The notes under the pieces: model-generated
Databases searched by the model: none
What the model was told of the DNA's origin: nothing
Seen by the model: only the letters and a program-made list of their open reading frames with translations
Part shown: positions 1 through 64,000 of the stretch, piece after piece
Numbering within the stretch: the stretch's first letter is position 1
Layout: each line of letters starts with the position of its first letter
Position numbers and translations under genes: made by a program
NCBI GenBank assembly: GCA_002698985.1
Contig: PAAY01000035.1
Location: forward strand, 62,001-126,000
Length of the DNA: 64,000 nt
DNA from: Saprospirales bacterium
Lineage (GTDB): Bacteria; Bacteroidota; Bacteroidia; Chitinophagales; Saprospiraceae
Direction of reading: 5' to 3'

Positions 1-1
1 C

Positions 2-262
2 AGCGAATTTGGCATCTCCGGCAAGCTGGAAAAATGGGACATCAAAGACCGCCTGCCCGAAATCACCGTGCCTACCCTCACCATTGGTGCCGCCCATGAC
101 ACCATGGACCCCAAACACATGGAATGGATGAGCACCCAGGTGAAAAACGGGCGTTACCTCCACTGCCCCAACGGCTCTCACCTCAGCATGTGGGACGACC
201 AGGAGACCTGGATGAATGGCGTCATCCAGTTCATCAAAGACGTTGACGAAGGAAAAATGTAA
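2..262 (+). CDS. Proline iminopeptidase-like alpha/beta hydrolase, C-terminal end (5' truncated by window)
   Basis: Only the last 86 or so codons are present; the reading frame is open to the window edge. The text includes IKDRLPEITVPTLTIGAAHD, followed by DTMDPKHMEWMS and PNGSHLSMWDD. This is the end of an alpha/beta hydrolase: the Asp of the catalytic triad lies in the AAHDTMDP segment and the His in NGSHLSMWDD. The spacing and wording match proline iminopeptidases (removal of N-terminal proline from peptides), which are cytoplasmic or periplasmic in Bacteroidota. The nucleophile serine and the N-terminus lie outside the window, so substrate assignment rests on similarity of the tail only. 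It is convergent with the symporter gene that follows and is separated from it by a strong hairpin. Confidence 0.75.
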   Translation, partial: SEFGISGKLEKWDIKDRLPEITVPTLTIGAAHDTMDPKHMEWMSTQVKNGRYLHCPNGSHLSMWDDQETWMNGVIQFIKDVDEGKM

Positions 263-283
263 GCTCGCCCTCCGGGCAATGAA

Positions 284-323
284 AAAGGCGAGGCACCACG
301 ACAGTGCCTCGCCTTTCTTTTTT
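284..323. terminator. Intrinsic terminator between convergent genes
   Basis: A 13-bp perfect stem (284-296 with 304-316, core aggcgaggcac / gtgcctcgcct) with a 7-base loop is followed by a run of T at 318-323 on the plus strand and preceded by a run of A. It can therefore end transcription of the peptidase gene and, on the other strand, of the symporter gene at 338-1948. Confidence 0.85.
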
Positions 324-337
324 CCTGGATTTGGCAA

Positions 338-1948
338 TCAGCCGGTGAAGTAGGTCAGAATGCCGATCACAATGGCGATGACCACCAGCGAGGCCGCAAT
401 ATCCACCCAGGTGTAGCTGGCCTTGTTGGCCGCTTTTTGCTCCGGCGTGAGCGAACCGAAAGTCAGTCCCACGATCTGTTCCTCGCTCGGCTTTTCCGTC
501 AGCAAGCTGACCGTGATACAGATGATCACGCTGATGACGAACAATAGGATACAGAAGTGAAGGAAGTTGATGGTGGCCCAGGTGTGCAGGATTCCGCTGA
601 GATCGTCCTTCATCAGTTCCAGAACCAGCCTCGACATTCCGAGGAAAAAGCCCCCGACGAGGGTGGCCATGGCCCCCTTGGCGTTGATGCGTTTCCAGAA
701 AATGCCCAAGAGGAAGGTGGCCGTAATGGGCGGTGCAATGTAGGATTGCACGCTTTGCAGGTATTCGTAAAGCACCCCGCTGATTCTTTGCATGACCGGA
801 ATCCAGGCAATGCCCAGAAAGACGATGATGACGGTGGCGATGCGGCCGATGTTGACCAGCCTGGCTTCGGGTGTTTTCGGGTAAAGTTTCTTGTAAACAT
901 CGATGGTGAACAAAGTGGAGCAGGAGTTGAACACCGAGGCCAGCGAACTCATCAGCGCTGCCAGCAATCCTGCAGCAACGAGTCCCCGCAATCCCGATGG
1001 CAGCACCTGCGTCATGATGGCTGCGAAGGCCTGGTCACTGCTCTCCACTTCCAGTTGCCCGGTTTTCGTCATTGCGTAAGCGATGATACCCGGCACCAGA
1101 AAGATGAAAACAGGAGACAGCTTGAGCAAGCCACCGAAGATGGCACCTCGTCTTCCTTCGGTAACGTTGCGGGCTGTGAGTACGCGCTGCACGATGTACT
1201 GATCCGTACACCAATACCAGATACCCACGATGCTGCCCCCGATCAGCAGGCCGGTCCAGGGGAATTCGGGATCTGTCATGGGGCGCCACATGTTGAAGTG
1301 TTCGCTGCCGGCCAATTCCCGGAGCTGACCCCAGCCGCCAATTTCGTGGAGGCCGATGAAGGTAACGGAAGCAGCTCCGATGATGAGGATCATTGCCTGG
1401 ATGGCTTCGGTATAGACCACGGCCCTCATTCCACCCAGCACGGTGTAAATACCAGTGAGCACCACCGTGATGAGTGCCCCCAGCCAAAAGTCGATGCCCA
1501 GCAAGGTGGTGATCACGATGCCACCGGCATAAACGGTGACGGAGATTTTGGTGAGCACATACCCCACCAGCGAAATGATGGAGAGGTACCAGCGGGCCTG
1601 GGAGTTGAAGCGCCGCTCCAGAAACTCCGGCATGGTAAACACGCCACTGCGTGCATAAAAGGGCAAAAACAGCCATCCCAGCAGCAGCACGATCCAGGCG
1701 TGGAGCTCAAAGTGGGCCATGGGCATGCCGCTTTTGAAGCCGGTGCCGGCCAGCCCCACCACGTGTTCAGAGCCGATGTTGGAAGCAAAGATGGAGGCAC
1801 CTACCACAAACCACCCCACATTGCGGCCGGCGAGGAAGTAATCGCTGGTGTCCTTTTGTTTGCGGGTGATGGCCCAGATGGCCACAGCAAACAGTGCGGT
1901 GAAATACACGCCAATGACGATCCAGTCCAGTGTCGTAAAGTTGGTCAT
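338..1948 (-). CDS. Sodium:solute symporter (SSS family, SGLT-like)
   Basis: A 536-residue integral membrane protein with about 14 hydrophobic segments, the usual size of the SSS family (LeuT fold). The N-terminal region has the family-typical DYFLAGRNVGWFVVGASIFA, then SNIGSEHVVGLAGTG, which resembles the substrate/sodium-binding helix of bacterial sodium/galactose carriers (vSGLT group). The middle contains WYWCTDQYIVQRVL, also typical of SGLT-like members. The likely role is sodium-driven uptake of a sugar or related solute across the inner membrane; the exact solute cannot be read from sequence. It starts with ATG at 1948. No operon partner is evident: a 184-base gap separates it from the ClC gene upstream. 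A -7-like element lies about 110 bases upstream. Confidence 0.88.
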   Translation of the reverse strand: MTNFTTLDWIVIGVYFTALFAVAIWAITRKQKDTSDYFLAGRNVGWFVVGASIFASNIGSEHVVGLAGTGFKSGMPMAHFELHAWIVLLLGWLFLPFYARSGVFTMPEFLERRFNSQARWYLSIISLVGYVLTKISVTVYAGGIVITTLLGIDFWLGALITVVLTGIYTVLGGMRAVVYTEAIQAMILIIGAASVTFIGLHEIGGWGQLRELAGSEHFNMWRPMTDPEFPWTGLLIGGSIVGIWYWCTDQYIVQRVLTARNVTEGRRGAIFGGLLKLSPVFIFLVPGIIAYAMTKTGQLEVESSDQAFAAIMTQVLPSGLRGLVAAGLLAALMSSLASVFNSCSTLFTIDVYKKLYPKTPEARLVNIGRIATVIIVFLGIAWIPVMQRISGVLYEYLQSVQSYIAPPITATFLLGIFWKRINAKGAMATLVGGFFLGMSRLVLELMKDDLSGILHTWATINFLHFCILLFVISVIICITVSLLTEKPSEEQIVGLTFGSLTPEQKAANKASYTWVDIAASLVVIAIVIGILTYFTG

Positions 1949-2056
1949 AGTTCAGCTGTTTGAAAGGTACGGATGTGGAGAGGCCAGCACGGAAAGCAGA
2001 CGGAGCCTCTGTCATTCTCCGGTGTACAAATGCTGGTTTTGCGGAAAGGGCCGGGG

Positions 2057-2064
2057 CGAAGATA
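2057..2064 (-). promoter_or_regulatory. Possible -7 promoter element (TATCTTCG) for the symporter gene
   Basis: On the minus strand TATCTTCG followed by CCCC occurs 109 bases before the symporter start. The same octamer occurs before the cytochrome gene (17094-17101) and before the small lipoprotein (18483-18490). It fits the Bacteroidota -7 consensus TAnnTTTG except for one base. No clear -33 TTG was found at the right spacing, so this is tentative. Confidence 0.35.
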
Positions 2065-2131
2065 ATTTCTTGAAGGAAAGATTCCTTAAAACTGTGCGAT
2101 CAATCACAGATTGCGACGAAAAAAGAAAGGG

Positions 2132-3937
2132 TCAGGCATCCTCACTGACTTCTCGAAGCAGCTCGCGGTATTTTTCGAAGATGGAAGATTTTGAGACGAA
2201 GCCGAGGTATTTGCCATCTTTATCAACAACGGGCAGGTTCCAGGCCTGGGTCCGTTCAAACTCATCCATCACTTTTTCCATCGGGCTGTGGATGGACAGG
2301 ATGGCCGGTGGGTCGTACATTAGATCTCTCACTTTAACCTGGTTGTACATCTCCGGTTTGAACATGATGTCCCGAACATCATCAAGGGTCAAGATGCCCA
2401 CAAGCCGGCCCTTGTCGTCAACAATGGGAAAGAGGTTTCTGCGGCATTGGGAGATTACTCTGATCAACTCTCCAAGCAGCTCATCAGGGTGAACCTTGCT
2501 GAAGTTGTTTTCCAACAGCTCGTACAAATCCATGTGTTTAAGAACTTGCCTGTCTTTTTCGTGGCTGGGTACCCATAAGCCTTTCAAATACAACTGTTTG
2601 GTAAAAAAGGAATGCGGTTCAAAGTAATGCGAAACGAAATAGGAAGTGGCTGACACCAGCATGAGCGGCACAAAAAGCAAATACCCACCGGTGATCTCTG
2701 CAATGAGGAAAATGCTGGTCAGTGGAATCTTCAACAAGCCGCTGAGTACACCCCCCATTCCGACGGCAACAAAGTCCTGAGTGTGGAGTTCAGCAATACC
2801 CAGCAGGTTTACAATATAAGCGAGCAAAAAGCCCAGTACAGCGCCTGAGAACATGGCAGGGGCAAAAACTCCACCGTTGCCTCCCATGCCCAGGGTGGCT
2901 GCAGTGGCGATGCTTTTCATGAACAGCAGAAGCACCATAAAAGCTAAAAACACCCAGGTGCTATCCGACCATTGGTAAAAAATGCTGTGGTTGGTCAATT
3001 CCGGGTAAGAGCCCTGCAAGAGTAGGTTGACCGTATCGTAGCCCTCACCAAAGAGCGGTGGGAACAGAAAAATCAATCCACCGAGTAACAGGCTGCCAAT
3101 AAGGGTTTTGTAGCGCTGCTTTTTCCAATCACTGAAAAACTTCTGAATCCTGAAAATACTGCGCATCATGAAGGTGGACAACAAACCTGAACCCACACCC
3201 AGCAAAATGAAATAAGGTATGCTTTCCGCTTCCCAGCCGGTTGTCGGCAAGTAAAAGAGTTGTTCGTAATACAGTACCCTGGCCAGCACCGCACCCGTTG
3301 CCGAAGCAATGAGCAGAGGGATAAAAGAGTACAACGCCGTTCCTGTAAGCACTGCTTCAAAAGCGAACAAAACCCCCGCTACAGGGCTGTTGAAAATGGC
3401 CGCCATGCTGCCCGCAATGCCACAACCGAGGTAAAGTGTCTGACGGCGATGAACGGCATGCAGTGAGGAAGCAACATTGGAACCTATTGCCGAGCCGGTA
3501 CGCATCAGTGGCGCCTCCAAACCCACAGACCCACCAAACCCCACCGTCAGTGAACTGCTGATGATGTGAGCATAGGTCTCGTATTTCGGGATGCGGAAAC
3601 GCCGTTTTGAAATGGTCTTGATCAATCCGACAATCCCCACCTCCATCGGTTTTCTCAAAACATAACGGATGTAGAACACCCCTAATAAAATGCCGATTGT
3701 GGGAAAGAATACAAACCAGATGTTCCAGTGTGAAGGGTCATTGCCGTAAATCCAGTTGCGAAGACTTACAACTATGTACTTCAACACAACGGCTGCCAGG
3801 CCCGACAGCAAACCGATGATAATGGCAACAATGATCTGGTAGTTCCTTTCGGAGGTATGCGTGGCCAACCAGTGGACTTTTCGTTTCCAAAAAGCCTTTA
3901 CAAGACGAAGGGAGCCGTTTTTGGCTTCTGAATTCAT
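2132..3937 (-). CDS. ClC-family chloride channel or antiporter with C-terminal CBS pair
   Basis: A 601-residue protein counting from ATG 3937 (MNSEAKNGS); the open frame reaches 4030 but that extension has no membrane character. The first 430 residues form a ClC channel: GGSVGLEAPLMRTGSAIG corresponds to the GxEGP selectivity motif (here GLEAP, keeping the gating glutamate), and MGGNGGVFAPAMFSGA is the GxFxP motif. The last 130 residues contain two CBS repeats (one around FPIVDDKGRLVGILTLDDV, one around LPVVDKDGKYLGFVSKSSI), which usually bind adenine nucleotides and gate the channel. The likely role is anion transport or Cl-/H+ exchange in the inner membrane. It is a monocistronic gene, reading away from the glycosyltransferase terminator. 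Confidence 0.9.
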   Translation of the reverse strand: MNSEAKNGSLRLVKAFWKRKVHWLATHTSERNYQIIVAIIIGLLSGLAAVVLKYIVVSLRNWIYGNDPSHWNIWFVFFPTIGILLGVFYIRYVLRKPMEVGIVGLIKTISKRRFRIPKYETYAHIISSSLTVGFGGSVGLEAPLMRTGSAIGSNVASSLHAVHRRQTLYLGCGIAGSMAAIFNSPVAGVLFAFEAVLTGTALYSFIPLLIASATGAVLARVLYYEQLFYLPTTGWEAESIPYFILLGVGSGLLSTFMMRSIFRIQKFFSDWKKQRYKTLIGSLLLGGLIFLFPPLFGEGYDTVNLLLQGSYPELTNHSIFYQWSDSTWVFLAFMVLLLFMKSIATAATLGMGGNGGVFAPAMFSGAVLGFLLAYIVNLLGIAELHTQDFVAVGMGGVLSGLLKIPLTSIFLIAEITGGYLLFVPLMLVSATSYFVSHYFEPHSFFTKQLYLKGLWVPSHEKDRQVLKHMDLYELLENNFSKVHPDELLGELIRVISQCRRNLFPIVDDKGRLVGILTLDDVRDIMFKPEMYNQVKVRDLMYDPPAILSIHSPMEKVMDEFERTQAWNLPVVDKDGKYLGFVSKSSIFEKYRELLREVSEDA

Positions 3938-4071
3938 TGTGAAATGGCTGTATCGATTGGCCAGACAACTGGCCTGCAAATGTAAACATCCGGCCTCAAG
4001 ACGGATTGTGACTTTTGTTTCAGGTCGCAAAACACCCTACTCTCTCAAAAACCCAAAAACCCTCATAAACC

Positions 4072-4099
4072 AAAAAGGGCACTGCCCCTCACAGTGCCC
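4072..4099 (-). terminator. Intrinsic terminator of the glycosyltransferase/YaiO operon
   Basis: On the minus strand, an 8-bp stem (gggcactg / cagtgccc, 4077-4084 with 4092-4099) with a 7-base loop runs into five T (4072-4076). It lies about 95 bases past the stop of the glycosyltransferase gene. Confidence 0.7.
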
Positions 4100-4193
4100 C
4101 TGCTTCCCCATAGTACATTTCCGTATCCCGGCATCAGGGAAGCAAACTCCAAAATCTATCCGTCTGCATTAGAGATTTCTCATTGGTTCCTCA

Positions 4194-6071
4194 TTAGAAG
4201 TGGAAGCCATAGCCGAAAAAGACCGTCTGCATGCCCACCATGCTCAGGCTGGCCAGCCCCACTCCCAGCAGGATCAGTGCAAAGGGCAGGTACACGAGCA
4301 CCCGCATTGCCTTGGCGTCCCATCCCAGGTAGTGCATGACCGGCAGCAGCACAAAGGCCAGGCACAATCCGAAAAATGAAATTTGGAACATGTACAAACA
4401 GGCCACGGCAAAGACCAGCCCGGTGAGCACTTCGAAAGCCTGCACGGGCAGCGTGTCCGGATGGCTTTTGTGGATGAGGTTTTCCCAGCCTTTTTTCAGC
4501 TTCGCAAAAAAGCTGCTGGCACCGGCCGTGTCAGTATGCTCCTTTTGCTGCTTATCACCGGTAACCAGAAAGATGGCCTTGCCGGAAATGAGGTAGGCCA
4601 AAACACCGATGGACGATAGAGGACCCAGGGCAGCATAAAGCGCCGTGCTGTGCGCCAGAAAACGGAACAGCTTCAACGGCTTCAGTGCCATTGCAAGGAT
4701 GAAACACAACACGGGGGCAAAAAAGGTCAGCATGGTGATTGCAAAGAAATCCGGCGAATAAATATTCATGAATGCCTCGTGCAGAACCATCACCGGAAAG
4801 GTGAGCGCCGTGCCACCCATCTCCACCGTCATAATCTGGCTTTTTCCGAAGAAATACGGCAAGATCAGGTTGGCATTGACCATGAACAAGAAATAAAGCA
4901 AGGTCAGTGGCAGGTTTAGCGTCGGAAAGAGGATGTCCAGTTTCTCGGCCCAGGTGATGTTTTTAGCCCGCAGCAGCCAGGCCATCTTTTTCTTCAGAAA
5001 CTCGCTGGTGCCCCGGGTCCACTTCATGTGGCGGATCCGGAAGGCCCGAACGGTGTCGGGAAAATCTTCGTAACAAACCACGCTTTCCACGAAGCGCCCT
5101 CTGTATCCCAGTTCTCGGGCCTCGATGGCAAAACCCAGGTCCTCGCTCACGATGTCCGGAAAGCCGCCGATTTTCTGCCATACGTCACGGCGCAAGACCG
5201 CACCATGCCCCAGGAACATAACAAAGCCAAAGTCATTGCGCAGCGGCTGGTACCACTTCCAATGGATGTCGATACCGGGTCCCAGGTCTTTGCTGAGTTT
5301 TGATTTCATGTTCGGGTTGGCCCTGTGGTTGGCCTGTACGAAACCCACCTTGGGGTCGGCCTCCATCACCGGCACCAGCTTGCTCAGAAAATCGGGTGGC
5401 AGGATCTCATCCGCATCGGCAATGGCGAAGTAAGGTTCCTTTACCACCCGCTCCAGAGCATGATTGAGGTTTCCGGCTTTAAAAGCTTTGCGGTCGGGGC
5501 GGCGCACCACCACCACCTTGTCAGGGAATTGCGCAGCGAAGTCATCGACAACCTTTTTGCACTCATCACGGGTGCTGTCATCGAGGATGTAAACCGTGTA
5601 ATTGGGATAATCCTGCTGGACGCAAGACAAGACGCTTTCTTCGAGAAAGTCATTGTAAGTGGTGTACAAAACCGCCACAGCGGGGTATTCGAGCAGATCA
5701 CTTTTGGTAAGGGCGTTTTCCGGCTTTGGCATGAACCAGCGGTGAATGAGGGCAAAAACCACCACCCCTACGTTGTAAAAGCCATACAGCCAGGCAAAGT
5801 CAATGAAAAGAATGAAGCTGAACAGCGCCACCCAACTGGGGGTGCTGTAGGCCGCATCCAACAGGGTCCAAAGCCGGGGCTGAAACCACCAGAGCGACAA
5901 TGCCCAGGCAACGAAAATGCTCACGTACAGCCAGGGTTTGGGGTCGTAAGAGAGCTCGCCTTTTTTGCTTTTTTCTGAAATACCGGTTCCGGGTAAAGCA
6001 ATGGTTCTTTCGAGGGCAATATCCACCCCTCCTTTCACCTGTAGCACAGGCGATTCTTTTGGTAAACGCAT
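4194..6071 (-). CDS. Family 2 membrane glycosyltransferase (cellulose synthase-like)
   Basis: A 625-residue protein from ATG 6071 (MRLPKESPVL). Two membrane segments precede a cytoplasmic GT2 domain with the acidic motifs DDSTRDE and IADADEILPP, then SEDLGFAIEARELGYRG (the ED of the acceptor site) and RIRHMKWTRGTSEF, equivalent to the Q-x-x-R-W motif of processive synthases. At least six further membrane helices follow. The expected activity is polymerisation or addition of hexose/hexosamine units to an exopolysaccharide or glycolipid at the inner membrane. The next gene upstream in the operon (81-base gap) encodes a TPR plus outer-membrane barrel protein, an arrangement like polysaccharide synthase with its export partner. 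No PilZ domain was recognised at the C-terminus. The sugar and linkage cannot be read from sequence. Confidence 0.85.
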   Translation of the reverse strand: MRLPKESPVLQVKGGVDIALERTIALPGTGISEKSKKGELSYDPKPWLYVSIFVAWALSLWWFQPRLWTLLDAAYSTPSWVALFSFILFIDFAWLYGFYNVGVVVFALIHRWFMPKPENALTKSDLLEYPAVAVLYTTYNDFLEESVLSCVQQDYPNYTVYILDDSTRDECKKVVDDFAAQFPDKVVVVRRPDRKAFKAGNLNHALERVVKEPYFAIADADEILPPDFLSKLVPVMEADPKVGFVQANHRANPNMKSKLSKDLGPGIDIHWKWYQPLRNDFGFVMFLGHGAVLRRDVWQKIGGFPDIVSEDLGFAIEARELGYRGRFVESVVCYEDFPDTVRAFRIRHMKWTRGTSEFLKKKMAWLLRAKNITWAEKLDILFPTLNLPLTLLYFLFMVNANLILPYFFGKSQIMTVEMGGTALTFPVMVLHEAFMNIYSPDFFAITMLTFFAPVLCFILAMALKPLKLFRFLAHSTALYAALGPLSSIGVLAYLISGKAIFLVTGDKQQKEHTDTAGASSFFAKLKKGWENLIHKSHPDTLPVQAFEVLTGLVFAVACLYMFQISFFGLCLAFVLLPVMHYLGWDAKAMRVLVYLPFALILLGVGLASLSMVGMQTVFFGYGFHF

Positions 6072-6152
6072 AGTTTTTTCGATTTTTTTGAGTGTAAACT
6101 TTGCCGGCCTACTCCGGCCGGTCCATTTCACAGGGATGTGATATTGGATAGG

Positions 6153-7529
6153 TTATTCTTCCAGTCGGATCTTGATGCCAGCGGCCAGAACGGTGCTCGT
6201 GTTGAAGACGCCGCGTTCGTGGTTGACCACCAACAGGCCCCAAAACCTTTCTGAGACGGGCAGTACGCCCATGAGGTAAGCCCCAATGATTTTGCGGTTC
6301 ATACCCGGCAGCAACTCAGCCTGAAAGTTGTGGTTCCCGTAAAATCCGCCTGCTGAAACCTCATAGCCCTTCGGCAAACGGAGCTTCGAGGCCAGTAAGA
6401 AGCGGTGCTGCCCTACCCCATCTGTTGCATTGCGGGAATAGTACCAGGTGGGTTCCAGGGAAAAGCGCTTGCCAACAGGGATGTACACACCCGTAGAAGT
6501 CAGCCATTCGTTGCCCTTTTCCAGTGTGGTGAACCCACCTACTTTCAGGCTGTAGCCCCGTGGCAGGAAAATGACCTGCTCCACTTTGAGCATGTTTTGC
6601 AATGAGCGGCCGGGCAAACTCCGCAGGCCGTACTCCAGGCGGGTTGCCAGCTTTGGTGACCACACAGCAAAGGCACCCGCCCAGCCGGAAGCAGCCCTTG
6701 TTTTTTGCCGAAGAAAATCAATGTTATCCTGGGAAAGGGAGTTGTCGTAGCGCCCGTAGAATGTCCAGCGCTCGTCGTAATGAAAGCTGAGCTGAGCCAT
6801 CCGCAGGCCGAGGCGTTGCTCCTCATCAACATTTGAGAAGCCACCGATGAGGTCAATTTCGACGCCGGCTTTTTCGGTGCTGATTCTGCCGGCCAGGTCC
6901 CGGGCTTCTGCATTGCCAGGGTCCAGTTTGAGGGCTTTGTCCAGGGCCTTGCGGGCCTGGTAATTCTGCGCCAGCATGGCATAACTCCTGGCCAGCCCGA
7001 GGTAGTGGTCGGCTTTGTCCGGATAGGTCTTCGTCAGAATTTTGTAATGGTGCAAGGCCGCAGCCCCGTTGTTGGCCTTCAGGTAGGCAACGCCCAGGCC
7101 GGTCAGGGCCTCTTCATTTTTTGGGTCGCTTCGCAAAACGGTGCTAAAAGGATAAATGGCCTTGCTCAGCTCGCCGTTCCAAGCATAGGCATAACCCAGG
7201 CCGATGAGGGCCTCTTTGTTTCCCGGATGGATGGTCAGGATCGTCCGGAATTGCTGCTGAGCAAGTTCAAATTTTTGAGCCCAGGCGTTGTTATGGGCTT
7301 GCAGCAACTGTGCAGGAAGGAAATCCGGATGCTGTTCCAGCAGTTGCTGAAGCTGTGCATCGGCTTGCCCGTGCTGCCCGGTGGTGGCCATCTGACGGAT
7401 GGACTCCAACTCCTGGTATTGGGCAGCGAGTTCGTTGCCGGAGGCGAAGAAAAAAAGAATGATGAGGAACTTTAAGAATGGACTTGTCCTGAAAATCCCC
7501 TGTACTTCGAGCGATGAGCATCGCAGCAT
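6153..7529 (-). CDS. TPR-containing YaiO-type outer-membrane beta-barrel protein
   Basis: A 458-residue secreted protein. The N-terminus has a hydrophobic signal segment ending near NELAAQ. Residues about 40-210 are repeated TPR units (for example ALIGLGYAYAWNGELSKAIY, then EALTGLGVAYLKANNGAAAL and DHYLGLARSYAMLAQNYQAR). The remaining half has alternating aromatic strands (YDERWTFYGRYD, GYSLKVGGFTTLEKG, WGLLVVNHERG) and ends in a short strand typical of barrels. This layout matches YaiO/PgaA-like exporters that bind polysaccharide in the periplasm and pass it through the outer membrane. It is the first gene of a two-gene operon with the membrane glycosyltransferase, so a joint role in making and exporting a surface polysaccharide is likely (inference). 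Confidence 0.8.
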   Translation of the reverse strand: MLRCSSLEVQGIFRTSPFLKFLIILFFFASGNELAAQYQELESIRQMATTGQHGQADAQLQQLLEQHPDFLPAQLLQAHNNAWAQKFELAQQQFRTILTIHPGNKEALIGLGYAYAWNGELSKAIYPFSTVLRSDPKNEEALTGLGVAYLKANNGAAALHHYKILTKTYPDKADHYLGLARSYAMLAQNYQARKALDKALKLDPGNAEARDLAGRISTEKAGVEIDLIGGFSNVDEEQRLGLRMAQLSFHYDERWTFYGRYDNSLSQDNIDFLRQKTRAASGWAGAFAVWSPKLATRLEYGLRSLPGRSLQNMLKVEQVIFLPRGYSLKVGGFTTLEKGNEWLTSTGVYIPVGKRFSLEPTWYYSRNATDGVGQHRFLLASKLRLPKGYEVSAGGFYGNHNFQAELLPGMNRKIIGAYLMGVLPVSERFWGLLVVNHERGVFNTSTVLAAGIKIRLEE

Positions 7530-7590
7530 GTTTGATTGGATTTAATGTGTTTGTTACTACGTCGTACAGGGGTGTACATGACTTATGGGG

Positions 7591-7623
7591 CAAATGTACT
7601 TGTAGCTACATCCGTATATCAAA
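7591..7623 (-). promoter_or_regulatory. Bacteroidota-type promoter for the YaiO/glycosyltransferase operon
   Basis: On the minus strand TTTG (7620-7623) is followed after 21 bases by TACATTTG (7591-7598), an exact match to the -33 TTTG / -7 TAnnTTTG consensus used by the Bacteroidota primary sigma factor. The start codon at 7529 lies about 60 bases downstream. The gap 7530-7871 holds this and no other gene that I can support. Confidence 0.7.
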
Positions 7624-7871
7624 CCCGTGACACTGAACGAGGAAACAGTCCTGCCGAACCGGGATATTGAATGCGACCAAACTTTTCATGGAATTTCGCC
7701 GAAGGTGCACTCTGCATGGTGTTTGCTGCGTTACAGCCATTGTTCCCGATATTTTTTCGTCGCAATGAGGGGGTAAATCCCATTTCTACCCATCTTATTG
7801 TTGACCTCCCCACCCTCACACACTACGGACACCTGATTCCCGCTTACCTCATCACAGCAAAAATTTGTGTT

Positions 7872-8858
7872 ATGAAGCAATTTGTCTCCTTTTCCGTATT
7901 GGTTGTCCTGCTGTTCACCGTGGCGCTTTCGAGCTGTAAAAAAGACCAGGACGTGGCTCCCGCCAACCTCGATAATTTTTACCGTCTCAAATCATTTGAA
8001 GTAGGAGTGGTGCCCGAACAACGCACCGTTCAGGTTCTCTTCCAGGTTACTGATTACTACCGCAAAGGCGTTTCCACCCTGCTGGCCGATGACTTTATCG
8101 TCAGTGAAAACAATGGCCGCATCGACACGGAAGCCGATATCCGGCTGGGTCAAAGCTCCATCCCATTTACTTTGAAAAATGTGCTGCTGCTGGATATCTC
8201 CCGGAGCGTGGAGGGCTTCATCCCGCAGATCAAAGCCGCCGCCAAGGCCCTCGTCGAAAACAAACTGCCCAACCAGGAAATTGCCATCTACACCTTTGAC
8301 GCAGAGGTGGAGGTTTTGCAGGCTTTCACCACCGACAAAACGGCCCTGCTCAACGCACTTGACCAACTGCCCACCACGGCCCTGGTCAACTCAACCAACC
8401 TGTACGGAGCCGTAAAAGAAGTAGCCGATCTTTGGGAAGATAACTACACCATCGACGGCATCGTGGACGGCAGCCTCATCATCTTTACCGACGGCCGGCA
8501 CAATGCCTCGCAGGTGCTCACCCTCAACGACGCCAAACAAGCCACCGCCGACAAAAAGGTTTTCGTGGCAGCCCTGGAAAGCCCCGACCTGGACGAAGCC
8601 GCCCTCAAACAACTGGCCGTGGAAAGCGACCGCTATTTCAAAGCCAGCGATGTGAACGGTCTGGAGCAGATGTTCCTCAACATCCAGGATGACATTCAAA
8701 GGGCCGCCAACAGCATTTACTTCCTGTACTACCAAAGCCCCATCTCTGACCCCACCCCTTACATCAACAAGCTCACCATTGAAGTGAAAGACAACTTCAA
8801 CAATGGCAGCGACCGCATGATCACTGAAACTTTCAACAGCGAAGGGTTTGGAAATTGA
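7872..8858 (+). CDS. Lipoprotein with von Willebrand factor A domain
   Basis: A 328-residue protein from ATG 7872; the frame is open upstream to 7671 but only this start gives a proper lipoprotein signal (MKQFVSFSVLVVLLFTVALS then SCKKDQD, lipobox LSSC). Residues about 100-300 form a vWA domain: LLLDISRSVEG supplies the DxSxS metal-binding motif, TNLYGAVKEVADLW the conserved Thr, and SLIIFTDGRHNASQVL the third MIDAS Asp. It probably sits in a membrane facing the periplasm or surface and binds protein or other ligand through a divalent metal. Partners are unknown; it is a lone gene, followed by a long repeat-rich gap. Confidence 0.85.
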   Translation: MKQFVSFSVLVVLLFTVALSSCKKDQDVAPANLDNFYRLKSFEVGVVPEQRTVQVLFQVTDYYRKGVSTLLADDFIVSENNGRIDTEADIRLGQSSIPFTLKNVLLLDISRSVEGFIPQIKAAAKALVENKLPNQEIAIYTFDAEVEVLQAFTTDKTALLNALDQLPTTALVNSTNLYGAVKEVADLWEDNYTIDGIVDGSLIIFTDGRHNASQVLTLNDAKQATADKKVFVAALESPDLDEAALKQLAVESDRYFKASDVNGLEQMFLNIQDDIQRAANSIYFLYYQSPISDPTPYINKLTIEVKDNFNNGSDRMITETFNSEGFGN

Positions 8859-8962
8859 GCTTGAGATCCAGCTTCTGTCTTATTTGTTGAGAGGGGTTGA
8901 TCCCGGCATTCGCCGGGAGGTTGAGAGGGGTTTAGAGAGGTTGCGCTCGAGGGCATCTAAAC

Positions 8963-9000
8963 CCCTGTCTGCTGCCCTGTCTGCTGCCAGGCAGGCAGGG
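8963..9000. repeat. Short direct repeat and inverted repeat
   Basis: CCCTGTCTGCTG occurs twice head to tail (8963-8974 and 8975-8986), and the second copy runs into ggcaggcaggg, so 8975-9000 can also fold as a hairpin with ccctg/caggg ends. It abuts the 10-bp tandem array. Confidence 0.7.
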
Positions 9001-9076
9001 ATTATGGAGGATTATGGAGGATTATAGAGGATTATAGAGGATTATAGAGGATTATAGAGGATTATGGAGGATTATG
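9001..9076. repeat. 10-bp tandem repeat, seven copies plus a partial
   Basis: The unit attatRgagg is repeated seven times without a break from 9001 to 9070, then attatg follows. Copies 1, 2 and 7 have G and copies 3-6 have A at the variable position. There are no spacers, so it is not a CRISPR array. It lies between the vWA gene and the convergent CBS gene and codes for nothing. Confidence 0.95.
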
Positions 9077-9201
9077 CGTTTCCGTACTTCTCCTGATGCC
9101 GATTGTTTTCGGCATTGGCCCGGGGCTTCAGTTCTTTAGTTCCTGAGTCCCCTGCAAAAAGTGTTTTCCTCGTCGAAAAATGTGACTCTTTCTATACAAA
9201 A

Positions 9202-9425
9202 GTCGGACGGAGTCCGACAAGATGTGGTCCCGGACATCCCGATGAAATTTCGGGAGGAACCAGCTTGTTTGCTGGCGCCGGACTCCGTCCGGTGCCTCTT
9301 CAAGCCGGACTCTGTCCGGCAGATTAAATGGTTGAAATTCCCAATGGGATTAGTCAATCGGACTTTTTGCAGTGCACTCAGTTCCTCCCCCGAAAGCTTT
9401 CGGGGCTCAGTGCGCTCAGTTCCTC
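9202..9425. repeat. Cluster of short palindromes and a direct repeat (gap 8859-9423)
   Basis: The gap holds several compact hairpins: gtcggac/gtccgac at 9202-9218 with a 3-base loop, cccga/tcggg at 9238-9254, ccagc/gctgg at 9260-9275, ccggac/gtccgg at 9278-9292, gccggac/gtccggc at 9304-9320, and a perfect 18-bp palindrome ccccgaaagctttcgggg at 9388-9405. The palindrome sits between two near-identical 18-mers, cagtgcRctcagttcctc (9370-9387 and 9408-9425). Three hairpins share the word GGACTCCGTCC or variants. This resembles REP-like intergenic elements; no gene is visible in it. Confidence 0.8.
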
Positions 9426-9891
9426 ATCCCGCCAACTTCATATCCCTGATGGCACGCAGCACATCCTGGCGGCTGATCTGGCCGGCCAGTTTTCCGTTGT
9501 CATCCATAATGAGCAGGCGTTTGTAGGGCGTGGTGAGAAAGATGTGGGCCACATCCAGGATATTGGCTTTGACAGAAATGCTCTTCATCACGTTGGACAT
9601 GTAGGCAGCGACGGTGGAACCGCCCGTAGGTTGGTCGTAATAGACTCCTCCGACCATGATGTTGAGGCAGTCCTTGTCATCGATGAGGCCTACCACCTCT
9701 CCGTTTCCATTGAGTACCGGTGCGCCGGTGATCTTGTATTGCAGCAGGGTGTTCACCACCTCGCTCATGGGGGTGTCAGGCCGGAAGGTGATGAGTTTTT
9801 TAGCATCCACCATATAATCGGTAACAGGTGGCGGTTCTATCTTTTTCTTGTCGTTCTGACTGTCCAATGCTCTTTGCTGAAAATTTTTCAT
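9424..9891 (-). CDS. CBS-domain pair protein
   Basis: A 155-residue soluble protein made almost wholly of two CBS repeats: the first around DTPMSEVVNTLLQYKITGAP with VLNGNGEVVGLIDDKDCLN, the second around VAHIFLTTPYKRLLIMDDNG with KLAGQISRQDVLRAI. Stand-alone CBS pairs usually sense adenosyl ligands and control a partner, but none is fused or adjacent, so the target is unknown. It starts with ATG at 9891. Its stop overlaps the last bases of the hairpin cluster. Confidence 0.88.
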   Translation of the reverse strand: MKNFQQRALDSQNDKKKIEPPPVTDYMVDAKKLITFRPDTPMSEVVNTLLQYKITGAPVLNGNGEVVGLIDDKDCLNIMVGGVYYDQPTGGSTVAAYMSNVMKSISVKANILDVAHIFLTTPYKRLLIMDDNGKLAGQISRQDVLRAIRDMKLAG

Positions 9892-10030
9892 GACCTGAAT
9901 CTTTTAGGTGAAAGGAAGAACCAAGAGAGATGAATGGGTACATCCCTTTCGGAGCCAAAAGATAAGGCTTTATTGTCAAATGAAATACGGCAGAATGAAA
10001 TCTATCCGGAAAAGGACAGGCTAATAATTA

Positions 10031-12013
10031 TCAAGGTTCCAGCCAGTGTGTCAGGCCATTTTCCCGCAGGTACTGGGCAGCCTGGAACATGCTTTCCCCA
10101 TACCGGCGCATATCGGCGGCTTTGGCGGCATTTTCCGGCAGCACATCCCGTTGATCACCGGTCCGATAATGGTACAGGGAGTTGACACCGTACTCCCTGG
10201 AAATGTACAGGTAGTCTTTATCCAATACGGCGTATTTGTCATCGGCATAAGCAAAGGCATAGAGGCGATCCTGCCGCAGCAGATCGATGCCGAGCGTATT
10301 GTTAACATAAGGCAGCCCGAGCAGGCCCATGACGGTGGGATAAGCATCCAGTTGGGAACCCAACTTGCCCACACGGCGGGGAGCACCGAGCAGTTTTGGA
10401 GCATACACCATCATGGGCGTGTGGATGAAGCTGAGCGGCAGGTCGTAGTGCTTCTCGACGGTGACACCGTGGTCCCCTATGAACACGAAGATGGTATTGT
10501 CGAACCAGGGCTGAGCAGAGGCTTCTTTCAAAAACTGGCTGACGGACCAGTCCACATATTCAACCACGCCTTTGATGCGCTCGGAGTGCCGGGGCTTGAA
10601 GTATTCGGGAATCACGTAGGGGCCGTGGTCACTGCCGGTCATGATGGCACCGAAAAAGGGCTTGCCGTTCTGGCTGAGCTTGTTAAACTCGCCAATGGCA
10701 TGGTGGTAGAGGTAGTCATCCGGCACGCCGAGGGCACTGAGCACTTTTTCCTTCGGGTAATCCGGTTTCGAGACGATGCGGTCAAAGCCGTTTTTCCGAA
10801 GGAAAGCTCCCACATGGTCGAACTCCTGATCGTGGGTGGTGAAATAAATGGTTTGGTAGCCATGCTGTTTCAGGCTTTGGGCGATGCCGGCGTGCGGTTT
10901 CATCTCCACCAGTGGGTGGTGCCGTTTCACCGTCGGCATGCTGTACAGCGTGCCATAAATCCCGACGAAAGTGTGGATGCCCGCCGTAAAAATGCTGTCG
11001 AACATGAGCGACTGGCCGGCAAGGCTGTCCATGAAGGGCGTCAGGTCGTCGGGGTTGCCGAAGCGTCCCATCTTGTCGGCGCTCATGCTCTCCATGATCA
11101 CGAAAACCACGTTGGGCTTTTGCGCAGCGACGGAATCCGGCTGCACCCGCCGGGCAATGGGCGAATCAAACTCCTGCTTTTCGACGCCCAGGTATTGTTG
11201 CACATTGCTGACGGCCTCCTGGTCGCTCATGAAATGCACGCGGTTGTATTCCGGATCGAAGTGGTCTTTCCAGGAGAGGAAGAAAGTGTAAAAGGGGTTG
11301 AGCGAAAGCAGGTTCGGAAAGCCGTAATCACTGAAAAAAGCCGTGGCCGGGCTGATGGGTCCCTGAATGGATACCCGGCCCCACATGGCACCGGCAAGCA
11401 GCGCTGCCATGCCCAGGGTCAAAGCAGGCCTGGCTGCCGTGTTTTTTCTTTTTTCTCCTTCGGCAAACAGGACATTGCGCAGCAAGCCAAAATGCCGGCT
11501 GACAAAAAACCATGACACGAGCAACAGGGGCACAATGGTCCAGTAGTAGCGCCATTCCCCCCAGACCATTTCCCAGAGGAAGTCAGAATCGCCCGAACCG
11601 GCCGAGATGAGGATGGCCATGTTGGTGCGCATGTTGAAATGGTGAAAGTAGGGCAAATCAGCCGCACACACGAAAAAGGCAAAGAGGTACAACCCTGTTG
11701 TGATGGCAAAGACGCCGGTGTACCACCACTTCGGAGCGCCATTGCGCAGCGAAGGAAGCAGCAAAAGCAAAAATGCCGGCAACAACAGGTAAGCCGAAGT
11801 GACGGTGTCGAAGCGAAGGCCCATCAGGAAACTCTGAACGATGGGCCAGAAACGATGGCCTTCGGGAAGGTACTGTAGCTGGTAAAACTCCTGGATGAAT
11901 GTGAGCAGGCGAAAGAAGGTAAAGCCTGCCATGCCGAGCAGATAGACCCCGAGCAGGTATCGCCATTCCGGCAGCAAGCCTGCCCGATTCTTCAGCAAAG
12001 AAGTGATCTTCAT
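10031..12013 (-). CDS. LTA synthase-like membrane sulfatase/phosphoglycerol transferase family protein
   Basis: A 660-residue protein from ATG 12013 (MKITSLLKNRAG). About five membrane helices in the first 230 residues are followed by an alkaline-phosphatase-fold domain. PNVVFVIMESMSADKMG carries the first metal-binding Glu, SIFTAGIHTFVGIYGTLYSM contains the Thr nucleophile region, and FVFIGDHGVTVEK the metal-binding Asp-His. This is the layout of lipoteichoic-acid synthase and MdoB/OpgB-type phosphoglycerol transferases. In a Gram-negative it most likely transfers a phospho-head group onto a periplasmic glycan or lipid, but the donor and acceptor are not predictable. It is probably monocistronic, with a gap of about 110 bases to the CHAT gene upstream. 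Confidence 0.85.
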   Translation of the reverse strand: MKITSLLKNRAGLLPEWRYLLGVYLLGMAGFTFFRLLTFIQEFYQLQYLPEGHRFWPIVQSFLMGLRFDTVTSAYLLLPAFLLLLLPSLRNGAPKWWYTGVFAITTGLYLFAFFVCAADLPYFHHFNMRTNMAILISAGSGDSDFLWEMVWGEWRYYWTIVPLLLVSWFFVSRHFGLLRNVLFAEGEKRKNTAARPALTLGMAALLAGAMWGRVSIQGPISPATAFFSDYGFPNLLSLNPFYTFFLSWKDHFDPEYNRVHFMSDQEAVSNVQQYLGVEKQEFDSPIARRVQPDSVAAQKPNVVFVIMESMSADKMGRFGNPDDLTPFMDSLAGQSLMFDSIFTAGIHTFVGIYGTLYSMPTVKRHHPLVEMKPHAGIAQSLKQHGYQTIYFTTHDQEFDHVGAFLRKNGFDRIVSKPDYPKEKVLSALGVPDDYLYHHAIGEFNKLSQNGKPFFGAIMTGSDHGPYVIPEYFKPRHSERIKGVVEYVDWSVSQFLKEASAQPWFDNTIFVFIGDHGVTVEKHYDLPLSFIHTPMMVYAPKLLGAPRRVGKLGSQLDAYPTVMGLLGLPYVNNTLGIDLLRQDRLYAFAYADDKYAVLDKDYLYISREYGVNSLYHYRTGDQRDVLPENAAKAADMRRYGESMFQAAQYLRENGLTHWLEP

Positions 12014-12124
12014 GTCTTTGTTTAAGCCGCACATTTTCGGGTGCAGCAAATGTCGCATAGGTGTTTCGATTCAATGCCAGCCTGCGTGACGGCTGAACAG
12101 CGGGCGAAGTTACACCAAACCCCT

Positions 12125-14980
12125 TCAGTGAGCCAAGCCCTTAACACTCCGTTTAGCGCGGTTGCGCCACCATGCCGCCAGACCTGCCACGGCCGCCAGC
12201 CCCAGCAGCAATCCCCAGGGGTAACGACGCTGAGGCAAGGGCTCCATGTTGCCGATGGCAATGTAAGCCGCCCAATAGACGGGATGGGCGTACAAATCTT
12301 GCGGAACCGACTCCAGGTGCTGCAATTGCGCCGCACGAAGGGCCTGGTCTTTGGCCATGCCCGTTTTCAGTGAAGAGAAGAAGGCCTTTGTCAGCCGGCT
12401 GTTCGATTCGTCGTTGATGCTCCAAAGCGTGGTGACGATGCTGCGGCTGCCGGCGTACAAAAACGCCCGGGCCAGGCTGTTGATTCCCTCGCCCTGCTGC
12501 CAGTTGCCGGCAGCGGTTTCGCAGGCACCCAGAAAAACCAGCTCGGCCGGGATGTGCAGGGCATACAACTCACGGGCGTACAGGCTGTCGTAAACCTCTT
12601 CATTGCCCGACAGGGCGAAGAAAGAAAACTCCCCTGCCTGGTTGTTGGCCTGGGCATGGGTGGAGAGGTACAGCCAGGAAACCCCGGAGGCCAGCTGTTC
12701 AAAATTCCGACGGTTGGCCTCCGGGCCGAGCAGGCATCGGCCATTCATCATTCCGGCCACTTCACGGGCACTGGCCTGGTTGAACTGCAAGGCTCCGAAT
12801 CCACCGCCACCGTTGAAAGCCGGTGCCAGGGCAAGCCCTCCGTCCGGGTTCCTGTTCGTATGCCGCCTCAGCTCCCGCATCAAGGCCACCGAATAGCTGA
12901 AGGCGATGCTGTGCTTTTTGATGAGGTAAGGGTAATCACGAAAACGACATTTTTCCGCAGGCATCTCCGTTAGCAAGGCTCCAAAAGGCATCAGCCCCAG
13001 CAGGCCACCGGGCACGATGATGAGCTGCTCCCGCAACTCGCTTTCCAGCGGTTTCAGCAGAAGTCCGTAGAGCGCTGTCGCCTGCCGGGTGTAGGCCTCG
13101 CAAAGGCTGGCCTTGTCACTGCCGGGGAACTGAAACCGCTCGATCACCTTGCGGAACTCAGCCACTTGTTGATTGAGGTCGCCCGTCACAGGCAGCCAAT
13201 GAAATATGGCGGTGTCGCTGCGCAACAGAAGGACGTAGAGCTGGCCTTCCGCCGGGAAAAAATCGAGCAGTACCTGATGGTGAGTCAACAACCGCTGTGC
13301 CCCGCTCAGGCTGATGCTGTCGGGGCTGTATTTGAGCTGGTAAAAAGCCGGATAGTCCTGCTCGATGCCGGTAAGAAGGCTGGCCAGTTGCTGCCGCAGC
13401 CGGAAGGCTTCAGCCTCTGTTTCCCTGACCTCCGCTGCATTTTTACCTGTCTGCTTCGCAAAAAAGAGGGCCTTGTCGAGCTCGGCAATCTGGCTGTTCA
13501 GTTGTTGCTCCTTATGCAACAGGCTGTCGGGCACGTTGGCAAAGGTGCCGGCTTCCGACTGCCGCAGCGCTTCGTAAAGCATCACACTGCGGCTCTGCTC
13601 CATGAAACGGAAAGCATCTTCGGCAATGACGCTGCCGGGTACGGTTCGGGCATACTCCCGGAGCAAATCCAGGGCAGCAGCAGTTCGGCGATTCACCTCG
13701 GCCACCACGGCCAGGCTGGACGCCTCAAAGTGGTGTACCCTCCGGTAAATCCTTGCCGCTTCAAACAGCAGTCGGTAGCAGTCCAGCGCCCTTTGCAGAT
13801 GGCCCAGCTCGCCAGTCTGCCGGTAGCGCAGCGTCCAACTGCGGGCCTTACCGTCCAGCGCTTCGATGATGCTGTTCTCGGGATAAAAAGAAGATGCCGG
13901 TGGATTGACGGCGGGGTCTCCTTCGGCAAACTGATACAGTACGGCCTGAAGGGCACTTTGCTGGTGCATCAGCGCACGAAGGGGGTCGTTTTGCCGAAGG
14001 AAAAAATCTCCCATCAGCAGGTGCACCTTGGCCACCTCCCGTCGCAGGGTGTCTGGAAAATGGGCTTTGAGCAACTCCAGCGCCCGGTAGAAATGGGCCA
14101 GTGCCTCCTGCGGCTCCTCCGACAATTCACCGAGCTGTTTGTGCAGGTTGCTGAGCCAGTAATTGCCCGAAGGGTGAAGCCTCTCAGCCACCACACGGCG
14201 GCAAAACTGAAGACCTTTCAGGGCATGTCTGCGGGCCTCCTTGCGCGCTCCCGTCTTTGAGAGACTCATGGCCAGGGTGCCTTCCAGCAGACAGACGGAC
14301 ACGGGTGAAAGTCCCTCCAATGCCAGTGCCTGCCGGCAGGTTTGGGCGGCCAGGCTGTCATTGCCGGTATCGGCCTGGGCAATGGCAATGTCGTTCATGG
14401 CCTGCGCTGCCAGATCGTTGTCGCCGGCTGCCAGGGCCACCCGGCGCACCTCGTCCAGCAGCACATGGGCGGCAGCGTGGTCGCCAAAACGAGTGTAGAT
14501 ATTTCCCAGCTCACGGTGCAGGTAGGCCGCCACGGTGGGGCTAACTTCGGCATGCTCTTCAAAAACCGCACGGGCAGCTTCGTACCAGTTTTTTGCTTCG
14601 TAAAAATGGCCGTACCAGGCGTGGGTAAAAGCAGCGTTGACATACAGCCAGCCGAGGGCCTCCCACTCTTCCCGGCTGGCCGGAGGCCGGAACAGGTGCA
14701 GTTCATCGGCCTGTTTGTAGGCCTGGATGGCGGCATCGTAATGCCCGGCCTCATCCAGCGAAACGCCTGCCTTCTTGGCTGCCTGTATGTAGTTGAGCAG
14801 GTCGTCACTGGCAGCGCAGCGCTGCTGCACCTCACGCAACAGGGCCATGACCACCGGCGGTTCCTGAGCCGCTTCGAGCTGTGACAATTGCATGGCCAAA
14901 CCGGTGGTATCCTGGGCATGCAGAGGCAGGAAAAACACGAGACAGAAAAACCACAAAAGGAATTTAGACCTGCACATCAT
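12125..14980 (-). CDS. Secreted TPR-CHAT protein with C-terminal membrane anchor
   Basis: A 951-residue protein. The N-terminus is a signal peptide (SKFLLWFFCLVFFLPLHAQD). Residues about 60-430 are TPR-like helical repeats, then a coiled segment near 500-540. The C-terminal CHAT domain (caspase-like peptidase fold) spans about 640-905, with the catalytic dyad visible as His775 in LYLSTHAQANN and Cys820 in VFLGACETAAGNWQ. A single membrane helix (about 922-938, WGLLLGLAAVAGLAAWW) and a basic tail end the protein. The topology puts the TPR and peptidase parts outside the cytoplasm. It is the last gene in a line with an ECF sigma factor and an anti-sigma-like protein. The role is unknown; CHAT proteins include true proteases, so it could process envelope proteins in response to a signal (inference). 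Confidence 0.9.
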   Translation of the reverse strand: MMCRSKFLLWFFCLVFFLPLHAQDTTGLAMQLSQLEAAQEPPVVMALLREVQQRCAASDDLLNYIQAAKKAGVSLDEAGHYDAAIQAYKQADELHLFRPPASREEWEALGWLYVNAAFTHAWYGHFYEAKNWYEAARAVFEEHAEVSPTVAAYLHRELGNIYTRFGDHAAAHVLLDEVRRVALAAGDNDLAAQAMNDIAIAQADTGNDSLAAQTCRQALALEGLSPVSVCLLEGTLAMSLSKTGARKEARRHALKGLQFCRRVVAERLHPSGNYWLSNLHKQLGELSEEPQEALAHFYRALELLKAHFPDTLRREVAKVHLLMGDFFLRQNDPLRALMHQQSALQAVLYQFAEGDPAVNPPASSFYPENSIIEALDGKARSWTLRYRQTGELGHLQRALDCYRLLFEAARIYRRVHHFEASSLAVVAEVNRRTAAALDLLREYARTVPGSVIAEDAFRFMEQSRSVMLYEALRQSEAGTFANVPDSLLHKEQQLNSQIAELDKALFFAKQTGKNAAEVRETEAEAFRLRQQLASLLTGIEQDYPAFYQLKYSPDSISLSGAQRLLTHHQVLLDFFPAEGQLYVLLLRSDTAIFHWLPVTGDLNQQVAEFRKVIERFQFPGSDKASLCEAYTRQATALYGLLLKPLESELREQLIIVPGGLLGLMPFGALLTEMPAEKCRFRDYPYLIKKHSIAFSYSVALMRELRRHTNRNPDGGLALAPAFNGGGGFGALQFNQASAREVAGMMNGRCLLGPEANRRNFEQLASGVSWLYLSTHAQANNQAGEFSFFALSGNEEVYDSLYARELYALHIPAELVFLGACETAAGNWQQGEGINSLARAFLYAGSRSIVTTLWSINDESNSRLTKAFFSSLKTGMAKDQALRAAQLQHLESVPQDLYAHPVYWAAYIAIGNMEPLPQRRYPWGLLLGLAAVAGLAAWWRNRAKRSVKGLAH

Positions 14981-15059
14981 TTGAACCTGGACTGGTTATT
15001 TAAGCACCGGATAGGAGCTCGGCGCCAATGGGTGTGCAAGATAGGGGGTTTGTGGGGTT

Positions 15060-15308
15060 TCACTCCCCCAACCTTTTCAAGACCCTTTCCTGCAGGTCTT
15101 TGGTATCAACTTTTAACTCGGAAGGATCAGCCGGAGCTTCGAACTTGTTTTTCAGGAAGGAATCTATTTGACGGCTTTGTTTTTCATATTGTCTGCAGGC
15201 ATCGCAAAGCAGGGTGTGCATCCACAACTGGAAGCGCTGGCCCAAGGTCAACCCCTTCTCCTGTTTTATTTCCATCAGTTGAGTAGCTGCTTTGCAGGAT
15301 AACATCAT
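15060..15308 (-). CDS. Small zinc-finger anti-sigma-like protein
   Basis: An 82-residue soluble protein. MLSCKAATQLMEIKQEKG, followed by WMHTLLCDACRQYEKQ, has the Cys ... H-x3-C-x2-C arrangement of zinc-binding anti-sigma domains (ZAS), with the C-terminal half amphipathic. It lacks a membrane helix. It lies between an ECF sigma gene (15492-16055) and the CHAT gene, the usual place for the sigma factor's antagonist. The gap to the sigma gene is 183 bases and holds a short TTTAGGG-type array, so the two may not be strictly co-translated. ATG at 15308 or the adjacent ATG at 15305 could be the start. Confidence 0.7.
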   Translation of the reverse strand: MMLSCKAATQLMEIKQEKGLTLGQRFQLWMHTLLCDACRQYEKQSRQIDSFLKNKFEAPADPSELKVDTKDLQERVLKRLGE

Positions 15309-15320
15309 GGCGTTTGTAGT

Positions 15321-15366
15321 TAGTTTAGGGTTTAGGGTGTAGGGTGTAGAGTTCAGGGTTTAGGGG
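15321..15366. repeat. TTTAGGG-like degenerate array
   Basis: About six imprecise copies of a 7-base unit (GTTTAGG, GTGTAGG, GTGTAGA, GTTCAGG) in tandem. The same words make up part of the 122-bp repeat at 17118-17406. Non-coding, between the sigma and anti-sigma genes. Confidence 0.85.
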
Positions 15367-15491
15367 GATGCGGAATTTTCATTACAAATATCCTTCTTTT
15401 CAGAACCTATCACGAGCTTATTAGGTGGTTCATTGTGGGGCGGACTTTCGGTCAATCGACTGCGTCCTGAAGTGGACAAATCCGGTGCCTG

Positions 15492-16055
15492 TCATGATCT
15501 GCTGAACCAATTATCGTCGAGGCATTTCCGCAGTTGCAGTTTGGCCCGGTGCACCAGTTGCCAGTAATTGGTCTGGCTCACGCCCAGTTCCTGACAGATC
15601 TCTGCACCCTTTTTTTCTTCGAGAAACTTCAGGCGTATGCAGGCCTGCATGGCTTCCGGTAAATGCTGAATACAGCGATTGAGTACGGCGTTGAATTCTT
15701 CATATGACAGCAGATTTCCATCTGCCGATTGCCAATTGCCCGGCCGGGCATTCCGCAGCCAATGACCATCGGTCGCAAAAAACTGCTGCAGGAAGTCATC
15801 ACCGGGATGGGCCGTCTGCCGGTTGATGGCCCGGCGGTAGTGGTTGGCAATTTTGTATTTCAGAATGGCCATCAGCCAGGTTTTCGGCGAGCTGTTCCCT
15901 TCGAAATTCTGAAGGCCCTCCGCAGCTGCCAGAAAAGTGTCTTGCACCAGGTCTTCAGCAAGGTGGCTGTCGCCGGTTTTGCGAAGAGCCCAGGCGTAAA
16001 GGGCATCCGTGTACTCACGGACCCATTCTGTCAATTGTGCAGGTGTACTTTTCAT
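15492..16055 (-). CDS. ECF-type RNA polymerase sigma-70 factor
   Basis: A 187-residue protein. Region 2 is visible as GDSHLAEDLVQDTFLAAAEG and KTWLMAILKYKIANHYRRA, region 4 as LPEAMQACIRLKFLEEKKGA with EICQELGVSQTNYWQLVHRA. There is no region 1 or 3, as expected for extracytoplasmic-function factors. The C-terminus (LRKCLDDNWF) resembles a Bacteroidota/proteobacterial ECF group often found with a zinc-finger antagonist. It directs RNA polymerase to a small regulon. It begins 13 bases after the stop of the AhpD-like gene, so it is likely co-transcribed with the peroxidase-like and cytochrome genes upstream; the anti-sigma and CHAT genes follow. Confidence 0.9.
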   Translation of the reverse strand: MKSTPAQLTEWVREYTDALYAWALRKTGDSHLAEDLVQDTFLAAAEGLQNFEGNSSPKTWLMAILKYKIANHYRRAINRQTAHPGDDFLQQFFATDGHWLRNARPGNWQSADGNLLSYEEFNAVLNRCIQHLPEAMQACIRLKFLEEKKGAEICQELGVSQTNYWQLVHRAKLQLRKCLDDNWFSRS

Positions 16056-16067
16056 TATCCGAAAGGA

Positions 16068-16625
16068 TTAGTAATTGTATCCGCTGGCTTCCTCGTCGTT
16101 GAACTCAACGCCCAGCGCCAACACCATCCGGTTCACAAAGTTGAAATAGGCGATGACTTGTGTCGCATCCAGGATACTGCGGTCGTCAAATCCGGCCCGT
16201 CGCAGCGCTTCGATCTGTTCTTCCCCTGACTCCCAGGGAGCCTCTGTCAGCGCTTTTGCGAAGCGACAAAGGGCAAGATCTCCAGCCCCGAGCCCCGCTT
16301 CTGATGGATTGGCGATGAAACGGCGGGTGCGCTCATCGTCCTTCCAGTAAAACAGCAGCGCCTGCCGGTGGTGCTCTATGCAGTAAGGGCAGCGGTTGGC
16401 CGCTGACACCACCACGCCCAGCATCTCCCGCTGGTAACGCTTCAGCGGCGACTTACCGAACATCACTTTGAGGTACAGATCCATGTGCGCCATCAGGGCG
16501 GGTGGATTCAGACTCTGGATTTTGTGCACCTCGGCCAGCTTTCCCCGGCTGCCGGTGATGTTGTCGTAAACGGCTTTCAGCTCGTCGTCGGCTTCTTCAT
16601 AAGAGAGGGTTTTGATGTAGGCCAT
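16068..16625 (-). CDS. AhpD-like peroxidase-related protein (carboxymuconolactone decarboxylase fold)
   Basis: A 185-residue helical protein with the AhpD-type active-site set Glu67 ... Cys79-x2-Cys82-x3-His86 (ANRCPYCIEHHRQAL). Such proteins reduce hydroperoxides or act as thiol reductants, usually in the cytoplasm. It overlaps the cytochrome gene by one base (TGATG), which suggests translational coupling, and is followed by the sigma factor after 13 bases. The context suggests that the sigma factor answers oxidative or redox stress (inference). Confidence 0.88.
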   Translation of the reverse strand: MAYIKTLSYEEADDELKAVYDNITGSRGKLAEVHKIQSLNPPALMAHMDLYLKVMFGKSPLKRYQREMLGVVVSAANRCPYCIEHHRQALLFYWKDDERTRRFIANPSEAGLGAGDLALCRFAKALTEAPWESGEEQIEALRRAGFDDRSILDATQVIAYFNFVNRMVLALGVEFNDEEASGYNY

Positions 16626-17035
16626 CAGTCTGTGTTTTTGAAATAAAGCTTTTGAATGCGCATCATCGGCCCCGGACAGACAGAGCGGTGGCAGGCCATG
16701 CAGGCGTCCACCACTGCGTTGAAGGCTTTCTTTCGCTGCGCAACTTCGCTGGTTTTAAAGGCCTCCATAGCCTCCAGGTAGGCCTCGGCTCTTGGGCGGT
16801 AGTTGGGGTTGCTGGTTTTGGCATCCACGGTGGCTTTGGCCGTCAGAATGGCATCGAGGTCTATTTCAAACTTTGGCTCCTCGCCTGCGGCAATGGCCTG
16901 CTTTGCCGCCATGGCTTCGTCAAAAATATCCCGCATCAGCAAGGTGAGTTCACTCTCATTGGCGGAACGAAAAGCGAACAACGAAAAAAGCGCCACAGCG
17001 GCCATTGAGTACATGCAGATCAGTCGTGTTTTCAT
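16625..17035 (-). CDS. Secreted c-type cytochrome-like helical protein
   Basis: A 136-residue protein with an N-terminal signal segment (CMYSMAAVALFSLFAFRSAN) and a single haem-binding motif near the C-terminus, Cys112-x2-Cys115-His116 (DACMACHRSVCPGPMMR). The rest is predicted helical, as in cytochrome c-prime-like four-helix bundles. It is likely periplasmic. It is the first gene of the line leading to the AhpD-like protein and the sigma factor, so it may carry electrons in or sense the same redox condition; that is inference from position. A -7-like element lies about 59 bases upstream of the start. Confidence 0.8.
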   Translation of the reverse strand: MKTRLICMYSMAAVALFSLFAFRSANESELTLLMRDIFDEAMAAKQAIAAGEEPKFEIDLDAILTAKATVDAKTSNPNYRPRAEAYLEAMEAFKTSEVAQRKKAFNAVVDACMACHRSVCPGPMMRIQKLYFKNTD

Positions 17036-17093
17036 GGATTCAACTTTGGTTTTACAATTGACAGGAAAGCTGCCTATTCAGTATTCAGATGGG

Positions 17094-17101
17094 CGAAGAT
17101 A
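17094..17101 (-). promoter_or_regulatory. Possible -7 promoter element (TATCTTCG) for the cytochrome-AhpD-sigma operon
   Basis: The minus strand reads TTATCTTCGCCC 59 bases before the cytochrome start, the same core as at 2057-2064. No convincing -33 TTG was found because the upstream side falls in the repeat array. Confidence 0.4.
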
Positions 17102-17117
17102 AGGGGTTTTACTACTG

Positions 17118-17406
17118 GTTTAGAGTTTAGGGTGTAGAGTTTAGAGTTTGGGGTGGCTAGCAATTTCATCTCTGTGGAACTCCGTGCTAACTCTGTGAAA
17201 CTCCGTGTAATAACTCTGTTTAACTCTGCGGTTTTATCAGTTTAGAGTGTAGAGTTTAGAGTGTAGGGTTTGGGGGCGCTAGCAATTTCCTCTCCGTGGA
17301 ACTCCGTGCCAAACTCTGTGGAACTCCGTGTAATAACTCTGTTTAACTCTGCGGTTTTATCAGTTTAGAGTGTAGAGTTTAGAGTGTAGGGTTTGGGAGC
17401 GCTAGG
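17118..17406. repeat. Approx. 122-bp tandem repeat with TTTAGRG core, two copies plus a partial (fills gap 17036-17411)
   Basis: Copy 1 starts at 17118, copy 2 at 17240 and a third partial copy at 17363. Each begins with TTTAGAGTGTAGAGTTTAGA-like words and has an internal doublet of aactctgtg(g/a)aactccgtg, then ends with actctgcggttttatca. Copies 2 and 3 are nearly identical over their shared part, so the expansion looks recent. No reading frame of interest was seen in the gap. Confidence 0.92.
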
Positions 17407-17411
17407 TCCTC

Positions 17412-18428
17412 TCATTCCTCATCCTTGGTCTCCCAGGATTTAAGTATACGGCGCTGGCTATACGCCCTTCCCACATCCACCCTACCCTGTCTCTGAAAAA
17501 AAGCACGTCCGGCGGCTTCCATGCGGCGGGCCAGGTAGAGCTGTTCGGTCTGACCGGGGGTTGGGATTAGCAGGGCCTGTTTGTTGAGGGCGGCCAGGTC
17601 CATGAGGGTGCTGTAACCACTCCTTCCGACGAAAAAGCGGGAACTGCAGATGGCCCGGTTCAGTTCTTCCGTACCCATGAAAGGGACGATTTGAAGATTG
17701 CCATTCTCCGTCGAGGGCTCTTCAACCCCTGCCCTGCCCTGCACAATAAGCCAGCGGAGACCGGAATTACGGGCCTGGCGGACGAGTTCCGCTTCCAGCC
17801 GGCTGCGCTGGGGCTCCGGCCCGCTCAACACGGCGATGACATCCCGATCCGGGGGCAGATCCATCGGTTTCATGCGGGTGAGTGGGCCGATGAAACGGAC
17901 TTTGCCTTCGAGCTTTCCGGGTTCTGAAAGGCGGCCTGAGAGGTTGCCGGGGCCGGGATGGTCGGGTACCCACAGTTCGTCGAAACGTCTGTAGAACCGG
18001 TCAAGTGCCGCATAGATGCCGGGGCGCAGCAGGACTGGAACGATAGGCCAGACCTGGTGGGTGATGAGCGTGTTCTTCAGCCCTTCAGCCCAACAGCCGT
18101 AGCGGTTGTCGGAGATGATCCACTGGTAGCCGTGCTCCCGCACCAGGCGCTGTACTTGGGCGTGTTCGTGGCGAATGGTTCGGAGGATGCCGGGGAGTTG
18201 CAGCGCCATGTTCCAGACCATGTTTCCCGACGGGTAGCGGATGTTGTAGGCCGGCAGCGGATGGCAGGTGCAGTCAGGAAATTCATTGCGAAGAAAAACA
18301 GCGGCCCCACCGGCAGCGGCCAGGGCCACCTCGTGCCCTTTTTTCCGAAGGGATTGGATGAGCGGCACACAACGGGTGGCGTGCCCCAGGCCCCAATCCA
18401 AAACCGTGAAAAGCACCTTCTTCGGCAA
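17412..18428 (-). CDS. Glycosyltransferase of the MurG/UDP-glycosyltransferase fold
   Basis: A 338-residue protein. The N-terminus VLFTVLDWGLGHATRCVPL is the glycine-rich GT-B opening loop seen in UDP-GlcNAc-type and related transferases, and GRSGYSTLMDLAALNKQALL with IPTPGQTEQLYLARRM near the C-terminus is the nucleotide-sugar binding region typical of MurG-like enzymes. The substrate is unknown. The start is unusual: the first codon giving the complete N-terminus is TTG at 18428, with GTG four codons later as the alternative and no ATG near. It is divergent from the small lipoprotein gene. Confidence 0.85.
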   Translation of the reverse strand: MPKKVLFTVLDWGLGHATRCVPLIQSLRKKGHEVALAAAGGAAVFLRNEFPDCTCHPLPAYNIRYPSGNMVWNMALQLPGILRTIRHEHAQVQRLVREHGYQWIISDNRYGCWAEGLKNTLITHQVWPIVPVLLRPGIYAALDRFYRRFDELWVPDHPGPGNLSGRLSEPGKLEGKVRFIGPLTRMKPMDLPPDRDVIAVLSGPEPQRSRLEAELVRQARNSGLRWLIVQGRAGVEEPSTENGNLQIVPFMGTEELNRAICSSRFFVGRSGYSTLMDLAALNKQALLIPTPGQTEQLYLARRMEAAGRAFFQRQGRVDVGRAYSQRRILKSWETKDEE

Positions 18429-18461
18429 AATAGTAGGTTTGTGCGTTGATTAGGATTGACC

Positions 18462-18490
18462 TTTGTGTCAGGCCACAAATTATATCTTCG
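18462..18490 (+). promoter_or_regulatory. Bacteroidota-type promoter for the 30-residue lipoprotein
   Basis: TTTG at 18462-18465 is followed after 17 bases by TATCTTCG at 18483-18490, a near match to the TTTG / TAnnTTTG pair. The ATG at 18524 lies 33 bases downstream, giving a short leader. Confidence 0.55.
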
Positions 18491-18523
18491 CAGCGCAAGG
18501 ACCGGCAACCCGAATCCGCTACC

Positions 18524-18616
18524 ATGAAAAAAACCAACCACTTCCTGTTAATCGCTACATTGCTGCTCGTCCTGTTCATGACAGCCTGCCGGGCCACGGA
18601 CTGCGGTTGCCCTTAG
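18524..18616 (+). CDS. Tiny predicted lipoprotein (30 residues)
   Basis: Reading from ATG 18524 gives MKKTNHFLLIATLLLV, then LFMTACRATDCGCP and a TAG stop. It is a basic start, a hydrophobic core and the lipobox MTAC, with only eight residues left after the acylated Cys, three of the protein's cysteines being in the last ten residues. Such micro-lipoproteins are common in Bacteroidota but usually missed. It has its own good promoter upstream. Its stop codon overlaps that of the convergent LuxC-like gene, sharing bases 18613-18616. The function is unknown. It is supported by a coherent signal, promoter and stop rather than by homology. Confidence 0.6.
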   Translation: MKKTNHFLLIATLLLVLFMTACRATDCGCP

Positions 18617-19680
18617 TTCAGGCTTTCCATAAAGCGCATCACATCCACCCCGTCGGGGTAGTCGGCCAGCCCGGGTTCCTGTGATTTTCCGAAGGGAACC
18701 AGCCCTGTATCAGGCAGACTCAACTGCTCGCTGTTGCCCACCACACACTGGATCTCTTCACGGGTGGCGGCAATTTTCTCATGCACCTCTTTTTCGGAAT
18801 CGTAATACTCGTAATGCACCATGGCGATGCGGGAAGCCGTTTGCGGATTTTCCTGAAGGATGACACAGCCGTTGTTGTAATAGGGTGTGCGGTTCAGCAT
18901 GACCAGCGCCAGGTTGTAGTCGAAGTTGTTTTTGTACTTGTCGTGGAGCACCAGGTCGCGGTACTCGTGCAGGGTTTCCAGCAGGGCGTTGAAATCGTAG
19001 TCCGTCGGTAAAAACAGCTTGGACACATTGCGGCAGCCGAGGCCAAAAAAGCGGAAGATGTCTTTGCCGAGTTCTTTCAGCTCATCCGCTGTTTCCCGGC
19101 CGGTGAGCACGGCCACAGCGTTGCGGTTGCGGCGGATGATGTGGGGGTATTTGCCGAAGTAAGCCTCGAAATAGCGGGCGGTGTTGTTGCTGCCCGTTGC
19201 TATCACGGCATCGAAACCCTGGAGTTTTTCGACGATCTCAAAATACTGCTCGCTGCCGGGGGCAATTTCTTTCAGCAATTTCAGCAGGTAGGGCAGCAGG
19301 TACTGGTCTTTCTCGGAGAGCTTGATTTGCGCCTTGTGGCCGGCCACGAAGGTGCACACCAGGTCGTGAAAGCCCACCAGGGGGATGTTGCCGGCCATGA
19401 CCATGCCCACCGTTTTGCCCGGCCCTTCGGGGCGGAGGCGGTAGGCAGCTGCCCAGTTTTCCAATTTGTCTTTCTGAAGGAAATGCTGCACGATGGCGCC
19501 CAGTGCCAGCTTTTGATTTTCAATGGTAAACCAGGCATTGTTGTATTGGGTGCGCTGCATGAGGGCCTCCAGAAACTCATCGGGTTGCGAAAGCCGCTCA
19601 CCCAGGCTGACCAGTGCTGCTATTCGTTCGTTTGCGTTCATCGGATTGGTAAAGTGCTTTTTGTGGTTTGTGCGATTCAT
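18613..19680 (-). CDS. LuxC-like acyl-CoA reductase
   Basis: A 355-residue cytoplasmic protein of the acyl-CoA reductase (LuxC) family within the aldehyde dehydrogenase superfamily. VGMVMAGNIPLVGFHDLVC forms part of the nucleotide-binding region, and FRFFGLGCRNVSKLFLP contains the likely catalytic Cys. Other support is ATGSNNTARYFEAYFGK, also typical. The reaction expected is NADPH-dependent reduction of an acyl-CoA or acyl-thioester to the aldehyde. It overlaps the pseudouridine synthase gene upstream by four bases (ATGA), giving translational coupling and supporting the start at 19680; ATG 19641 is an alternative. Its role in Bacteroidota is unclear. Confidence 0.88.
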   Translation of the reverse strand: MNRTNHKKHFTNPMNANERIAALVSLGERLSQPDEFLEALMQRTQYNNAWFTIENQKLALGAIVQHFLQKDKLENWAAAYRLRPEGPGKTVGMVMAGNIPLVGFHDLVCTFVAGHKAQIKLSEKDQYLLPYLLKLLKEIAPGSEQYFEIVEKLQGFDAVIATGSNNTARYFEAYFGKYPHIIRRNRNAVAVLTGRETADELKELGKDIFRFFGLGCRNVSKLFLPTDYDFNALLETLHEYRDLVLHDKYKNNFDYNLALVMLNRTPYYNNGCVILQENPQTASRIAMVHYEYYDSEKEVHEKIAATREEIQCVVGNSEQLSLPDTGLVPFGKSQEPGLADYPDGVDVMRFMESLN

Positions 19681-20756
19681 TCGCTTTCATCGTCGCCTTC
19701 AAGGTTCAATTTCGAGCGGCGGTCGCTCACGTAATTGCGCCAGCGATCGAGGCAATTCCGCATGTCCTCGGGCAGGTCACTTTTGAAAAAGACCTCTTTG
19801 CCGGTGGCCGGATGTATGAAGCCCAGTTCTTTGGCGTGCAGGGCATGGCGAGGCAACACATCGAAACAGTTGTTGACGAACTGCTTGTACTTGCTGAACA
19901 CGGTGCCTTTCACGATTTTGGAACCTCCGTACTTCTCGTCGTTGAACAGCGGGTGCCCCAGGTGCGACATGTGCACCCTGATCTGGTGGGTGCGCCCCGT
20001 TTCCAGTTTCAGTTCTACATGGCTGACGTAATACAGCCGCTCCACCATGCGCCAGTGGGTGCAGGCCCATTTTCCGTAATGGCCTTCTTCGATAACGGCC
20101 ATGCGCTGCCGGTAGCGGGGATGCCGGGCCAGGTAATTGGTGACCGTTCCGGTGTCATCTTCGGGCTCTCCCCAGATGATGGCCTCGTAACGGCGGTGGA
20201 TGCTATGGTCGTAAAATTGTTTGCTGAGCTGAAACATGGCAAACTCCGTCTTGGCCACCACCAGCAGGCCAGAAGTATCCTTGTCGATGCGATGCACCAG
20301 GCCGGGGCGGTTGTTGGGGTTGCCCTCCATCACGGGCAGGTCTTTGAAGTAATAGGAGAGCGCATTGACGAGGGTGCCGCGGTAATTGCCCACACCGGGG
20401 TGCACCACCATGCCTGGCGGCTTGTTGATGACGATGAGGTGTTCATCTTCGTAAACGATGTCGAGGGGGATGTTTTCCGGTACTACGCGACAGGCTTCGT
20501 CATAGGGCTTGGGCATGAGGATCTCCACCTTGTCGGCAGGCCGCACTTTGTAGTTGGCCTTTTCTTCAACGCCGTTGACAGTAACCAGTCCTGCCTTGAT
20601 GGCGTTCTGCACCTTGCTCCGTGTGATCTTGTAAATGCGGTCCGTGATGAACTTATCCAGCCGCATCGGGCCCTGGTTCGGATCCGCAATCAGCAGGTGC
20701 TGTTCGTATAAATCGTCCTTGTAGTAATACGGATGTCCTTTTTTTCTGCCTCTCAT
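19677..20756 (-). CDS. RluA-family 23S/tRNA pseudouridine synthase
   Basis: A 359-residue protein from ATG 20756 (MRGRKKGHPYYYK); the longer open frame reaches 20990 but that part has no homology. An S4 RNA-binding domain comes first (MRLDKFITDRIYKITRSKVQ), then the catalytic domain with LVHRIDKDTSGLLVVAK, in which the conserved Asp is the nucleophile, and ETGRTHQIRVHMSHLGHPL. It isomerises uridine to pseudouridine in rRNA (RluD/RluC type; target not distinguishable). It is the first gene of a pair with the LuxC-like reductase. Confidence 0.93.
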   Translation of the reverse strand: MRGRKKGHPYYYKDDLYEQHLLIADPNQGPMRLDKFITDRIYKITRSKVQNAIKAGLVTVNGVEEKANYKVRPADKVEILMPKPYDEACRVVPENIPLDIVYEDEHLIVINKPPGMVVHPGVGNYRGTLVNALSYYFKDLPVMEGNPNNRPGLVHRIDKDTSGLLVVAKTEFAMFQLSKQFYDHSIHRRYEAIIWGEPEDDTGTVTNYLARHPRYRQRMAVIEEGHYGKWACTHWRMVERLYYVSHVELKLETGRTHQIRVHMSHLGHPLFNDEKYGGSKIVKGTVFSKYKQFVNNCFDVLPRHALHAKELGFIHPATGKEVFFKSDLPEDMRNCLDRWRNYVSDRRSKLNLEGDDESE

Positions 20757-21002
20757 CGTGGTAATCTGGTTGTTTGGCTTGCGGCCACAGTAAACCGCAA
20801 AGTAACTGTTTTTGTACGTTTTAGCGCCCATGAAACAATCCCGGCGGGCTGCTGGTTGCACCATGCCGGCTGCACCTGCTTCAGGATAGTGAACTAATTT
20901 TTCGCCCTGCCGGGCAATCCTGCCAACAGTTGTGTATTTTGCCTCCCCTACCCGGATAAAGCCGCTCGAACAGTAATCATCATCCAACAAAAACCAGCAT
21001 AC

Positions 21003-22199
21003 ATGAGTCAGCTCACCTTCGTTTGTGTTTCATGCGAGTTCAAAGGCGTGGATTTCCTCAAAGCCTGCAAAGCCTGCGGCAACAAGGTTTATCTCATCAC
21101 CACCAAAGACACTGAAACCGACCCCTGGCCCTGGGATTCCATCGATGAGGTCTTTTACATGGATGAAGTGCGCCACGGCCAATGGAACATGGAACATTTC
21201 ATTGCCGGCATGGCCTGGCTGATGCGTACCGAAAAGGTTGACAGGATCGTTGCCCTCGACGATTTCGACGTGGAAGAGGTGGCCGAACTCCGGGAACACT
21301 TCCGCATTCCGGGCATGGGGCAAACGACTGCCCGCCACTTTCGTGACAAACTGGCCATGCGCATGCAGGCCGCTGACAAAGGGCTCGATGTGCCAGCCTT
21401 TACCGCACTGTTCAACGATGCCGAAATCAATGCCTTTGCCGATTCGGTGAAGCCTCCCTACATGGTGAAGCCCCGTTTTGAGGCCGCTGCCAAAGGCATC
21501 AAAAAGGTGCACAGCAAAGACGAGCTCTGGAAAGCCATCAACGACCTGGGTGAAGCCCGGCACATGTACCTGGCAGAAGCCTTCAAGCCCGGCGACATCT
21601 ACCACGTTGACTCCCTGACCTACGAAGGCAAACAGGTGTTCACCCGTGTGTCGCAATACCTTTCCACCCCCTGGGAGGTGGCGCACGGTGGTGGCATTTT
21701 CCGCTCGGTCATTTGCGAAGAAAACGGCCCCGATGACAAAACCCTGCGAAAGTTCAACAGCGAGGTGCTGGAGGCTTTCGGCCTGGCATACAGCGCCTCC
21801 CACACAGAGTTCATCAAATGCCATGAAGACGGCAAATTTTACTTCCTCGAGACTTCTTCCCGCGTCGGGGGTGCCCACCTGGCCGAAATGCTGGAGATTG
21901 CCACCGGCATCAACCTGTGGGCAGAATGGGCCCGACTGGAAGATGCCGTGGCCAAAAAGCAGCCTTACCGTTTGCCGAAGGTGAAGAAAGACTATGCCGG
22001 CATCATCACTTCGCTGGCCCGCCAGCAACACCCCGATTACGGCGTCTTCAACGACCCGGAAGTGGCCTGGACCATGGACAAGGATTACCACGTTTCTGTC
22101 ATTGTGAAATCTCCCAAACGGGAACGGGTGCTGGAACTGCTGGACAAATACGCCCATATCATCAAGGAGCAGTTCCACGCCGTGCTTCCGATGGATTGA
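21003..22199 (+). CDS. ATP-grasp domain protein
   Basis: A 398-residue cytoplasmic protein. It opens with LTFVCVSCEFKGVDFLKAC, similar to the N-terminal Rossmann-like lobe of ATP-grasp ligases. The ATP-grasp core is seen in PGMGQTTARHFRDKLAMRM, MVKPRFEAAAKGIKKVHS and KFYFLETSSRVGGAHLAEML, the last with metal-binding Glu and Arg. Members ligate a carboxylate to an amine, thiol or similar nucleophile with ATP; the substrate here is unknown. It is a single gene starting with ATG 21003, divergent from the pseudouridine synthase. It is followed by a G-rich stretch. Confidence 0.82.
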   Translation: MSQLTFVCVSCEFKGVDFLKACKACGNKVYLITTKDTETDPWPWDSIDEVFYMDEVRHGQWNMEHFIAGMAWLMRTEKVDRIVALDDFDVEEVAELREHFRIPGMGQTTARHFRDKLAMRMQAADKGLDVPAFTALFNDAEINAFADSVKPPYMVKPRFEAAAKGIKKVHSKDELWKAINDLGEARHMYLAEAFKPGDIYHVDSLTYEGKQVFTRVSQYLSTPWEVAHGGGIFRSVICEENGPDDKTLRKFNSEVLEAFGLAYSASHTEFIKCHEDGKFYFLETSSRVGGAHLAEMLEIATGINLWAEWARLEDAVAKKQPYRLPKVKKDYAGIITSLARQQHPDYGVFNDPEVAWTMDKDYHVSVIVKSPKRERVLELLDKYAHIIKEQFHAVLPMD

Positions 22200-22252
22200 G
22201 GGGGAAGGTTTTTGGGAGGTTTTTTGGGGTTTTTGGGAGGTTTTTTTGGGGG
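22200..22252 (+). other. G-tract region with quadruplex potential
   Basis: Immediately after the stop codon the plus strand has five runs of three to five G (22200-22204, 22214-22216, 22226-22229, 22235-22237, 22248-22252) separated by T-rich loops of about 5 to 10 bases. Loops this long make a stable four-stranded fold uncertain. It may be a terminator-like or slippage-prone element. Confidence 0.4.
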
Positions 22253-22347
22253 AGGAACAGTTGGGGCAAGGTTTGGAAACAATCATGGTGACCCAACCAT
22301 TTTTGTGCCTGGCCGTTCACATTCCCAAGCAATCAATTCTGATCACC

Positions 22348-22860
22348 ATGCGGCACTGTTTCCTATTTCTTTTCTTCTCAACCCTCACCACCATGACACA
22401 GGCACAAAGCCCTCATGTTCTGAACCCGGCATTTCACGAAGAACTGTCAAAACTGCTGTCTTTTTCAGTGAAAACCATGGACGTGGACCAATTGAAAGCG
22501 CTGCTGCCTGAGGTGGTGTTGCTGGATGCCCGGGAGCCGAAGGAGTACAAGGTGAGCCACATACCAGGTGCGCTGAACATTGGCTACAACCATCCCGATT
22601 TTACCGTCCTGAACGGCGTGCCCAAAGATGCCACCATCGTGGTTTACTGTTCGGTGGGTTACCGGAGTGAGAAGATCGGAGAGAAGCTGGAGGGCCTGGG
22701 CTTTAAAAATGTTTTCAACCTCTATGGCAGCATCTTCGAATGGGCCAACAGGGGCTATACCCTGCAGAACAGCCAGGGTGAGCCAACCGACAGTTTGCAC
22801 ACGTTTAACGATACATGGTCCAAATGGGTGGACAACCCTGGGGTCAAAAAGACCTGGTGA
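22348..22860 (+). CDS. Secreted rhodanese-domain protein
   Basis: A 170-residue protein from ATG 22348 (MRHCFLFLFFSTLTTMTQAQ, a signal peptide). One rhodanese domain follows: LLDAREPKEYKVSHIPGALN is the conserved opening, and IVVYCSVGYRSEKIGEKL contains the active-site loop with Cys101 (CSVGYRS). It would transfer sulfane sulfur to a thiophilic acceptor in the periplasm, or act as a thiol relay. It is convergent with the TonB receptor (four-base gap between the stops). The physiological substrate is unknown. Confidence 0.88.
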   Translation: MRHCFLFLFFSTLTTMTQAQSPHVLNPAFHEELSKLLSFSVKTMDVDQLKALLPEVVLLDAREPKEYKVSHIPGALNIGYNHPDFTVLNGVPKDATIVVYCSVGYRSEKIGEKLEGLGFKNVFNLYGSIFEWANRGYTLQNSQGEPTDSLHTFNDTWSKWVDNPGVKKTW

Positions 22861-22864
22861 TCAA

Positions 22865-25183
22865 TCACTTCTTACGAATTCTACCCTCGAAAGGCACCGT
22901 CAGTTTCAACACGAAATTTCGGCCCATGTTGAAGATGCCACGCCGGCCCGTGGCCGGATTTTCAGGGGCGTATTTCAGCCGGCTGAGGTGGTACTGGTAG
23001 GCCTTGTCAAAGATGTTTTGGGCGATGAAGGCGAACTTGGCCAGGGTTTTTCCATGAGGGCCGCCGAGGTCAAACCCCAGGCTGCCATTCATGAGCGCAT
23101 AACCGGGGGTGGTGGTTTCAAAGTCGTTGGCACTGAGGATGCGGTGCTGACGGTAAAAATAATCGAGGTTGATCTCCACATAGGAATTCCTGATGGCGGT
23201 ACTTTTCAATGGCAGATCCGCCCTTAGCTCCATCTGGTATTTGGCAGGAGGGATGAAGGGCAGGTGTTCGTTCTCGCTGTTCAGTTGCTTTGCCAGCACA
23301 ACAGAAACGGTGTTTTTGAAGTGCAGCCAGTCGTAAGGGTGCGGGTGGATGTCAATGCTGAATTCACCGCCCCAGAGTTGGGCTTTGCCCTGGGTGAATT
23401 TGAAAGTCGGGAACAACTCACCGTCGGCAACGGAGAGGGAATCGCCGCCATTTACAGAAGCCAGTTTTTCCAGGTAAATGTAGTTGCTGATGCTGTTGAA
23501 GAAGGGGTTGGCGGTCAGGGTGATGTGTTTGAGGTCCAAGTCAAAGCCGGCGTCGATCTCGAAGTTGGTTTCAGCTTCCAGTTCGTCATTGCCCAATTCA
23601 TAGCGGAAGGTGCCTTCGTGCACACCATTGGAAGCCAGCTCGGCCACATTGGGGCTGCGGAAGCCGCGGGCCAGGTTGAGCTTTACGGCCGTTTTTTCCG
23701 AAGGAAACCATCCGAGGCCGATACTACCTGATACATTACCGAAATTCCGGTCCAGGGCCGCAAAGCGGGTTTCACCGTCTTCCACCAGTTCATCGGTTGA
23801 GAAGCTACGGTTGTCATAGCGGATGCCGGCGCTCAGTTCCCATTGCTCCAGGGGATGGCGGGCGTAGGCAAATCCACCCAAATCGTTCACCGAATAGTCG
23901 GGCACCAGGTATTCTTCCCCTTTGTTTTTGCTGTCCTGAACCATGCCGGAGAAGCCATAGGTGAATTCCCAATCTTCGCTCTTCACAATGAAGTGCTTCA
24001 GGTCATAGGTCAGGGTCTTCATGTCAAATACCAATCCTGCAACATCTGGTTCTTCGAACTCCTTGCGGATATTTTGCTGAAAGCCGATGACGGTTTTCAG
24101 GCTCGAATGCCGGAAGATGAAGTTGTTGTTCCAGCCCACTTTGTGGTGGGTGATTTCCTGATAGGGGGCTTCATCGGTTACGAAGCTCCCGTCCGGATTT
24201 CTTTCGCCTTCGGGCAATTGGGGCTGTTGGAAAAAGCTGCTGAAGTGCACATGGGAATAACCCCACTTGCGGTTCACACCCAGCATGCCCGAGGCATTTC
24301 TCTCCTCAAAACCTGAATTGAAAACCTTGCCGTCGTAGGCGTTCTGGTAGTCATCGGCCTTTTTGAGGGTTCCGATCAGGTATCCGTTCCAGCCATTGGC
24401 ATTGGCGGCCAAAAAGCCGGAGACTTCCCGCTGGCTGTTGTTGGTTTGGTAAGCCGTGTTGACCGAGCCGGCAATGGTCCCTTTCATCACGGGGTGTGGC
24501 GACTCGATGTGGATGACCCCGCCCAGGCCGTCGGATCCGTACATCAGGCTGGCCGGACCCCTGAAGATTTCCACACGTTCAACGGCGTTGCCGTCAATTT
24601 CCAGGCCGTGCTCATCGCCCCACTGCTGGCCTTCCTGCCGGATGCCGTCCTGTACCACCAGCACCCGGTTGTAACCAAGCCCCCGGATGATGGGTTTTGA
24701 GATGCCGGGTCCCGTACCGATGGCGCTCACTCCGGCCACTTCCGTCAAGGCATCAACAAGGTTGGTTCCTCCATTCTGAAGCAAAAAGTCCTTTTTCAAC
24801 ACATCGATGGAAACGGGGCTGCGCCTTTTTTCCTGGGATACGCTGAGTCCCGTTACCACCACTTCTCTGGCCTCCAGGTGGGCCTCTTCCAGCACGAAGT
24901 CCATCGTCACGGCACCCTGGATGTCGATGGTTTTCGTGAGGGTGTTGTACCCTACGTAACTCACCTGCACCAGCATTTTTTTTGCCGGAAGGTGTTGCAC
25001 CTCATAATGCCCGTCCAGGTCAGTGGTTGTACCCGTTTTAAGATCCGGGAAGAAAATGTTGGCCCCGATGATGGGCTGCCCTGATTCATCGGTAACGGTT
25101 CCGGAAAGGGAATTTTGGGCGATGATTTTGAGAGAAAAGGAAAAAGCTATGGTAAAGATCAACAAGTACCTGTGGTTCATCAT
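22865..25183 (-). CDS. TonB-dependent outer-membrane receptor with carboxypeptidase-like regulatory domain
   Basis: A 772-residue protein from ATG 25183 (MMNHRYLLIFTIAFSFSLK signal). Residues about 25-110 are a carboxypeptidase-regulatory-like beta domain (LSGTVTDESGQPIIGANIFF, then GHYEVQHLPAKKMLVQVSYV). The plug follows (NGGTNLVDALTEVAGVSAIG, then RGLGYNRVLVVQDGIRQEGQ), and the 22-strand barrel ends in FVLKLTVPFEGRIRKK. It takes up a bulky or scarce ligand through the outer membrane using TonB energy. The plug's end QWGDEHGLEIDGNAVERVEI resembles metal/haem-type receptors more than SusC glycan receptors, and no SusD partner is adjacent, so a metal ligand is plausible (inference); copper genes follow. 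Confidence 0.9.
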   Translation of the reverse strand: MMNHRYLLIFTIAFSFSLKIIAQNSLSGTVTDESGQPIIGANIFFPDLKTGTTTDLDGHYEVQHLPAKKMLVQVSYVGYNTLTKTIDIQGAVTMDFVLEEAHLEAREVVVTGLSVSQEKRRSPVSIDVLKKDFLLQNGGTNLVDALTEVAGVSAIGTGPGISKPIIRGLGYNRVLVVQDGIRQEGQQWGDEHGLEIDGNAVERVEIFRGPASLMYGSDGLGGVIHIESPHPVMKGTIAGSVNTAYQTNNSQREVSGFLAANANGWNGYLIGTLKKADDYQNAYDGKVFNSGFEERNASGMLGVNRKWGYSHVHFSSFFQQPQLPEGERNPDGSFVTDEAPYQEITHHKVGWNNNFIFRHSSLKTVIGFQQNIRKEFEEPDVAGLVFDMKTLTYDLKHFIVKSEDWEFTYGFSGMVQDSKNKGEEYLVPDYSVNDLGGFAYARHPLEQWELSAGIRYDNRSFSTDELVEDGETRFAALDRNFGNVSGSIGLGWFPSEKTAVKLNLARGFRSPNVAELASNGVHEGTFRYELGNDELEAETNFEIDAGFDLDLKHITLTANPFFNSISNYIYLEKLASVNGGDSLSVADGELFPTFKFTQGKAQLWGGEFSIDIHPHPYDWLHFKNTVSVVLAKQLNSENEHLPFIPPAKYQMELRADLPLKSTAIRNSYVEINLDYFYRQHRILSANDFETTTPGYALMNGSLGFDLGGPHGKTLAKFAFIAQNIFDKAYQYHLSRLKYAPENPATGRRGIFNMGRNFVLKLTVPFEGRIRKK

Positions 25184-25220
25184 TTTCGCCGGCAATGGTT
25201 ATGGTTGTGAGAGTTGGCTT

Positions 25221-25228
25221 CAAAAGTA
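25221..25228 (-). promoter_or_regulatory. Candidate -7 element (TACTTTTG) of the TonB receptor gene
   Basis: The minus strand reads TACTTTTG, an exact TAnnTTTG, 37 bases before the ATG at 25183. No TTG at the best -33 spacing was found, so the element is tentative. Confidence 0.4.
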
Positions 25229-25373
25229 TGATTAAGACAACTCTCAGCCGGTTCAAAAGTTTGGAATTGACCAAATGTTGACCATTCGCATGGGAACCTG
25301 CATTTCAAAATGAGCCAATAACCGTTGTTTCGGGAATTTCCCTATTTCTTTGTCCGGCAAAATGCAGGTAGCC

Positions 25374-26276
25374 ATGAAGGCGGTATTAATTTACAACCAG
25401 TTTGCGGGAAGGAGCGGATTAAGAGAATTTCGGAACCAATGTGGGAATTCTCTTCAAACCATTGGCATCGAAGCAGCGCACTTAGACCTTAACCATTTGC
25501 GATTGTCGGAACTTGTGCGCGGGCTGCCATTGGACCAATACCACGCCCTCCTCATTGCCGGAGGCGACGGCACCATTTACGAAGCTGTGAACGGCTACCT
25601 GGCCAACCCCTCTGAAAAGAAACCGCCCATCGGTGTCATTCCCGTCGGAACGGGCAACTCCTTTGCCCGGGACCTGGGCCTGGAAAGCGGCAACTGGCAA
25701 CAAGCCATCCGGGTCATTGCCGAAGGAAAAAGCAAAATGGTGGATCTGGGACGTTTTGAGGAAAACGGAAGCAGCCGGCATTTCGCCAACATCCTGGGGA
25801 TGGGCTTTGTGGCCGATGTAACCAAAAGAGCCGCAGGCCTGAAATGGATGGGAAACTTTGCCTATACCGCTGCAACAATCCAAAGAATGATGAGCAACCG
25901 GCCTGTGGCGGCAACCCTCCGCCTCGACGGGCAAACACTCGAGCGGGAGTGCACTTTTATCACTGTGTCAAACACCCGCTACACTTCCAATTTTCTCATC
26001 GCTCCGCAAGCCCGTTTTGACGACGGAAAGCTGGACCTGCTCATCCTCAAACACATGCGGCGCAGGGACTTGCTGCGCAACTTTCCCAAAGTGCTGAACG
26101 GAAGCCACCTGGAGCTGCCGGAAGTGGAAGTATTCAGAATTTCAGAAGCGGAGATCATTACCCATCCAGAGGTCGATCTCGCTCCGGATGGGGAATGCAC
26201 CGGCAGCACACCACTGAAGGTATCCTGTGTGCACCGGGCAGTGCCCTTCTTTTACAATGCAATGGCTGAATTTTGA
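25374..26276 (+). CDS. Diacylglycerol/sphingosine kinase-family lipid kinase
   Basis: A 300-residue cytoplasmic protein from ATG 25374 (MKAVLIYNQFAGRSG); ATG 25362 is an alternative start. GGDGTIYEAVNGYL (Gly63-Thr67) is the nucleotide-binding GGDGT motif of the DAGK catalytic domain, with PIGVIPVGTGNSFARDLGL following. The C-terminal half is the typical beta-sandwich of YegS/DgkB-like enzymes. It phosphorylates a lipid hydroxyl, probably diacylglycerol for phospholipid recycling, but the substrate is not certain. It is divergent from the TonB receptor and convergent with the HMA chaperone gene. Confidence 0.88.
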   Translation: MKAVLIYNQFAGRSGLREFRNQCGNSLQTIGIEAAHLDLNHLRLSELVRGLPLDQYHALLIAGGDGTIYEAVNGYLANPSEKKPPIGVIPVGTGNSFARDLGLESGNWQQAIRVIAEGKSKMVDLGRFEENGSSRHFANILGMGFVADVTKRAAGLKWMGNFAYTAATIQRMMSNRPVAATLRLDGQTLERECTFITVSNTRYTSNFLIAPQARFDDGKLDLLILKHMRRRDLLRNFPKVLNGSHLELPEVEVFRISEAEIITHPEVDLAPDGECTGSTPLKVSCVHRAVPFFYNAMAEF

Positions 26277-26285
26277 GAGCCTGAT

Positions 26286-26510
26286 TCAGGCCGTAGTGCT
26301 TACATCTTCCTGAAGTGCATAGGCACCGTACATCCCCAAAACCTCATTCAGGGCTTCCACGGGAATGGGAGCTATCATTCGCACAACAGCCCGGGGTGGA
26401 TCCAAGGTAACCTCCGCAGCGTCCACCCCCTCGATGCTTTCAAGGGCTTTTTTCACTTTCATCACACAATGCTGGCAGGTCATGCCGGTCACTTGAAAGG
26501 TCTTTTCCAT
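26286..26510 (-). CDS. HMA-domain metallochaperone (copper, CopZ-like)
   Basis: A 74-residue protein that is one heavy-metal-associated domain. VTGMTCQHCVMKVKKALESI gives the metal-binding M-x-C-x2-C motif, and the ferredoxin-like fold runs to the end of the protein. The wording is close to the N-terminal HMA domain of the CopB-like ATPase at 35833-38154, which shares the ESIEG and LDPP segments, so the chaperone may deliver copper to that pump. It lies seven bases past the end of the interrupted gene at 26517-27053, on the same strand. Confidence 0.9.
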   Translation of the reverse strand: MEKTFQVTGMTCQHCVMKVKKALESIEGVDAAEVTLDPPRAVVRMIAPIPVEALNEVLGMYGAYALQEDVSTTA

Positions 26511-26516
26511 CTGTAT

Positions 26517-27053
26517 TCAGTTTTTATCTTTTTGCAAAAGGGCTTGAACCACCACCGCTTCGAAATCTTCGGCCAGTCCCGGCACCGGAGGCTCGATACC
26601 GAGCGCCCGCAGGTTGAGCCGGAATGTCAGTCCCATCAGGTTGGTGTATTCAGCAGCGTTGGCGTTGAAATGCAGTTCGCCATCCCCTGAAACCCAGGTT
26701 TTCAATCCGTTGTGCGACAGCCAGCCCTCCAGGGTGAACTCCATGGGCGGGTGCTTTTCCGTGCTGATGTAGTCCAGGCTCAGCTTGGCTTCGTAAACGA
26801 ACTCAGTCGGGCTGTGCCTGAGCAGTTTTTGCAGGCTGTCCACATCCCAATGCAGTTCACTTACACAGAGGCGCATGATGGCCGTAGCCGTTTCATAGTC
26901 CAGCCTGATGATGAGCTTATTGGTTTTGAGCTGGAGCGGCTAGCCGTTCAGTTCGCCGTTGAGGTGCAGCGTGGCGCCGCGGGTGTAATACACATCCTGG
27001 GCGCTCAGGTTCATTGCGACGAAAAGAAAAAACAAGGGTAAAAGTTGTTTCAT
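26517..27053 (-). pseudogene. Secreted YceI-like protein interrupted by one in-frame TAG
   Basis: From ATG 27053 the reading frame gives a signal peptide (MKQLLPLFFLFVAMNLSAQ), DVYYTRGATLHLNGELNG, then a TAG at codon 38 (26940-26942), then PLQLKTNKLIIRLDYET and on to the natural end at 26517. There is no frameshift: the frame before and after the stop matches the intact 180-residue paralogue at 38914-39456 along its whole length. At the stop the paralogue has Glu, so GAG to TAG is a sufficient change. An open frame of 119 codons exists after the stop (ATG 26876) but lacks a signal. Either it is a recent pseudogene or a read error, or the stop is read through. The fold looks YceI-like, but no family is certain. 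Confidence 0.75.
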
Positions 27054-27322
27054 GGCAAAATTTGGTTTGAGTTACAGAATCGCTCTGGCCAAGTTCTGAA
27101 TAGGAGGCCACGGCTCAAATAACAAATGTCACCTGCAGAAAGTAAAAATGATTGCGACATTTATCGCTGGGAGTTTTGGCTAAAAACCAGAAAGTAGTCT
27201 GCAACAAATCAGGCTTTAAGAAGTAAACCCTAAAATCCCTGAACCAGGGAGCCTCCTCTACACATTGAAATGAATTGAACATTGTAAAACCTGATCGACA
27301 GGCATTGCGACGATTTCCTTGT

Positions 27323-27483
27323 AGAGCCTGTTTAGATTTTCATGCTTGAGCGAAAGTGATCAAATTTTATTCTGAACGAGGCAAATTTTGCAGGCGTATA
27401 CAATTTATCCGGCGAAAAATTTAACGACGTGCAGGATAAAATTGGCCGCTTGCAGCCAAGTGATGGGAATTTAAACAGGCTCT
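27323..27483. repeat. 161-bp element with 12-bp terminal inverted repeats (MITE-like)
   Basis: AGAGCCTGTTTA at 27323-27334 is exactly inverted as TAAACAGGCTCT at 27472-27483. The AT-rich interior has no coding sequence. The gap 27054-27510 otherwise shows nothing. The termini resemble those of small non-autonomous elements, but I found no target duplication. It ends 27 bases before the porin start codon, so it may carry or disturb the promoter. Confidence 0.45.
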
Positions 27484-27510
27484 TAATTCTATTCACACAA
27501 ATCAATTTTC

Positions 27511-28839
27511 ATGAAAACGATTTTGACATTGCTTTTAACCACGAGCATGTGGGTAATGCTTCATGCTCAAAACCAATCAACGACAAATTCTCCGAGCGGC
27601 TTCGTCCGTCTGAATTCGGCCCTTTCTTACCAGATGCTGGAAGGAAACCAGGATTTGAGAAAGACCTCCATTTTGCTGAATGCCCTGAAAGAAGGGCAAC
27701 TGGAACCGGGAAACCTCTACCTGGGGGCATCCATCGTTTCCATTGTGGACTATCAAAAATCCAACACCGACAGCAAGTTTGCCTACCTGATGCGCCACCC
27801 CACAGCAAACAATGAAATCGGGGAGACCGTCAGCGAGGCGGTCATCCATTCTGTACAACTGGGCATCACCGCCCCCATCAACAGCTGGCTGACAGGCTAC
27901 ATGGAAGTGCTGTACGATCCGGAGCAAAGCTTTGGTGCCGGCACCATCACGGCCCTCGGCCGCAACCAGTTGCAACTGCGAAAAGGTTACCTGCTGGTGG
28001 GTGATCTGAACAAGTTTCCTGTTTACCTGGCCATCGGAAAAATGGACGGCCCCTACGGCCAGACCAACAGCGTGAGCCCATTCACCAACTCCACCATGTG
28101 GCATGCCTTCGGCACTTTGGGCTTTGGCGCTTTGGTGGGTTTCAATTCCGGTGGCTTCGACGCCTCGTTCATGGCGGTGCAAGGTGGCGCACAGTTCCGG
28201 GCCCTCAACGCTCCGGTAGAAGGAACCTCCGTTCCCTCCCGACTGAACAACTTCATTGCTGACGCAAATTATACCCTGACTTTCGGCGCCAGCAGCAGCT
28301 TCACATTCGGTGCATCGTACGTGCATGGCACCAATTACTGCCAGGAGTGGCCCATTGCCCATTTCCAGCCTTGCGACGATAACAACCCCGCCTCTTCTTT
28401 TTACGGAAGGCTCAATATTGGTGAGAAGTTCCTGCTCAAAGGTGCTTTTTCAAAAACGAAAAACGTATGGCCCGGCACCCACAACCCCAATCCGCCGCTT
28501 GACCAGTACGCTGCTTCAGAAGTGTCCTCGCTGGATGCAGGAGCACGCTATGTATTCAATCCCAACAGCAGCGTGGTGTACGCCTTGTCCGGTGAGTTCT
28601 CCAATTTCGTGGCAGGTGACGACGGTGCCCCCTGGGAGCGCCAAAACCAGCTGGTTTTCGGTTTTTCTGCTTTCATGAACAACTCGGCCATGCTCTTCGC
28701 CGAAGTGTTCAACACCCAGGGTTATGCCCCGCTCAATTTCATCAGCGGCGGCGACGATCCCAACAATCCCGGCACCACCCACAGCGTAAGGGATGCCAAC
28801 AGCATAGGTATCGTGCTGGGGGGGAGGCTGACCCTCTAA
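27511..28839 (+). CDS. Outer-membrane porin-like beta-barrel protein
   Basis: A 442-residue protein with a signal peptide (MKTILTLLLTTSMWVMLHAQ). The mature part alternates strands with aromatic belts and short turns: YLGASIVSIVDYQKSN, WLTGYMEVLYDPEQSFGAG, YLAIGKMDGPYGQTNSVSPF, and it ends in SIGIVLGGRLTL. This resembles 16-strand porins of the LbtU/OprB-like kind, some of which take up siderophores or metals. The ligand is unknown, and no motif proves metal binding. It is the only plus-strand gene in a mainly minus-strand region and has the MITE-like element just upstream. Confidence 0.75.
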   Translation: MKTILTLLLTTSMWVMLHAQNQSTTNSPSGFVRLNSALSYQMLEGNQDLRKTSILLNALKEGQLEPGNLYLGASIVSIVDYQKSNTDSKFAYLMRHPTANNEIGETVSEAVIHSVQLGITAPINSWLTGYMEVLYDPEQSFGAGTITALGRNQLQLRKGYLLVGDLNKFPVYLAIGKMDGPYGQTNSVSPFTNSTMWHAFGTLGFGALVGFNSGGFDASFMAVQGGAQFRALNAPVEGTSVPSRLNNFIADANYTLTFGASSSFTFGASYVHGTNYCQEWPIAHFQPCDDNNPASSFYGRLNIGEKFLLKGAFSKTKNVWPGTHNPNPPLDQYAASEVSSLDAGARYVFNPNSSVVYALSGEFSNFVAGDDGAPWERQNQLVFGFSAFMNNSAMLFAEVFNTQGYAPLNFISGGDDPNNPGTTHSVRDANSIGIVLGGRLTL

Positions 28840-28843
28840 AAAG

Positions 28844-28880
28844 AATGTGGTACGATCCCGCACTGAGGTCGTACCACATT
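28844..28880. terminator. Bidirectional intrinsic terminator
   Basis: A 12-bp stem (aatgtggtacga, 28844-28855, with tcgtaccacatt, 28869-28880) has a 13-base loop. Runs of A precede it and T follow it, so it can stop the porin transcript on the plus strand and the copper oxidase transcript on the minus strand. Confidence 0.85.
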
Positions 28881-28904
28881 TCACTTTTTTCTCCCTTCGG
28901 AAAA

Positions 28905-30614
28905 TTAGCGCTTCAACAGACTCAGCACATAATTCTGATCTCCGGTCCTGACTTCCATTATATACCACCCGGCAGGCAGCTCCGCACAGGGTATCTGAAC
29001 CGTTGGTTCCACAATGCTTTTGAATTGGCGGATTGTTTGACCGAAGGAATTTCTCAAAACAAAGTAGCCTTCCTCCCCGGTATTTTCTTCGAAAACAAGG
29101 TTCCAGGCGTCGATGGCAGGGTTGGGGTAAACCTTCAGCCCATCTGTTGATGATGGTTCTTTGGTGGCGTTGGGTCCTGTCACGATGAACTGGCCCATCA
29201 TGCCCGCATCCTCGTGGGTAAGCATGTGGCAATGGTACATGTAAGGCACTTCGTCGTCGGCAAAATCTTCGAAACGGGTGATGAAGCGGACGGTGCCCCC
29301 CATCGGCGGCACCAGCACCACATCTTTTCTGCCCAGCATGTTGGCAGGTGGTGGGGCACCATTCACATCGAGGACGTAGAACTGCACATCGTGGATGTGG
29401 AAGGGATGCGAAATACCGGTCATGTTGGTGAGTTGCCAGATTTCGGTGTTGCCCAAAGGTATTTCGAAGTTGATCACGTCAAGGTTGAAGCTGGCACCGT
29501 TGATGACGAACGGGCCATTGGCCATGCCAGTGGGTCCCATTTGCTGCGGCTGAAAGGTAAGGTTGCGGGTTTGCTGGGCGCTGGCTTCAGGAATGGGGTT
29601 TTGGGGCACAAGTGTAGCGGGGATAGCAGTAATGGGATTTACCGAAGGAGAGCCAACGTTGAGTTTCAGAATGTCAAAATCGCTGCCATTGAGAGGGTTG
29701 CTGCTGTAACCGGGGATGGTGGCCACGGGCATGGGACTGGGGCTGGCAGCACCGTAAATGCCACTTGCCAGTTCCGACGAAAAGCTTTTGAGGGTCAGGC
29801 TCTGACCAGCCATGCCATTGAGGTTCAGCAAAATCTCTGCTCTCTCGCCGGGTGCCAGCTGGAGCCTGTCCATCGGCAGCGGTTCTCCCAACAGGCCACC
29901 GTCGGTAGCAATCTGGAAAAATTCGATGTTGCCTTCAAAGCCCAGGTTGTAGGTGCGGTCAGTGGAACCGTTCAGCAGGCGCAGCCTTACAACTTGTGCC
30001 GGCACTTCCAGGTAAGGATCCCTGACGCCGTTGACCAACAGCACATCGTCGGCAGCGGTTTCCACTATGAACTGCATATCCGCATCAAATGCCCGTGATT
30101 GGATGACGATGGGAAAATCGTCCTCACCGTAACTGCGGGGCAATTCGAGTGCGGCTTCTTCCTCGTCTTTCACAATGATGAAACCTGCGATGCCTTTTGT
30201 AACGTGCTCAGCCGTTTTCATGTGCAGGTGCGGGTGGTACCAGTAGGTGGCGGCATGGTCCAGTACGGTAAATTGTGGTGACCAGGTCGTGCCGGCCTCG
30301 ATGACCGTGTGAGGGCCACCGTCGTTGGCAGCAGAGACGTGCATGCCGTGCCAGTGGATGGTCGTGGGTTCGTCCAGTTCATTGATGAGGTTCATGGTCA
30401 CCAGGTCACCTTTATTGAGTATCAGCGTTGGCCCCAGCAAGTCGCCGTTGACGCCCATGGTGTTGGTGGTAAACCCCGGGAAAAACTCCCTCGCACCTTT
30501 TTGAAGATGCAACTCGAATTCGGTACCCGTCAGCGCCGGTGGGATGGGCAAAGGGTATTGTGCCATTGCAAGGAAAGGGAAAAGAAGAAGGGCTAATAAG
30601 TAAATGGTCCTCAT
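28905..30614 (-). CDS. Multicopper oxidase with T9SS C-terminal sorting domain
   Basis: A 569-residue three-domain protein of the CueO/CotA/bilirubin-oxidase group. The signal peptide ends near AMAQ. The copper ligands are visible: HWH (87-89) and HPH (127-129) in domain 1, HPFHIHDVQFYV and YHCHMLTHEDAGMMG in domain 3, giving the type 2/3 cluster and type 1 site (Cys with following His and Met). The last 75 residues (VYPNPAIDAWNLVFEENTGE and on) are a type IX secretion sorting domain, so the enzyme is exported to the surface or medium. Likely roles are Cu(I) oxidation or oxidation of an organic or metal substrate with O2. It is followed by a terminator. Confidence 0.92.
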   Translation of the reverse strand: MRTIYLLALLLFPFLAMAQYPLPIPPALTGTEFELHLQKGAREFFPGFTTNTMGVNGDLLGPTLILNKGDLVTMNLINELDEPTTIHWHGMHVSAANDGGPHTVIEAGTTWSPQFTVLDHAATYWYHPHLHMKTAEHVTKGIAGFIIVKDEEEAALELPRSYGEDDFPIVIQSRAFDADMQFIVETAADDVLLVNGVRDPYLEVPAQVVRLRLLNGSTDRTYNLGFEGNIEFFQIATDGGLLGEPLPMDRLQLAPGERAEILLNLNGMAGQSLTLKSFSSELASGIYGAASPSPMPVATIPGYSSNPLNGSDFDILKLNVGSPSVNPITAIPATLVPQNPIPEASAQQTRNLTFQPQQMGPTGMANGPFVINGASFNLDVINFEIPLGNTEIWQLTNMTGISHPFHIHDVQFYVLDVNGAPPPANMLGRKDVVLVPPMGGTVRFITRFEDFADDEVPYMYHCHMLTHEDAGMMGQFIVTGPNATKEPSSTDGLKVYPNPAIDAWNLVFEENTGEEGYFVLRNSFGQTIRQFKSIVEPTVQIPCAELPAGWYIMEVRTGDQNYVLSLLKR

Positions 30615-30732
30615 AGGTCAGATTTTTCAGGTGAATAAACGCCCAAAGAAAACTGGTCTGTCTTACGCAGCCGGTGACAATCATCACTCCACCAAATGAA
30701 AGTGCTACCCATTGGAAAGTGGGTAAAATGAA

Positions 30733-30770
30733 AAGAGGCTGCTCCAGGATTCAGTCCTGCGCAGCCTCTT
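30733..30770 (-). terminator. Intrinsic terminator of the T9SS beta-propeller-like gene
   Basis: A 10-bp stem (aagaggctgc, 30733-30742, with gcagcctctt, 30761-30770) is followed on the minus strand by a T-rich stretch. It lies 27 bases past the stop of the gene at 30797-32980. Confidence 0.7.
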
Positions 30771-30796
30771 CTTCGAGAAATCATAGCTTAATGCAG

Positions 30797-32980
30797 TTAC
30801 TCTACAACGATTTTTCGGGTTGCAGCAAACCGCTCATTCTTGAAGTTGACCAAATACAAACCGGCCGGGACTTCGCCCAGATCGATTACGCTTGAATCAA
30901 TGAAGCCGGTTGACTGGAAAACGGCTTTTCCGGCCAGGTCGGTGACCCGGATGGTGGTGGTGCTGTTGAGCGGCAATTCAGGCAAGGTCACATACAGCAG
31001 GCCTTTTGTCGGATTGGGTGTCACGACAATTTGCGCAGCGAGGAAATCCTCTTCAGCGCTGTTGGGGGAACCGGGCTCGACACGCTTCAGCTTCTGGGTG
31101 TTACGGTTGACATACCAGATATTGCCATCGGGCCCGATGGTGATACCGGTCAGCCCGGCACCATCCTCCGTCTGAATTCGGCCGAGTTCGGCAAAGTTGT
31201 TATCCATGTCGTAAACGATGATCTCACCGGTGGCATAGTCGCCAATGAGCAGGCGGTTGTCCATGATCTCGAGGCCACAGGCCTGATCCAAACCTTCCGA
31301 GACCACGGTTTCAACCGTAAAATTGATTATTTCGGAATGCTCTGCCAGCTCTTCGTTTATGAGCGGCAGGTTACCGCCAAATGTGCCAGAATTGATGTCC
31401 AGGCGCATCACCCTGTCGTTTCCGTTGTCGACAAAATAGAGCCAACCGGTGGCCTTGTCGAGCTTCATGTGGTTGGGGATGTCGCCGTCGGCGCTGATGC
31501 CGATGTTTCTGAAACGGCGGACAATGGCATCACTGTGGTCGTCATTGCCCGGGCCGTGGTCGTTTGCGAAGTCGTAACGGACGAGGTCGCCGTTCCAGTC
31601 GTCATAGACCCAGAAAACATTGTCCACTTCGTGTGCGATACCCATGCTGAAAGGGCTGCCGTGCAGCATGTCCAGATGGCTGCCGTTGCCGCCGGAAGGC
31701 TGTGCATAGATGTCGGGGTCACTTGACCAAAGTGTAGGCCCGGTGAAAGAGCCTCCGCTGTGGTTGGCATCCTTGATGCCCGGCGAAGTGGCGAAGTTGA
31801 AATTGTCGGAACTGAAATCGATGCCGGTTGGCAAAGACATAAAGTGCCAGGCGTTGCCATCCACCCGGTGCCAGAATTCTGGTGAATCGGTGGTGGCGTC
31901 ATTGATGGTGAGGGTGCTTCCGCCACTGCTTTCATTGCGCTGGTTGATCACCCACAATTCATTTTTTCCAAGAATGGGAAAGAAAACGAGGTCGGTGGGT
32001 TTGTTGAGGTTGCCGGCAGGCACTGGAATTTGTTTGAACACCGGCGGTGCTGCCAAAAACTCACCAATCTTATTGGGTGCCACCACCTTGGTGAAAATCT
32101 CTGTATCGAATGATCCGGAGTTGTTGCCGGGGTCAGCATCAGCTTCTCCATTCACCAGGGTTACCTGTACATCAACGGCATAAGTTCCAGCGGCGTCTGG
32201 CACCCATGTGCCGAGCAAATCAATTGAAAAATACTGTAAGGGCGCTGCACTGAGGCCGGAGTAGGTCTCTGTAACCGGACTGCCGCCATTGATGGTGTAG
32301 CTCAATTCGATTTCATCGATGGTGGTGCTGCCATTGTTAAAGAAAGTGCCTTTCACCGGAAGGGGCTCGTTTTCTTCGCCAAATGCCCGTCCTTTCAATT
32401 CCACGAGGTTGGCATCCAGCGCGTTGGGCACCGACACTGAGAAGTTGTCGATGGCGATGCCGTACAACCAGCCACCGTTATCGTTGTACCGAAATCCGAT
32501 GTACACTGAGGTGTCTCCGGCATAATCATTCAGGCTGAGGATGTGCTGATCCCAGGAACCGTGGCCATGGAGTTCATCCAGCAACTGCCAGTTTACCCCA
32601 TCATTTGAAATCAGCACCTCGCCGGATTCGGTAACACCCTGGTAACTCTGAGCGCCAAAAAAGAGGTCAAAAGTCACAATGGCTTCATCGAGACCGGAAA
32701 GGTCAATGGCAGGAGAAATGAGGAGGTCGTTGCTCTTGTCGCAATTGCATCCATCGTCGTTGCTGGCGATCACCCTTGTTGAGCCGTTGGAAGTAACGTT
32801 GAAAAACTGACTGGAAACCTGGGCCGGTGTCCCTACGACCCAGCCACCGTCGGTCGCATTGGTCTCAACGGACCAGCCAGCAGGCAGGTCGCTGTTTTCG
32901 AATCCTTCTTCTATAAGGACCTGGGCATTGAGCCTTGCAACTAAACAACAAAAGAAAAACAGGAGTAAATGTTTGCTCAT
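30797..32980 (-). CDS. T9SS-exported protein with N-terminal MAM-like and propeller-like domains
   Basis: A 727-residue protein from ATG 32980 (MSKHLLLFFFCCLVARLNAQ signal). Residues about 25-165 resemble a cleaved-adhesin/MAM beta-sandwich (EGFENSDLPAGWSVETN ... GYRYNDNGGWLYGIAIDNFS). A CARDB-like Ig segment follows (NNGSTTIDEIELSYTINGGS). The bulk (about 300-640) has repeated strand patterns such as GWLYFVDNGNDRVMRLDI and GLTGITIGPDGNIWYVNR, typical of NHL-type propellers. The end (VVTPNPTKGLLYVTLPELPL) is a type IX sorting domain. It is surface-exposed or released; the substrate is unknown. It is not part of the copper operon proper but lies between two copper genes. Confidence 0.82.
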   Translation of the reverse strand: MSKHLLLFFFCCLVARLNAQVLIEEGFENSDLPAGWSVETNATDGGWVVGTPAQVSSQFFNVTSNGSTRVIASNDDGCNCDKSNDLLISPAIDLSGLDEAIVTFDLFFGAQSYQGVTESGEVLISNDGVNWQLLDELHGHGSWDQHILSLNDYAGDTSVYIGFRYNDNGGWLYGIAIDNFSVSVPNALDANLVELKGRAFGEENEPLPVKGTFFNNGSTTIDEIELSYTINGGSPVTETYSGLSAAPLQYFSIDLLGTWVPDAAGTYAVDVQVTLVNGEADADPGNNSGSFDTEIFTKVVAPNKIGEFLAAPPVFKQIPVPAGNLNKPTDLVFFPILGKNELWVINQRNESSGGSTLTINDATTDSPEFWHRVDGNAWHFMSLPTGIDFSSDNFNFATSPGIKDANHSGGSFTGPTLWSSDPDIYAQPSGGNGSHLDMLHGSPFSMGIAHEVDNVFWVYDDWNGDLVRYDFANDHGPGNDDHSDAIVRRFRNIGISADGDIPNHMKLDKATGWLYFVDNGNDRVMRLDINSGTFGGNLPLINEELAEHSEIINFTVETVVSEGLDQACGLEIMDNRLLIGDYATGEIIVYDMDNNFAELGRIQTEDGAGLTGITIGPDGNIWYVNRNTQKLKRVEPGSPNSAEEDFLAAQIVVTPNPTKGLLYVTLPELPLNSTTTIRVTDLAGKAVFQSTGFIDSSVIDLGEVPAGLYLVNFKNERFAATRKIVVE

Positions 32981-33216
32981 TGTGAAAGGTGTTTGTACAT
33001 GTTCGGAAGGGTTATCATTTATCGAACATGGGTTGGTTTGAATGTGAATGAATTTAGAGAAAGGATATTTTACCTGAAAGGAAGCTATCCAGAACAGAAG
33101 CAGCAAAGATAAACTGCCCACAAAGGCAATTCGATTCAACCCCTGCCAGTTTGGTATTCCATTGTCATTTTCCCTGTTTTTTGCCTCTCAACCGTTAATA
33201 GTGGCTGTGGCTGCGG

Positions 33217-34284
33217 TCACTTTTTTGCCTGAAACGGCCGGGAAATGTTCAGTAAAAATGTTGGACCATACTCAAAAGTATCCCCTTCATCATCCAGGGT
33301 TCGTTGGGCAAGGGGCATTCGATAGCCAGGCGTTATAATCAGGCCGTTTTTCAACGAAAAAGTAAGATTGAAAGTGAGATTCCAGGAAACCAAGCCTGAA
33401 TTGGGGTCGTCAACGCCATTCCATTTTGCACTTGATTGGGAGAAATTGGCCAGTGTGAGCCGTGGCGACAGCAGGCTGCTAAAATAATATCCCAGGCTGA
33501 GGCCACTAGTTGTCTCGATAGGTGCCATGTAGCCAAGGGTGTTTTCATAGAATGGAAACTTATTGATGGAAAAAACCGCCAACGACAGTCTATCGGAAAT
33601 TTGCGCAGCATAATGCAGCTCGAGTAGGGGGTCGAAAGTACCGGAGCCGAATTGGATGTGCAGGTGCCGGAGACCCAGTTCCCCGGCAGTTAGCGGGTTT
33701 TCTTCTGTTCTTCCGGTAGGAAGCGACGTACCCAGGGCAAAGTCGAGCCTGCCATTTTTAAGCAGGAAGCCATTGATGCGGTGAGCTAGCAAGAGGCGCA
33801 GATCACTGACTCCATTGTAGGTTTCGCTGCGGTGGTGAATATCCCTGTTGCGAAGGATGGCTTCTCGTTCATACGCTGTGACAGGAAGGGGATACTCCAC
33901 GCTGGCCTGCTGAATTTTTACGTCATAAGGTATTCTAAGCCAGATTGACCAATTTTCAGCAAAGGTGTACTCCAGAGCCAGTTCCGTTCGTACGAAATCC
34001 AATTCCACCACATGGTTGTGCAAGGGCACCTCAATAACATCCCCTTCCGGGGAAAGGCCTTTGTTATTGGGATGTCCACCCTGGTAATCGAAACCATTGG
34101 TCAGATTGAACGTGGTGCGGAAGCTGCCCTTGCGGAGTGTATCCAGACCTGCCTCGAGCTTTTCGCTGCTTTGCAGGGCAGGGTTGCTGCAAGCAGGGCA
34201 GGCCTGGGCATTGAGTGAGTGGGAACTGGTCAACCCGATTGCCAGGGTCAGAAAAATAGATGAAAAGAGAGGTGTAGCCTTCAT
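33217..34284 (-). CDS. Outer-membrane beta-barrel protein
   Basis: A 355-residue protein from ATG 34284 (MKATPLFSSIFLTLAIGLTS). The signal is followed by ACPACSNPALQSS, a Cys-x2-Cys at the mature N-terminus, then alternating strands (LALEYTFAENWSIWLRIPYD, DFALGTSLPTGRTEENPL, LSLGYYFSSLLSPRLTLA, GLIITPGYRMPL) and a C-terminal aromatic strand. It resembles the transporter/MetA-type barrels of Bacteroidota. It is the last gene of the long minus-strand run and starts 4 bases after the HMA-thioredoxin stop. The CPAC at the N-terminus might bind copper or form a disulphide; this is inference. Confidence 0.7.
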   Translation of the reverse strand: MKATPLFSSIFLTLAIGLTSSHSLNAQACPACSNPALQSSEKLEAGLDTLRKGSFRTTFNLTNGFDYQGGHPNNKGLSPEGDVIEVPLHNHVVELDFVRTELALEYTFAENWSIWLRIPYDVKIQQASVEYPLPVTAYEREAILRNRDIHHRSETYNGVSDLRLLLAHRINGFLLKNGRLDFALGTSLPTGRTEENPLTAGELGLRHLHIQFGSGTFDPLLELHYAAQISDRLSLAVFSINKFPFYENTLGYMAPIETTSGLSLGYYFSSLLSPRLTLANFSQSSAKWNGVDDPNSGLVSWNLTFNLTFSLKNGLIITPGYRMPLAQRTLDDEGDTFEYGPTFLLNISRPFQAKK

Positions 34285-34288
34285 GACA

Positions 34289-34933
34289 TCATCGTTTTGA
34301 AATAAGGGCTTCCAGTTCTTCAATCTGGTTCCCAATTACCTTTCCAAGCAGTTTTCCATTTTCATCGAAAATGAGAGTGAAGGGCAGCGAAGGCATCTCG
34401 AAATCTCTGGTCAGTTGCTGGCCAAGGTCTGACTCCCATTTCACAATATCGACTTCGCGCAGTGCAAGGTTGGGGTATTTGAGCAGCAGGCGCTCCACCT
34501 TTGGAGAATAGATGCGACAAGGGCCGCACCATTTGGCCGTGAAATCGAAGATGGTGATTTTCCCCTGCACCACTTCCTTTCTGAATTTGATCTTTTCGCC
34601 TGGTGGTAATACCCTAATGTCCAATCCCGCTTTTTCCTCATCAGTCAATGGCTTGACCAGCGATTCACCCGGGAACAGCGCTTCAAAATTTGAGTATTCG
34701 TACATCCTCTTTTTGAGGTCTACCGCTGTGATACCATCCTCGGCGACTACAGTGGCCTTCTTGGTGGCAAAATCTACCTTCGCACTAATGACCCCTTCAA
34801 AAGTGAGGACTTTTTCAGCCGTCTCAGCACAGGTTTCACAACTCATACCTTCGACAGTGAATTCAAAGGTTTTTTGAGCCAATGCCAGGATTGGAACTAA
34901 AATGAGAAGGCATGTGATGAGGTGATTTTTCAT
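34289..34933 (-). CDS. Secreted HMA-thioredoxin fusion
   Basis: A 214-residue protein with a signal peptide (KNHLITCLLILVPILALAQ). Residues about 22-80 form a heavy-metal-associated domain with M30-S-C32-x2-C35 (VEGMSCETCAETAEKVL). Residues about 115-214 form a thioredoxin-like domain with Cys136-Gly-Pro-Cys139 (DFTAKWCGPCRIYSPK) and the cis-Pro region LPFTLIFDENGKLLG. Joining a periplasmic copper-binding domain to a thiol-disulphide domain suggests a redox-linked copper carrier or a metal-delivering reductase (inference). It sits between the AlbA_2 gene and the outer-membrane barrel gene, all in one direction. Confidence 0.9.
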   Translation of the reverse strand: MKNHLITCLLILVPILALAQKTFEFTVEGMSCETCAETAEKVLTFEGVISAKVDFATKKATVVAEDGITAVDLKKRMYEYSNFEALFPGESLVKPLTDEEKAGLDIRVLPPGEKIKFRKEVVQGKITIFDFTAKWCGPCRIYSPKVERLLLKYPNLALREVDIVKWESDLGQQLTRDFEMPSLPFTLIFDENGKLLGKVIGNQIEELEALISKR

Positions 34934-35014
34934 GACTATCCATTTGTAATGATCATCAAGGATAAGGAAGCAGTGAACAAGATGAAACTATAACCCAGAC
35001 AATGCTCCCCCGGT

Positions 35015-35833
35015 TTAGACCACCCAGCTTTTACCCTGACGCAATTTAATGTTTTTCACAGCTTCCTGAATGCTTAATGGCTTGGTAGAGTTGCCTGCAC
35101 GGATATAATAGGCTGTGTTGTTGTTGAAATGAACATACGCTGGGTTTGATGACGCATCAATATTGAGGGCACAAATATCCTTCCCGTTTAGTTCGTAAAA
35201 ATCAGTTTGGACCAAAGAACAGAACTCAATACCAATATGATTCGTAATCAATTGGTAAACACGTAATTCGAAACCGTCTCTGTCTTTCTTTTTCAAAGAA
35301 AAATAATCGTTCTCAAGACCGAGTATGGCCCCTTTGTCTCCAACTCCAATTAGCAGCATACCTCCATCTGAATTCATAAATCCAGCAATCGTTTTAACAA
35401 CTACTTCTTCCAGGCTTTTGTTGACATTGCTGTTTTTATAATCATATCTCAAAGATGATTTGAATTCTACTTTATCACTTTCCCCTTCTTTGATAAGTGT
35501 GAGGATATTTTTTCTAAGTTGTTCTCCTTGTTTTTGCAGTAATCTTGCCTTTTTTAAAATGTTGCTGTAATACAAGCCCGAGCCAAGACCTACTAACACT
35601 CCCATAAAAACAAAAGCCAAAGACATTCCAGTCATGTGGAAAGAAAAAGAATGTAAAATTCTTTCCGGAGCAATGGTTAAAAACTGGTTTAAACTGAACG
35701 AAACCCCGTTCAGTTCAAACCAGTAAATGACCATTGTAAGGGGATGGATTATGAAATAGAAGAAACTACCCCCAATCAGGGTGTGAATAAGCAATACTCG
35801 ATTGGGGAGCAGACTTCCTGGCAGCTTTTTCAT
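35015..35833 (-). CDS. Membrane protein with AlbA_2 (Schlafen-like) domain
   Basis: A 272-residue protein with two membrane helices in the first 90 residues (TLIGGSFFYFIIHPLTMVIY and MSLAFVFMGVLVGLGSGLYY). The cytoplasmic part starts with VEFKSSLRYDYKNS, and TIAGFMNSDGGMLLIGVGDK is the diagnostic AlbA_2 core; the fold continues through ALNIDASSNPAYVHFNNNTA and YYIRAGNSTKPLS. AlbA_2 proteins are often annotated as ATP-binding or DNA-binding regulators, but a biochemical role is not established. Its start codon overlaps the CopB-like gene's stop by one base (TAATG), so translation is coupled to the copper pump. The DNA here is noticeably AT-rich. Confidence 0.78.
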   Translation of the reverse strand: MKKLPGSLLPNRVLLIHTLIGGSFFYFIIHPLTMVIYWFELNGVSFSLNQFLTIAPERILHSFSFHMTGMSLAFVFMGVLVGLGSGLYYSNILKKARLLQKQGEQLRKNILTLIKEGESDKVEFKSSLRYDYKNSNVNKSLEEVVVKTIAGFMNSDGGMLLIGVGDKGAILGLENDYFSLKKKDRDGFELRVYQLITNHIGIEFCSLVQTDFYELNGKDICALNIDASSNPAYVHFNNNTAYYIRAGNSTKPLSIQEAVKNIKLRQGKSWVV

Positions 35834-38154
35834 TAGTTCCCGATTTTCCTTTTCAATAGTTGCGCATTGATGGCCACGATTACCGTACTCAAACTCATGA
35901 ATACTGCTCCCACTGCCGGGCTAAGTACAAAACCCCAGGGGTATAAAACACCCACCGCCAGCGGAATCGCAATGGTGTTGTAACCAGTGGCCCAAGCCAG
36001 ATTCTGGATCATTTTCCGGTAGGTGGCCTTGCCGAAGAGGATGAGCTTGGCGATGTCCTTTGGATTGCTGTTCACCAGGATGATGTCGGCAGTTTCTGCT
36101 GCCACATCGGTGCCGGAGCCGACGGCAATGCCCACATCTGCCTGGGCAAGGGCCGGAGCATCGTTCACGCCGTCGCCGGTCATTGCGACGAACTCGCCTT
36201 TGCCTTGCAATTCTTTCACGATTTCCACTTTCTGGTGGGGCAGTACTTCGGCGTAAAAACCATCCAGACCAAGTTCTTCGCTCACGGCTTTAGCGACGGT
36301 CTTGTTGTCGCCAGTGGCCATGAAGATCTTGATGCCGTTGTCTTTGAAAGTTTTGATGGCTCCATAAGATTCTGGCCGGATCTGATCAGAAAGGGCGATA
36401 TATCCGGCCAGTTTTTTATCAATCAGGACAAAGACTACTGTCTCTGCCGCACTTCCGAAGGCGCCTTCAGGAATGTCGATGTGTTCCTCTTTGAGATAAC
36501 CAGGGCTCACGACCTTCACGTCCCTGCCTTCGACGACAGCCTGGACACCTTTGCCCGTGATGGCCTGGAAATTTTCAGGCCTGGGGATGTCAATTCCCAA
36601 CGCTTCGATCTTCTGAACGATGCCTACGGCAATGGGGTGCTCCGAGCTTTGCTCCAGGGCACCCGCCAACCGCAGCATTTCATTTTTATCCAGCCCATCA
36701 GCTACAGATTCGTACCTGGTAACCCCAAATTTCCCGAAGGTCAGTGTCCCCGTTTTATCGAAGAGCAAGGCGGTAATTTTGCGGGATTCTTCGAAGGCCG
36801 TTCGATTGCGGATGAGCAAGCCGTTTTGCGCAGAGATGGCGGTGGAAATAGCCACTACCAGCGGCACTGCCAGCCCCAGGGCATGGGGACAGGAAATAAC
36901 CATGACGGTGACCATACGCTCCAGGGCAAAGACGAAATCTTCACCAAGAGCCAACCACAGGAACAAGGTGCCAAATCCGATCGAGAGGGCAATGTAAGTC
37001 AGCCATTTTGCAGCCCTGTCGCTGAGGTTCTGCATCTTCGACTTGGTCTTTTGCGCCTCCTGCACCATGGTGATCACCTTGTTCAGGTAGCTGTCCTTGC
37101 CGGTGTGTTCAACCTTCACTTTCAATGAGCCGTTGCCGTTGATACTACCGCCGATTACCTTCTGGTCAACGCCTTTTTTTACCGGTTTCGACTCTCCCGT
37201 CAGCATGGACTCGTTGAGGTAACTCTCACCTTCTACGATAATACCGTCGGCGGGCACCTTTTCACCGGGCTTGATCAGAATGACATCGCCCTTTTGCAAG
37301 TCCTCGAGCTTGATTTCAACTACTTTGTCACCTTCTATCTTGTGGGCTTCTGACGGCATCATGCTAACCAGCAACTCCAGGGCTTTTGACGCACCGAGCA
37401 CCGATTTCATTTCGATCCAGTGGCCCAGCAACATGATGACGATCAGGGTAGCCAGTTCCCAATAGAAGCTCTCGCCTGGCAGCCCAAAGGTGGTAGCTGC
37501 CGAATAGAAATAAGCTACTGAAATCGCCATGGCGATCAAGGTCATCATGCCTGGTGACTTGGCCTTGATTTCATCGAAAAAGCCTTTGATAAAAGGCCGA
37601 CCGCCGTAGAAATAAACGATGGTTGACAGGGCAAAGAGCACATAACTATCTCCGGGAAACCGCCAATCGACCCCCAGCCATTCTTGTATCATCGGTGCCA
37701 GAAGCAGGATAGGTACAGTCAGCACCAACGAGACCCAAAATCTCTTTTTAAAATCCTCGATCATCATCCGGTGGTGGTCATGTCCCATGTGTCCATGAGG
37801 CGGGTTTCCACCATGCGCTGCATGGCCGGCATGGCCAGCATGCCCGCTGTGTGATCCATGACCTTCATGACCCTGATGATGTTGGTGATGGACATGGGCT
37901 GTCATTTCAGGCTCGTGTTGTCCATGCGCTTCATGACCATGACCACTCTCCATATGCAGGTGGTAATCCCCCACTGTGGCCAGGACTTCATTCATTGCTT
38001 CATCACTAACATGGTGATGCATGGAAATTGTGGCTACGGGCGGGTCCAACAAGACCTCGGCCTTCTCGATGCCCTCGATGCTTTCGAGGGCTTTCCGGAC
38101 CTTTTCGACACAATGGTCGCAAGTCATTCCGGTGATTTTATAGGTGTGTGTCAT
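35833..38154 (-). CDS. copB: CopB-like copper-translocating P1B-type ATPase with His-rich linker
   Basis: A 773-residue inner-membrane pump. An N-terminal HMA domain has M10-T-C12-x2-C15. Residues about 72-128 are extremely His-rich (HHQHHQGHEGHGSHSGHAGH and more). Eight transmembrane helices follow. TGES (319-322), the CPH motif (Cys422-Pro-His424, ISCPHALGLAVP), DKTGT (466-470), SEHPIA, and GDGVNDAPAL are present. CPH instead of CPC, and the His-rich N-terminus, point to the CopB (P1B-3) subgroup, while the HMA domain is CopA-like. It pumps copper out of the cytoplasm. Overlapping or close neighbours are the DUF2231-like and HMA-thioredoxin genes. Confidence 0.92.
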   Translation of the reverse strand: MTHTYKITGMTCDHCVEKVRKALESIEGIEKAEVLLDPPVATISMHHHVSDEAMNEVLATVGDYHLHMESGHGHEAHGQHEPEMTAHVHHQHHQGHEGHGSHSGHAGHAGHAAHGGNPPHGHMGHDHHRMMIEDFKKRFWVSLVLTVPILLLAPMIQEWLGVDWRFPGDSYVLFALSTIVYFYGGRPFIKGFFDEIKAKSPGMMTLIAMAISVAYFYSAATTFGLPGESFYWELATLIVIMLLGHWIEMKSVLGASKALELLVSMMPSEAHKIEGDKVVEIKLEDLQKGDVILIKPGEKVPADGIIVEGESYLNESMLTGESKPVKKGVDQKVIGGSINGNGSLKVKVEHTGKDSYLNKVITMVQEAQKTKSKMQNLSDRAAKWLTYIALSIGFGTLFLWLALGEDFVFALERMVTVMVISCPHALGLAVPLVVAISTAISAQNGLLIRNRTAFEESRKITALLFDKTGTLTFGKFGVTRYESVADGLDKNEMLRLAGALEQSSEHPIAVGIVQKIEALGIDIPRPENFQAITGKGVQAVVEGRDVKVVSPGYLKEEHIDIPEGAFGSAAETVVFVLIDKKLAGYIALSDQIRPESYGAIKTFKDNGIKIFMATGDNKTVAKAVSEELGLDGFYAEVLPHQKVEIVKELQGKGEFVAMTGDGVNDAPALAQADVGIAVGSGTDVAAETADIILVNSNPKDIAKLILFGKATYRKMIQNLAWATGYNTIAIPLAVGVLYPWGFVLSPAVGAVFMSLSTVIVAINAQLLKRKIGN

Positions 38155-38211
38155 GGTTGTTCTGATTTAGTGAATGAAAGATTCAGGTTTCAATCCTTTT
38201 TGCTGCTTCTC

Positions 38212-38889
38212 CTAATGCTCATGCTCGTGACCATCCTCGTGCACTTCGAGAAACCGCCCTTGTGTGCCAACGCCATGCTTATGGACCAATTCTGCGCCAT
38301 GGTGCCCGGAAATAGAGACCGAAGTTGCAGCACTTGCCATCAACAAGGTTGTCAGTATCACCCAAACCAATTTGCGTTTGAAATACAGTTCAACGGCTTT
38401 GGCAACTGCACCGGCGCCTCCCAGGTAAACTGCCCATTTTGCATAAAACTGATGCTCATCAAAAATTGACTGGATTGTATCGTTCACCAATTCAGGATCA
38501 ACATGAGGGTGCCGCCAGGCGGCCGCAAAATAGGCCGAAGCATATCCCAGCACTGCCAGCGCCAAAATGCTTTTATGGTAAATATCACTCTTGATGAAAA
38601 AGCCAAATAATTGCATGAAAAATGCGATCAATAGAATGACAATTGGAAAATGGACCAATAACGGGTGATAATTCGGAAATTCTTCCAAACTGAGCAATGC
38701 TCCCTGATGCATTTCAGTATCGTGTGCTTCGTCGTGGTGGAGGCTGTCGCCGGTCTGAGTAATTGAATCAACAGAGGCTTCCTTTTTTTCCTCATCATGA
38801 TGCTGCTGAGGGTCATGAGCACACAGCTTTTGTGCCATGGTAACTGAAAGGAATACAGTTAATACAAAGAGAAAAATGTTGGATTTCAT
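38212..38889 (-). CDS. His-rich DUF2231-like membrane protein
   Basis: A 225-residue protein from ATG 38889 (MKSNIFLFVLTVFLSVTMAQ). After the signal comes a His-rich stretch (CAHDPQQHHDEEKKE, then HHDEAHDTEMHQ), then four membrane helices with FPNYHPLLVHFPIVILLIAF, the HPxxVHFP motif typical of the DUF2231 family, and a C-terminal HEDGHEHEH. Both ends could bind copper or zinc. It stands directly upstream of the CopB-like pump (57-base gap) and after the YceI-like gene, so it is probably in the same metal-resistance transcript. The function of DUF2231 proteins is not known. Confidence 0.78.
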   Translation of the reverse strand: MKSNIFLFVLTVFLSVTMAQKLCAHDPQQHHDEEKKEASVDSITQTGDSLHHDEAHDTEMHQGALLSLEEFPNYHPLLVHFPIVILLIAFFMQLFGFFIKSDIYHKSILALAVLGYASAYFAAAWRHPHVDPELVNDTIQSIFDEHQFYAKWAVYLGGAGAVAKAVELYFKRKLVWVILTTLLMASAATSVSISGHHGAELVHKHGVGTQGRFLEVHEDGHEHEH

Positions 38890-38913
38890 AGTCACATAGA
38901 TTAGGTTAATGCA

Positions 38914-39456
38914 TCAATTTTTATCGCGTTGTAGCAAGGCCTGGGTTACTACAACTTCAAATTCAGCATCAAGGTTTTCAACAGGAATATGGAGGTTCAA
39001 TTCCTCAAAATTCAAGATCATTTCCAATCCCAACATACAGGCATATTCAGATGAATTTGCATTGTGATGGAGTTGTCCTTTACCTGAAATGAGGTGCTTC
39101 TCAAGGTCCAGGATCAACCAGCCTTCAAGGTCGAAGTTCAGGGGTGGATGATTGTCGGTGTTGATGTATTCAAGGCCCAGTTTGCCGTCAAAAACAGCCT
39201 CACCGTGTAACCTCCTCAATTGCCTGTCCAATGAGTCAATCCCCGATTGCAGGGAATTTATTGGCATGCGCATGATGATTTCTGCGGTTTCATAGTCCAG
39301 CCGGGCAGAGAGTTGATCAGACTTAAAATGAATAATTTCTCCACCTATGGATGCGTTAATCGTCAGCGTTGCATTACGGGTATAATACACATCCTGCGCA
39401 CGGGAATACAGTGATAAAAAAAGAAGGATCAATAAACTTGCTAATGATTTGTGCAT
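38914..39456 (-). CDS. Secreted YceI-like protein, intact paralogue of the interrupted gene
   Basis: A 180-residue protein with a signal peptide (MHKSLASLLILLFLSLYSRA). It aligns along its whole length with the product of 26517-27053: DVYYTRNATLTINASIGG at the front, LDYETAEIIMRMPIN, YINTDNHPPLNFDLEGWL in the middle and VVTQALLQRDKN at the end. The beta-rich pattern and its DLEGWL region recall YceI-type lipocalin folds, but no family is certain. Both paralogues lie next to copper genes. It is followed after 24 bases by the DUF2231-like gene. Confidence 0.65.
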   Translation of the reverse strand: MHKSLASLLILLFLSLYSRAQDVYYTRNATLTINASIGGEIIHFKSDQLSARLDYETAEIIMRMPINSLQSGIDSLDRQLRRLHGEAVFDGKLGLEYINTDNHPPLNFDLEGWLILDLEKHLISGKGQLHHNANSSEYACMLGLEMILNFEELNLHIPVENLDAEFEVVVTQALLQRDKN

Positions 39457-39583
39457 GATTTAGAGGTTTAAAGTTGACATGTGACGCAAATTCAGATTGA
39501 GTTAGAAATTTATCTTACTTTGTTCATTTGGATATTAGGATTTGGCAGCAAGATTAGAGTTGTCATTTCATGATACAATGTTT

Positions 39584-40276
39584 CTAATTTCCTGAGGCCT
39601 TGTTGAGCTCAATTGTGAAGTACTCACCGTTACTATTCACAAACTTTTGCCAGACAATGCCCTTTGAAAGATCAATGTATTCAAAAAAATCATACACCGT
39701 TGTTGAAATGTTGATTCCAGCTAAATACGCATTTAAGGTCATTTTCCCCGACACCTTGTATAGTCCGTTCGGTTGAAGCATGACCTTTCTCTGTGTAATT
39801 GCTGTTTGGCTTTCAGTTCCCAAAAAGCCGGCAACCCCACCTTCAACTTGTAATTTGAAATTAAAATCAGGTAAGCTGTTTTTATTGAACCAGTCATTTG
39901 GGTATAAACTTGCTCCTTTTTTCAACTCAATCTTTAGTGCTTTATCTGATTTGGCTCCGGCAAATGGAAAGACCCCCATCAGAACTTCCCGTTCCTCCGG
40001 ATTACAACGGATGGTAGTCTGAGAGGCACTCAATAAATTACCTTTTCTGTCGTAATTTACCACTGTCATTTTTGATTCAATTATACCTGTACTAAATTTT
40101 AGCTCGCCTACATCAATAGTTTGGTAGTTTTTCATATGGCCCTGAGCATCAAAATTCTTGCGCAGGTACTGATTACCTTCGATCTGGTAAAGCAACATTT
40201 CTTCAATTCCTTGTGCTGAAGTTTCACCCACGTGAAATAGTGTTGCGCAGTACAATATGAGCATGATTAGTTTCAT
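39584..40276 (-). CDS. Secreted protein of unknown function
   Basis: A 230-residue protein from ATG 40276 (MKLIMLILYCATLFHVGETS). After the signal the protein is beta-rich (NYDRKGNLLSASQTTIRC, VEGGVAGFLGTESQTAITQR, MLQPNGLYKVSGKMTLNAYL). The strands and overall size are like DUF3108-type proteins, but I do not claim the match. It starts five bases after the PRPP synthetase stop on the same strand. It contains few cysteines (one in the mature part) and no obvious metal site. Confidence 0.55.
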   Translation of the reverse strand: MKLIMLILYCATLFHVGETSAQGIEEMLLYQIEGNQYLRKNFDAQGHMKNYQTIDVGELKFSTGIIESKMTVVNYDRKGNLLSASQTTIRCNPEEREVLMGVFPFAGAKSDKALKIELKKGASLYPNDWFNKNSLPDFNFKLQVEGGVAGFLGTESQTAITQRKVMLQPNGLYKVSGKMTLNAYLAGINISTTVYDFFEYIDLSKGIVWQKFVNSNGEYFTIELNKASGN

Positions 40277-40281
40277 GAAGT

Positions 40282-41178
40282 TCAAAATGTTGCTTTTTCG
40301 AAATTTTCAATAAAATCAATATATAAGTCACTCAGATCGATGGCATTGCTTGGGTGTGGGACTGAATTGCAAGTCACCACTCTTTCAATACCCGAATTCA
40401 ACAGTTCTTTGAAAGCATTTTCTGCAAAAATGGCATGAACGCCGATACAGATAGGTGGACGCATCCCAGCCCTATTCAAGTGCCTTACTGTTTCTATCAT
40501 TGTCCTTGCGGTGGAAATTATGTCGTCAACCAGTACAGGAGTGTGTTGCCTGAAAGTTTCAATGTTTGGTACAGAAACCTCTACGTCACTATCCCCATGT
40601 CGGATTTTTTCCAATACCAGAAAAGGGGCTTCTGCATTTTTTGCCACTTCCGCAACCCATTGCTCACTTTCACTGTCAGGTCCTATCAGTACGGGGTTTT
40701 GTACGTTTTCTTTGATCCATTTTGAAATATGGATAGAGGCATGCACAACTTTTGTAGGGATAGAATATAGTTTGTTTAAACTACTGGTACGGTGCAAGTG
40801 CGGATCAACGGTAATTAGGCTGTCTGCAAAGCCTGACAAAATCTGGGCAAAGTACTTTGATGTAACACCTTCTCCAGGTTGGAAAATTTTATCCTGCCTC
40901 ATGTACGCAAGGTACGGTGAGAGCAAGCATGTGCATCTGGCTCCACTGTTTTTGGCAATTTTTGACAAAAAATATAGGGGTAGCAACTTTGCATCAGGCC
41001 TGTCAAGAGTGCAGATAAGTACTACTTTTTGGCTTGTTAGGTCTGATAAAATTCGAACATATGATTCTCCATCTGGGAAATGCCGGATTATAGCTTTTCC
41101 CATTTCAGCTCCCAATTTTTCGGATAATGTATGGGCAAGTGTTTCATTGCCCGGAATTGCAAACAGGATGGTTTTCAT
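40282..41178 (-). CDS. Ribose-phosphate pyrophosphokinase (PRPP synthetase)-like protein
   Basis: A 298-residue cytoplasmic protein of two phosphoribosyltransferase-fold domains. IIRHFPDGESYVRILSDLTS and CLLSPYLAYMRQDKIFQPGE carry the conserved ATP/ribose-phosphate contact regions, LITVDPHLHRT the metal-binding loop, and VLVDDIISTARTMIETVRHL the PRPP-binding loop. It is shorter than the usual 310-320 residue enzymes and reads more like the archaeal-type class than the household form. It makes PRPP from ribose 5-phosphate and ATP. It overlaps the AMP/thymidine phosphorylase gene by four bases (ATGA), so the two are likely made together. Confidence 0.88.
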   Translation of the reverse strand: MKTILFAIPGNETLAHTLSEKLGAEMGKAIIRHFPDGESYVRILSDLTSQKVVLICTLDRPDAKLLPLYFLSKIAKNSGARCTCLLSPYLAYMRQDKIFQPGEGVTSKYFAQILSGFADSLITVDPHLHRTSSLNKLYSIPTKVVHASIHISKWIKENVQNPVLIGPDSESEQWVAEVAKNAEAPFLVLEKIRHGDSDVEVSVPNIETFRQHTPVLVDDIISTARTMIETVRHLNRAGMRPPICIGVHAIFAENAFKELLNSGIERVVTCNSVPHPSNAIDLSDLYIDFIENFEKATF

Positions 41179-42683
41179 GTTCTAAGTTTAATAATTTTTT
41201 GAAGTTCAGATTCCAGGTACATCATTGCATAGTTCAATTCTCCCAAAGTCTCAGCGTAGAGGGTGAACATTGGTTCTCCCGCCCCCACTTGCTGCCCGGT
41301 TTTGCAGTGCAAATAGAGGCCTGCCCCCTTTCGGGAAGGAGCTCCTGACAGCTTGGCAACCTTGGCCAGCCGACGGTTGTCAATTTCCGCAACTTTTCCT
41401 TTTCGGGTCGCCAACACTTCGTGTTTCAACGTTCCCGGTGTTGGCTGCCGGAGGCCGCCCTGCGCCTCGCATATCGCCTCGAATTTTTTGCAGGCCGTGC
41501 TGCTACGGCGCAGGTCCAGCGCCATTTGCTGGCCCTGGCCAGTGGCCGCCTTCCCGGCGATTTCGAGCAGGGTGCCGGCAATGAGCGTGGCCCTTTCTTC
41601 CAGGTCTTTGGGGCGGTCGTCTTCCTGTTTTAAAACGGCCAGCACATCCAACGCTTCGAGGGCCGGGCCGATGCCCCTGCCGATGGGTTGTGAGCCATCG
41701 GTAATCAAAACTTTGAGTTCGAGCCCAATCTCCAGGGCCACCCGCCGGAAATAAAATTCCAAGTGCTTGGCGTCTGGAACTGAACGGACCTTGGCCGTTT
41801 TGCCCACTGGAATGTCAATGACAACGTGGGTGGAACCTGCGGCCACTTTTTTGGACAAAACGGAAGCAATCATTTGCCCCTCGCTGTCCACATCGAGCGC
41901 CTTTTCCACTTTGATGAGCACATCGTCAGCAGGGCTAAGTTGCACTGCCCCGCCCCATACAACGCAGCCGCCTTCTTGCTCGACTACCTCCCGGATTTCA
42001 TCGAGCGACAGGTTGACGGGGGACATGGTTTCCATGGTGTCCGCCGTACCGGCCGGGGAGGTGATGGCACGGGAGGAGGTCTTGGGAATGGTCAGCCCGG
42101 CAGCGGCAACGATGGACACCACGATGGGTGTGGTGCGGTTGCCGGGCAAGCCGCCCACGCAATGTTTGTCCACCACTACATCCTTTCCCCAATCCAGTTT
42201 TTCACCTACCGCTACCATTGCTTTGGTTAGGCCAGCGATTTCGATGGCGTCGAGATTGTTGCCAGCGCAGGCAGTAATAAAAGCTGCCAGCTCGATATTG
42301 GAATACTTTCCTTCTGCCACATCCGAAATGATGGACTGATAGGCCTTTTCATCCAATGTGTTGCCATACATTTTTGACCGTACAAAACTCATCGAACTGA
42401 CTGGTTGTAAGTGGCTAAAGGCTATGGTTTCACCTTCTTTTGCACTTACGGCTTTCCAAGCGCTTTCCGATAAACTGGCTTCGCCGGATTGCAACAATTC
42501 ACCGTACAGCACATTCAGGGTGGCGATGATGGTTTTCCCATTCACCGTCACTTCGATGCGTGTCAATGCCTCGAAGCCTTCGGAAATGCAGATGTGGCAA
42601 TCCGAACGCATATAGACGAAGTATTCCCGTTGGGTATCAATGCCGAGGCGTTTGAGTTTTAGTCTATTGAAGGATTGGTTCAT
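41175..42683 (-). CDS. AMP/thymidine phosphorylase family protein
   Basis: A 502-residue protein from ATG 42683 (MNQSFNRLKLKRLGIDTQRE). The N-terminal extension before the core is like that of archaeal AMP phosphorylase. The core has DKHCVGGLPGNRTTPIVVSI and TIPKTSSRAITSPAGTADTM, the phosphate/substrate region, and the C-terminal PYNP domain ends with LYLHCKTGQQVGAGEPMFTL. It phosphorolyses a nucleoside or NMP to the free base and a ribose 1-phosphate derivative. The N-terminal domain and motif favour AMP phosphorylase (giving ribose-1,5-bisphosphate), but no Rubisco or R15P isomerase is in view. Its start overlaps the end of the symporter gene by 20 bases. Confidence 0.86.
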   Translation of the reverse strand: MNQSFNRLKLKRLGIDTQREYFVYMRSDCHICISEGFEALTRIEVTVNGKTIIATLNVLYGELLQSGEASLSESAWKAVSAKEGETIAFSHLQPVSSMSFVRSKMYGNTLDEKAYQSIISDVAEGKYSNIELAAFITACAGNNLDAIEIAGLTKAMVAVGEKLDWGKDVVVDKHCVGGLPGNRTTPIVVSIVAAAGLTIPKTSSRAITSPAGTADTMETMSPVNLSLDEIREVVEQEGGCVVWGGAVQLSPADDVLIKVEKALDVDSEGQMIASVLSKKVAAGSTHVVIDIPVGKTAKVRSVPDAKHLEFYFRRVALEIGLELKVLITDGSQPIGRGIGPALEALDVLAVLKQEDDRPKDLEERATLIAGTLLEIAGKAATGQGQQMALDLRRSSTACKKFEAICEAQGGLRQPTPGTLKHEVLATRKGKVAEIDNRRLAKVAKLSGAPSRKGAGLYLHCKTGQQVGAGEPMFTLYAETLGELNYAMMYLESELQKIIKLRT

Positions 42684-44022
42684 GTTGAGTACCGATTTTA
42701 TTGGTCTGAATTTCTTTCTTCCCATACAACTGATTGAAAACCATACAGGCTGCAAGGTCTCCTGTTACATTTACAGCGGTTCGGAACATGCCTAACAAAC
42801 GTTCTACACCAATGATAATGATGATTCCCTCGGCAGGGATTCCAGCACTGCTTAAAACCGAAGCCAGTATGACAACCCCTCCACCAGGTATGGCCGGAGT
42901 CCCTATAGATGCCGCTACTATGGTGATGATTACCACAATGATATTCAACAAACTCATTTCCAACCCATAGGCTTGGGCAATGAACAAAGTTGTGATGGTT
43001 TGATACAAGGCCGTACCATCCATGTTTACGGTTGCTCCAATGGGTATAATAAAATTGCTGATAGTAGTATCCACTCCTAACTCTTCTTCGGCTGTTCTTA
43101 GCGATAATGGCATCACAGCTGCCGAACTTGTGGTAGAAAATGCCAACAACTGCACGTCCCGAACTTTTTTGAGAAAATCTAAAGGCTTGGCTTTTCCAAT
43201 TAAGCCAATCAGCAAGAGATAGAAACCAACTAAAGTAAGTAAGCCAAGCAAAATGATTGCAACATAATAACTAAGTCCAGAGAGCGACCGCAAGCCAACA
43301 CTTGAGGTGAGTTGTGCCATAAGGCCAAAAACCGCTACGGGCACCAATCGCATTGCCCAATTGACCACTGTCATGCATATTTCTTGAATAGCACTTAATA
43401 GCAGCTTTACGGGTTTTAGTAACCCGTCATTAAGTGAGAGTGTAGCTATTCCGATAATGATTGTAAAAATTACAATACTCAACATTTCACCACTCACCAT
43501 AGAAGCAAGCGGGTTTTCGGGGAGTAAATTGGATACAACATCCGGAATTCGGTCGAATTCAAAAGAAAGTTCCGCACTACCTTCTGTGGAAGAACTTACA
43601 CCATTATGCTCGGTAATAGCTTGCTGATGAAGGAAGCGCCCTGGATTGAATACCTGTGAAAGAATAGTCCCTAAACTAACGGCAACTGTGGTAGTACCTA
43701 TAAAATATAGCAATACGCCTCCCCCCAACTTTTTTAGGCTTTCTTTATTGTTACTGGCAATACCCGAAATAATAGAAGTAACAATCAGGGGTATCATTAT
43801 CATTTGCACCAGTTTAAGGAAAAGCATCCCTGGGAGTGCAAGCCAATTGCCAAGTGTGCCTGCCAGTTCTTCACTTACCCACCCATTTTGTGGAGCCAGC
43901 AACAACCCAAAGCCAACACCAAGGAACAAAGCGATAATTACCTTGAGCCACAATTTGCCCTCTACTAACCTTTGCAAATAAAGGTGCAGAGATTTGAGTG
44001 ATTTTACTTCTGTATTCAGCAT
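42664..44022 (-). CDS. Dicarboxylate/amino acid:cation symporter (DAACS family)
   Basis: A 452-residue membrane protein with about eight helices and two re-entrant loops. Family signatures are PLIVTSIISGIASNNKESLK near the start, LAFSTTSSAAVMPLSLRTAE (the serine-rich hairpin), IPIGATVNMDGTALYQTITT (the NMDGT motif), and ASIGTPAIPGGGVVILASVL. It takes up C4-dicarboxylates, glutamate/aspartate or related solutes with sodium or protons. It is placed between the phosphorylase and the aldolase genes in the same direction; gap to the aldolase gene is 13 bases. Confidence 0.93.
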   Translation of the reverse strand: MLNTEVKSLKSLHLYLQRLVEGKLWLKVIIALFLGVGFGLLLAPQNGWVSEELAGTLGNWLALPGMLFLKLVQMIMIPLIVTSIISGIASNNKESLKKLGGGVLLYFIGTTTVAVSLGTILSQVFNPGRFLHQQAITEHNGVSSSTEGSAELSFEFDRIPDVVSNLLPENPLASMVSGEMLSIVIFTIIIGIATLSLNDGLLKPVKLLLSAIQEICMTVVNWAMRLVPVAVFGLMAQLTSSVGLRSLSGLSYYVAIILLGLLTLVGFYLLLIGLIGKAKPLDFLKKVRDVQLLAFSTTSSAAVMPLSLRTAEEELGVDTTISNFIIPIGATVNMDGTALYQTITTLFIAQAYGLEMSLLNIIVVIITIVAASIGTPAIPGGGVVILASVLSSAGIPAEGIIIIIGVERLLGMFRTAVNVTGDLAACMVFNQLYGKKEIQTNKIGTQHEPILQ

Positions 44023-44035
44023 TGATTATTGGCTA

Positions 44036-45097
44036 TTATGCAACCGTTATTTGCTTTTCCAGATAAACTTGCTGGACATGGTGGATGATTTCCACGCCCT
44101 CTTTCATCGGGCGCTGAAAGGCTTTTCTGCCAAGGATGAGCCCCATGCCGCCGGCCCGCTTGTTGATGACTGCCGTCCGAACGGCTTCCGCCAAATCAGA
44201 CCCGCCTTTTGAACCGCCACCCGAATTTATCAATCCAATTTGCCCCATGTAACAATTAGCTACCTGAAAACGGCACAAGTCAATCGGATGGTCAGAGGTC
44301 AGGGTGCGGTACATATCGTCGTTGTATTTACCAAACCCAATTTCTCGGAATCCAAAATTGGTCGTCGGTAATTTTTGCTTGATGATATCAGCCTGAATGG
44401 TCACACCCAAGTGGTTCGCCTGCCCGGTCAAATCGGCAGCGGCATGGTAATCCTTCGATTCGGTTTTAAACGCTTCATTGCGGGTGTAGCACCAGAGGAT
44501 GGTCGCCATGCCGAGTTCATGCGCTTGGGCGAATGCTTCGGCAATCTCCTGTAATTGGCGGTTGCTCTCTTTTGAGCCAAAATAGATAGTAGCGCCAATG
44601 GCAACCGCCCCCAGGTTCCATGCCTCCCTGACATTGCCGAAAAGCACCTGGTCGTATTTGTTGGGATAGGTCAGCAGTTCATTGTGGTTGATTTTTACAA
44701 TGAAAGGAATTTTGTGGGCATACTTGCGGGCATTGAGCGCAAGTACCCCGAAGGTAGAAGCCACGCCGTTGCAGCCTGCTTCAATGGCCAGCCGGACAAT
44801 GTTTTCGGGTTTGAAATATTCCGGGTTTTTATAAAAGGAAAAGGCAGCGGTATGCTCAATCCCCTGGTCAACAGGCAGTATGCTAAGGTAGCCTGTTCCT
44901 CCCAGGTTGCCGTGTCCAAAAAGCTGCGCCAAGCTGCGGAGCACCTGTGGGCTGCGGTTGCTGTTGACAAATACTTTTTCCAGATAGTCCGGAGCAGGAT
45001 ATTCTAATGATTCTTTTGGAATCAATGTGCATTCATGCCCGAGCAGCCATTTAGCTTCTGTGCCGAGCAGGTCGGTTATTTTTTGAATGTTCTTCAT
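44036..45097 (-). CDS. fbaB: Class I fructose-bisphosphate aldolase (FbaB/DhnA type)
   Basis: A 353-residue cytoplasmic enzyme, the usual length of FbaB. The fold's marks are [40 protein letters not shown], and [20 protein letters not shown] near the end. It splits or makes fructose 1,6-bisphosphate through a Schiff-base lysine. FbaB is often used for gluconeogenesis. With the GlgX two genes away and the type II GAPDH further upstream it suggests glycogen and triose-phosphate use. It overlaps the hydrolase gene by four bases (ATGA). Confidence 0.93.
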
Positions 45098-46008
45098 ATT
45101 TTTTGATTTACTTTTTCAAATTCATCAATCAAAGCCCAGACCTTCGCTGGGTCTGCCAAATACACATGGTGGTCGGCATCCGGCAGCCTTTCAAATTTTG
45201 CGTTGGTGAAAATGGGAATCAATGCCTCCACATTTTCAATCGGTGCGGCAGCGTCATTTTCGCCATGTATGAGCAGTATTTTCTTGTCCTTGATTCGGGA
45301 AGCCAGTTCCGTCAAATCAGTATCTATAATGACTTTATCCAGCGTGCGGTAATAACTTACCCAGGTGTGTTTGCCAGCGTCTTTGAAAATATCCTTCGGG
45401 ATATTTTTTGGCCGAAACCACTCCGTCATGTACAGCGGGTGGAAAAAGCAAACGAACTTGTACCTGGAATCCACACTCACGCCATCCCAGAGCGAGGCTT
45501 TGCCAAATTTGGTTTTGATGGCTTCTTTTCCGCTATAATTGGGAAGCCCAATGACGGCGAGACTTTGAAACCAGTCCGGGTGTTCCCCCACCAGTCCGAT
45601 GGTCAATATGGCACCGAGCGAATGCCCCATGACCGTTGCGCCGCCAGTATCAAAGCCCTCCTTTTTTATCACTTTTTCTATTGCTCCCAAATGCTCTTCG
45701 AGGTCGTATTTGCTATTGGGTTTGGGAGAATCCCCGAAACCAAGGAGGTCAATGAGCAGCAAGGAATAGGAATCGGGCAACTCCTCCAACCCAGCTTTCC
45801 AATATTTCAATGAGCCTGTCAAACCATGCAGGAGAACCATCTTTTTCGGACCATTGCCGATGCGCTCATAGTTGAGTGTCATTTTCTGCGGGTCGTAAGG
45901 TGGCGCCATGACTCCATGTAAGTAGCCATGTACGCCGACGCCGAGAAAGGCGATGATGATGGTAATAAGCGCTATGGTTAACATCTTTTTCAATGATTTT
46001 AAAATCAA
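45094..46008 (-). CDS. Alpha/beta hydrolase with membrane anchor
   Basis: A 304-residue protein with an N-terminal membrane helix ([21 protein letters not shown]). The hydrolase fold is shown by [18 protein letters not shown] (oxyanion hole), [20 protein letters not shown] (nucleophile Ser in GHSLG), [15 protein letters not shown] (Asp) and [13 protein letters not shown] (His). It acts in the periplasm or at the membrane on an ester, lactone or other bond; the substrate is unknown. It is locked by four-base overlaps to both the GlgX gene upstream and the aldolase gene downstream. Confidence 0.88.
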
Positions 46009-48152
46009 ATTTTCCCTTCTTCTAAAACTACAACCGACCTTGGCTTCAACTCGTAAAAACCCTTGTGCACCAGTAGCTCCCCATTTTTCCGAATATCATC
46101 AGGATGGGATAAATAGGTGTCGAGAATGCGGCGCCAATTTTTTCCTTCCCTGTTTTCCGGCAACTCAAATTGTAAAGGCTCCCAGTAAGCATTTATCATA
46201 AAATGAAACAGGCAGTCATTTTCCCTATCCTGCAAGGTATAGGCAATGCTGTGGGAGTAATGACTCCAGTCAGGTTGGTTCAATTTGATGCCATGCCACA
46301 GTATATTTGGCCCTTCAGAATCAGGAACGGCCCAATATTTTTCCAATTGGAAAATGGGGTGGTCTTTCCGGAATTGAATCAGGTCTTTTACAAATTCCAA
46401 CAACTGGCGGTTCTCCTCTACTTTGTCCCAGTCAAACCAACTGATTTCATTGTCCTGGCAATAGGCATTGTTGTTCCCATGTTGTGTCCGCCTTACCTCA
46501 TCGCCCATCGAAATCATGGGAGTACCTTGCGAAAGAAGAAGGATGGTAAAAAAATTCTTGATTTGTCGGAGCCTGGTTGCCTCTATGTCCGGATTATCGG
46601 CGGGGCCTTCTACGCCATAATTGCTGCTGAAATTATCGTTGGAGCCATCCCGGTTCCCCTCCCCGTTAGCTTCGTTGTGTTTGTTATTATTGGAAACCAG
46701 GTCATTGAGGGTGAACCCATCGTGGCAGGTAATGAAATTGATGCTCCGGTTGGGGTCCCTGAAAGGTTTTTTATACAATTCCAGGCTACCGGCTATGCTG
46801 GATGCGAATGGTTTCACCATCCCGTCATCGCCACGCAAAAATTTCCGGATATCGTCCCTGTATTTCCCATTCCATTCTGCCCACTTGTCGCCGATGAACG
46901 ACCCCACCTGGTACAAGCCTCCGGTATCCCATGCCTCTGCAATGATTTTGGCCCGTGACAGAACCGGATGCGATTCGATTTCCCAAAGAATGGGTGGGTT
47001 GTCCATCGGGTTGCCGTGTTCGTCCCTTGACATGACAGATGCCAGGTCAAAGCGGAAACCATCAACGTGCATCTCTGTCACCCATCTTTTCAAGGCATCT
47101 ATTATCAGCCTCCTGACGATATATTGATTGGTATTAAGGGTGTTCCCACAACCGCTGAAATCAGCGAAATATTCCGGGTTGTCGGCGAGGATGTAGTAGA
47201 AAGAATTTTCCAGTCCCTTGAGTGAAAAGACCGGCCCCGCATGGTTCCCTTCGCTGGTATGGTTGAACACTACATCCAAAATAACCTCGATACCTGCTTT
47301 ATGGAATGCCTTGACCATATCCCTGAACTCATCTGCAATCACATGCGGCTCATTGCAGTAACAATAGCTGCTATGTGGGGCGAAGAATGCCAGTGGGCTG
47401 TAGCCCCAATAATTTTTCAGGGATGGCATATGCACTTCCGTCTCATCGAACTGAAATACCGGCATCAGTTCTACAGCAGTGATGCCTAGGTCTTTCAGAT
47501 AAGGAACCTTTTCAACCAAGCCGGTATAAGTGCCGTTCATATCTTCCTCGATTCCCGAATTGGGGCGTTTGGTGAACCCTTTCACGTGCAGTTCATAAAT
47601 AATGGATTTGGCATAAGGGTGATAAAGTGGCTCATCCCCTTCCCAATCGTAATTGTAGGGGTCAATGACCACACCTTTCATGGCATAAGGGGTGTTGTCT
47701 CCCGGCAATGTTGCCGCTGCCCTACTGTAATTTTTCCCCTTCACCACAGCCCTGGCGTAAGGGTCGAGCAGCAATTTATTCCCATCAAAACGATACCCTT
47801 TAGAAGGGTTATATTCCCCGTAAACCTTGTAGCCATAGAGCGTATCGGGCTTCAAATCTTTTACAAAGACATGCCAATAGTAAAAGGATTTGTTTTTTGT
47901 CGAATCCAAAGGGATGACCTGGAAAGGGGTGGCATCGTCCACTTCGTGGAAAAGGCATAACTCGACTTTTTCACTGTTTTTTGAAAAAATACTGAAGTTC
48001 ACCCCATTGGGATATACGGTCGCCCCAAGTGGATAACTCTTGCCAGCACTTGTTTCATAAGTATTTTCCAACCCTCCAGTTTTAGGTTTCATCCTTTTGG
48101 GATGATTAGGATGCGCTGGGTTTTTCTCTATATTTTTCGCCTCTTTAACCAT
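46005..48152 (-). CDS. glgX: Glycogen debranching enzyme (GlgX)
   Basis: A 715-residue cytoplasmic GH13 enzyme. A CBM48 module (SYPLGATVYPNGVNFSIFSK) precedes the barrel. Catalytic motifs: GIEVILDVVFNHTSEGNHAG, HVDGFRFDLASVMSRDEHGN (nucleophile Asp), KIIAEAWDTGGLYQVGSF (acid Glu), and INFITCHDGFTLNDLVSN. GlgX removes short alpha-1,6 branches from phosphorylase-limit glycogen. The protein has a longer N-terminus than usual (about 25 basic, Pro-rich residues). It overlaps the hydrolase gene by four bases and lies three bases after the ABC ATPase stop. Confidence 0.95.
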   Translation of the reverse strand: MVKEAKNIEKNPAHPNHPKRMKPKTGGLENTYETSAGKSYPLGATVYPNGVNFSIFSKNSEKVELCLFHEVDDATPFQVIPLDSTKNKSFYYWHVFVKDLKPDTLYGYKVYGEYNPSKGYRFDGNKLLLDPYARAVVKGKNYSRAAATLPGDNTPYAMKGVVIDPYNYDWEGDEPLYHPYAKSIIYELHVKGFTKRPNSGIEEDMNGTYTGLVEKVPYLKDLGITAVELMPVFQFDETEVHMPSLKNYWGYSPLAFFAPHSSYCYCNEPHVIADEFRDMVKAFHKAGIEVILDVVFNHTSEGNHAGPVFSLKGLENSFYYILADNPEYFADFSGCGNTLNTNQYIVRRLIIDALKRWVTEMHVDGFRFDLASVMSRDEHGNPMDNPPILWEIESHPVLSRAKIIAEAWDTGGLYQVGSFIGDKWAEWNGKYRDDIRKFLRGDDGMVKPFASSIAGSLELYKKPFRDPNRSINFITCHDGFTLNDLVSNNNKHNEANGEGNRDGSNDNFSSNYGVEGPADNPDIEATRLRQIKNFFTILLLSQGTPMISMGDEVRRTQHGNNNAYCQDNEISWFDWDKVEENRQLLEFVKDLIQFRKDHPIFQLEKYWAVPDSEGPNILWHGIKLNQPDWSHYSHSIAYTLQDRENDCLFHFMINAYWEPLQFELPENREGKNWRRILDTYLSHPDDIRKNGELLVHKGFYELKPRSVVVLEEGKI

Positions 48153-48155
48153 AAA

Positions 48156-48863
48156 TCAGTTCATTATTTCTTGTGTTTTTTTTTGAAAAACATCCGATAC
48201 TATCTGGCCATCCTCCAGCGTCACCACCCGCCTTGCCCGCCGGATGACCCTCACATCGTGTGTCGAAAAAATGAAGGTCATGTTTTCTTCCTCGTTGAGG
48301 CGGAGCATGATGTCCAGCAGGTTTTCGGCGGATTTGCTGTCGAGGTTGGCAGTGGGTTCGTCCGCTAACACAAACTGCGGTTTGGAGGCCAGAGCCCTTG
48401 CCACGGCCACCCGCTGCTGCTGCCCGCCGGAAAGTTCGGAGGGGCGTTTTTCGATTTTATCTTCCAATCCGACTGCCTTCAATAGCTCGCTGACCCTTGC
48501 CTCCCGCTCCGCTATCGGGCGGTTTTGCAGTAGCATGATAAATTCCACGTTTTCCTTGGCCGTCAGTACCGGGATGAGGTTATAGGCCTGAAAAACGAAA
48601 CCGATGTTGTGCAGCCGGAAATTGATGAGGGCGCCGCCCTTCAGCTTCGCAATGTCCGTCCCCTCGATGATGACCGAACCGGAAGTGGCATTGTCCAGGC
48701 CGCCGATGATGTTGAGCAAAGTCGTTTTGCCAGAGCCCGACGGACCGACGATGGCCGTGAATTCACCCCGCTCGATTTCCAGATTCACCCCGTTCAGCGC
48801 ATGCACCGGGACGGTGTCGGGATTGTAAACTTTTGACAGATTGATGGTTTCGATGACTTTCAT
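48156..48863 (-). CDS. ABC transporter ATP-binding protein (LolD/MacB-like)
   Basis: A 235-residue ATPase. Walker A is GPSGSGKTT (40-48), the signature LSGGQ lies at 144-148, Walker B with FVLADEPTANLD follows at about 164-175, and the switch His is in FIFSTHDVRV. It energises the two FtsX-like permeases encoded directly upstream (48875-50104 and 50109-51320). With the LolA-like protein this is probably a lipoprotein- or lipid-handling exporter (inference). Confidence 0.95.
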   Translation of the reverse strand: MKVIETINLSKVYNPDTVPVHALNGVNLEIERGEFTAIVGPSGSGKTTLLNIIGGLDNATSGSVIIEGTDIAKLKGGALINFRLHNIGFVFQAYNLIPVLTAKENVEFIMLLQNRPIAEREARVSELLKAVGLEDKIEKRPSELSGGQQQRVAVARALASKPQFVLADEPTANLDSKSAENLLDIMLRLNEEENMTFIFSTHDVRVIRRARRVVTLEDGQIVSDVFQKKTQEIMN

Positions 48864-48874
48864 TTTTCAAAAAA

Positions 48875-50104
48875 TTAAATCTCCTTGCGAATGGCCTCGG
48901 AGGGGTTCAGCGACAATGCCCGGATGGCCGGGTAGAACGAGGCCAGCACCGCTGTGACAATGACGGCCACGGTGATGATAACATAGACCCGCCCTTCCAA
49001 CGTGGGGTGGATGACTTCCTTGAAGCCCCAGCCAGCCAGTCCTTCTGAAAACAGGCCCAGGTTCACACCAGTATAGTTGACCAGCAGCACCGTGAGGAAC
49101 CCGAACAACATGCCGCCCGCACCGCCAGCCAGCGACAGCAGGGTGGTTTCGAAAACAATCATGGTAAAAACCCGCAGCTTGTTCATGCCCACGGCCATGA
49201 GGATGCCGAGTTCTTTGAAGCGTTCCAGTACGGCCATCAGCATGGTGTTGACGATGCCGAAAGCAAGTGCCAGCAGCACGATGATGGTCACGATGACGTC
49301 GGTCTGGAAAATCATGTCCGAGACCATGGCCATGTCGGGGGCGGCCTGTTCCCAGTTTTCCACGACGATGTCCTGCCCGGCGAAACGGCCCTTCAGTTGG
49401 TCCACATAAGCATCCATTTTTTGCGGTTGCACCATTTTGATGACCACTTCGTTAGCCTCGCCGGGAATGCCTGCCAGGCGGCTCAAATCTTCGTGGCGCA
49501 CAAAAATCATGGTCTCCTCCTCCCGCACATTAGTTGCCGTGAAAGTGCCGGCGATGCGGAAGGTTGTCGAGACCAAATCGGCAGTGGGGCTCTCGAAGGT
49601 TATGACAACCTTTTTTCCGATGCCGACCTTGAGTTTTTTCATCAGCTTCTCCCCGACGATGACTGGGTTGCGCTTATCCATGTCCAGGTACTCGCCTGCG
49701 GTCAGGCGGGTTTTCAATTTGGTCGTAGCCTCTTCTTCAGCAGGTATCACTCCCCTGATTTGCACATTGGAGGAATAGCCCGCCGAGGCTATCATGCCCG
49801 ACGTGAGCAGCCTTGCGGTGGCGGCTTTCACCTCCGGGTCATTGCTGATGGCCACCAACATTTCCTGCACCCCGGGCATCGTGTTGCCCAGCTCCTGCCG
49901 CTTTTTGTAATCGGTGGAATGGAGTTGCACGTGGCCGTATTTGTACTCAATGCCTTCCCGCAACGACTCGGCATGCAGGCTATCCGATACGGCCAGGATG
50001 AACACCGTTGCCCAGATGCCGATGACCAGCGAGAAGATGACCACCAGGCTGCGGGTACGGTTGCGCCAGATGTTGCGCCAGGCTATTTTCAGGAGCATCC
50101 ACAT
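48875..50104 (-). CDS. ABC transporter permease, FtsX/LolC-like
   Basis: A 409-residue protein with the MacB/FtsX layout: one N-terminal helix (RSLVVIFSLVIGIWATVFIL), a large periplasmic domain of about 230 residues, and three C-terminal helices (DVIVTIIVLLALAFGIVNTM, LLSLAGGAGGMLFGFLTVLL, VYVIITVAVIVTAVLASFYP). It forms the membrane channel with the second permease. The gap to that gene is four bases. Confidence 0.92.
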   Translation of the reverse strand: MWMLLKIAWRNIWRNRTRSLVVIFSLVIGIWATVFILAVSDSLHAESLREGIEYKYGHVQLHSTDYKKRQELGNTMPGVQEMLVAISNDPEVKAATARLLTSGMIASAGYSSNVQIRGVIPAEEEATTKLKTRLTAGEYLDMDKRNPVIVGEKLMKKLKVGIGKKVVITFESPTADLVSTTFRIAGTFTATNVREEETMIFVRHEDLSRLAGIPGEANEVVIKMVQPQKMDAYVDQLKGRFAGQDIVVENWEQAAPDMAMVSDMIFQTDVIVTIIVLLALAFGIVNTMLMAVLERFKELGILMAVGMNKLRVFTMIVFETTLLSLAGGAGGMLFGFLTVLLVNYTGVNLGLFSEGLAGWGFKEVIHPTLEGRVYVIITVAVIVTAVLASFYPAIRALSLNPSEAIRKEI

Positions 50105-50108
50105 GTTG

Positions 50109-51320
50109 TTATCGTTTGGCCGACACCACCTGGAGGTGCCGGATTTTGTTCAATGCATAAAATGACAGCAGTACCGACAGGAGCAAAATGACCAGGGAAT
50201 GCGTAGTGAATATCCCGAAATCCACCACCGTTGGCATGACCGGGTCGATGCCGAAAGATTCCCATCCGGCCGCTGCCCTGCCCCGGAAGGTGATGGGGTG
50301 CTCATTCATGTACGACACCACCGGGTAGCTCACCGCAAATCCCAGAGCGGCACCGATGATGGCTATCAGTACTGATTCCAGTAAAATCATCACTGCCATT
50401 TTCCATCGCTGCATGCCCACGGCCAGCAGCACTTTGAGTTCCCGCAACCGCTCGTTGGTCATCATGATGATGGTGCCGAGGATGCCAAAACTTATCAGGA
50501 TGTACAGCATGGCCAGCACGATGATGCGCATGGCATCCACGAGGCCGAGCGACTGGGTGACCATCGGCATCATCTTTTGCCAGGGCTGGAGGATGAACCC
50601 TTCGGGCAGTACCGGTTGTAGTTGGGCCTCCACTGCTTTTTGCGAAACATTTTCATTTAAAAAAACGGGCATGGAAGTGACCCGGTCATAAGCGGCAAAA
50701 AACATCTGTGCCTCGGGCAGCATCAGGAAGACGAGGTTGTTGTCGAGGTCGGGCGAGCCCATGCGGATGGTGCCGCAGATGTGGTACTTTCCGGCAGCGC
50801 TTGCCCCGTGATAACCCTCACCCAGCATGACCAGCGTATCGCCCGGCTGGATGTCGAGGTACTCGGCCAGGCCCTTGCCAATGATGGCGTCACCGGGGTT
50901 GCCGTGAAAATAATCGCCTGTCTGAATTTTGCTTTCCAGGCCCGTAATCTGTTTTTCCTTCTCCGGTTCGATGCCCACCACCAGCACCCCTTTTGTGAGG
51001 TTTTCGGCGGAGGCCAAAGCCACCGATTCCAGGCGGGTGGAGTAGCCTTTAACCTCGGGCATCTTGTCCAGATAGCTGGTCAATTTTTCGTCGGGCACGA
51101 AGGTGTTGTGCAGGGATTTGTCTTCCCAAAAATCCGCTTGCTGCACCTGCACATGGCCACTGTAAATGCCCACCATGCTGTCGGTCATCTGCTGGTTGAT
51201 ACCCACGAGCAGGGCGTCCATCGTATTGGCAAATACAACGGCAAACAGGATGGAAGCAACCGTGATGAACGTGCGTCGCCGGTTGCGCCAAAGGTTCCGC
51301 CATGACAAGGTGCCTATCAT
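50109..51320 (-). CDS. ABC transporter permease, FtsX/LolE-like
   Basis: A 403-residue paralogue of the neighbouring permease with the same helix-domain-three-helix layout: TFITVASILFAVVFANTMDA at the front, IIVLALLMLYILISFGILGTI-like helix at about 265, ESVLIAIIGAALGFAVSY and a last helix at SLVILLLSVLLSFYALNK. Two different permeases and one ATPase fit a LolCDE-like heterodimer. It starts two bases before the LolA-like stop (51322), so the genes are tightly joined. Confidence 0.92.
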   Translation of the reverse strand: MIGTLSWRNLWRNRRRTFITVASILFAVVFANTMDALLVGINQQMTDSMVGIYSGHVQVQQADFWEDKSLHNTFVPDEKLTSYLDKMPEVKGYSTRLESVALASAENLTKGVLVVGIEPEKEKQITGLESKIQTGDYFHGNPGDAIIGKGLAEYLDIQPGDTLVMLGEGYHGASAAGKYHICGTIRMGSPDLDNNLVFLMLPEAQMFFAAYDRVTSMPVFLNENVSQKAVEAQLQPVLPEGFILQPWQKMMPMVTQSLGLVDAMRIIVLAMLYILISFGILGTIIMMTNERLRELKVLLAVGMQRWKMAVMILLESVLIAIIGAALGFAVSYPVVSYMNEHPITFRGRAAAGWESFGIDPVMPTVVDFGIFTTHSLVILLLSVLLSFYALNKIRHLQVVSAKR

Positions 51321-51321
51321 T

Positions 51322-52092
51322 TTATTTGACTCTTTTCATGTTTTGCAGGGAAAAGAAATTGTCGGCCATCGGCTCGTCAAAAATCAGTTCCCGGTAAATC
51401 AAAACGGTCTTGTTTTCAGGGTCTTCGGCGGGTTGGATTTCCAGTCTGGAAGTCACGGTGCGCCCGCCCATTGTTTTGATGTCTTTTCCATAGACGGTAT
51501 TGATGAGTTCGCCGTCCTCGTCGTAATATTCGGTTTTCAAAAAGAGGGACTCGGCCTTGTCAATCCAAGTGATGATTTTGCCCCAGACGACTGCCGTTTC
51601 CTCTTTTGGAATCAGCTCGATTTTATAAACCGCCCGTCCATCCATGTCTTCTTCCCCCAGCAATTTATGGTCATAGTCTTCCACCATGGAGGACATTTTC
51701 ACGAGGTCGTCGTTGCTGAAATCAGAACCCATCCAGGCCTGCGCCATGGCCGAGGGCGGCAGCTTCACGTTGCGCTCGATGCGGGGTATCCAGTTCCAGA
51801 ATTCCTTGCCCCTTTTCAGGAAGGTGGTGCCTTGGTCCCGTGCAGGGGAAGTGATGAGGATGAGCAGGTACTGATTCCTTTTCGACCACACCTTGAGGTC
51901 CATGTCCCGCTGCCAGTTGGGCCGGATGACGGAGAGCGTGATGGTGCTCTCGCTGGTGTTGCCCAAGCGTTTGTTGTCGGCTTTTTCGACGATGTCCTTG
52001 GCTGTTTGGGCCATGGCCGGATGGGGCAGGCAGAGGTTGGAGAGCAAGGCCAGGGCCGTGATGAGAAATATTTTTTTCATGCTCATTTTCAT
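51322..52092 (-). CDS. LolA-like outer-membrane lipoprotein-sorting protein
   Basis: A 256-residue periplasmic protein from ATG 52092 (MKMSMKKIFLITALALLSN); this start overlaps the nuclease stop by ATGA. The mature part has the antiparallel LolA/LolB-type sheet pattern (TITLSVIRPNWQRDMDLKVW, FLKRGKEFWNWIPRIERNVK, LFLKTEYYDEDGELINTVYG). Proteins of this group (COG2834 type) commonly accompany FtsX-type ABC exporters. It probably carries a lipidated cargo from the ABC permeases toward the outer membrane; no cargo is named by the sequence. Confidence 0.85.
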   Translation of the reverse strand: MKMSMKKIFLITALALLSNLCLPHPAMAQTAKDIVEKADNKRLGNTSESTITLSVIRPNWQRDMDLKVWSKRNQYLLILITSPARDQGTTFLKRGKEFWNWIPRIERNVKLPPSAMAQAWMGSDFSNDDLVKMSSMVEDYDHKLLGEEDMDGRAVYKIELIPKEETAVVWGKIITWIDKAESLFLKTEYYDEDGELINTVYGKDIKTMGGRTVTSRLEIQPAEDPENKTVLIYRELIFDEPMADNFFSLQNMKRVK

Positions 52093-53492
52093 GAATTTGC
52101 GGTTGAAAGGGTTTCTCTTTTCCAATCAATCTCCTCAATCGCATACAATTCCGGCACCTCACAGTTAAACCCAAATTCGTCTTTGATTTTCACCCGCAGC
52201 ACATCGGCGGCATGGGCTTCGCCATGCACGATGAACACTTTTTTTGGTTTGTTTTTTAGACTTCGCATCCAGTTCAGGAGTTCCCGCTGATCGGCGTGGG
52301 CGGAGAGTCCTTTTATCTCCACTATTCTGGCCCGCACCGGGTAGTATTTTCCATAAATCTTCACTTCGTGCGCCCCTTCCAGCAACTGCCGACCACGGGT
52401 ACCCTCTGCCTGATAGCCCACGAGCAGTACCCTGGTTTCGGGTTTTTCGAGGTATTTGGTCAGGTAGGTGAGCACCCGCCCACCAGTGACCATGCCGCTG
52501 CCGGCAATGACGATTTTGGGCGCTTTGTTGTCAATGACTTCCCAGGTTTCCCGGAAATCCGTCACGGTGTGGATGTAATCGCACATTTTATCGCAATCTG
52601 CTTTTGGCAACTTGTGCCAGGAAGCAGAGCGGTGGAACACGTGCAGGACGTTGGCGCCCATGGGGCTGTCCATGTAAACGGGCATGTTGGGCATGAGTCT
52701 TTTTTCCCGCAGTTGCCAGAGCAGGTACATGAGGGTCTGCGTCCGCTCCACGGCAAAGCTGGGGATGATGAGCGTGCCGCCGTCCTGGTAAGTTTCGTTG
52801 ATGTGCCGCAGCAATTCTTCCTCGATGTTTCCAGCCGGGTGCAAGCGGTCGCCGTAAGTACTTTCGATGAAAAGCAGATCGGCCCGTTCGGGCTTTTTAG
52901 GTGGAAAAAGCAGGTAATCCTCTTCCCGGCCGATGTCGCCGGAAAACACCAGCCGTTTGCCGTTCACGTCCAATTCAATAAAGGTGGCACCGAGGATGTG
53001 GCCGTTGTAACGGTACCTGACCTTCAACCCTTCCGACAGGGGAATCCACTCATCGAGCGGTACCTCATGGAACCGGAGCAGTGTTTTGTCTACATCTTTC
53101 AGGTCATAGAGCGGCTTGGCAGGTCGGTGTTTTGAGTAGCCGTTTTCATTGGCGTGGGCGGCTTCCTCTTCCTGTATTTTGGCGCTGTCCCGCAGGATAA
53201 TTTCGGCGATGTCGAGGGTTGGTGCTGTGCCATAGATTTTGCCTTTGAACCCCGCCTTGACCAGTCTGGGCAGGTAGCCAGTGTGGTCGAGGTGAGCATG
53301 GGTAAGCAGCACGACGTCCACAGTACCCACCTCCACCGGGAGGTATTCCCAGTTCAGGTTCCGCAGTTTTTTGAGCCCCTGGAACAGGCCACAGTCCACC
53401 ATGATTTTATTGTCCAATACCTCGATGAGGTACTTCGAGCCAGTCACGGTGCCAGCTGCCCCGAGGAAATGGATTTTGATATTTTTACTCAT
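52089..53492 (-). CDS. MBL-fold beta-CASP nuclease with RNA-specificity motif
   Basis: A 467-residue cytoplasmic protein. The metal-binding motif LTHAHLDHTGYLPRL (HxHxDH), further ligands in LVFSGDIGREEDYLLFPP, and a beta-CASP insert (QDGGTLIIPSFAVERTQTLM) are clear. The RMMBL tail is seen in VEIKGLSAHADQRELLNWMR and KVFIVHGEAHAADVLRVK. Such enzymes are ribonucleases or, less often, DNA nucleases. It is coupled by overlaps to the ATP-cone protein gene upstream (TAATG) and the LolA-like gene downstream. Confidence 0.93.
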   Translation of the reverse strand: MSKNIKIHFLGAAGTVTGSKYLIEVLDNKIMVDCGLFQGLKKLRNLNWEYLPVEVGTVDVVLLTHAHLDHTGYLPRLVKAGFKGKIYGTAPTLDIAEIILRDSAKIQEEEAAHANENGYSKHRPAKPLYDLKDVDKTLLRFHEVPLDEWIPLSEGLKVRYRYNGHILGATFIELDVNGKRLVFSGDIGREEDYLLFPPKKPERADLLFIESTYGDRLHPAGNIEEELLRHINETYQDGGTLIIPSFAVERTQTLMYLLWQLREKRLMPNMPVYMDSPMGANVLHVFHRSASWHKLPKADCDKMCDYIHTVTDFRETWEVIDNKAPKIVIAGSGMVTGGRVLTYLTKYLEKPETRVLLVGYQAEGTRGRQLLEGAHEVKIYGKYYPVRARIVEIKGLSAHADQRELLNWMRSLKNKPKKVFIVHGEAHAADVLRVKIKDEFGFNCEVPELYAIEEIDWKRETLSTANS

Positions 53493-54343
53493 TAGAATTC
53501 AATTTTTGATTGACACAAAAGCTTTGCTTCCTCCTGCACTTTTCTCACCCTTTTCGGCACCAGGCTGATTTCGTTCAGTAAATGGTCTTGATGGCAAAGC
53601 TCTTTGCACAACACGATGCCCTTGTCGAGCAGTTGTTGTTTTTCATTTTTTGTCAGTGTGGTCAGGCAGGTAATAGGGTGCAGGCCAGCCCGGTCAATGC
53701 GCTCTCGTAGGCTATTTTTTTTAGGGAAATCCCAGGAGGTGAGCTGCAACCCGACACAGGTGCCATATTGAATGGCATCTCCGGTAAACCTTGTATTGGT
53801 CACTACCCAGCCCTGATGAAATTTTTGGGCATGGCCAGATATTTCTTTCCATGCCCTCCCCACGTCCAGAAAGCGTGAGTGGATGTACAGGGGGATTTTG
53901 ACATCGCATTTCCGCCCGTCGTCGCTGTGAAATTTGCATTCAATCATGAAATGCAGGTCATCTTTTTGCGCAATGACATCCACTTCGTGTTGCACGCAAT
54001 GGCCTTGCACAATTTGACCTACCTGTACAGCGTACCCTTCATGTTTGAATATTTCACCGACATATTTTTCAAATGGATATCCAGAAGGCCCTAATTGTTG
54101 AATTGCTTTTTTCAGTTTGTATTTGGCAGCAAGGGGCCTCGATTGTTTTTTCAACAAAGAAAAAGCATCCCTGTAAATTTCTCTGGTGGAAATACCGGGG
54201 TATAAAATTTTTTCTATTTCACTTACAATTATTTCAATAACATCTTTCCCTGCACCAGCGCGGTGAAGTGATTTGCGAAGCTTTTCAGCACTAAATGGCA
54301 CTTGCTCGCCAGAGGCTTTGGTGATCACAACACTTTTTGACAT
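53492..54343 (-). CDS. ATP-cone domain fused to Mrr-like restriction endonuclease domain
   Basis: A 283-residue cytoplasmic protein. Residues about 5-90 form an ATP-cone (VVITKASGEQVPFSAEKLRK, then STREIYRDAFSLLKKQSR), a nucleotide-sensing module of ribonucleotide reductases and NrdR. Residues about 95-215 form a PD-(D/E)XK domain: HEVDVIAQKDDLHFMIECKF contains the catalytic Asp and Glu-x-Lys. The C-terminal 70 residues are helical (LTTLTKNEKQQLLDKGIV). The combination suggests a nuclease switched by ATP or dATP level (inference). No methyltransferase is nearby, so it is unlikely to be a classical restriction system. Confidence 0.88.
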   Translation of the reverse strand: MSKSVVITKASGEQVPFSAEKLRKSLHRAGAGKDVIEIIVSEIEKILYPGISTREIYRDAFSLLKKQSRPLAAKYKLKKAIQQLGPSGYPFEKYVGEIFKHEGYAVQVGQIVQGHCVQHEVDVIAQKDDLHFMIECKFHSDDGRKCDVKIPLYIHSRFLDVGRAWKEISGHAQKFHQGWVVTNTRFTGDAIQYGTCVGLQLTSWDFPKKNSLRERIDRAGLHPITCLTTLTKNEKQQLLDKGIVLCKELCHQDHLLNEISLVPKRVRKVQEEAKLLCQSKIEF

Positions 54344-54352
54344 ATCATTACA

Positions 54353-55579
54353 TTATTTCAGGTAGTTGTGTTCCAGGTTTAAAAGTGAATTGCGGTCATC
54401 GAATTGATCATTGAACACTTTATTGAAGACGTATGCCAGGCCCAATTGAAATCTGTGCTGGCTTTTCCCTAACAGTGCTTGCAGATTTCCATTGTTTTGG
54501 CTGTAACGGTACTGCACAACCATGTCGAAATTATTGCCGATGCGGTAGGAGAAAGTAGCTATAGCCATCCATTGTTTGCTGTTGTCTGCCAAATTGGGAA
54601 AGTCCTTGTAGCCAACACCCAACGTAGTCATGAAAGTGGGCCTTTCCAGCCTGCGGTATACATATCTGAGGGAGCCATAAAACCCGGAGCTTTTGGTGCG
54701 AGTGTAGTCGTTGTATTCATTGATTTCCCGGATGTCATCAAAGCCGAGGTTTTTGATGACCTGGGCTTTGAAATCAATAAAATGGACAGGGTCGGGGTAA
54801 AGGTTGAGGGCAACAGACCCAATGAAATTGGTCAGTACATCATCCACGTTTTCCTTTGACCGTTCGGTCAGGAAATTATTGTATCCCACACCAATTTGCT
54901 GCAAAAAGCCCCGGTTCCATAGCTGTGATTCCGGTACACGGTACACCAATGATCCTCCTATACCATTGAGGGAGAAATCATTGGGTTTCTCAAAATCCTG
55001 AAAATTTTCTCCATGAACGGAGGCCCACCAGCGTTGACCGAAAATGTGAGTGTATTCGAGCACATTGGCGTATTGATTGTCCTCGGTGTTCAATCCGTTG
55101 GAAAAAGGGTTGAGTACATAGTTGTATTGTAGGGCATCATCGTCCCGTAGGGTGGAGAACTCCAGCAGGGTCGTTTGAGAATTGGTCCGGCCTGCTTTAA
55201 AAATATTTTTCTGGTTTTCAACCTGAATCAAAACCTGGTTGTAAAACACCTGCCCTAGCCCGGAGTTGGCGTCGGGAAACGAAAATCCAAGCACCATCTG
55301 CCCACGCCAGCTTCCATACAATTTTTGCCGGGCGCCAATGAGAAAATAGGAGTCTGAAAAATCATTGATGACCTGCTCGCCTTCATTGAGTACAGGCAAC
55401 TCCAAAGATGCCGCCCCCTTATTGCTGAAGAAATTGCCAGTAGCAATGGTCTTAAAACCGATCTCAATTTCGGGCAGCAGGTTGTCCTCTCCCAACTGGG
55501 CAAACAAGGTTAGCTGTCCAAACAGGAAAAATAAAACAGGCAATGTATTCCTAATGATAATTAAAATTTGACGCTGCAT
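54353..55579 (-). CDS. Outer-membrane beta-barrel protein of unknown ligand
   Basis: A 408-residue protein with a signal (NTLPVLFFLFGQLTLFAQ) and a barrel-like rest: GSWRGQMVLGFSFPDANS, ANVLEYTHIFGQRWWASVHG, FIGSVALNLYPDPVHFIDFK, FMTTLGVGYKDFPNL, and an end strand VFNKVFNDQFDDRNS. The family was not recognised. It lies ten bases from the ATP-cone gene and 13 from a small helical protein gene, so it is part of the long minus-strand run. Its position beside copper-binding and oxidase genes suggests metal-related transport or sensing, but no motif proves it. Confidence 0.65.
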   Translation of the reverse strand: MQRQILIIIRNTLPVLFFLFGQLTLFAQLGEDNLLPEIEIGFKTIATGNFFSNKGAASLELPVLNEGEQVINDFSDSYFLIGARQKLYGSWRGQMVLGFSFPDANSGLGQVFYNQVLIQVENQKNIFKAGRTNSQTTLLEFSTLRDDDALQYNYVLNPFSNGLNTEDNQYANVLEYTHIFGQRWWASVHGENFQDFEKPNDFSLNGIGGSLVYRVPESQLWNRGFLQQIGVGYNNFLTERSKENVDDVLTNFIGSVALNLYPDPVHFIDFKAQVIKNLGFDDIREINEYNDYTRTKSSGFYGSLRYVYRRLERPTFMTTLGVGYKDFPNLADNSKQWMAIATFSYRIGNNFDMVVQYRYSQNNGNLQALLGKSQHRFQLGLAYVFNKVFNDQFDDRNSLLNLEHNYLK

Positions 55580-55591
55580 TTCAACCGGATT

Positions 55592-56035
55592 TTAAAAGAT
55601 GATGGCTGGGTAATTTTTTATCACACCATCCAATATTTGCAATTCAGTCTGCCGGTATTGCTTTTTAAGATTTTGCCAATCCTTGTGCAATTCCCGATAG
55701 TAATTAATGCTTGATTCAGAAGCATCTATTGGATAAAAATTAGTTGAATCCAATTCTTCAAGCCAGGTTAACAACTTCTTGTGGAAGGAAGTGAAAACCT
55801 GGCCCGACAGTTTCGAAAACTCTTCTTTAAAAACATTTCCATCTGTGCTGGTGCACCTTTTTGAGAAAGTACTCAACATCGCAATCTCTTTCAATAAGGA
55901 AGATTTGTTTTGCAAAAAATACAGCTCCGTTTGCCACTCCATCGCAGTATCCCGTATGGCTGAAAGTATAACGGAATCAATAGAGGAAAGGCCCTGGTGA
56001 TGTATTTTATGCCGTTCTGTCATTACTGATTTCAT
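55592..56035 (-). CDS. Small helical protein of unknown function
   Basis: A 147-residue protein from ATG 56035 (MKSVMTERHKIHHQGLSSID); ATG 56023 is also possible. It is soluble and mostly helical (ILSAIRDTAMEWQTELYFLQ, SLLKEIAMLSTFSKRC). It contains MTERHKIHHQG near the N-terminus, a His cluster that might bind metal. I do not recognise a family. It starts 31 bases after the TRASH-like lipoprotein gene stop. Confidence 0.5.
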   Translation of the reverse strand: MKSVMTERHKIHHQGLSSIDSVILSAIRDTAMEWQTELYFLQNKSSLLKEIAMLSTFSKRCTSTDGNVFKEEFSKLSGQVFTSFHKKLLTWLEELDSTNFYPIDASESSINYYRELHKDWQNLKKQYRQTELQILDGVIKNYPAIIF

Positions 56036-56066
56036 TTCAAAAGCAAAGGTTCTCAATATCAGGTGT

Positions 56067-56492
56067 TTACCGTTTTAAGAATCGATTGGCCGATGCTTCC
56101 GATTCGAAATATTGCACCATACCGTTCTCATTGTTCTTGATGATTACGGCCCTCGCTTTATCTACTTTTTCACCGGAAACTGGGTCTTTGGCATACCTCA
56201 CCCCACCCAAATTTTCCTGTATTTTTTTAACGCATTCCGGGCAACACCCATAATAAGTTATCCCTTCCACTTCAATCGGGATTTGTTTTATGCCCATAAA
56301 ACGGTTGTTCACCATACAGACCATTTCGTTTGGGACAATCTCAAATTTTTGATTAGAGGAAGCCAGTTGGGTCGCTTCGTCAGCCTTTGCGTGGGACGCA
56401 AGGTTGGCAGAACTTTTTTCCTGCTCGGAGGAGCATGAAAAAAGGAAGGAAGCAGTGACTATCGCAATGAAAAAAACATTGAATTTATACAT
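56067..56492 (-). CDS. TRASH/MlpB-like metal-binding lipoprotein
   Basis: A 141-residue protein with a lipoprotein signal (ending FSC20). The mature part has Cys59 (VPNEMVCMVNNRFMGIKQIP) and a Cys83-Cys84-x2-Cys87 cluster (TYYGCCPECVKKI), the spacing expected of a TRASH-like metal-binding unit, followed by YAKDPVSGEKVDKARAV and an end ESEASANRFLKR. Relatives in Bacteroidota are often annotated as MlpB. It may carry copper or mercury in the envelope. It lies 48 bases past the copper-oxidase stop on the same strand. Confidence 0.75.
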   Translation of the reverse strand: MYKFNVFFIAIVTASFLFSCSSEQEKSSANLASHAKADEATQLASSNQKFEIVPNEMVCMVNNRFMGIKQIPIEVEGITYYGCCPECVKKIQENLGGVRYAKDPVSGEKVDKARAVIIKNNENGMVQYFESEASANRFLKR

Positions 56493-56540
56493 GACTCAAA
56501 TTTTTAAATGGTTTGACATTTTTATCATTCAATCAAAACA

Positions 56541-57809
56541 CTATTCGTCCAGTGCAATTTTTGGAAGCTTGTCACCACCGAACATCATCTTTTTCATGTC
56601 CGTTTGATCATCCTTCATTGACATGCCTTCCATACCTTCCATTTTTTTGAACATCGTGTTACCAGAATATTTCATGATGAGTTTTTCATCCTCCGGCAGG
56701 TCTTCATACACCAGGGCAAGCAAGTTTCCGCCTGGGTAAAGTCCGTTGTTGGTGACCCTTCGGGTATCGTGGTCATGGAAGGTCCAGATGCCCCGGTTTT
56801 TCCCTTGGATGATGATGTCGTAAGTTTTGCCAGGGCTGAGCGGGACAGTATTCCGTTGCCAAGGATGCTGGATAGGCACGCCATCGTCCGCCACCATCCA
56901 GAAGTCGTGTCCGTGGAGGTGGAGGTGGTGGTTTTCAGTTCCGGCATTGATGAGGCGCACCCGGATGTTTTCGCCTTCCTTGATGAATAGGTAGGGAGTG
57001 TCAGGGTATGATTTCCCATTTACTGTGAACCACTGCGGTTGGGGCAGTTCGTCGGGGGCCCGCCGGTTGGTCAGGTAGGGTGGAATGTATCCCCCCTGCA
57101 TGGCTTCCAACATTTGTTCTTTACTGTCAAAAATATTCCACCGCTGGGCATAGAAACGACCGTTCTTCATCAGGTAACGGCGTTCTTTCATCCGTTCCAG
57201 CATGCCATTCATTTCATTGCGAATGAAATTGACATCATGGGCTGAATATACCAGCGTGTATTCCCGCTCATAAGGGAATTGTTTTTTTATCGGGTCGTCC
57301 GGGTTTTCAACGATGAAAGAACCAAACATCCCGGCCTGCATGTGCAGCAATGTGCCCCAGTGGCAATGGTAAAAGTGAGTACCCTGCGGTTCGGCTACGA
57401 ATTCGTACACAAATTCGTTCTCCGGCATCACCGGCAATTGAGTGACCATTGGCACGCCGTCCATGCGCCAGGGCACATAGATGCCATGCCAATGAATGGT
57501 GTGGTTGAGTTCGGTTTTGTTTTTAAATCTCACCCGCACTTTGTCACCTGCATTTACCCGTATCTCCGGGCCGGGAATGGTGCCGTTGAAAGCAAGGGTA
57601 TGGTACTTCATGCCCGGTGCGGGTTCGTGGACGGCGATGTCCACATAAATCTCAAACTCTTTCCACTCTCCGTCCATGGAAAAAGGAAGTGGTTTAGGGA
57701 ATTTTGTCCGGTTACTTTGCTTTGCACTTTTAGCAAACATATCAACTGGGAAAAGTGTCAAACCTGCAGCAGATGCCGCTCCTTTTGCTATGAAATCCCT
57801 TCTATCCAT
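56541..57809 (-). CDS. Two-domain multicopper oxidase with complete ligand set (type C-like)
   Basis: A 422-residue protein with a Tat-type signal (DRRDFIAKGAASAAGLTLF). Domain 1 has His103, His106, His108 (NHTIHWHGIY) and His148-Cys149-His150 with His156 and Met161 (FYHCHWGTLLHMQAGM), so the type 1 copper lies in domain 1. Domain 2 has His297, His299 (HHLHLHGHDF) and His345, His347 (WTFHDHDTRR) but no Cys. This fits two-domain oxidases with the type 1 site in domain 1, which are active as trimers with the trinuclear cluster between chains. It would oxidise copper or an organic substrate with O2. The Met-rich tail (MFKKMEGMEGMSMKDDQTDM) may bind Cu(I). It is the single-chain reference for the split pair at 60-62.7 kb. 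Confidence 0.9.
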   Translation of the reverse strand: MDRRDFIAKGAASAAGLTLFPVDMFAKSAKQSNRTKFPKPLPFSMDGEWKEFEIYVDIAVHEPAPGMKYHTLAFNGTIPGPEIRVNAGDKVRVRFKNKTELNHTIHWHGIYVPWRMDGVPMVTQLPVMPENEFVYEFVAEPQGTHFYHCHWGTLLHMQAGMFGSFIVENPDDPIKKQFPYEREYTLVYSAHDVNFIRNEMNGMLERMKERRYLMKNGRFYAQRWNIFDSKEQMLEAMQGGYIPPYLTNRRAPDELPQPQWFTVNGKSYPDTPYLFIKEGENIRVRLINAGTENHHLHLHGHDFWMVADDGVPIQHPWQRNTVPLSPGKTYDIIIQGKNRGIWTFHDHDTRRVTNNGLYPGGNLLALVYEDLPEDEKLIMKYSGNTMFKKMEGMEGMSMKDDQTDMKKMMFGGDKLPKIALDE

Positions 57810-57831
57810 TTCGGTAATTTTTTGTCAATGA

Positions 57832-58869
57832 TCAGTTGATGAAGAAAGCGCTTCCAACAGACATAGATTTGTCCGTGATCGCAATTGATTCTCTTCCATT
57901 TGGAAAAGTTCCCATCAGTGCTCTTATTGCATCAATATTTTCAGGAATCACAATCGCCTGATTGTCCACCAGGTAGGCGTAGTAGAGTTCATCGCCCTCC
58001 ACCTTTAGCATGTCCTCCCAAATTGCCACTTCGTACATATCGCCATGTGGCCTGCCAAGGTCGAGCATCAATTCTTTCACTGCATTATTGGCCGAAAGGC
58101 CGTCTCCGTATTGGATGAAAGCAATACGGGAAGAAGTCCGAAAGGCCGCAATCACCTCCTCCTTGGAGGCAGCCCGTGTGAGGCGGACGTTCCAATAATG
58201 CAGGTGGCTGAGAGTCTCCGGCACTTTAACGGCAGCGGTGACTACGTCCAGTTCCGGGTCGACGCTTTTGGCGTCGGGGCCCTGGTGGCTGGGGATTTCC
58301 TTTTCAGGCACGAGGGTATTCATGATACCATTGAGGTGGCTCTCCCAGGGGTCGGTGGCCCGGCGCAGGAGTGTGCCTCTTGCGCTCTTCAGTAGCCCTG
58401 ATCTTTTCAAGGCCGTCAACGTGCGGACAATGGAAGTGGTATTGCAGGAGACAACCCGGGTGGCCTCTCTGCCCAGGGCCGAATGGTAGTTGGCTTCAGC
58501 AACAAATGAGTGCCCAGTGGCCTCGTGCTTTTCGCCACCCTGAACGATGAATTTTACCCCAGCTTGCCGGTATCGCTCAGCATTTTTGGCACCAAATTTT
58601 TTGGGCGCACAATCTACCACAACATCTACCCTGGTGAGGAGCGTATCAAAGGTACCAGTCACAACTATACCGGAACGCTCCATTTTTTCCGCCACTTCAT
58701 TATTTAATGCGAAAACTGGAATTTCTTTGCTATTTGCAAGCTTTATCCGCCAGTCAGTGGCCACATCGCATATGCCCACCAGGTTCATGTCAGGTTGAAG
58801 CATGACCGCTTCTGCAACCCGTTTTCCAATTACTCCGTATCCATTTACGGCAACATTTATTTTTTTCAT
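57832..58869 (-). CDS. Archaeal-type (type II) glyceraldehyde-3-phosphate dehydrogenase
   Basis: A 345-residue cytoplasmic enzyme from ATG 58869 (MKKINVAVNGYGVIGKRVAE). The NAD(P)-binding loop NGYGVIGKR (9-17) and the catalytic SCNTTS with Cys142 are clear. The sequence lacks the bacterial GAPDH signature and follows the archaeal type II enzyme (ANYHSALGREATRVVSCNTT, DVVTAAVKVPETLSHLHYWN). It converts glyceraldehyde 3-phosphate and 1,3-bisphosphoglycerate. A household bacterial enzyme is expected elsewhere in the genome; this one would be an addition, perhaps acquired. It lies 23 bases upstream of the copper oxidase gene. Confidence 0.93.
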   Translation of the reverse strand: MKKINVAVNGYGVIGKRVAEAVMLQPDMNLVGICDVATDWRIKLANSKEIPVFALNNEVAEKMERSGIVVTGTFDTLLTRVDVVVDCAPKKFGAKNAERYRQAGVKFIVQGGEKHEATGHSFVAEANYHSALGREATRVVSCNTTSIVRTLTALKRSGLLKSARGTLLRRATDPWESHLNGIMNTLVPEKEIPSHQGPDAKSVDPELDVVTAAVKVPETLSHLHYWNVRLTRAASKEEVIAAFRTSSRIAFIQYGDGLSANNAVKELMLDLGRPHGDMYEVAIWEDMLKVEGDELYYAYLVDNQAIVIPENIDAIRALMGTFPNGRESIAITDKSMSVGSAFFIN

Positions 58870-58911
58870 TTTCAATTCATTGTGGAGGTTAAGCGAGATT
58901 CACTGCCTTGT

Positions 58912-59841
58912 TCAGATATAATTTTTGGATAGATCAAACTCCCTGTCTTCGAATGGAAATGTTCTATCAACAGGTGGTAAATAATACACCCTTGGCTTGG
59001 TACCCAATTCTTCCATATATCGGTAGCCAGCTTTTGACTTGAGCATTTCGCTCAATTTCAATGTTTCAGTTCCGTTTGTAACCGAATCTTCGTTTTCATC
59101 ACCAAAATAGATTACCCCGTAAGGACATCCTGTGACACAAGCCGGAAGTTCTCCTTTTACCACATTGTGGGGGCAGAAATCGCATTTTTCCACCGTGCCC
59201 CGTTTATGGGAAGAACACATCTCGTGCGGTGTGATTTCGGACAATTGTTCCGGTGTTAGCATATAATCTTCTTCGCTCCAGTTGAAGGTTCGTTCAGAGT
59301 AAGGGCAAGCCACCATGCAAAATCGGCATCCAATACACCTTTCATTGTCTATACCCACGATGCCGTCAGACAATTTGAAGGTGGCATCAACGGGGCAGAC
59401 TTTTACACAGGGTGGGTTATCGCAGTGGAAGCACAGGGTTGGCATCCAATACGGAGACGACAATTCCGCATCTACCATTTTTTGCAGATTGATGTAGCTG
59501 CGATTGGGTGGAAGATAGTGCATTTTTGAGCAGGCACTCAGGCACTTGCCTGCACCTTTGCACTTTGACAAATCAAATACCATTACCCATTTCCGACCGG
59601 GTATCCCATCACGGACATTGTGCTCAGAGGACACATCAATTTCAGGCACGATCTTGTCAATCAGTTCCTTGTCCAATTCCACAATTTGGCCATCTGTAGA
59701 AAGCAGTTTCACCTTCTCATTCTCCGAAGGCTTCTGAGATTCCCTTAGTGCATAAAGCCAACCAGCAACAACGGAGGTTGCGGCTGCGACCACAACTCCA
59801 TCATTCAGGAATTCCCGCCTGGTTTTTTTTGGATTTTCCAT
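58912..59841 (-). CDS. 4Fe-4S dicluster (DmsB/NrfC-like) electron-transfer protein
   Basis: A 309-residue protein with an N-terminal RREFLNDGVVVAAATSVVAG segment, a Tat-like signal or anchor. Four Cys groups follow: C94, C100, C104 with Ala97 in the place of the usual second Cys; C137, C140, C145, C149; C169, C172, C175, C179; and C209, C220, C223, C235, C239. Groups of this kind bind four iron-sulphur clusters in the electron-transfer subunit of molybdopterin or quinol-linked oxidoreductases. No catalytic or membrane partner subunit is adjacent. The missing Cys could give a 3Fe-4S or altered cluster. It starts the run of minus-strand genes that continues into the GAPDH gene. Confidence 0.88.
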   Translation of the reverse strand: MENPKKTRREFLNDGVVVAAATSVVAGWLYALRESQKPSENEKVKLLSTDGQIVELDKELIDKIVPEIDVSSEHNVRDGIPGRKWVMVFDLSKCKGAGKCLSACSKMHYLPPNRSYINLQKMVDAELSSPYWMPTLCFHCDNPPCVKVCPVDATFKLSDGIVGIDNERCIGCRFCMVACPYSERTFNWSEEDYMLTPEQLSEITPHEMCSSHKRGTVEKCDFCPHNVVKGELPACVTGCPYGVIYFGDENEDSVTNGTETLKLSEMLKSKAGYRYMEELGTKPRVYYLPPVDRTFPFEDREFDLSKNYI

Positions 59842-60324
59842 GTGTTTAGCTTTATGATCATCAATAAAAAAATATTGTCATTTATTGATGAACTAGAATT
59901 AATGCCACTTTCGAAAGAGGGACAACCAGAAAGCCATTGGTAGAGCAAAATAGACTTAATGGAGTTAAGTGCAATTAGTCTATATTGGCCTTTCTTGTTA
60001 GAAATTTGAGTTCGCTCAGTCATTTCTAATGGTTGTCCCTATAAGCAGCACGAAATTTATCCAATGTGTCGAGCCCGCTCATCACTACTGCCAAGTTGAC
60101 CCGAAGAAGCAGTTGGGAGAAGTCTCCTGAAAAACTTCCCCGATCTAGTACTAATTGAGCTTCAACTGATACTTTTGCAAATTCCTTTTATACCCAAGTC
60201 GAAGTAGTTTGGGAAAACCCCAACTTTAAACTTCAGTAGGTGGTAGGAGTTTGGCCGGCTTCGCCGCCCAAACCACTTCGTTTTGAGTATAGCTTGACCA
60301 CATTTCAGCATAGTTCAGATTTAT
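59842..60324. repeat. Intergenic gap with two inverted-repeat elements
   Basis: A 123-bp segment (59918-60040) has perfect 11-bp ends, AGGGACAACCA and TGGTTGTCCCT. A second one (60190-60290) has imperfect 24-bp ends, ATACCCAAGTCGAAGTAGTT and its inverse at 60267-60290 (about four mismatches), enclosing a GC-rich GGCCGGCTTCGCCGCC. The second could act as a terminator for the gene at 60325. I found no coding sequence in the gap and no target duplications. Confidence 0.5.
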
Positions 60325-61524
60325 TCAATTTGTCAGAAAAATCGGGACGGATTTTACTGAGAATTCATTTCTGATTTGCAAAATATATTGTCCTGCCGGC
60401 AAGCCCCTTGTATCCAATTCAATGGAAGACGAATTAAAACTTTGGGTCAACAATCTAATACCATTCAAGTCATAAACGGAGAGCCTCTTTAAGCTGTTTG
60501 GGTCCGGGGTTACCGCCACTCTCAAAAGTGTGCTGGCAGGATTTGGACTTACACGGACTTGAAAATTAATGTTCACAGCACTGGTGTTTGTAGCTTCATC
60601 AAATTTTACCGGAATCTCATTATTGAACAGCATATCATCATCGTACATGTCAAAGTAAGCCACATTTACAATGCCATTAAAACTGCTGTCTGGGTCAAGG
60701 ACTACCATGTACCGCTCTCCGGGAAAAATTTCAACTGTGTCTCTTTGATCGAATATTGGTAAAGGCCTGCCATCAGATGATACAACAGTAGCATTAAGCT
60801 GCGAAGGGAAACAATACTTGTGCACCCCATATCCCGCATTAGCTATCCTAATCAGGACAACATCCTCTTTGACTGCTTCAATAGCGACATCAGCTGCAGA
60901 TAATTGTTGTTTGGATTTTCCATTTACCAGAAAATATTGAGGGTGGTACAACGGTACGTCCTTGCCTGAGGGGGGGCTTTCATGCCAATTCACATCAACT
61001 TCCGAACTCATCCAAAGATATTCCTTGTCATAGGCTGGTCCTCCAGTCCAGGCAGTTTGTGAGCCGTCAGATGGAGTGACAATGATGGCGCCATACATGC
61101 CCATTTGGAAGTGCACGACTGATTCAACATGACAATGGTACATGTAGGTGCCAGCATGGGGTGCAATGAATGTATAAGTGCCAGTTCCCATCATTCCTGG
61201 AATTTCAAATGAGGTTTGAGGAACACCATCATTCATTTGATCTACATCAAGACCATGCAAGTGTACGGTATGAGCAAGAGGTGATTGATTGGTTACATTC
61301 AAAGTGACCAACTCTCCTTCCCGAACAATGATGGTCGGCCCTGGTAATGCGGCAGTTTCGCCAAACTCATCTACAAACCCCCACACATCGGTGTTAGATC
61401 CATCCCAAAGCTGCAAGTTGCCAGCCATCCTTGCATACAAGTTAAAAGTTGACTGTGCAATTGAATGCTGGCTGTTGGCACAGAACATCAGAATAATTAT
61501 GCAGACCAAAACTAAATATTTCAT
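60325..61524 (-). CDS. Cupredoxin-family oxidase half: domain-1 copper ligands only, T9SS sorting tail
   Basis: A 399-residue protein from ATG 61524 (MKYLVLVCIIILMFCANSQH). Domain 1 has complete ligands: His85, His88, His90 (AHTVHLHGLD), then His130-Cys131-His132, His138 and Met143 (YHCHVESVVHFQMGM). Domain 2 aligns to the oxidase at 56541-57809 but its four His are replaced: HLH becomes Cys-Phe-Pro (238-240) and HDH becomes Ala-Tyr-Phe (289-291). The C-terminus (SPNPASTLLRVAVTPD) is a T9SS sorting domain. It can hold a type 1 copper and half of a trinuclear cluster. It begins ten bases after the stop of the complementary gene at 61535-62695. Confidence 0.88.
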   Translation of the reverse strand: MKYLVLVCIIILMFCANSQHSIAQSTFNLYARMAGNLQLWDGSNTDVWGFVDEFGETAALPGPTIIVREGELVTLNVTNQSPLAHTVHLHGLDVDQMNDGVPQTSFEIPGMMGTGTYTFIAPHAGTYMYHCHVESVVHFQMGMYGAIIVTPSDGSQTAWTGGPAYDKEYLWMSSEVDVNWHESPPSGKDVPLYHPQYFLVNGKSKQQLSAADVAIEAVKEDVVLIRIANAGYGVHKYCFPSQLNATVVSSDGRPLPIFDQRDTVEIFPGERYMVVLDPDSSFNGIVNVAYFDMYDDDMLFNNEIPVKFDEATNTSAVNINFQVRVSPNPASTLLRVAVTPDPNSLKRLSVYDLNGIRLLTQSFNSSSIELDTRGLPAGQYILQIRNEFSVKSVPIFLTN

Positions 61525-61534
61525 AAAGCAACTT

Positions 61535-62695
61535 TTATTCAAAACTCATGATCAGCAACATACCGTTGGGGTATTCACCACCCCCGGTTATAGCCACAAG
61601 GTTATGGTCATGAACTGGGTATTCGCCTGGTTTGTCAGGCACCAATTCCAGTTCCATGACTTCTCCAGCGAGCAACGGGACAGTATCTTTGATTAGATCA
61701 ACCATCTGAGGCTTTTTCTTGGAATATTTTATTTTCACATGGAACCCGTGAAAATGGATAGAATGCTTCATTATTCCCGAGTTGCAAATGAAAATATTGA
61801 TGGTGTCACCCACCAACCCCTGGACAGCTGCTAAAGGATCTCCCTGAATTTCAGGAAAACGCTTGCCGTTTATGAAAAAGTAATCAGGCTGAAATTCAGT
61901 GAAGTCAACCATGCCGCCATTTGCCAATGATATATTTTTAGCAATTTCGTGTTCACGCAAGTTCCAAAAGAAGTGCTTGCCTGGTGATTCTTCAATTAGC
62001 ATTATCCCAGAGAGTCCCAAATAGGAATTGCCTTGTGAGTAGCTGTCATAATATCTGTAAACACCAGCAGATGACAGCTGAAAACCAAAAATCACTGAAT
62101 CTCCTGGTGCAATTGGGGTACTGGATGTCTGAATTCCATCTATGGCAAGATTGTGATAGGTTGTATCATTGTTGACAACAGTCAGTATGAGCGAATCCCC
62201 TTTTGAAAAGTGAAGAATTTCATTGGTTGGATTAAATGTCCCCGACGAATTAAAAGCCAATGCAGGGAATTCTGCTCCCGATGTAGTTTGGGCTGATCCT
62301 CTATTAATAAAGAGTTTTTTAGTGACTAAATTACCAGGGAGTGCTGATATCTCAAATATACCACTAGCAGCCTGGTAATCTGTTCCTGAATTATCCATTA
62401 TTACAAGAATTCTTGCTGTCTGTGTGCCAATGGCCGGCACCTCCCAATCTAATGAGAGTTGGTTCGAAGGAACATCTATTTGAATGGGCAGCCAGGATGA
62501 TCCCCCGTCTTCAGAATAGTAGACATCCCAATTTTGAGTGTCATGAGGTATGACTATATGCCATGATATGGTAACAACAGTGCCAGGCATGAATACTTCT
62601 CCACCTACAGGATAATCGACAGCGACATGTGCCCTGCTCAAAAATGTCCATAACAGAAGAATTCCCAACAAAAATATTTTTTGCATTAATTTCAT
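61535..62695 (-). CDS. Cupredoxin-family oxidase half: domain-2 copper ligands only, N-terminal Ig-like domain
   Basis: A 386-residue protein with a signal (KIFLLGILLLWTFLSRAHV). Residues about 25-115 are an Ig-like domain of the Kre9/KNH kind (YPVGGEVFMPGTVVTISWHI). The first cupredoxin domain (about 125-235) has lost its ligands: HWH is Ala184-Ile-Asp186, HCH is Tyr216-Asp217-Ser218. The second (about 255-386) keeps them: His311, His314, His316, His319 (KHSIHFHGFHV) and His362-Asp-His364 (EYPVHDHNLV). This is the exact complement of the neighbour at 60325-61524. It overlaps the YdjM-like gene by four bases (ATGA), so the three genes form one transcript. Confidence 0.88.
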   Translation of the reverse strand: MKLMQKIFLLGILLLWTFLSRAHVAVDYPVGGEVFMPGTVVTISWHIVIPHDTQNWDVYYSEDGGSSWLPIQIDVPSNQLSLDWEVPAIGTQTARILVIMDNSGTDYQAASGIFEISALPGNLVTKKLFINRGSAQTTSGAEFPALAFNSSGTFNPTNEILHFSKGDSLILTVVNNDTTYHNLAIDGIQTSSTPIAPGDSVIFGFQLSSAGVYRYYDSYSQGNSYLGLSGIMLIEESPGKHFFWNLREHEIAKNISLANGGMVDFTEFQPDYFFINGKRFPEIQGDPLAAVQGLVGDTINIFICNSGIMKHSIHFHGFHVKIKYSKKKPQMVDLIKDTVPLLAGEVMELELVPDKPGEYPVHDHNLVAITGGGEYPNGMLLIMSFE

Positions 62696-63747
62696 TGTAC
62701 AAGTTTTGACGGATTTGTAGTAAATGTACCCACGTCTGACAATTTATGTCCGAAAACTCTTTTCCAGCGAGACGTAAACAACTGTTTGTCATGTGTTTTG
62801 GTTACCATCATTTTGGACTCCAGGATTGTCCGACCTTCATCAGATTTGCTCAATTCAATAAATGCAGTACTGGGACTTGGATCTAGTTCGTATCCCTGTG
62901 TAAGATGGCACTTTAAGTGGTAAACACGCACTTTGCCTTCTTCCTCTCTGGTCAAAAATACTCCATCAACATATCGCATCACTTTCTCCATGATATCAGT
63001 ATCAAATGAGTTTAAAAGGCTATTGTCTGACTGATAACTGACCAGCGATATGTTATTATCTTTGTCAAAGACGGAATAATCTCCAACAACCCAACCAGCG
63101 GAAGTGACTGCTATGCCGTGCCAATAGAAACTTCCTGCAGATGATGGAATTACAACCACACGTTCTGGAACAATATTAGCCCTGGCAAATGTGTCAATAA
63201 ATAGGTGCTTAACATGAAGGTAATTGAATAGAGTCAACATAGCATAAATTAACGAAATTCCAAGCCCTGTCAGATTTGCTATTTTTCTTTTTGAGGGAGC
63301 TTTTTTGGAGAACAGGTAAAGCAAAAGCCCCATCAGGGCAGGAACTGTGAACACAGGGTCCACAACATTGATATTTCCGATTGAAAATTGGGAATCAGAG
63401 AAGGGGTGTAAAATTCTAGTTCCATAACTCGTCATTACATCCAAAAGCACATGAGATGTTAAGGCTACAAATACAACCATACCCCATCTTATTGGGTTGC
63501 TATTATTTCTTAACCTGAGGAGGATGCTGGTCGAAGCCGATAGGAAAAGAATGAAAAAAATTGAATGTGACAATCCTCTGTGTAACAACAGTGAATCGGC
63601 TTGATCATAAAAAAGGGTGAGCAGTGTATCCACATCAGGGACAAGGGCTGCCAGTCCCCCAACCAAAGCAGTTCTTTTCCCAAGCTGGTCTTCAAATAGG
63701 ACCACCGAGGATGAAGCGCCGATTACTATGTGCGTTAATATATCCAT
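62692..63747 (-). CDS. YdjM-like membrane-bound metal-dependent hydrolase family protein
   Basis: A 351-residue protein. The N-terminus MDILTHIVIGASSSVVLFED and LVPDVDTLLTLFYDQADSLL, followed by LLHRGLSHSIFFILFLSAST, is the HxxG / D / HRGLSHS pattern of the YdjM (LexA-regulated hydrolase) family of membrane proteins with four to five helices. The catalytic function is not proven in the family. The second half (ISLVSYQSDNSLLNSFDTDI and on) is soluble and outside the membrane. Its stop overlaps the start of the split oxidase gene by four bases. The DNA is AT-rich. Confidence 0.85.
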   Translation of the reverse strand: MDILTHIVIGASSSVVLFEDQLGKRTALVGGLAALVPDVDTLLTLFYDQADSLLLHRGLSHSIFFILFLSASTSILLRLRNNSNPIRWGMVVFVALTSHVLLDVMTSYGTRILHPFSDSQFSIGNINVVDPVFTVPALMGLLLYLFSKKAPSKRKIANLTGLGISLIYAMLTLFNYLHVKHLFIDTFARANIVPERVVVIPSSAGSFYWHGIAVTSAGWVVGDYSVFDKDNNISLVSYQSDNSLLNSFDTDIMEKVMRYVDGVFLTREEEGKVRVYHLKCHLTQGYELDPSPSTAFIELSKSDEGRTILESKMMVTKTHDKQLFTSRWKRVFGHKLSDVGTFTTNPSKLVQ

Positions 63748-63814
63748 GCTAATTATTCGAGATGAGCAAAGGATATTGACTTGTCATTGAGATTCATTCC
63801 GGATATCGGATCAC

Positions 63815-64000
63815 TTACAATGCGTCAATTCCTTTAGATTTGTTACGAACTTTGTAAACTTCATCTACCTCCATTATGCAAATGATTCCATCTCCGCGCT
63901 TGCCTGTAGTTCCGCTTTTTTGAATAATTTCAACAACAGACTCTACTTCTTTGTCAGGGCATACAATTTCAATCTTTACCATCGGGCAATGAAGAAATGG
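63815..64000 (-). CDS. P-II-family signalling protein, C-terminal end (truncated by window)
   Basis: The last 61 codons are present, reading from the window edge to TAA at 63815-63817. VKIEIVCPDKEVESVVEIIQ, TTGKRGDGIICIMEVDEVYK and VRNKSKGIDAL follow the C-terminal half of P-II proteins (beta strand, helix, then the TGxxGDGxI turn). The T-loop and uridylylation site are outside the window, so I cannot tell a nitrogen-type GlnB from the P-II-like proteins found beside metal and bicarbonate transporters. It lies 67 bases upstream of the YdjM-like gene in the same direction, so it may be the first or second gene of the copper-oxidase operon. Confidence 0.8.
   Translation of the reverse strand, partial: PFLHCPMVKIEIVCPDKEVESVVEIIQKSGTTGKRGDGIICIMEVDEVYKVRNKSKGIDAL

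Follow-up and report, generated by a model that had tools for sequence, protein, structure and literature searches.

Two adjacent cupredoxin proteins of Bacteroidota with complementary copper ligands: a candidate heteromeric multicopper oxidase

Genes and copper ligands at the locus

The window, that is, the whole stretch of 64,000 nucleotides of a Saprospirales bacterium analysed here, carries two neighbouring genes on its minus strand, A (62695 to 61535) and then B (61524 to 60325). Pfam identifies multicopper oxidase domains in both and in a single-chain oxidase of the same window, a T9SS tail in B and, upstream of A, a gene for a YdjM-type membrane protein. Two cupredoxin domains per chain are found in A and B by Pfam, by the joined model described below and by VIA-align comparison of each half of that model. 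Ten bases separate the stop of A from the ATG of B, as had been reported earlier. The features are as follows.

61535 to 62695, minus strand: gene A, 386 aa, with a signal-like N-terminus, an Ig-like domain, a ligand-less cupredoxin domain 1 and a ligand-bearing domain 2
62342 to 62629, minus strand: Ig-like domain of A, about residues 23-118, with approximate boundaries
61988 to 62326, minus strand: domain 1 of A, residues 124-236, degenerate, lacking HxH and HCH, with His181 kept
61538 to 61903, minus strand: domain 2 of A, residues 265-386, predicted half of a trinuclear copper site
61739 to 61765, minus strand: His311-SI-His314-F-His316-GF-His319, first domain-2 ligand motif of A
61604 to 61612, minus strand: His362-Asp-His364, second domain-2 ligand motif of A
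60325 to 61524, minus strand: gene B, 399 aa, with a signal-like N-terminus, a complete domain 1, a ligand-less domain 2 and a T9SS type A tail
61069 to 61443, minus strand: domain 1 of B, residues 28-152, with the type 1 site, the other predicted trinuclear half and the proton-relay-like Asp99
61255 to 61272, minus strand: His85-TV-His88-L-His90 of B
61096 to 61137, minus strand: His130-Cys131-His132, His138 and Met143 of B, type 1 and type 3 ligands
60595 to 60957, minus strand: domain 2 of B, residues 190-310, degenerate, lacking an HxH pair
60358 to 60552, minus strand: T9SS type A sorting domain of B (TIGR04183)
56541 to 57809, minus strand: two-domain multicopper oxidase of type C, a single chain bearing every ligand, used for comparison

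The Ig-like N-terminal domain of A is an addition to the description given in the earlier note.

In the single-chain oxidase, domain 1 shows HTIHWH, HCH, His and Met, and domain 2 shows HHLHLH and HDH; a three-way alignment with A and B agrees with a complementary ligand map in which each of the two paired proteins holds what the other lacks. The type 1 site and the domain-1 histidine pairs of B are present (His85, His88, His90, His130, Cys131, His132, His138 and Met143), and its domain-2 pairs are replaced by stretches that read HKYCFP and VAYFDMY, lacking HxH; the register of the second of these sites is uncertain by a few residues, and HxH is absent nearby. The reverse holds for A, where the domain-2 ligands His311, His314, His316, His319 and HDH362-364 are in place and the domain-1 Cys and His pairs are gone (HNLAIDG, YYDS). 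This reciprocal loss, set against one chain that has every ligand, had been proposed in the earlier note and is upheld, except that the loss in domain 1 of A is incomplete, one ligand-equivalent histidine (His181) being kept. The pattern is not due to chance, since it recurs in every readable relative examined.

None of the NCBIfam oxidase and nitrite-reductase cut-offs is reached by window A or B. For TIGR02376, the scores are 60.7 bits for B and 25.3 for A, below the cut-off of 296.3 bits.

Pairing and ligand conservation in relatives

The search of 60 related genomes with A gave matches in 28, mostly through the Ig-like domain. One strong relative of A, in another family, adjoins a relative of B and has the same complementary pattern. 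Of 396 genomes of the order, five gave A genes with a two-row A profile: the window genome, that relative and three others, in each of which B adjoins A. Scanning public genome contigs with an A profile yielded 114 relatives, of which the best 80 were kept, and B lies directly beside A in all 80 kept loci. Among these 80, B is cut at about 130 codons by the contig end in one and is partial in one, and in another (L104) A and B share one frame. The A frames of most other loci span about 270-330 aa, mostly too short for the Ig-like domain. Record titles name mostly Flavobacteriales and other Bacteroidota, with one Ignavibacteriae and one cultured organism, Lishizhenia tianjinensis (L036). The 34 whole genomes reached through these loci contain 40 A and 40 B, every A adjoining a B, with one weak B match (G798, 75 bits) set aside.

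Broader draws were searched as well. An even draw of 200 genomes of the L036 family, taken from a larger group, was searched with the A profile and, in a separate search, with the B profile. B is found in 46 of them and A in 45, the two genes being neighbours, and the remaining 154 have neither; three of the 49 genomes matched by B gave weak matches (G863, G869 and G881; 75 to 109 bits) and were set aside as presumed other oxidases. In two of the 45 A-bearing genomes, contig ends interrupt A, and its 3' part adjoins B. The single B without A occupies bases 76-927 of its contig, so that the position of A falls off the end, and no A without B was found in the A and B searches made. Across a phylum draw of 395 genomes, A was present only in the window genome, and 24 genomes gave matches to the B profile. 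Besides the window genome, these comprise four that have ligand-less relatives, two that have type C oxidases of the single-chain kind and 17 at 75 to 90 bits. The two-row A profile found no relative in viral contigs; plasmids were searched with B and single-chain-oxidase queries, and the B search gave only oxidases under 60% identity. A and B are a conserved two-gene system, and the adjacent complementary pairs that the earlier note had asked for in related genomes were found for every A relative examined.

The coupling of the two genes is close at most loci. When the nearest ATG is used as the start, the two reading frames share 4 bases in 44 of 84 loci and 1 base in 20 of the 84 (duplicates included), and in five relatives the two lie in one frame with a TAA between them. 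The L104 protein was considered as a natural A-B fusion and rejected; shortly ahead of B, the C-terminus of its A part ceases to resemble its relatives, in the way a shift of frame would produce, which makes a one-base frameshift probable.

The ligand census covered 95 distinct A and 96 distinct B, one B at a contig end (L078) being unreadable for ligands. Duplicates were dropped beforehand (L040, L092 and L082, and six further for these counts), L104 and L108 were trimmed, and the L104 protein was cut into A and B. All four trinuclear domain-2 histidines are present in 95/95 A (His314 with His316 likewise in 95/95), and the full domain-1 ligand set in 95/95 readable B; the His85/His88/His90 motif is found in 96/96 B. 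The residue between His362 and His364 of A is Asn (HNH) in 8/95 and Glu (HEH) in 1/95, with the histidines invariant, and the equivalent of A His181 is a histidine in 86/95. Asp99 of B, at what we take to be the position of the proton-relay Asp of laccases, is Asp in 96/96. Counted free of alignment register, domain 1 of A has no HxH in 91/95, one in 4/95 and never two, and domain 2 of B has none in 94/96, one in 2/96 and never two. The ligand-bearing domains have at least two HxH each, except in the contig-cut B row. The first HxH pair is absent at its aligned site from domain 1 of all 95 A and domain 2 of all 96 B. An earlier census of 82 non-redundant pairs had given the domain-2 ligands of A in 82/82 and the domain-1 set of B in 81, the remaining B being cut.

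It is important to consider that the contig scan chose A through motifs that contain the ligand histidines. For this reason, 20 loci were added from profile searches of the family-wide draw, picked to favour diverged ones. Among the 13 distinct A in these loci, 12 are without both contig-scan motifs, and thus the ligand conservation is not only a product of ascertainment. The ligand-bearing domains are also the more conserved ones: mean pairwise identity in A is 50% for domain 2 versus 30% for domain 1, and in B 53% for domain 1 versus 39% for domain 2 (six duplicate rows included in both). Within A domain 2 and B domain 1, the ligands belong to the positions that hardly vary.

Sorting differs between the partners. 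The C-terminal tail of window B scores 36.7 bits with TIGR04183, against a cut-off of 23. At E 0.01 or better, the tail occurs in 78 of 79 B and in none of the 78 A scanned (L078, L095 and L104 were left out of both scans, L108 also of that of A). The tail on one partner only, which had been raised as a question in the window pair, is hence a conserved asymmetry. By a crude test, a signal-like hydrophobic N-terminus is present in 72/78 A and 76/79 B.

The neighbours of some relatives point to copper handling. Homologues of MbnP and of a MauG-type di-haem protein occur together, within the stretch covered around the genes, in 19 of 77 non-redundant loci (the L038 pair checked with Pfam), and a family with a heavy-metal-associated domain occurs in six loci (L069 checked with Pfam). 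In the available text of PMC3621798, MbnP and MbnH are a pair linked to methanobactin operons and present far beyond them; the title of a study cited in the accessible part of PMC9426467 refers to copper binding by the MbnP family after kynurenine formation.

Descent and structural modelling

The profiles of A and B match each other with a probability of 99.7%, so that the two are paralogues. A tree was built from 31 proteins (12 A, 12 B, four ligand-less B-like proteins and three single-chain oxidases). In this unrooted tree, A forms one group (100/100), and B with its ligand-less relatives forms another (99/98). Only 14% of bootstrap trees recover B by itself as a group, since the ligand-less proteins are placed next to it or inside it, and, being unrooted, the tree does not settle whether A and B are sisters. 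A single division of the site, kept since, would explain the tree most simply. The distances within A and within B co-vary (r 0.87 over 98 pairs, duplicates included), which is expected from shared descent alone and was therefore not used as evidence.

The fully ligand-less B-like proteins stand beside tyrosinase-like genes in four genomes (L115-L118). They illustrate that such cupredoxin paralogues can persist without copper, a point against the heteromer reading.

For modelling, A and B of a relative, L108, were joined by reading the stop between them as glycine, and the chain was predicted with AlphaFold2 from 69 aligned rows (32 A and 32 B, of 51 each, plus five joined rows). The model has a mean pLDDT of 93.3 and a pTM of 0.92, the caveat being that its linker ties A near B. 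The structure prediction suggested in the earlier note is in this way answered in part, by a confident joined model of a relative and not of the window pair. The lowest pLDDT, 57-80, is at residues 241-290, comprising the A C-terminus and the linker, and the second ligand motif of A (model residues 240-242) lies at the edge of this least certain stretch.

Structural searches gave matches of two kinds. With Foldseek, factor V, ceruloplasmin and factor VIII ranked first for the joined model, with query TM mostly 0.61 to 0.70 and an rmsd of 6 to 8 Å across the greater part of the chain; the ceruloplasmin match has a query TM of 0.70 and a large rmsd of 6.2 Å. The two-domain protein 3g5w reached a query TM of 0.41, since it can span only one half of the model. 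With VIA-align, the best match of the B half was 3g5w (Z 29.9, 1.9 Å over 260 residues), and ceruloplasmin and other six-domain chains were absent among the 50 matches listed, so that any statement on packing draws on Foldseek and the pTM only. The model is consistent with A domain 2 lying beside B domain 1 in a ceruloplasmin-like arc.

By sequence, the nearest solved structures for A and B alike are 3g5w (Nitrosomonas europaea) and 2zwn (a metagenome laccase), both of which we take to be type C, with both half-sites in every chain and rings of identical chains. According to the available text of PMC13151041, type C oxidases carry the type 1 copper in the N-terminal domain, and the two-domain class forms rings of identical chains with a trinuclear site between domain 1 and the domain 2 of a neighbour; the earlier note's statement on this shared site agrees with that source. 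Like 3g5w and 2zwn, A and B have two cupredoxin domains per chain, with domain-1 type 1 ligands present in B and absent from A. Here too, two chains would supply the trinuclear histidines, one with its domain 1 and the other with its domain 2. Each chain of a type C oxidase has both half-sites; in every readable relative examined here, by contrast, A has one and B the other.

The proposed enzyme and its alternatives

Taken together, the ligand pattern and its conservation, the gene pairing and the model indicate that the paralogues A and B, each with two cupredoxin domains, very probably come together as a single heteromeric multicopper oxidase. The best reading is that of an obligately heteromeric variant of the type C oxidases, in which the trinuclear site would be common to two polypeptides. 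B would hold the type 1 copper and, with His88, His90, His130 and His132, contribute one half of the trinuclear site, and A would contribute the other half with His314, His316, His362 and His364. The complete site would exist only where B domain 1 packs on A domain 2, a contact of the interface type of type C oxidases, formed there between identical chains. The type 1 copper of B would take up the electrons, which would cross the His-Cys-His bridge to the shared site and there reduce O2. Domain 1 of A and domain 2 of B would be kept as structure only. From sequence and model we infer a physical complex, four coppers and oxidase activity.

Finer details of this enzyme can be proposed more tentatively. 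A closed six-domain ring of A2B or AB2 composition would have exactly one complete trinuclear interface and two incomplete ones, and a 1:1 dimer or arc would also be possible. Ceruloplasmin has some interdomain interfaces that are catalytic and others that are dead, with one trinuclear site. The A-B assembly, as modelled, would resemble it in bringing cupredoxin domains together with part of the interfaces catalytic and others dead; unlike ceruloplasmin, in which six domains form one polypeptide, A and B are separate two-domain bacterial genes. Because the tail is on one partner only, a surface route for A must be assumed. The T9SS moves proteins over the outer membrane in a folded state (as given in the available text of PMC9251779), so that export of a preassembled A-B complex would be a natural answer, and A may be carried in the folded complex by the tail of B. 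We give a little less than an even chance to the combination of a ceruloplasmin-like ring with a single catalytic interface, copper loading in the periplasm and folded export of the tailless partner through the T9SS.

A different explanation would separate the roles of the two proteins, with A a periplasmic copper chaperone or store that uses its domain-2 histidines and B a surface type 1 electron-transfer protein, the genes being adjacent through a common pathway. The copper-handling genes near some relatives (MbnP with the MauG-type protein in 19 of 77 loci, the heavy-metal-associated family in six) and the different sorting of A and B speak for such a division. We consider it unlikely, because neither a chaperone nor a carrier needs the exact trinuclear half-set that each protein holds, with type C spacing, in 95 of 95; furthermore, B retains trinuclear histidines besides its type 1 site, and every A found has its B, the lone B lying at a contig end. 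Decay would be another origin of the broken domains, A and B then being pseudo-enzymes kept for binding or structure, and the fully ligand-less B-like proteins of four genomes (L115-L118) lend it some plausibility. Trinuclear ligands without exception in 95 A and 95 readable B are not expected from decay, and we regard this origin as scarcely credible.

Copper nitrite reductases have a two-domain fold, a domain-1 type 1 copper and an interface copper site, and use fewer histidines. The A-B pair is like NirK/AniA in the two-domain fold, the domain-1 type 1 copper and a presumed interface copper, and it could accordingly be asked whether it is a heteromeric enzyme of the nitrite-reductase type, with a mononuclear type 2 copper at the interface. 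TIGR02376 matches 79 of 79 B at E 0.01 or better, with window B far below the cut-off. Against this, the two chains between them retain all eight histidines of a trinuclear set, unlike NirK/AniA, and in sequence the oxidases 3g5w and 2zwn are the closest solved structures; a nitrite-reductase-type enzyme is therefore highly improbable. The heteromeric oxidase remains our preferred reading.

A complex of a laccase with a different protein is known from POXA3 of Pleurotus ostreatus (PMC3129051), which an A-B complex would resemble. POXA3 differs in pairing its laccase with a small protein in two glycosylated forms, and the available text of that source describes no sharing of an active site; laccase oligomers receive general mentions in the accessible part of PMC8517187. 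In the open-licence literature on oxidases, including split and heteromeric multicopper oxidases, no description of a trinuclear site common to two different chains was found among the papers listed, in line with the earlier note, which knew of no such case, and this absence is not proof.

If the proposed enzyme exists, a catalytic metal cluster would form only between two different gene products, each broken alone. It would also offer a clear example from nature of how complementary losses can make an obligate heteromer out of a homomer, a transition that has long been under discussion for duplicated enzymes. Moreover, it would link the rings of two-domain oxidases to ceruloplasmin-type proteins with one active interface, and folded-complex export through the T9SS would become testable with a coloured, copper-bearing cargo. 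Since no NCBIfam oxidase cut-off is reached, family annotation likely treats A and B as unrelated copper proteins, and pairing A with B would correct this in many Bacteroidota genomes.

A third gene, C, encodes a short T9SS protein. Of 77 non-redundant named loci, 62 have C, which usually lies immediately upstream of A. It is absent from this place in the window, and a C-like gene lies elsewhere in the genome. C was considered as a cupredoxin partner and rejected: no cupredoxin was among the structure matches listed for its model, and the best match was the N-terminal domain of PorA (Z 10.6, 2.8 Å, 116 residues).

Genes accompanying the A-B pair

The adjacent genes of the two cupredoxin proteins A (ligand-bearing domain 2) and B (complete domain 1) are accompanied in other genomes by several further genes, of which C, encoding a short T9SS protein, usually lies just upstream of A.

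L036 (Lishizhenia tianjinensis):4199-4906, and similar ORFs upstream of A: gene C, the third gene, a T9SS cargo
L038:7071-9059: MbnP- and MauG/MbnH-type genes near A-B
L037:2170-2952 and L046:3430-4236: T9SS protein, possible thioredoxin-like type

The C protein carries a C-x4-C motif, both cysteines of which are invariant across 24 aligned rows, and its AlphaFold2 model (pLDDT 91.8) has the PorA N-terminal domain as its nearest structure among the matches listed. MbnP- and MauG/MbnH-type genes were found near the pair in 19 of the 77 non-redundant loci, with Pfam assignments checked for L038; the genome of the window has MbnP genes elsewhere. Additionally, T9SS proteins judged by eye as possibly thioredoxin-like occur near the pair at six loci, and Pfam searches of the two tested (L037 and L046) matched the tail and nothing further. 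Two diverged A proteins (L135 and L136) have a cysteine at the type 1 Cys position of an otherwise dead domain 1.

Ligand-less B-like proteins beside tyrosinase-like genes

L115:2286-3672, L116:2628-4056, L117:2713-4139, L118:2978-4365: B-like protein without any copper ligand

In these four genomes of one genus, the B-like protein neighbors a C-like protein without a T9SS tail and a protein labeled tyrosinase-like from motifs rather than a family search. Possibly the B-like protein serves this tyrosinase-like protein as a partner in copper loading or in assembly.

Other genes of the window

28905-30614: further multicopper oxidase with a T9SS tail
54353-55579: gene accompanying the single-chain oxidase (56541-57809)
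57832-58875: archaeal-type (type II) glyceraldehyde-3-phosphate dehydrogenase
58912-59841: DsrO-like iron-sulfur protein

A similar-looking gene follows the single-chain oxidase in the window and in two other genomes (L119 and L120), as compared by eye; the window copy had no Pfam match, and the product is perhaps an outer-membrane protein. The dehydrogenase scored far above its NCBIfam cut-off (446 versus 185 bits), and its gene occurs in a genome that also has T9SS cargo. The iron-sulfur protein, at 180.8 bits, falls just under the DsrO cut-off of 200, and its gene is placed between the single-chain oxidase region and gene B.
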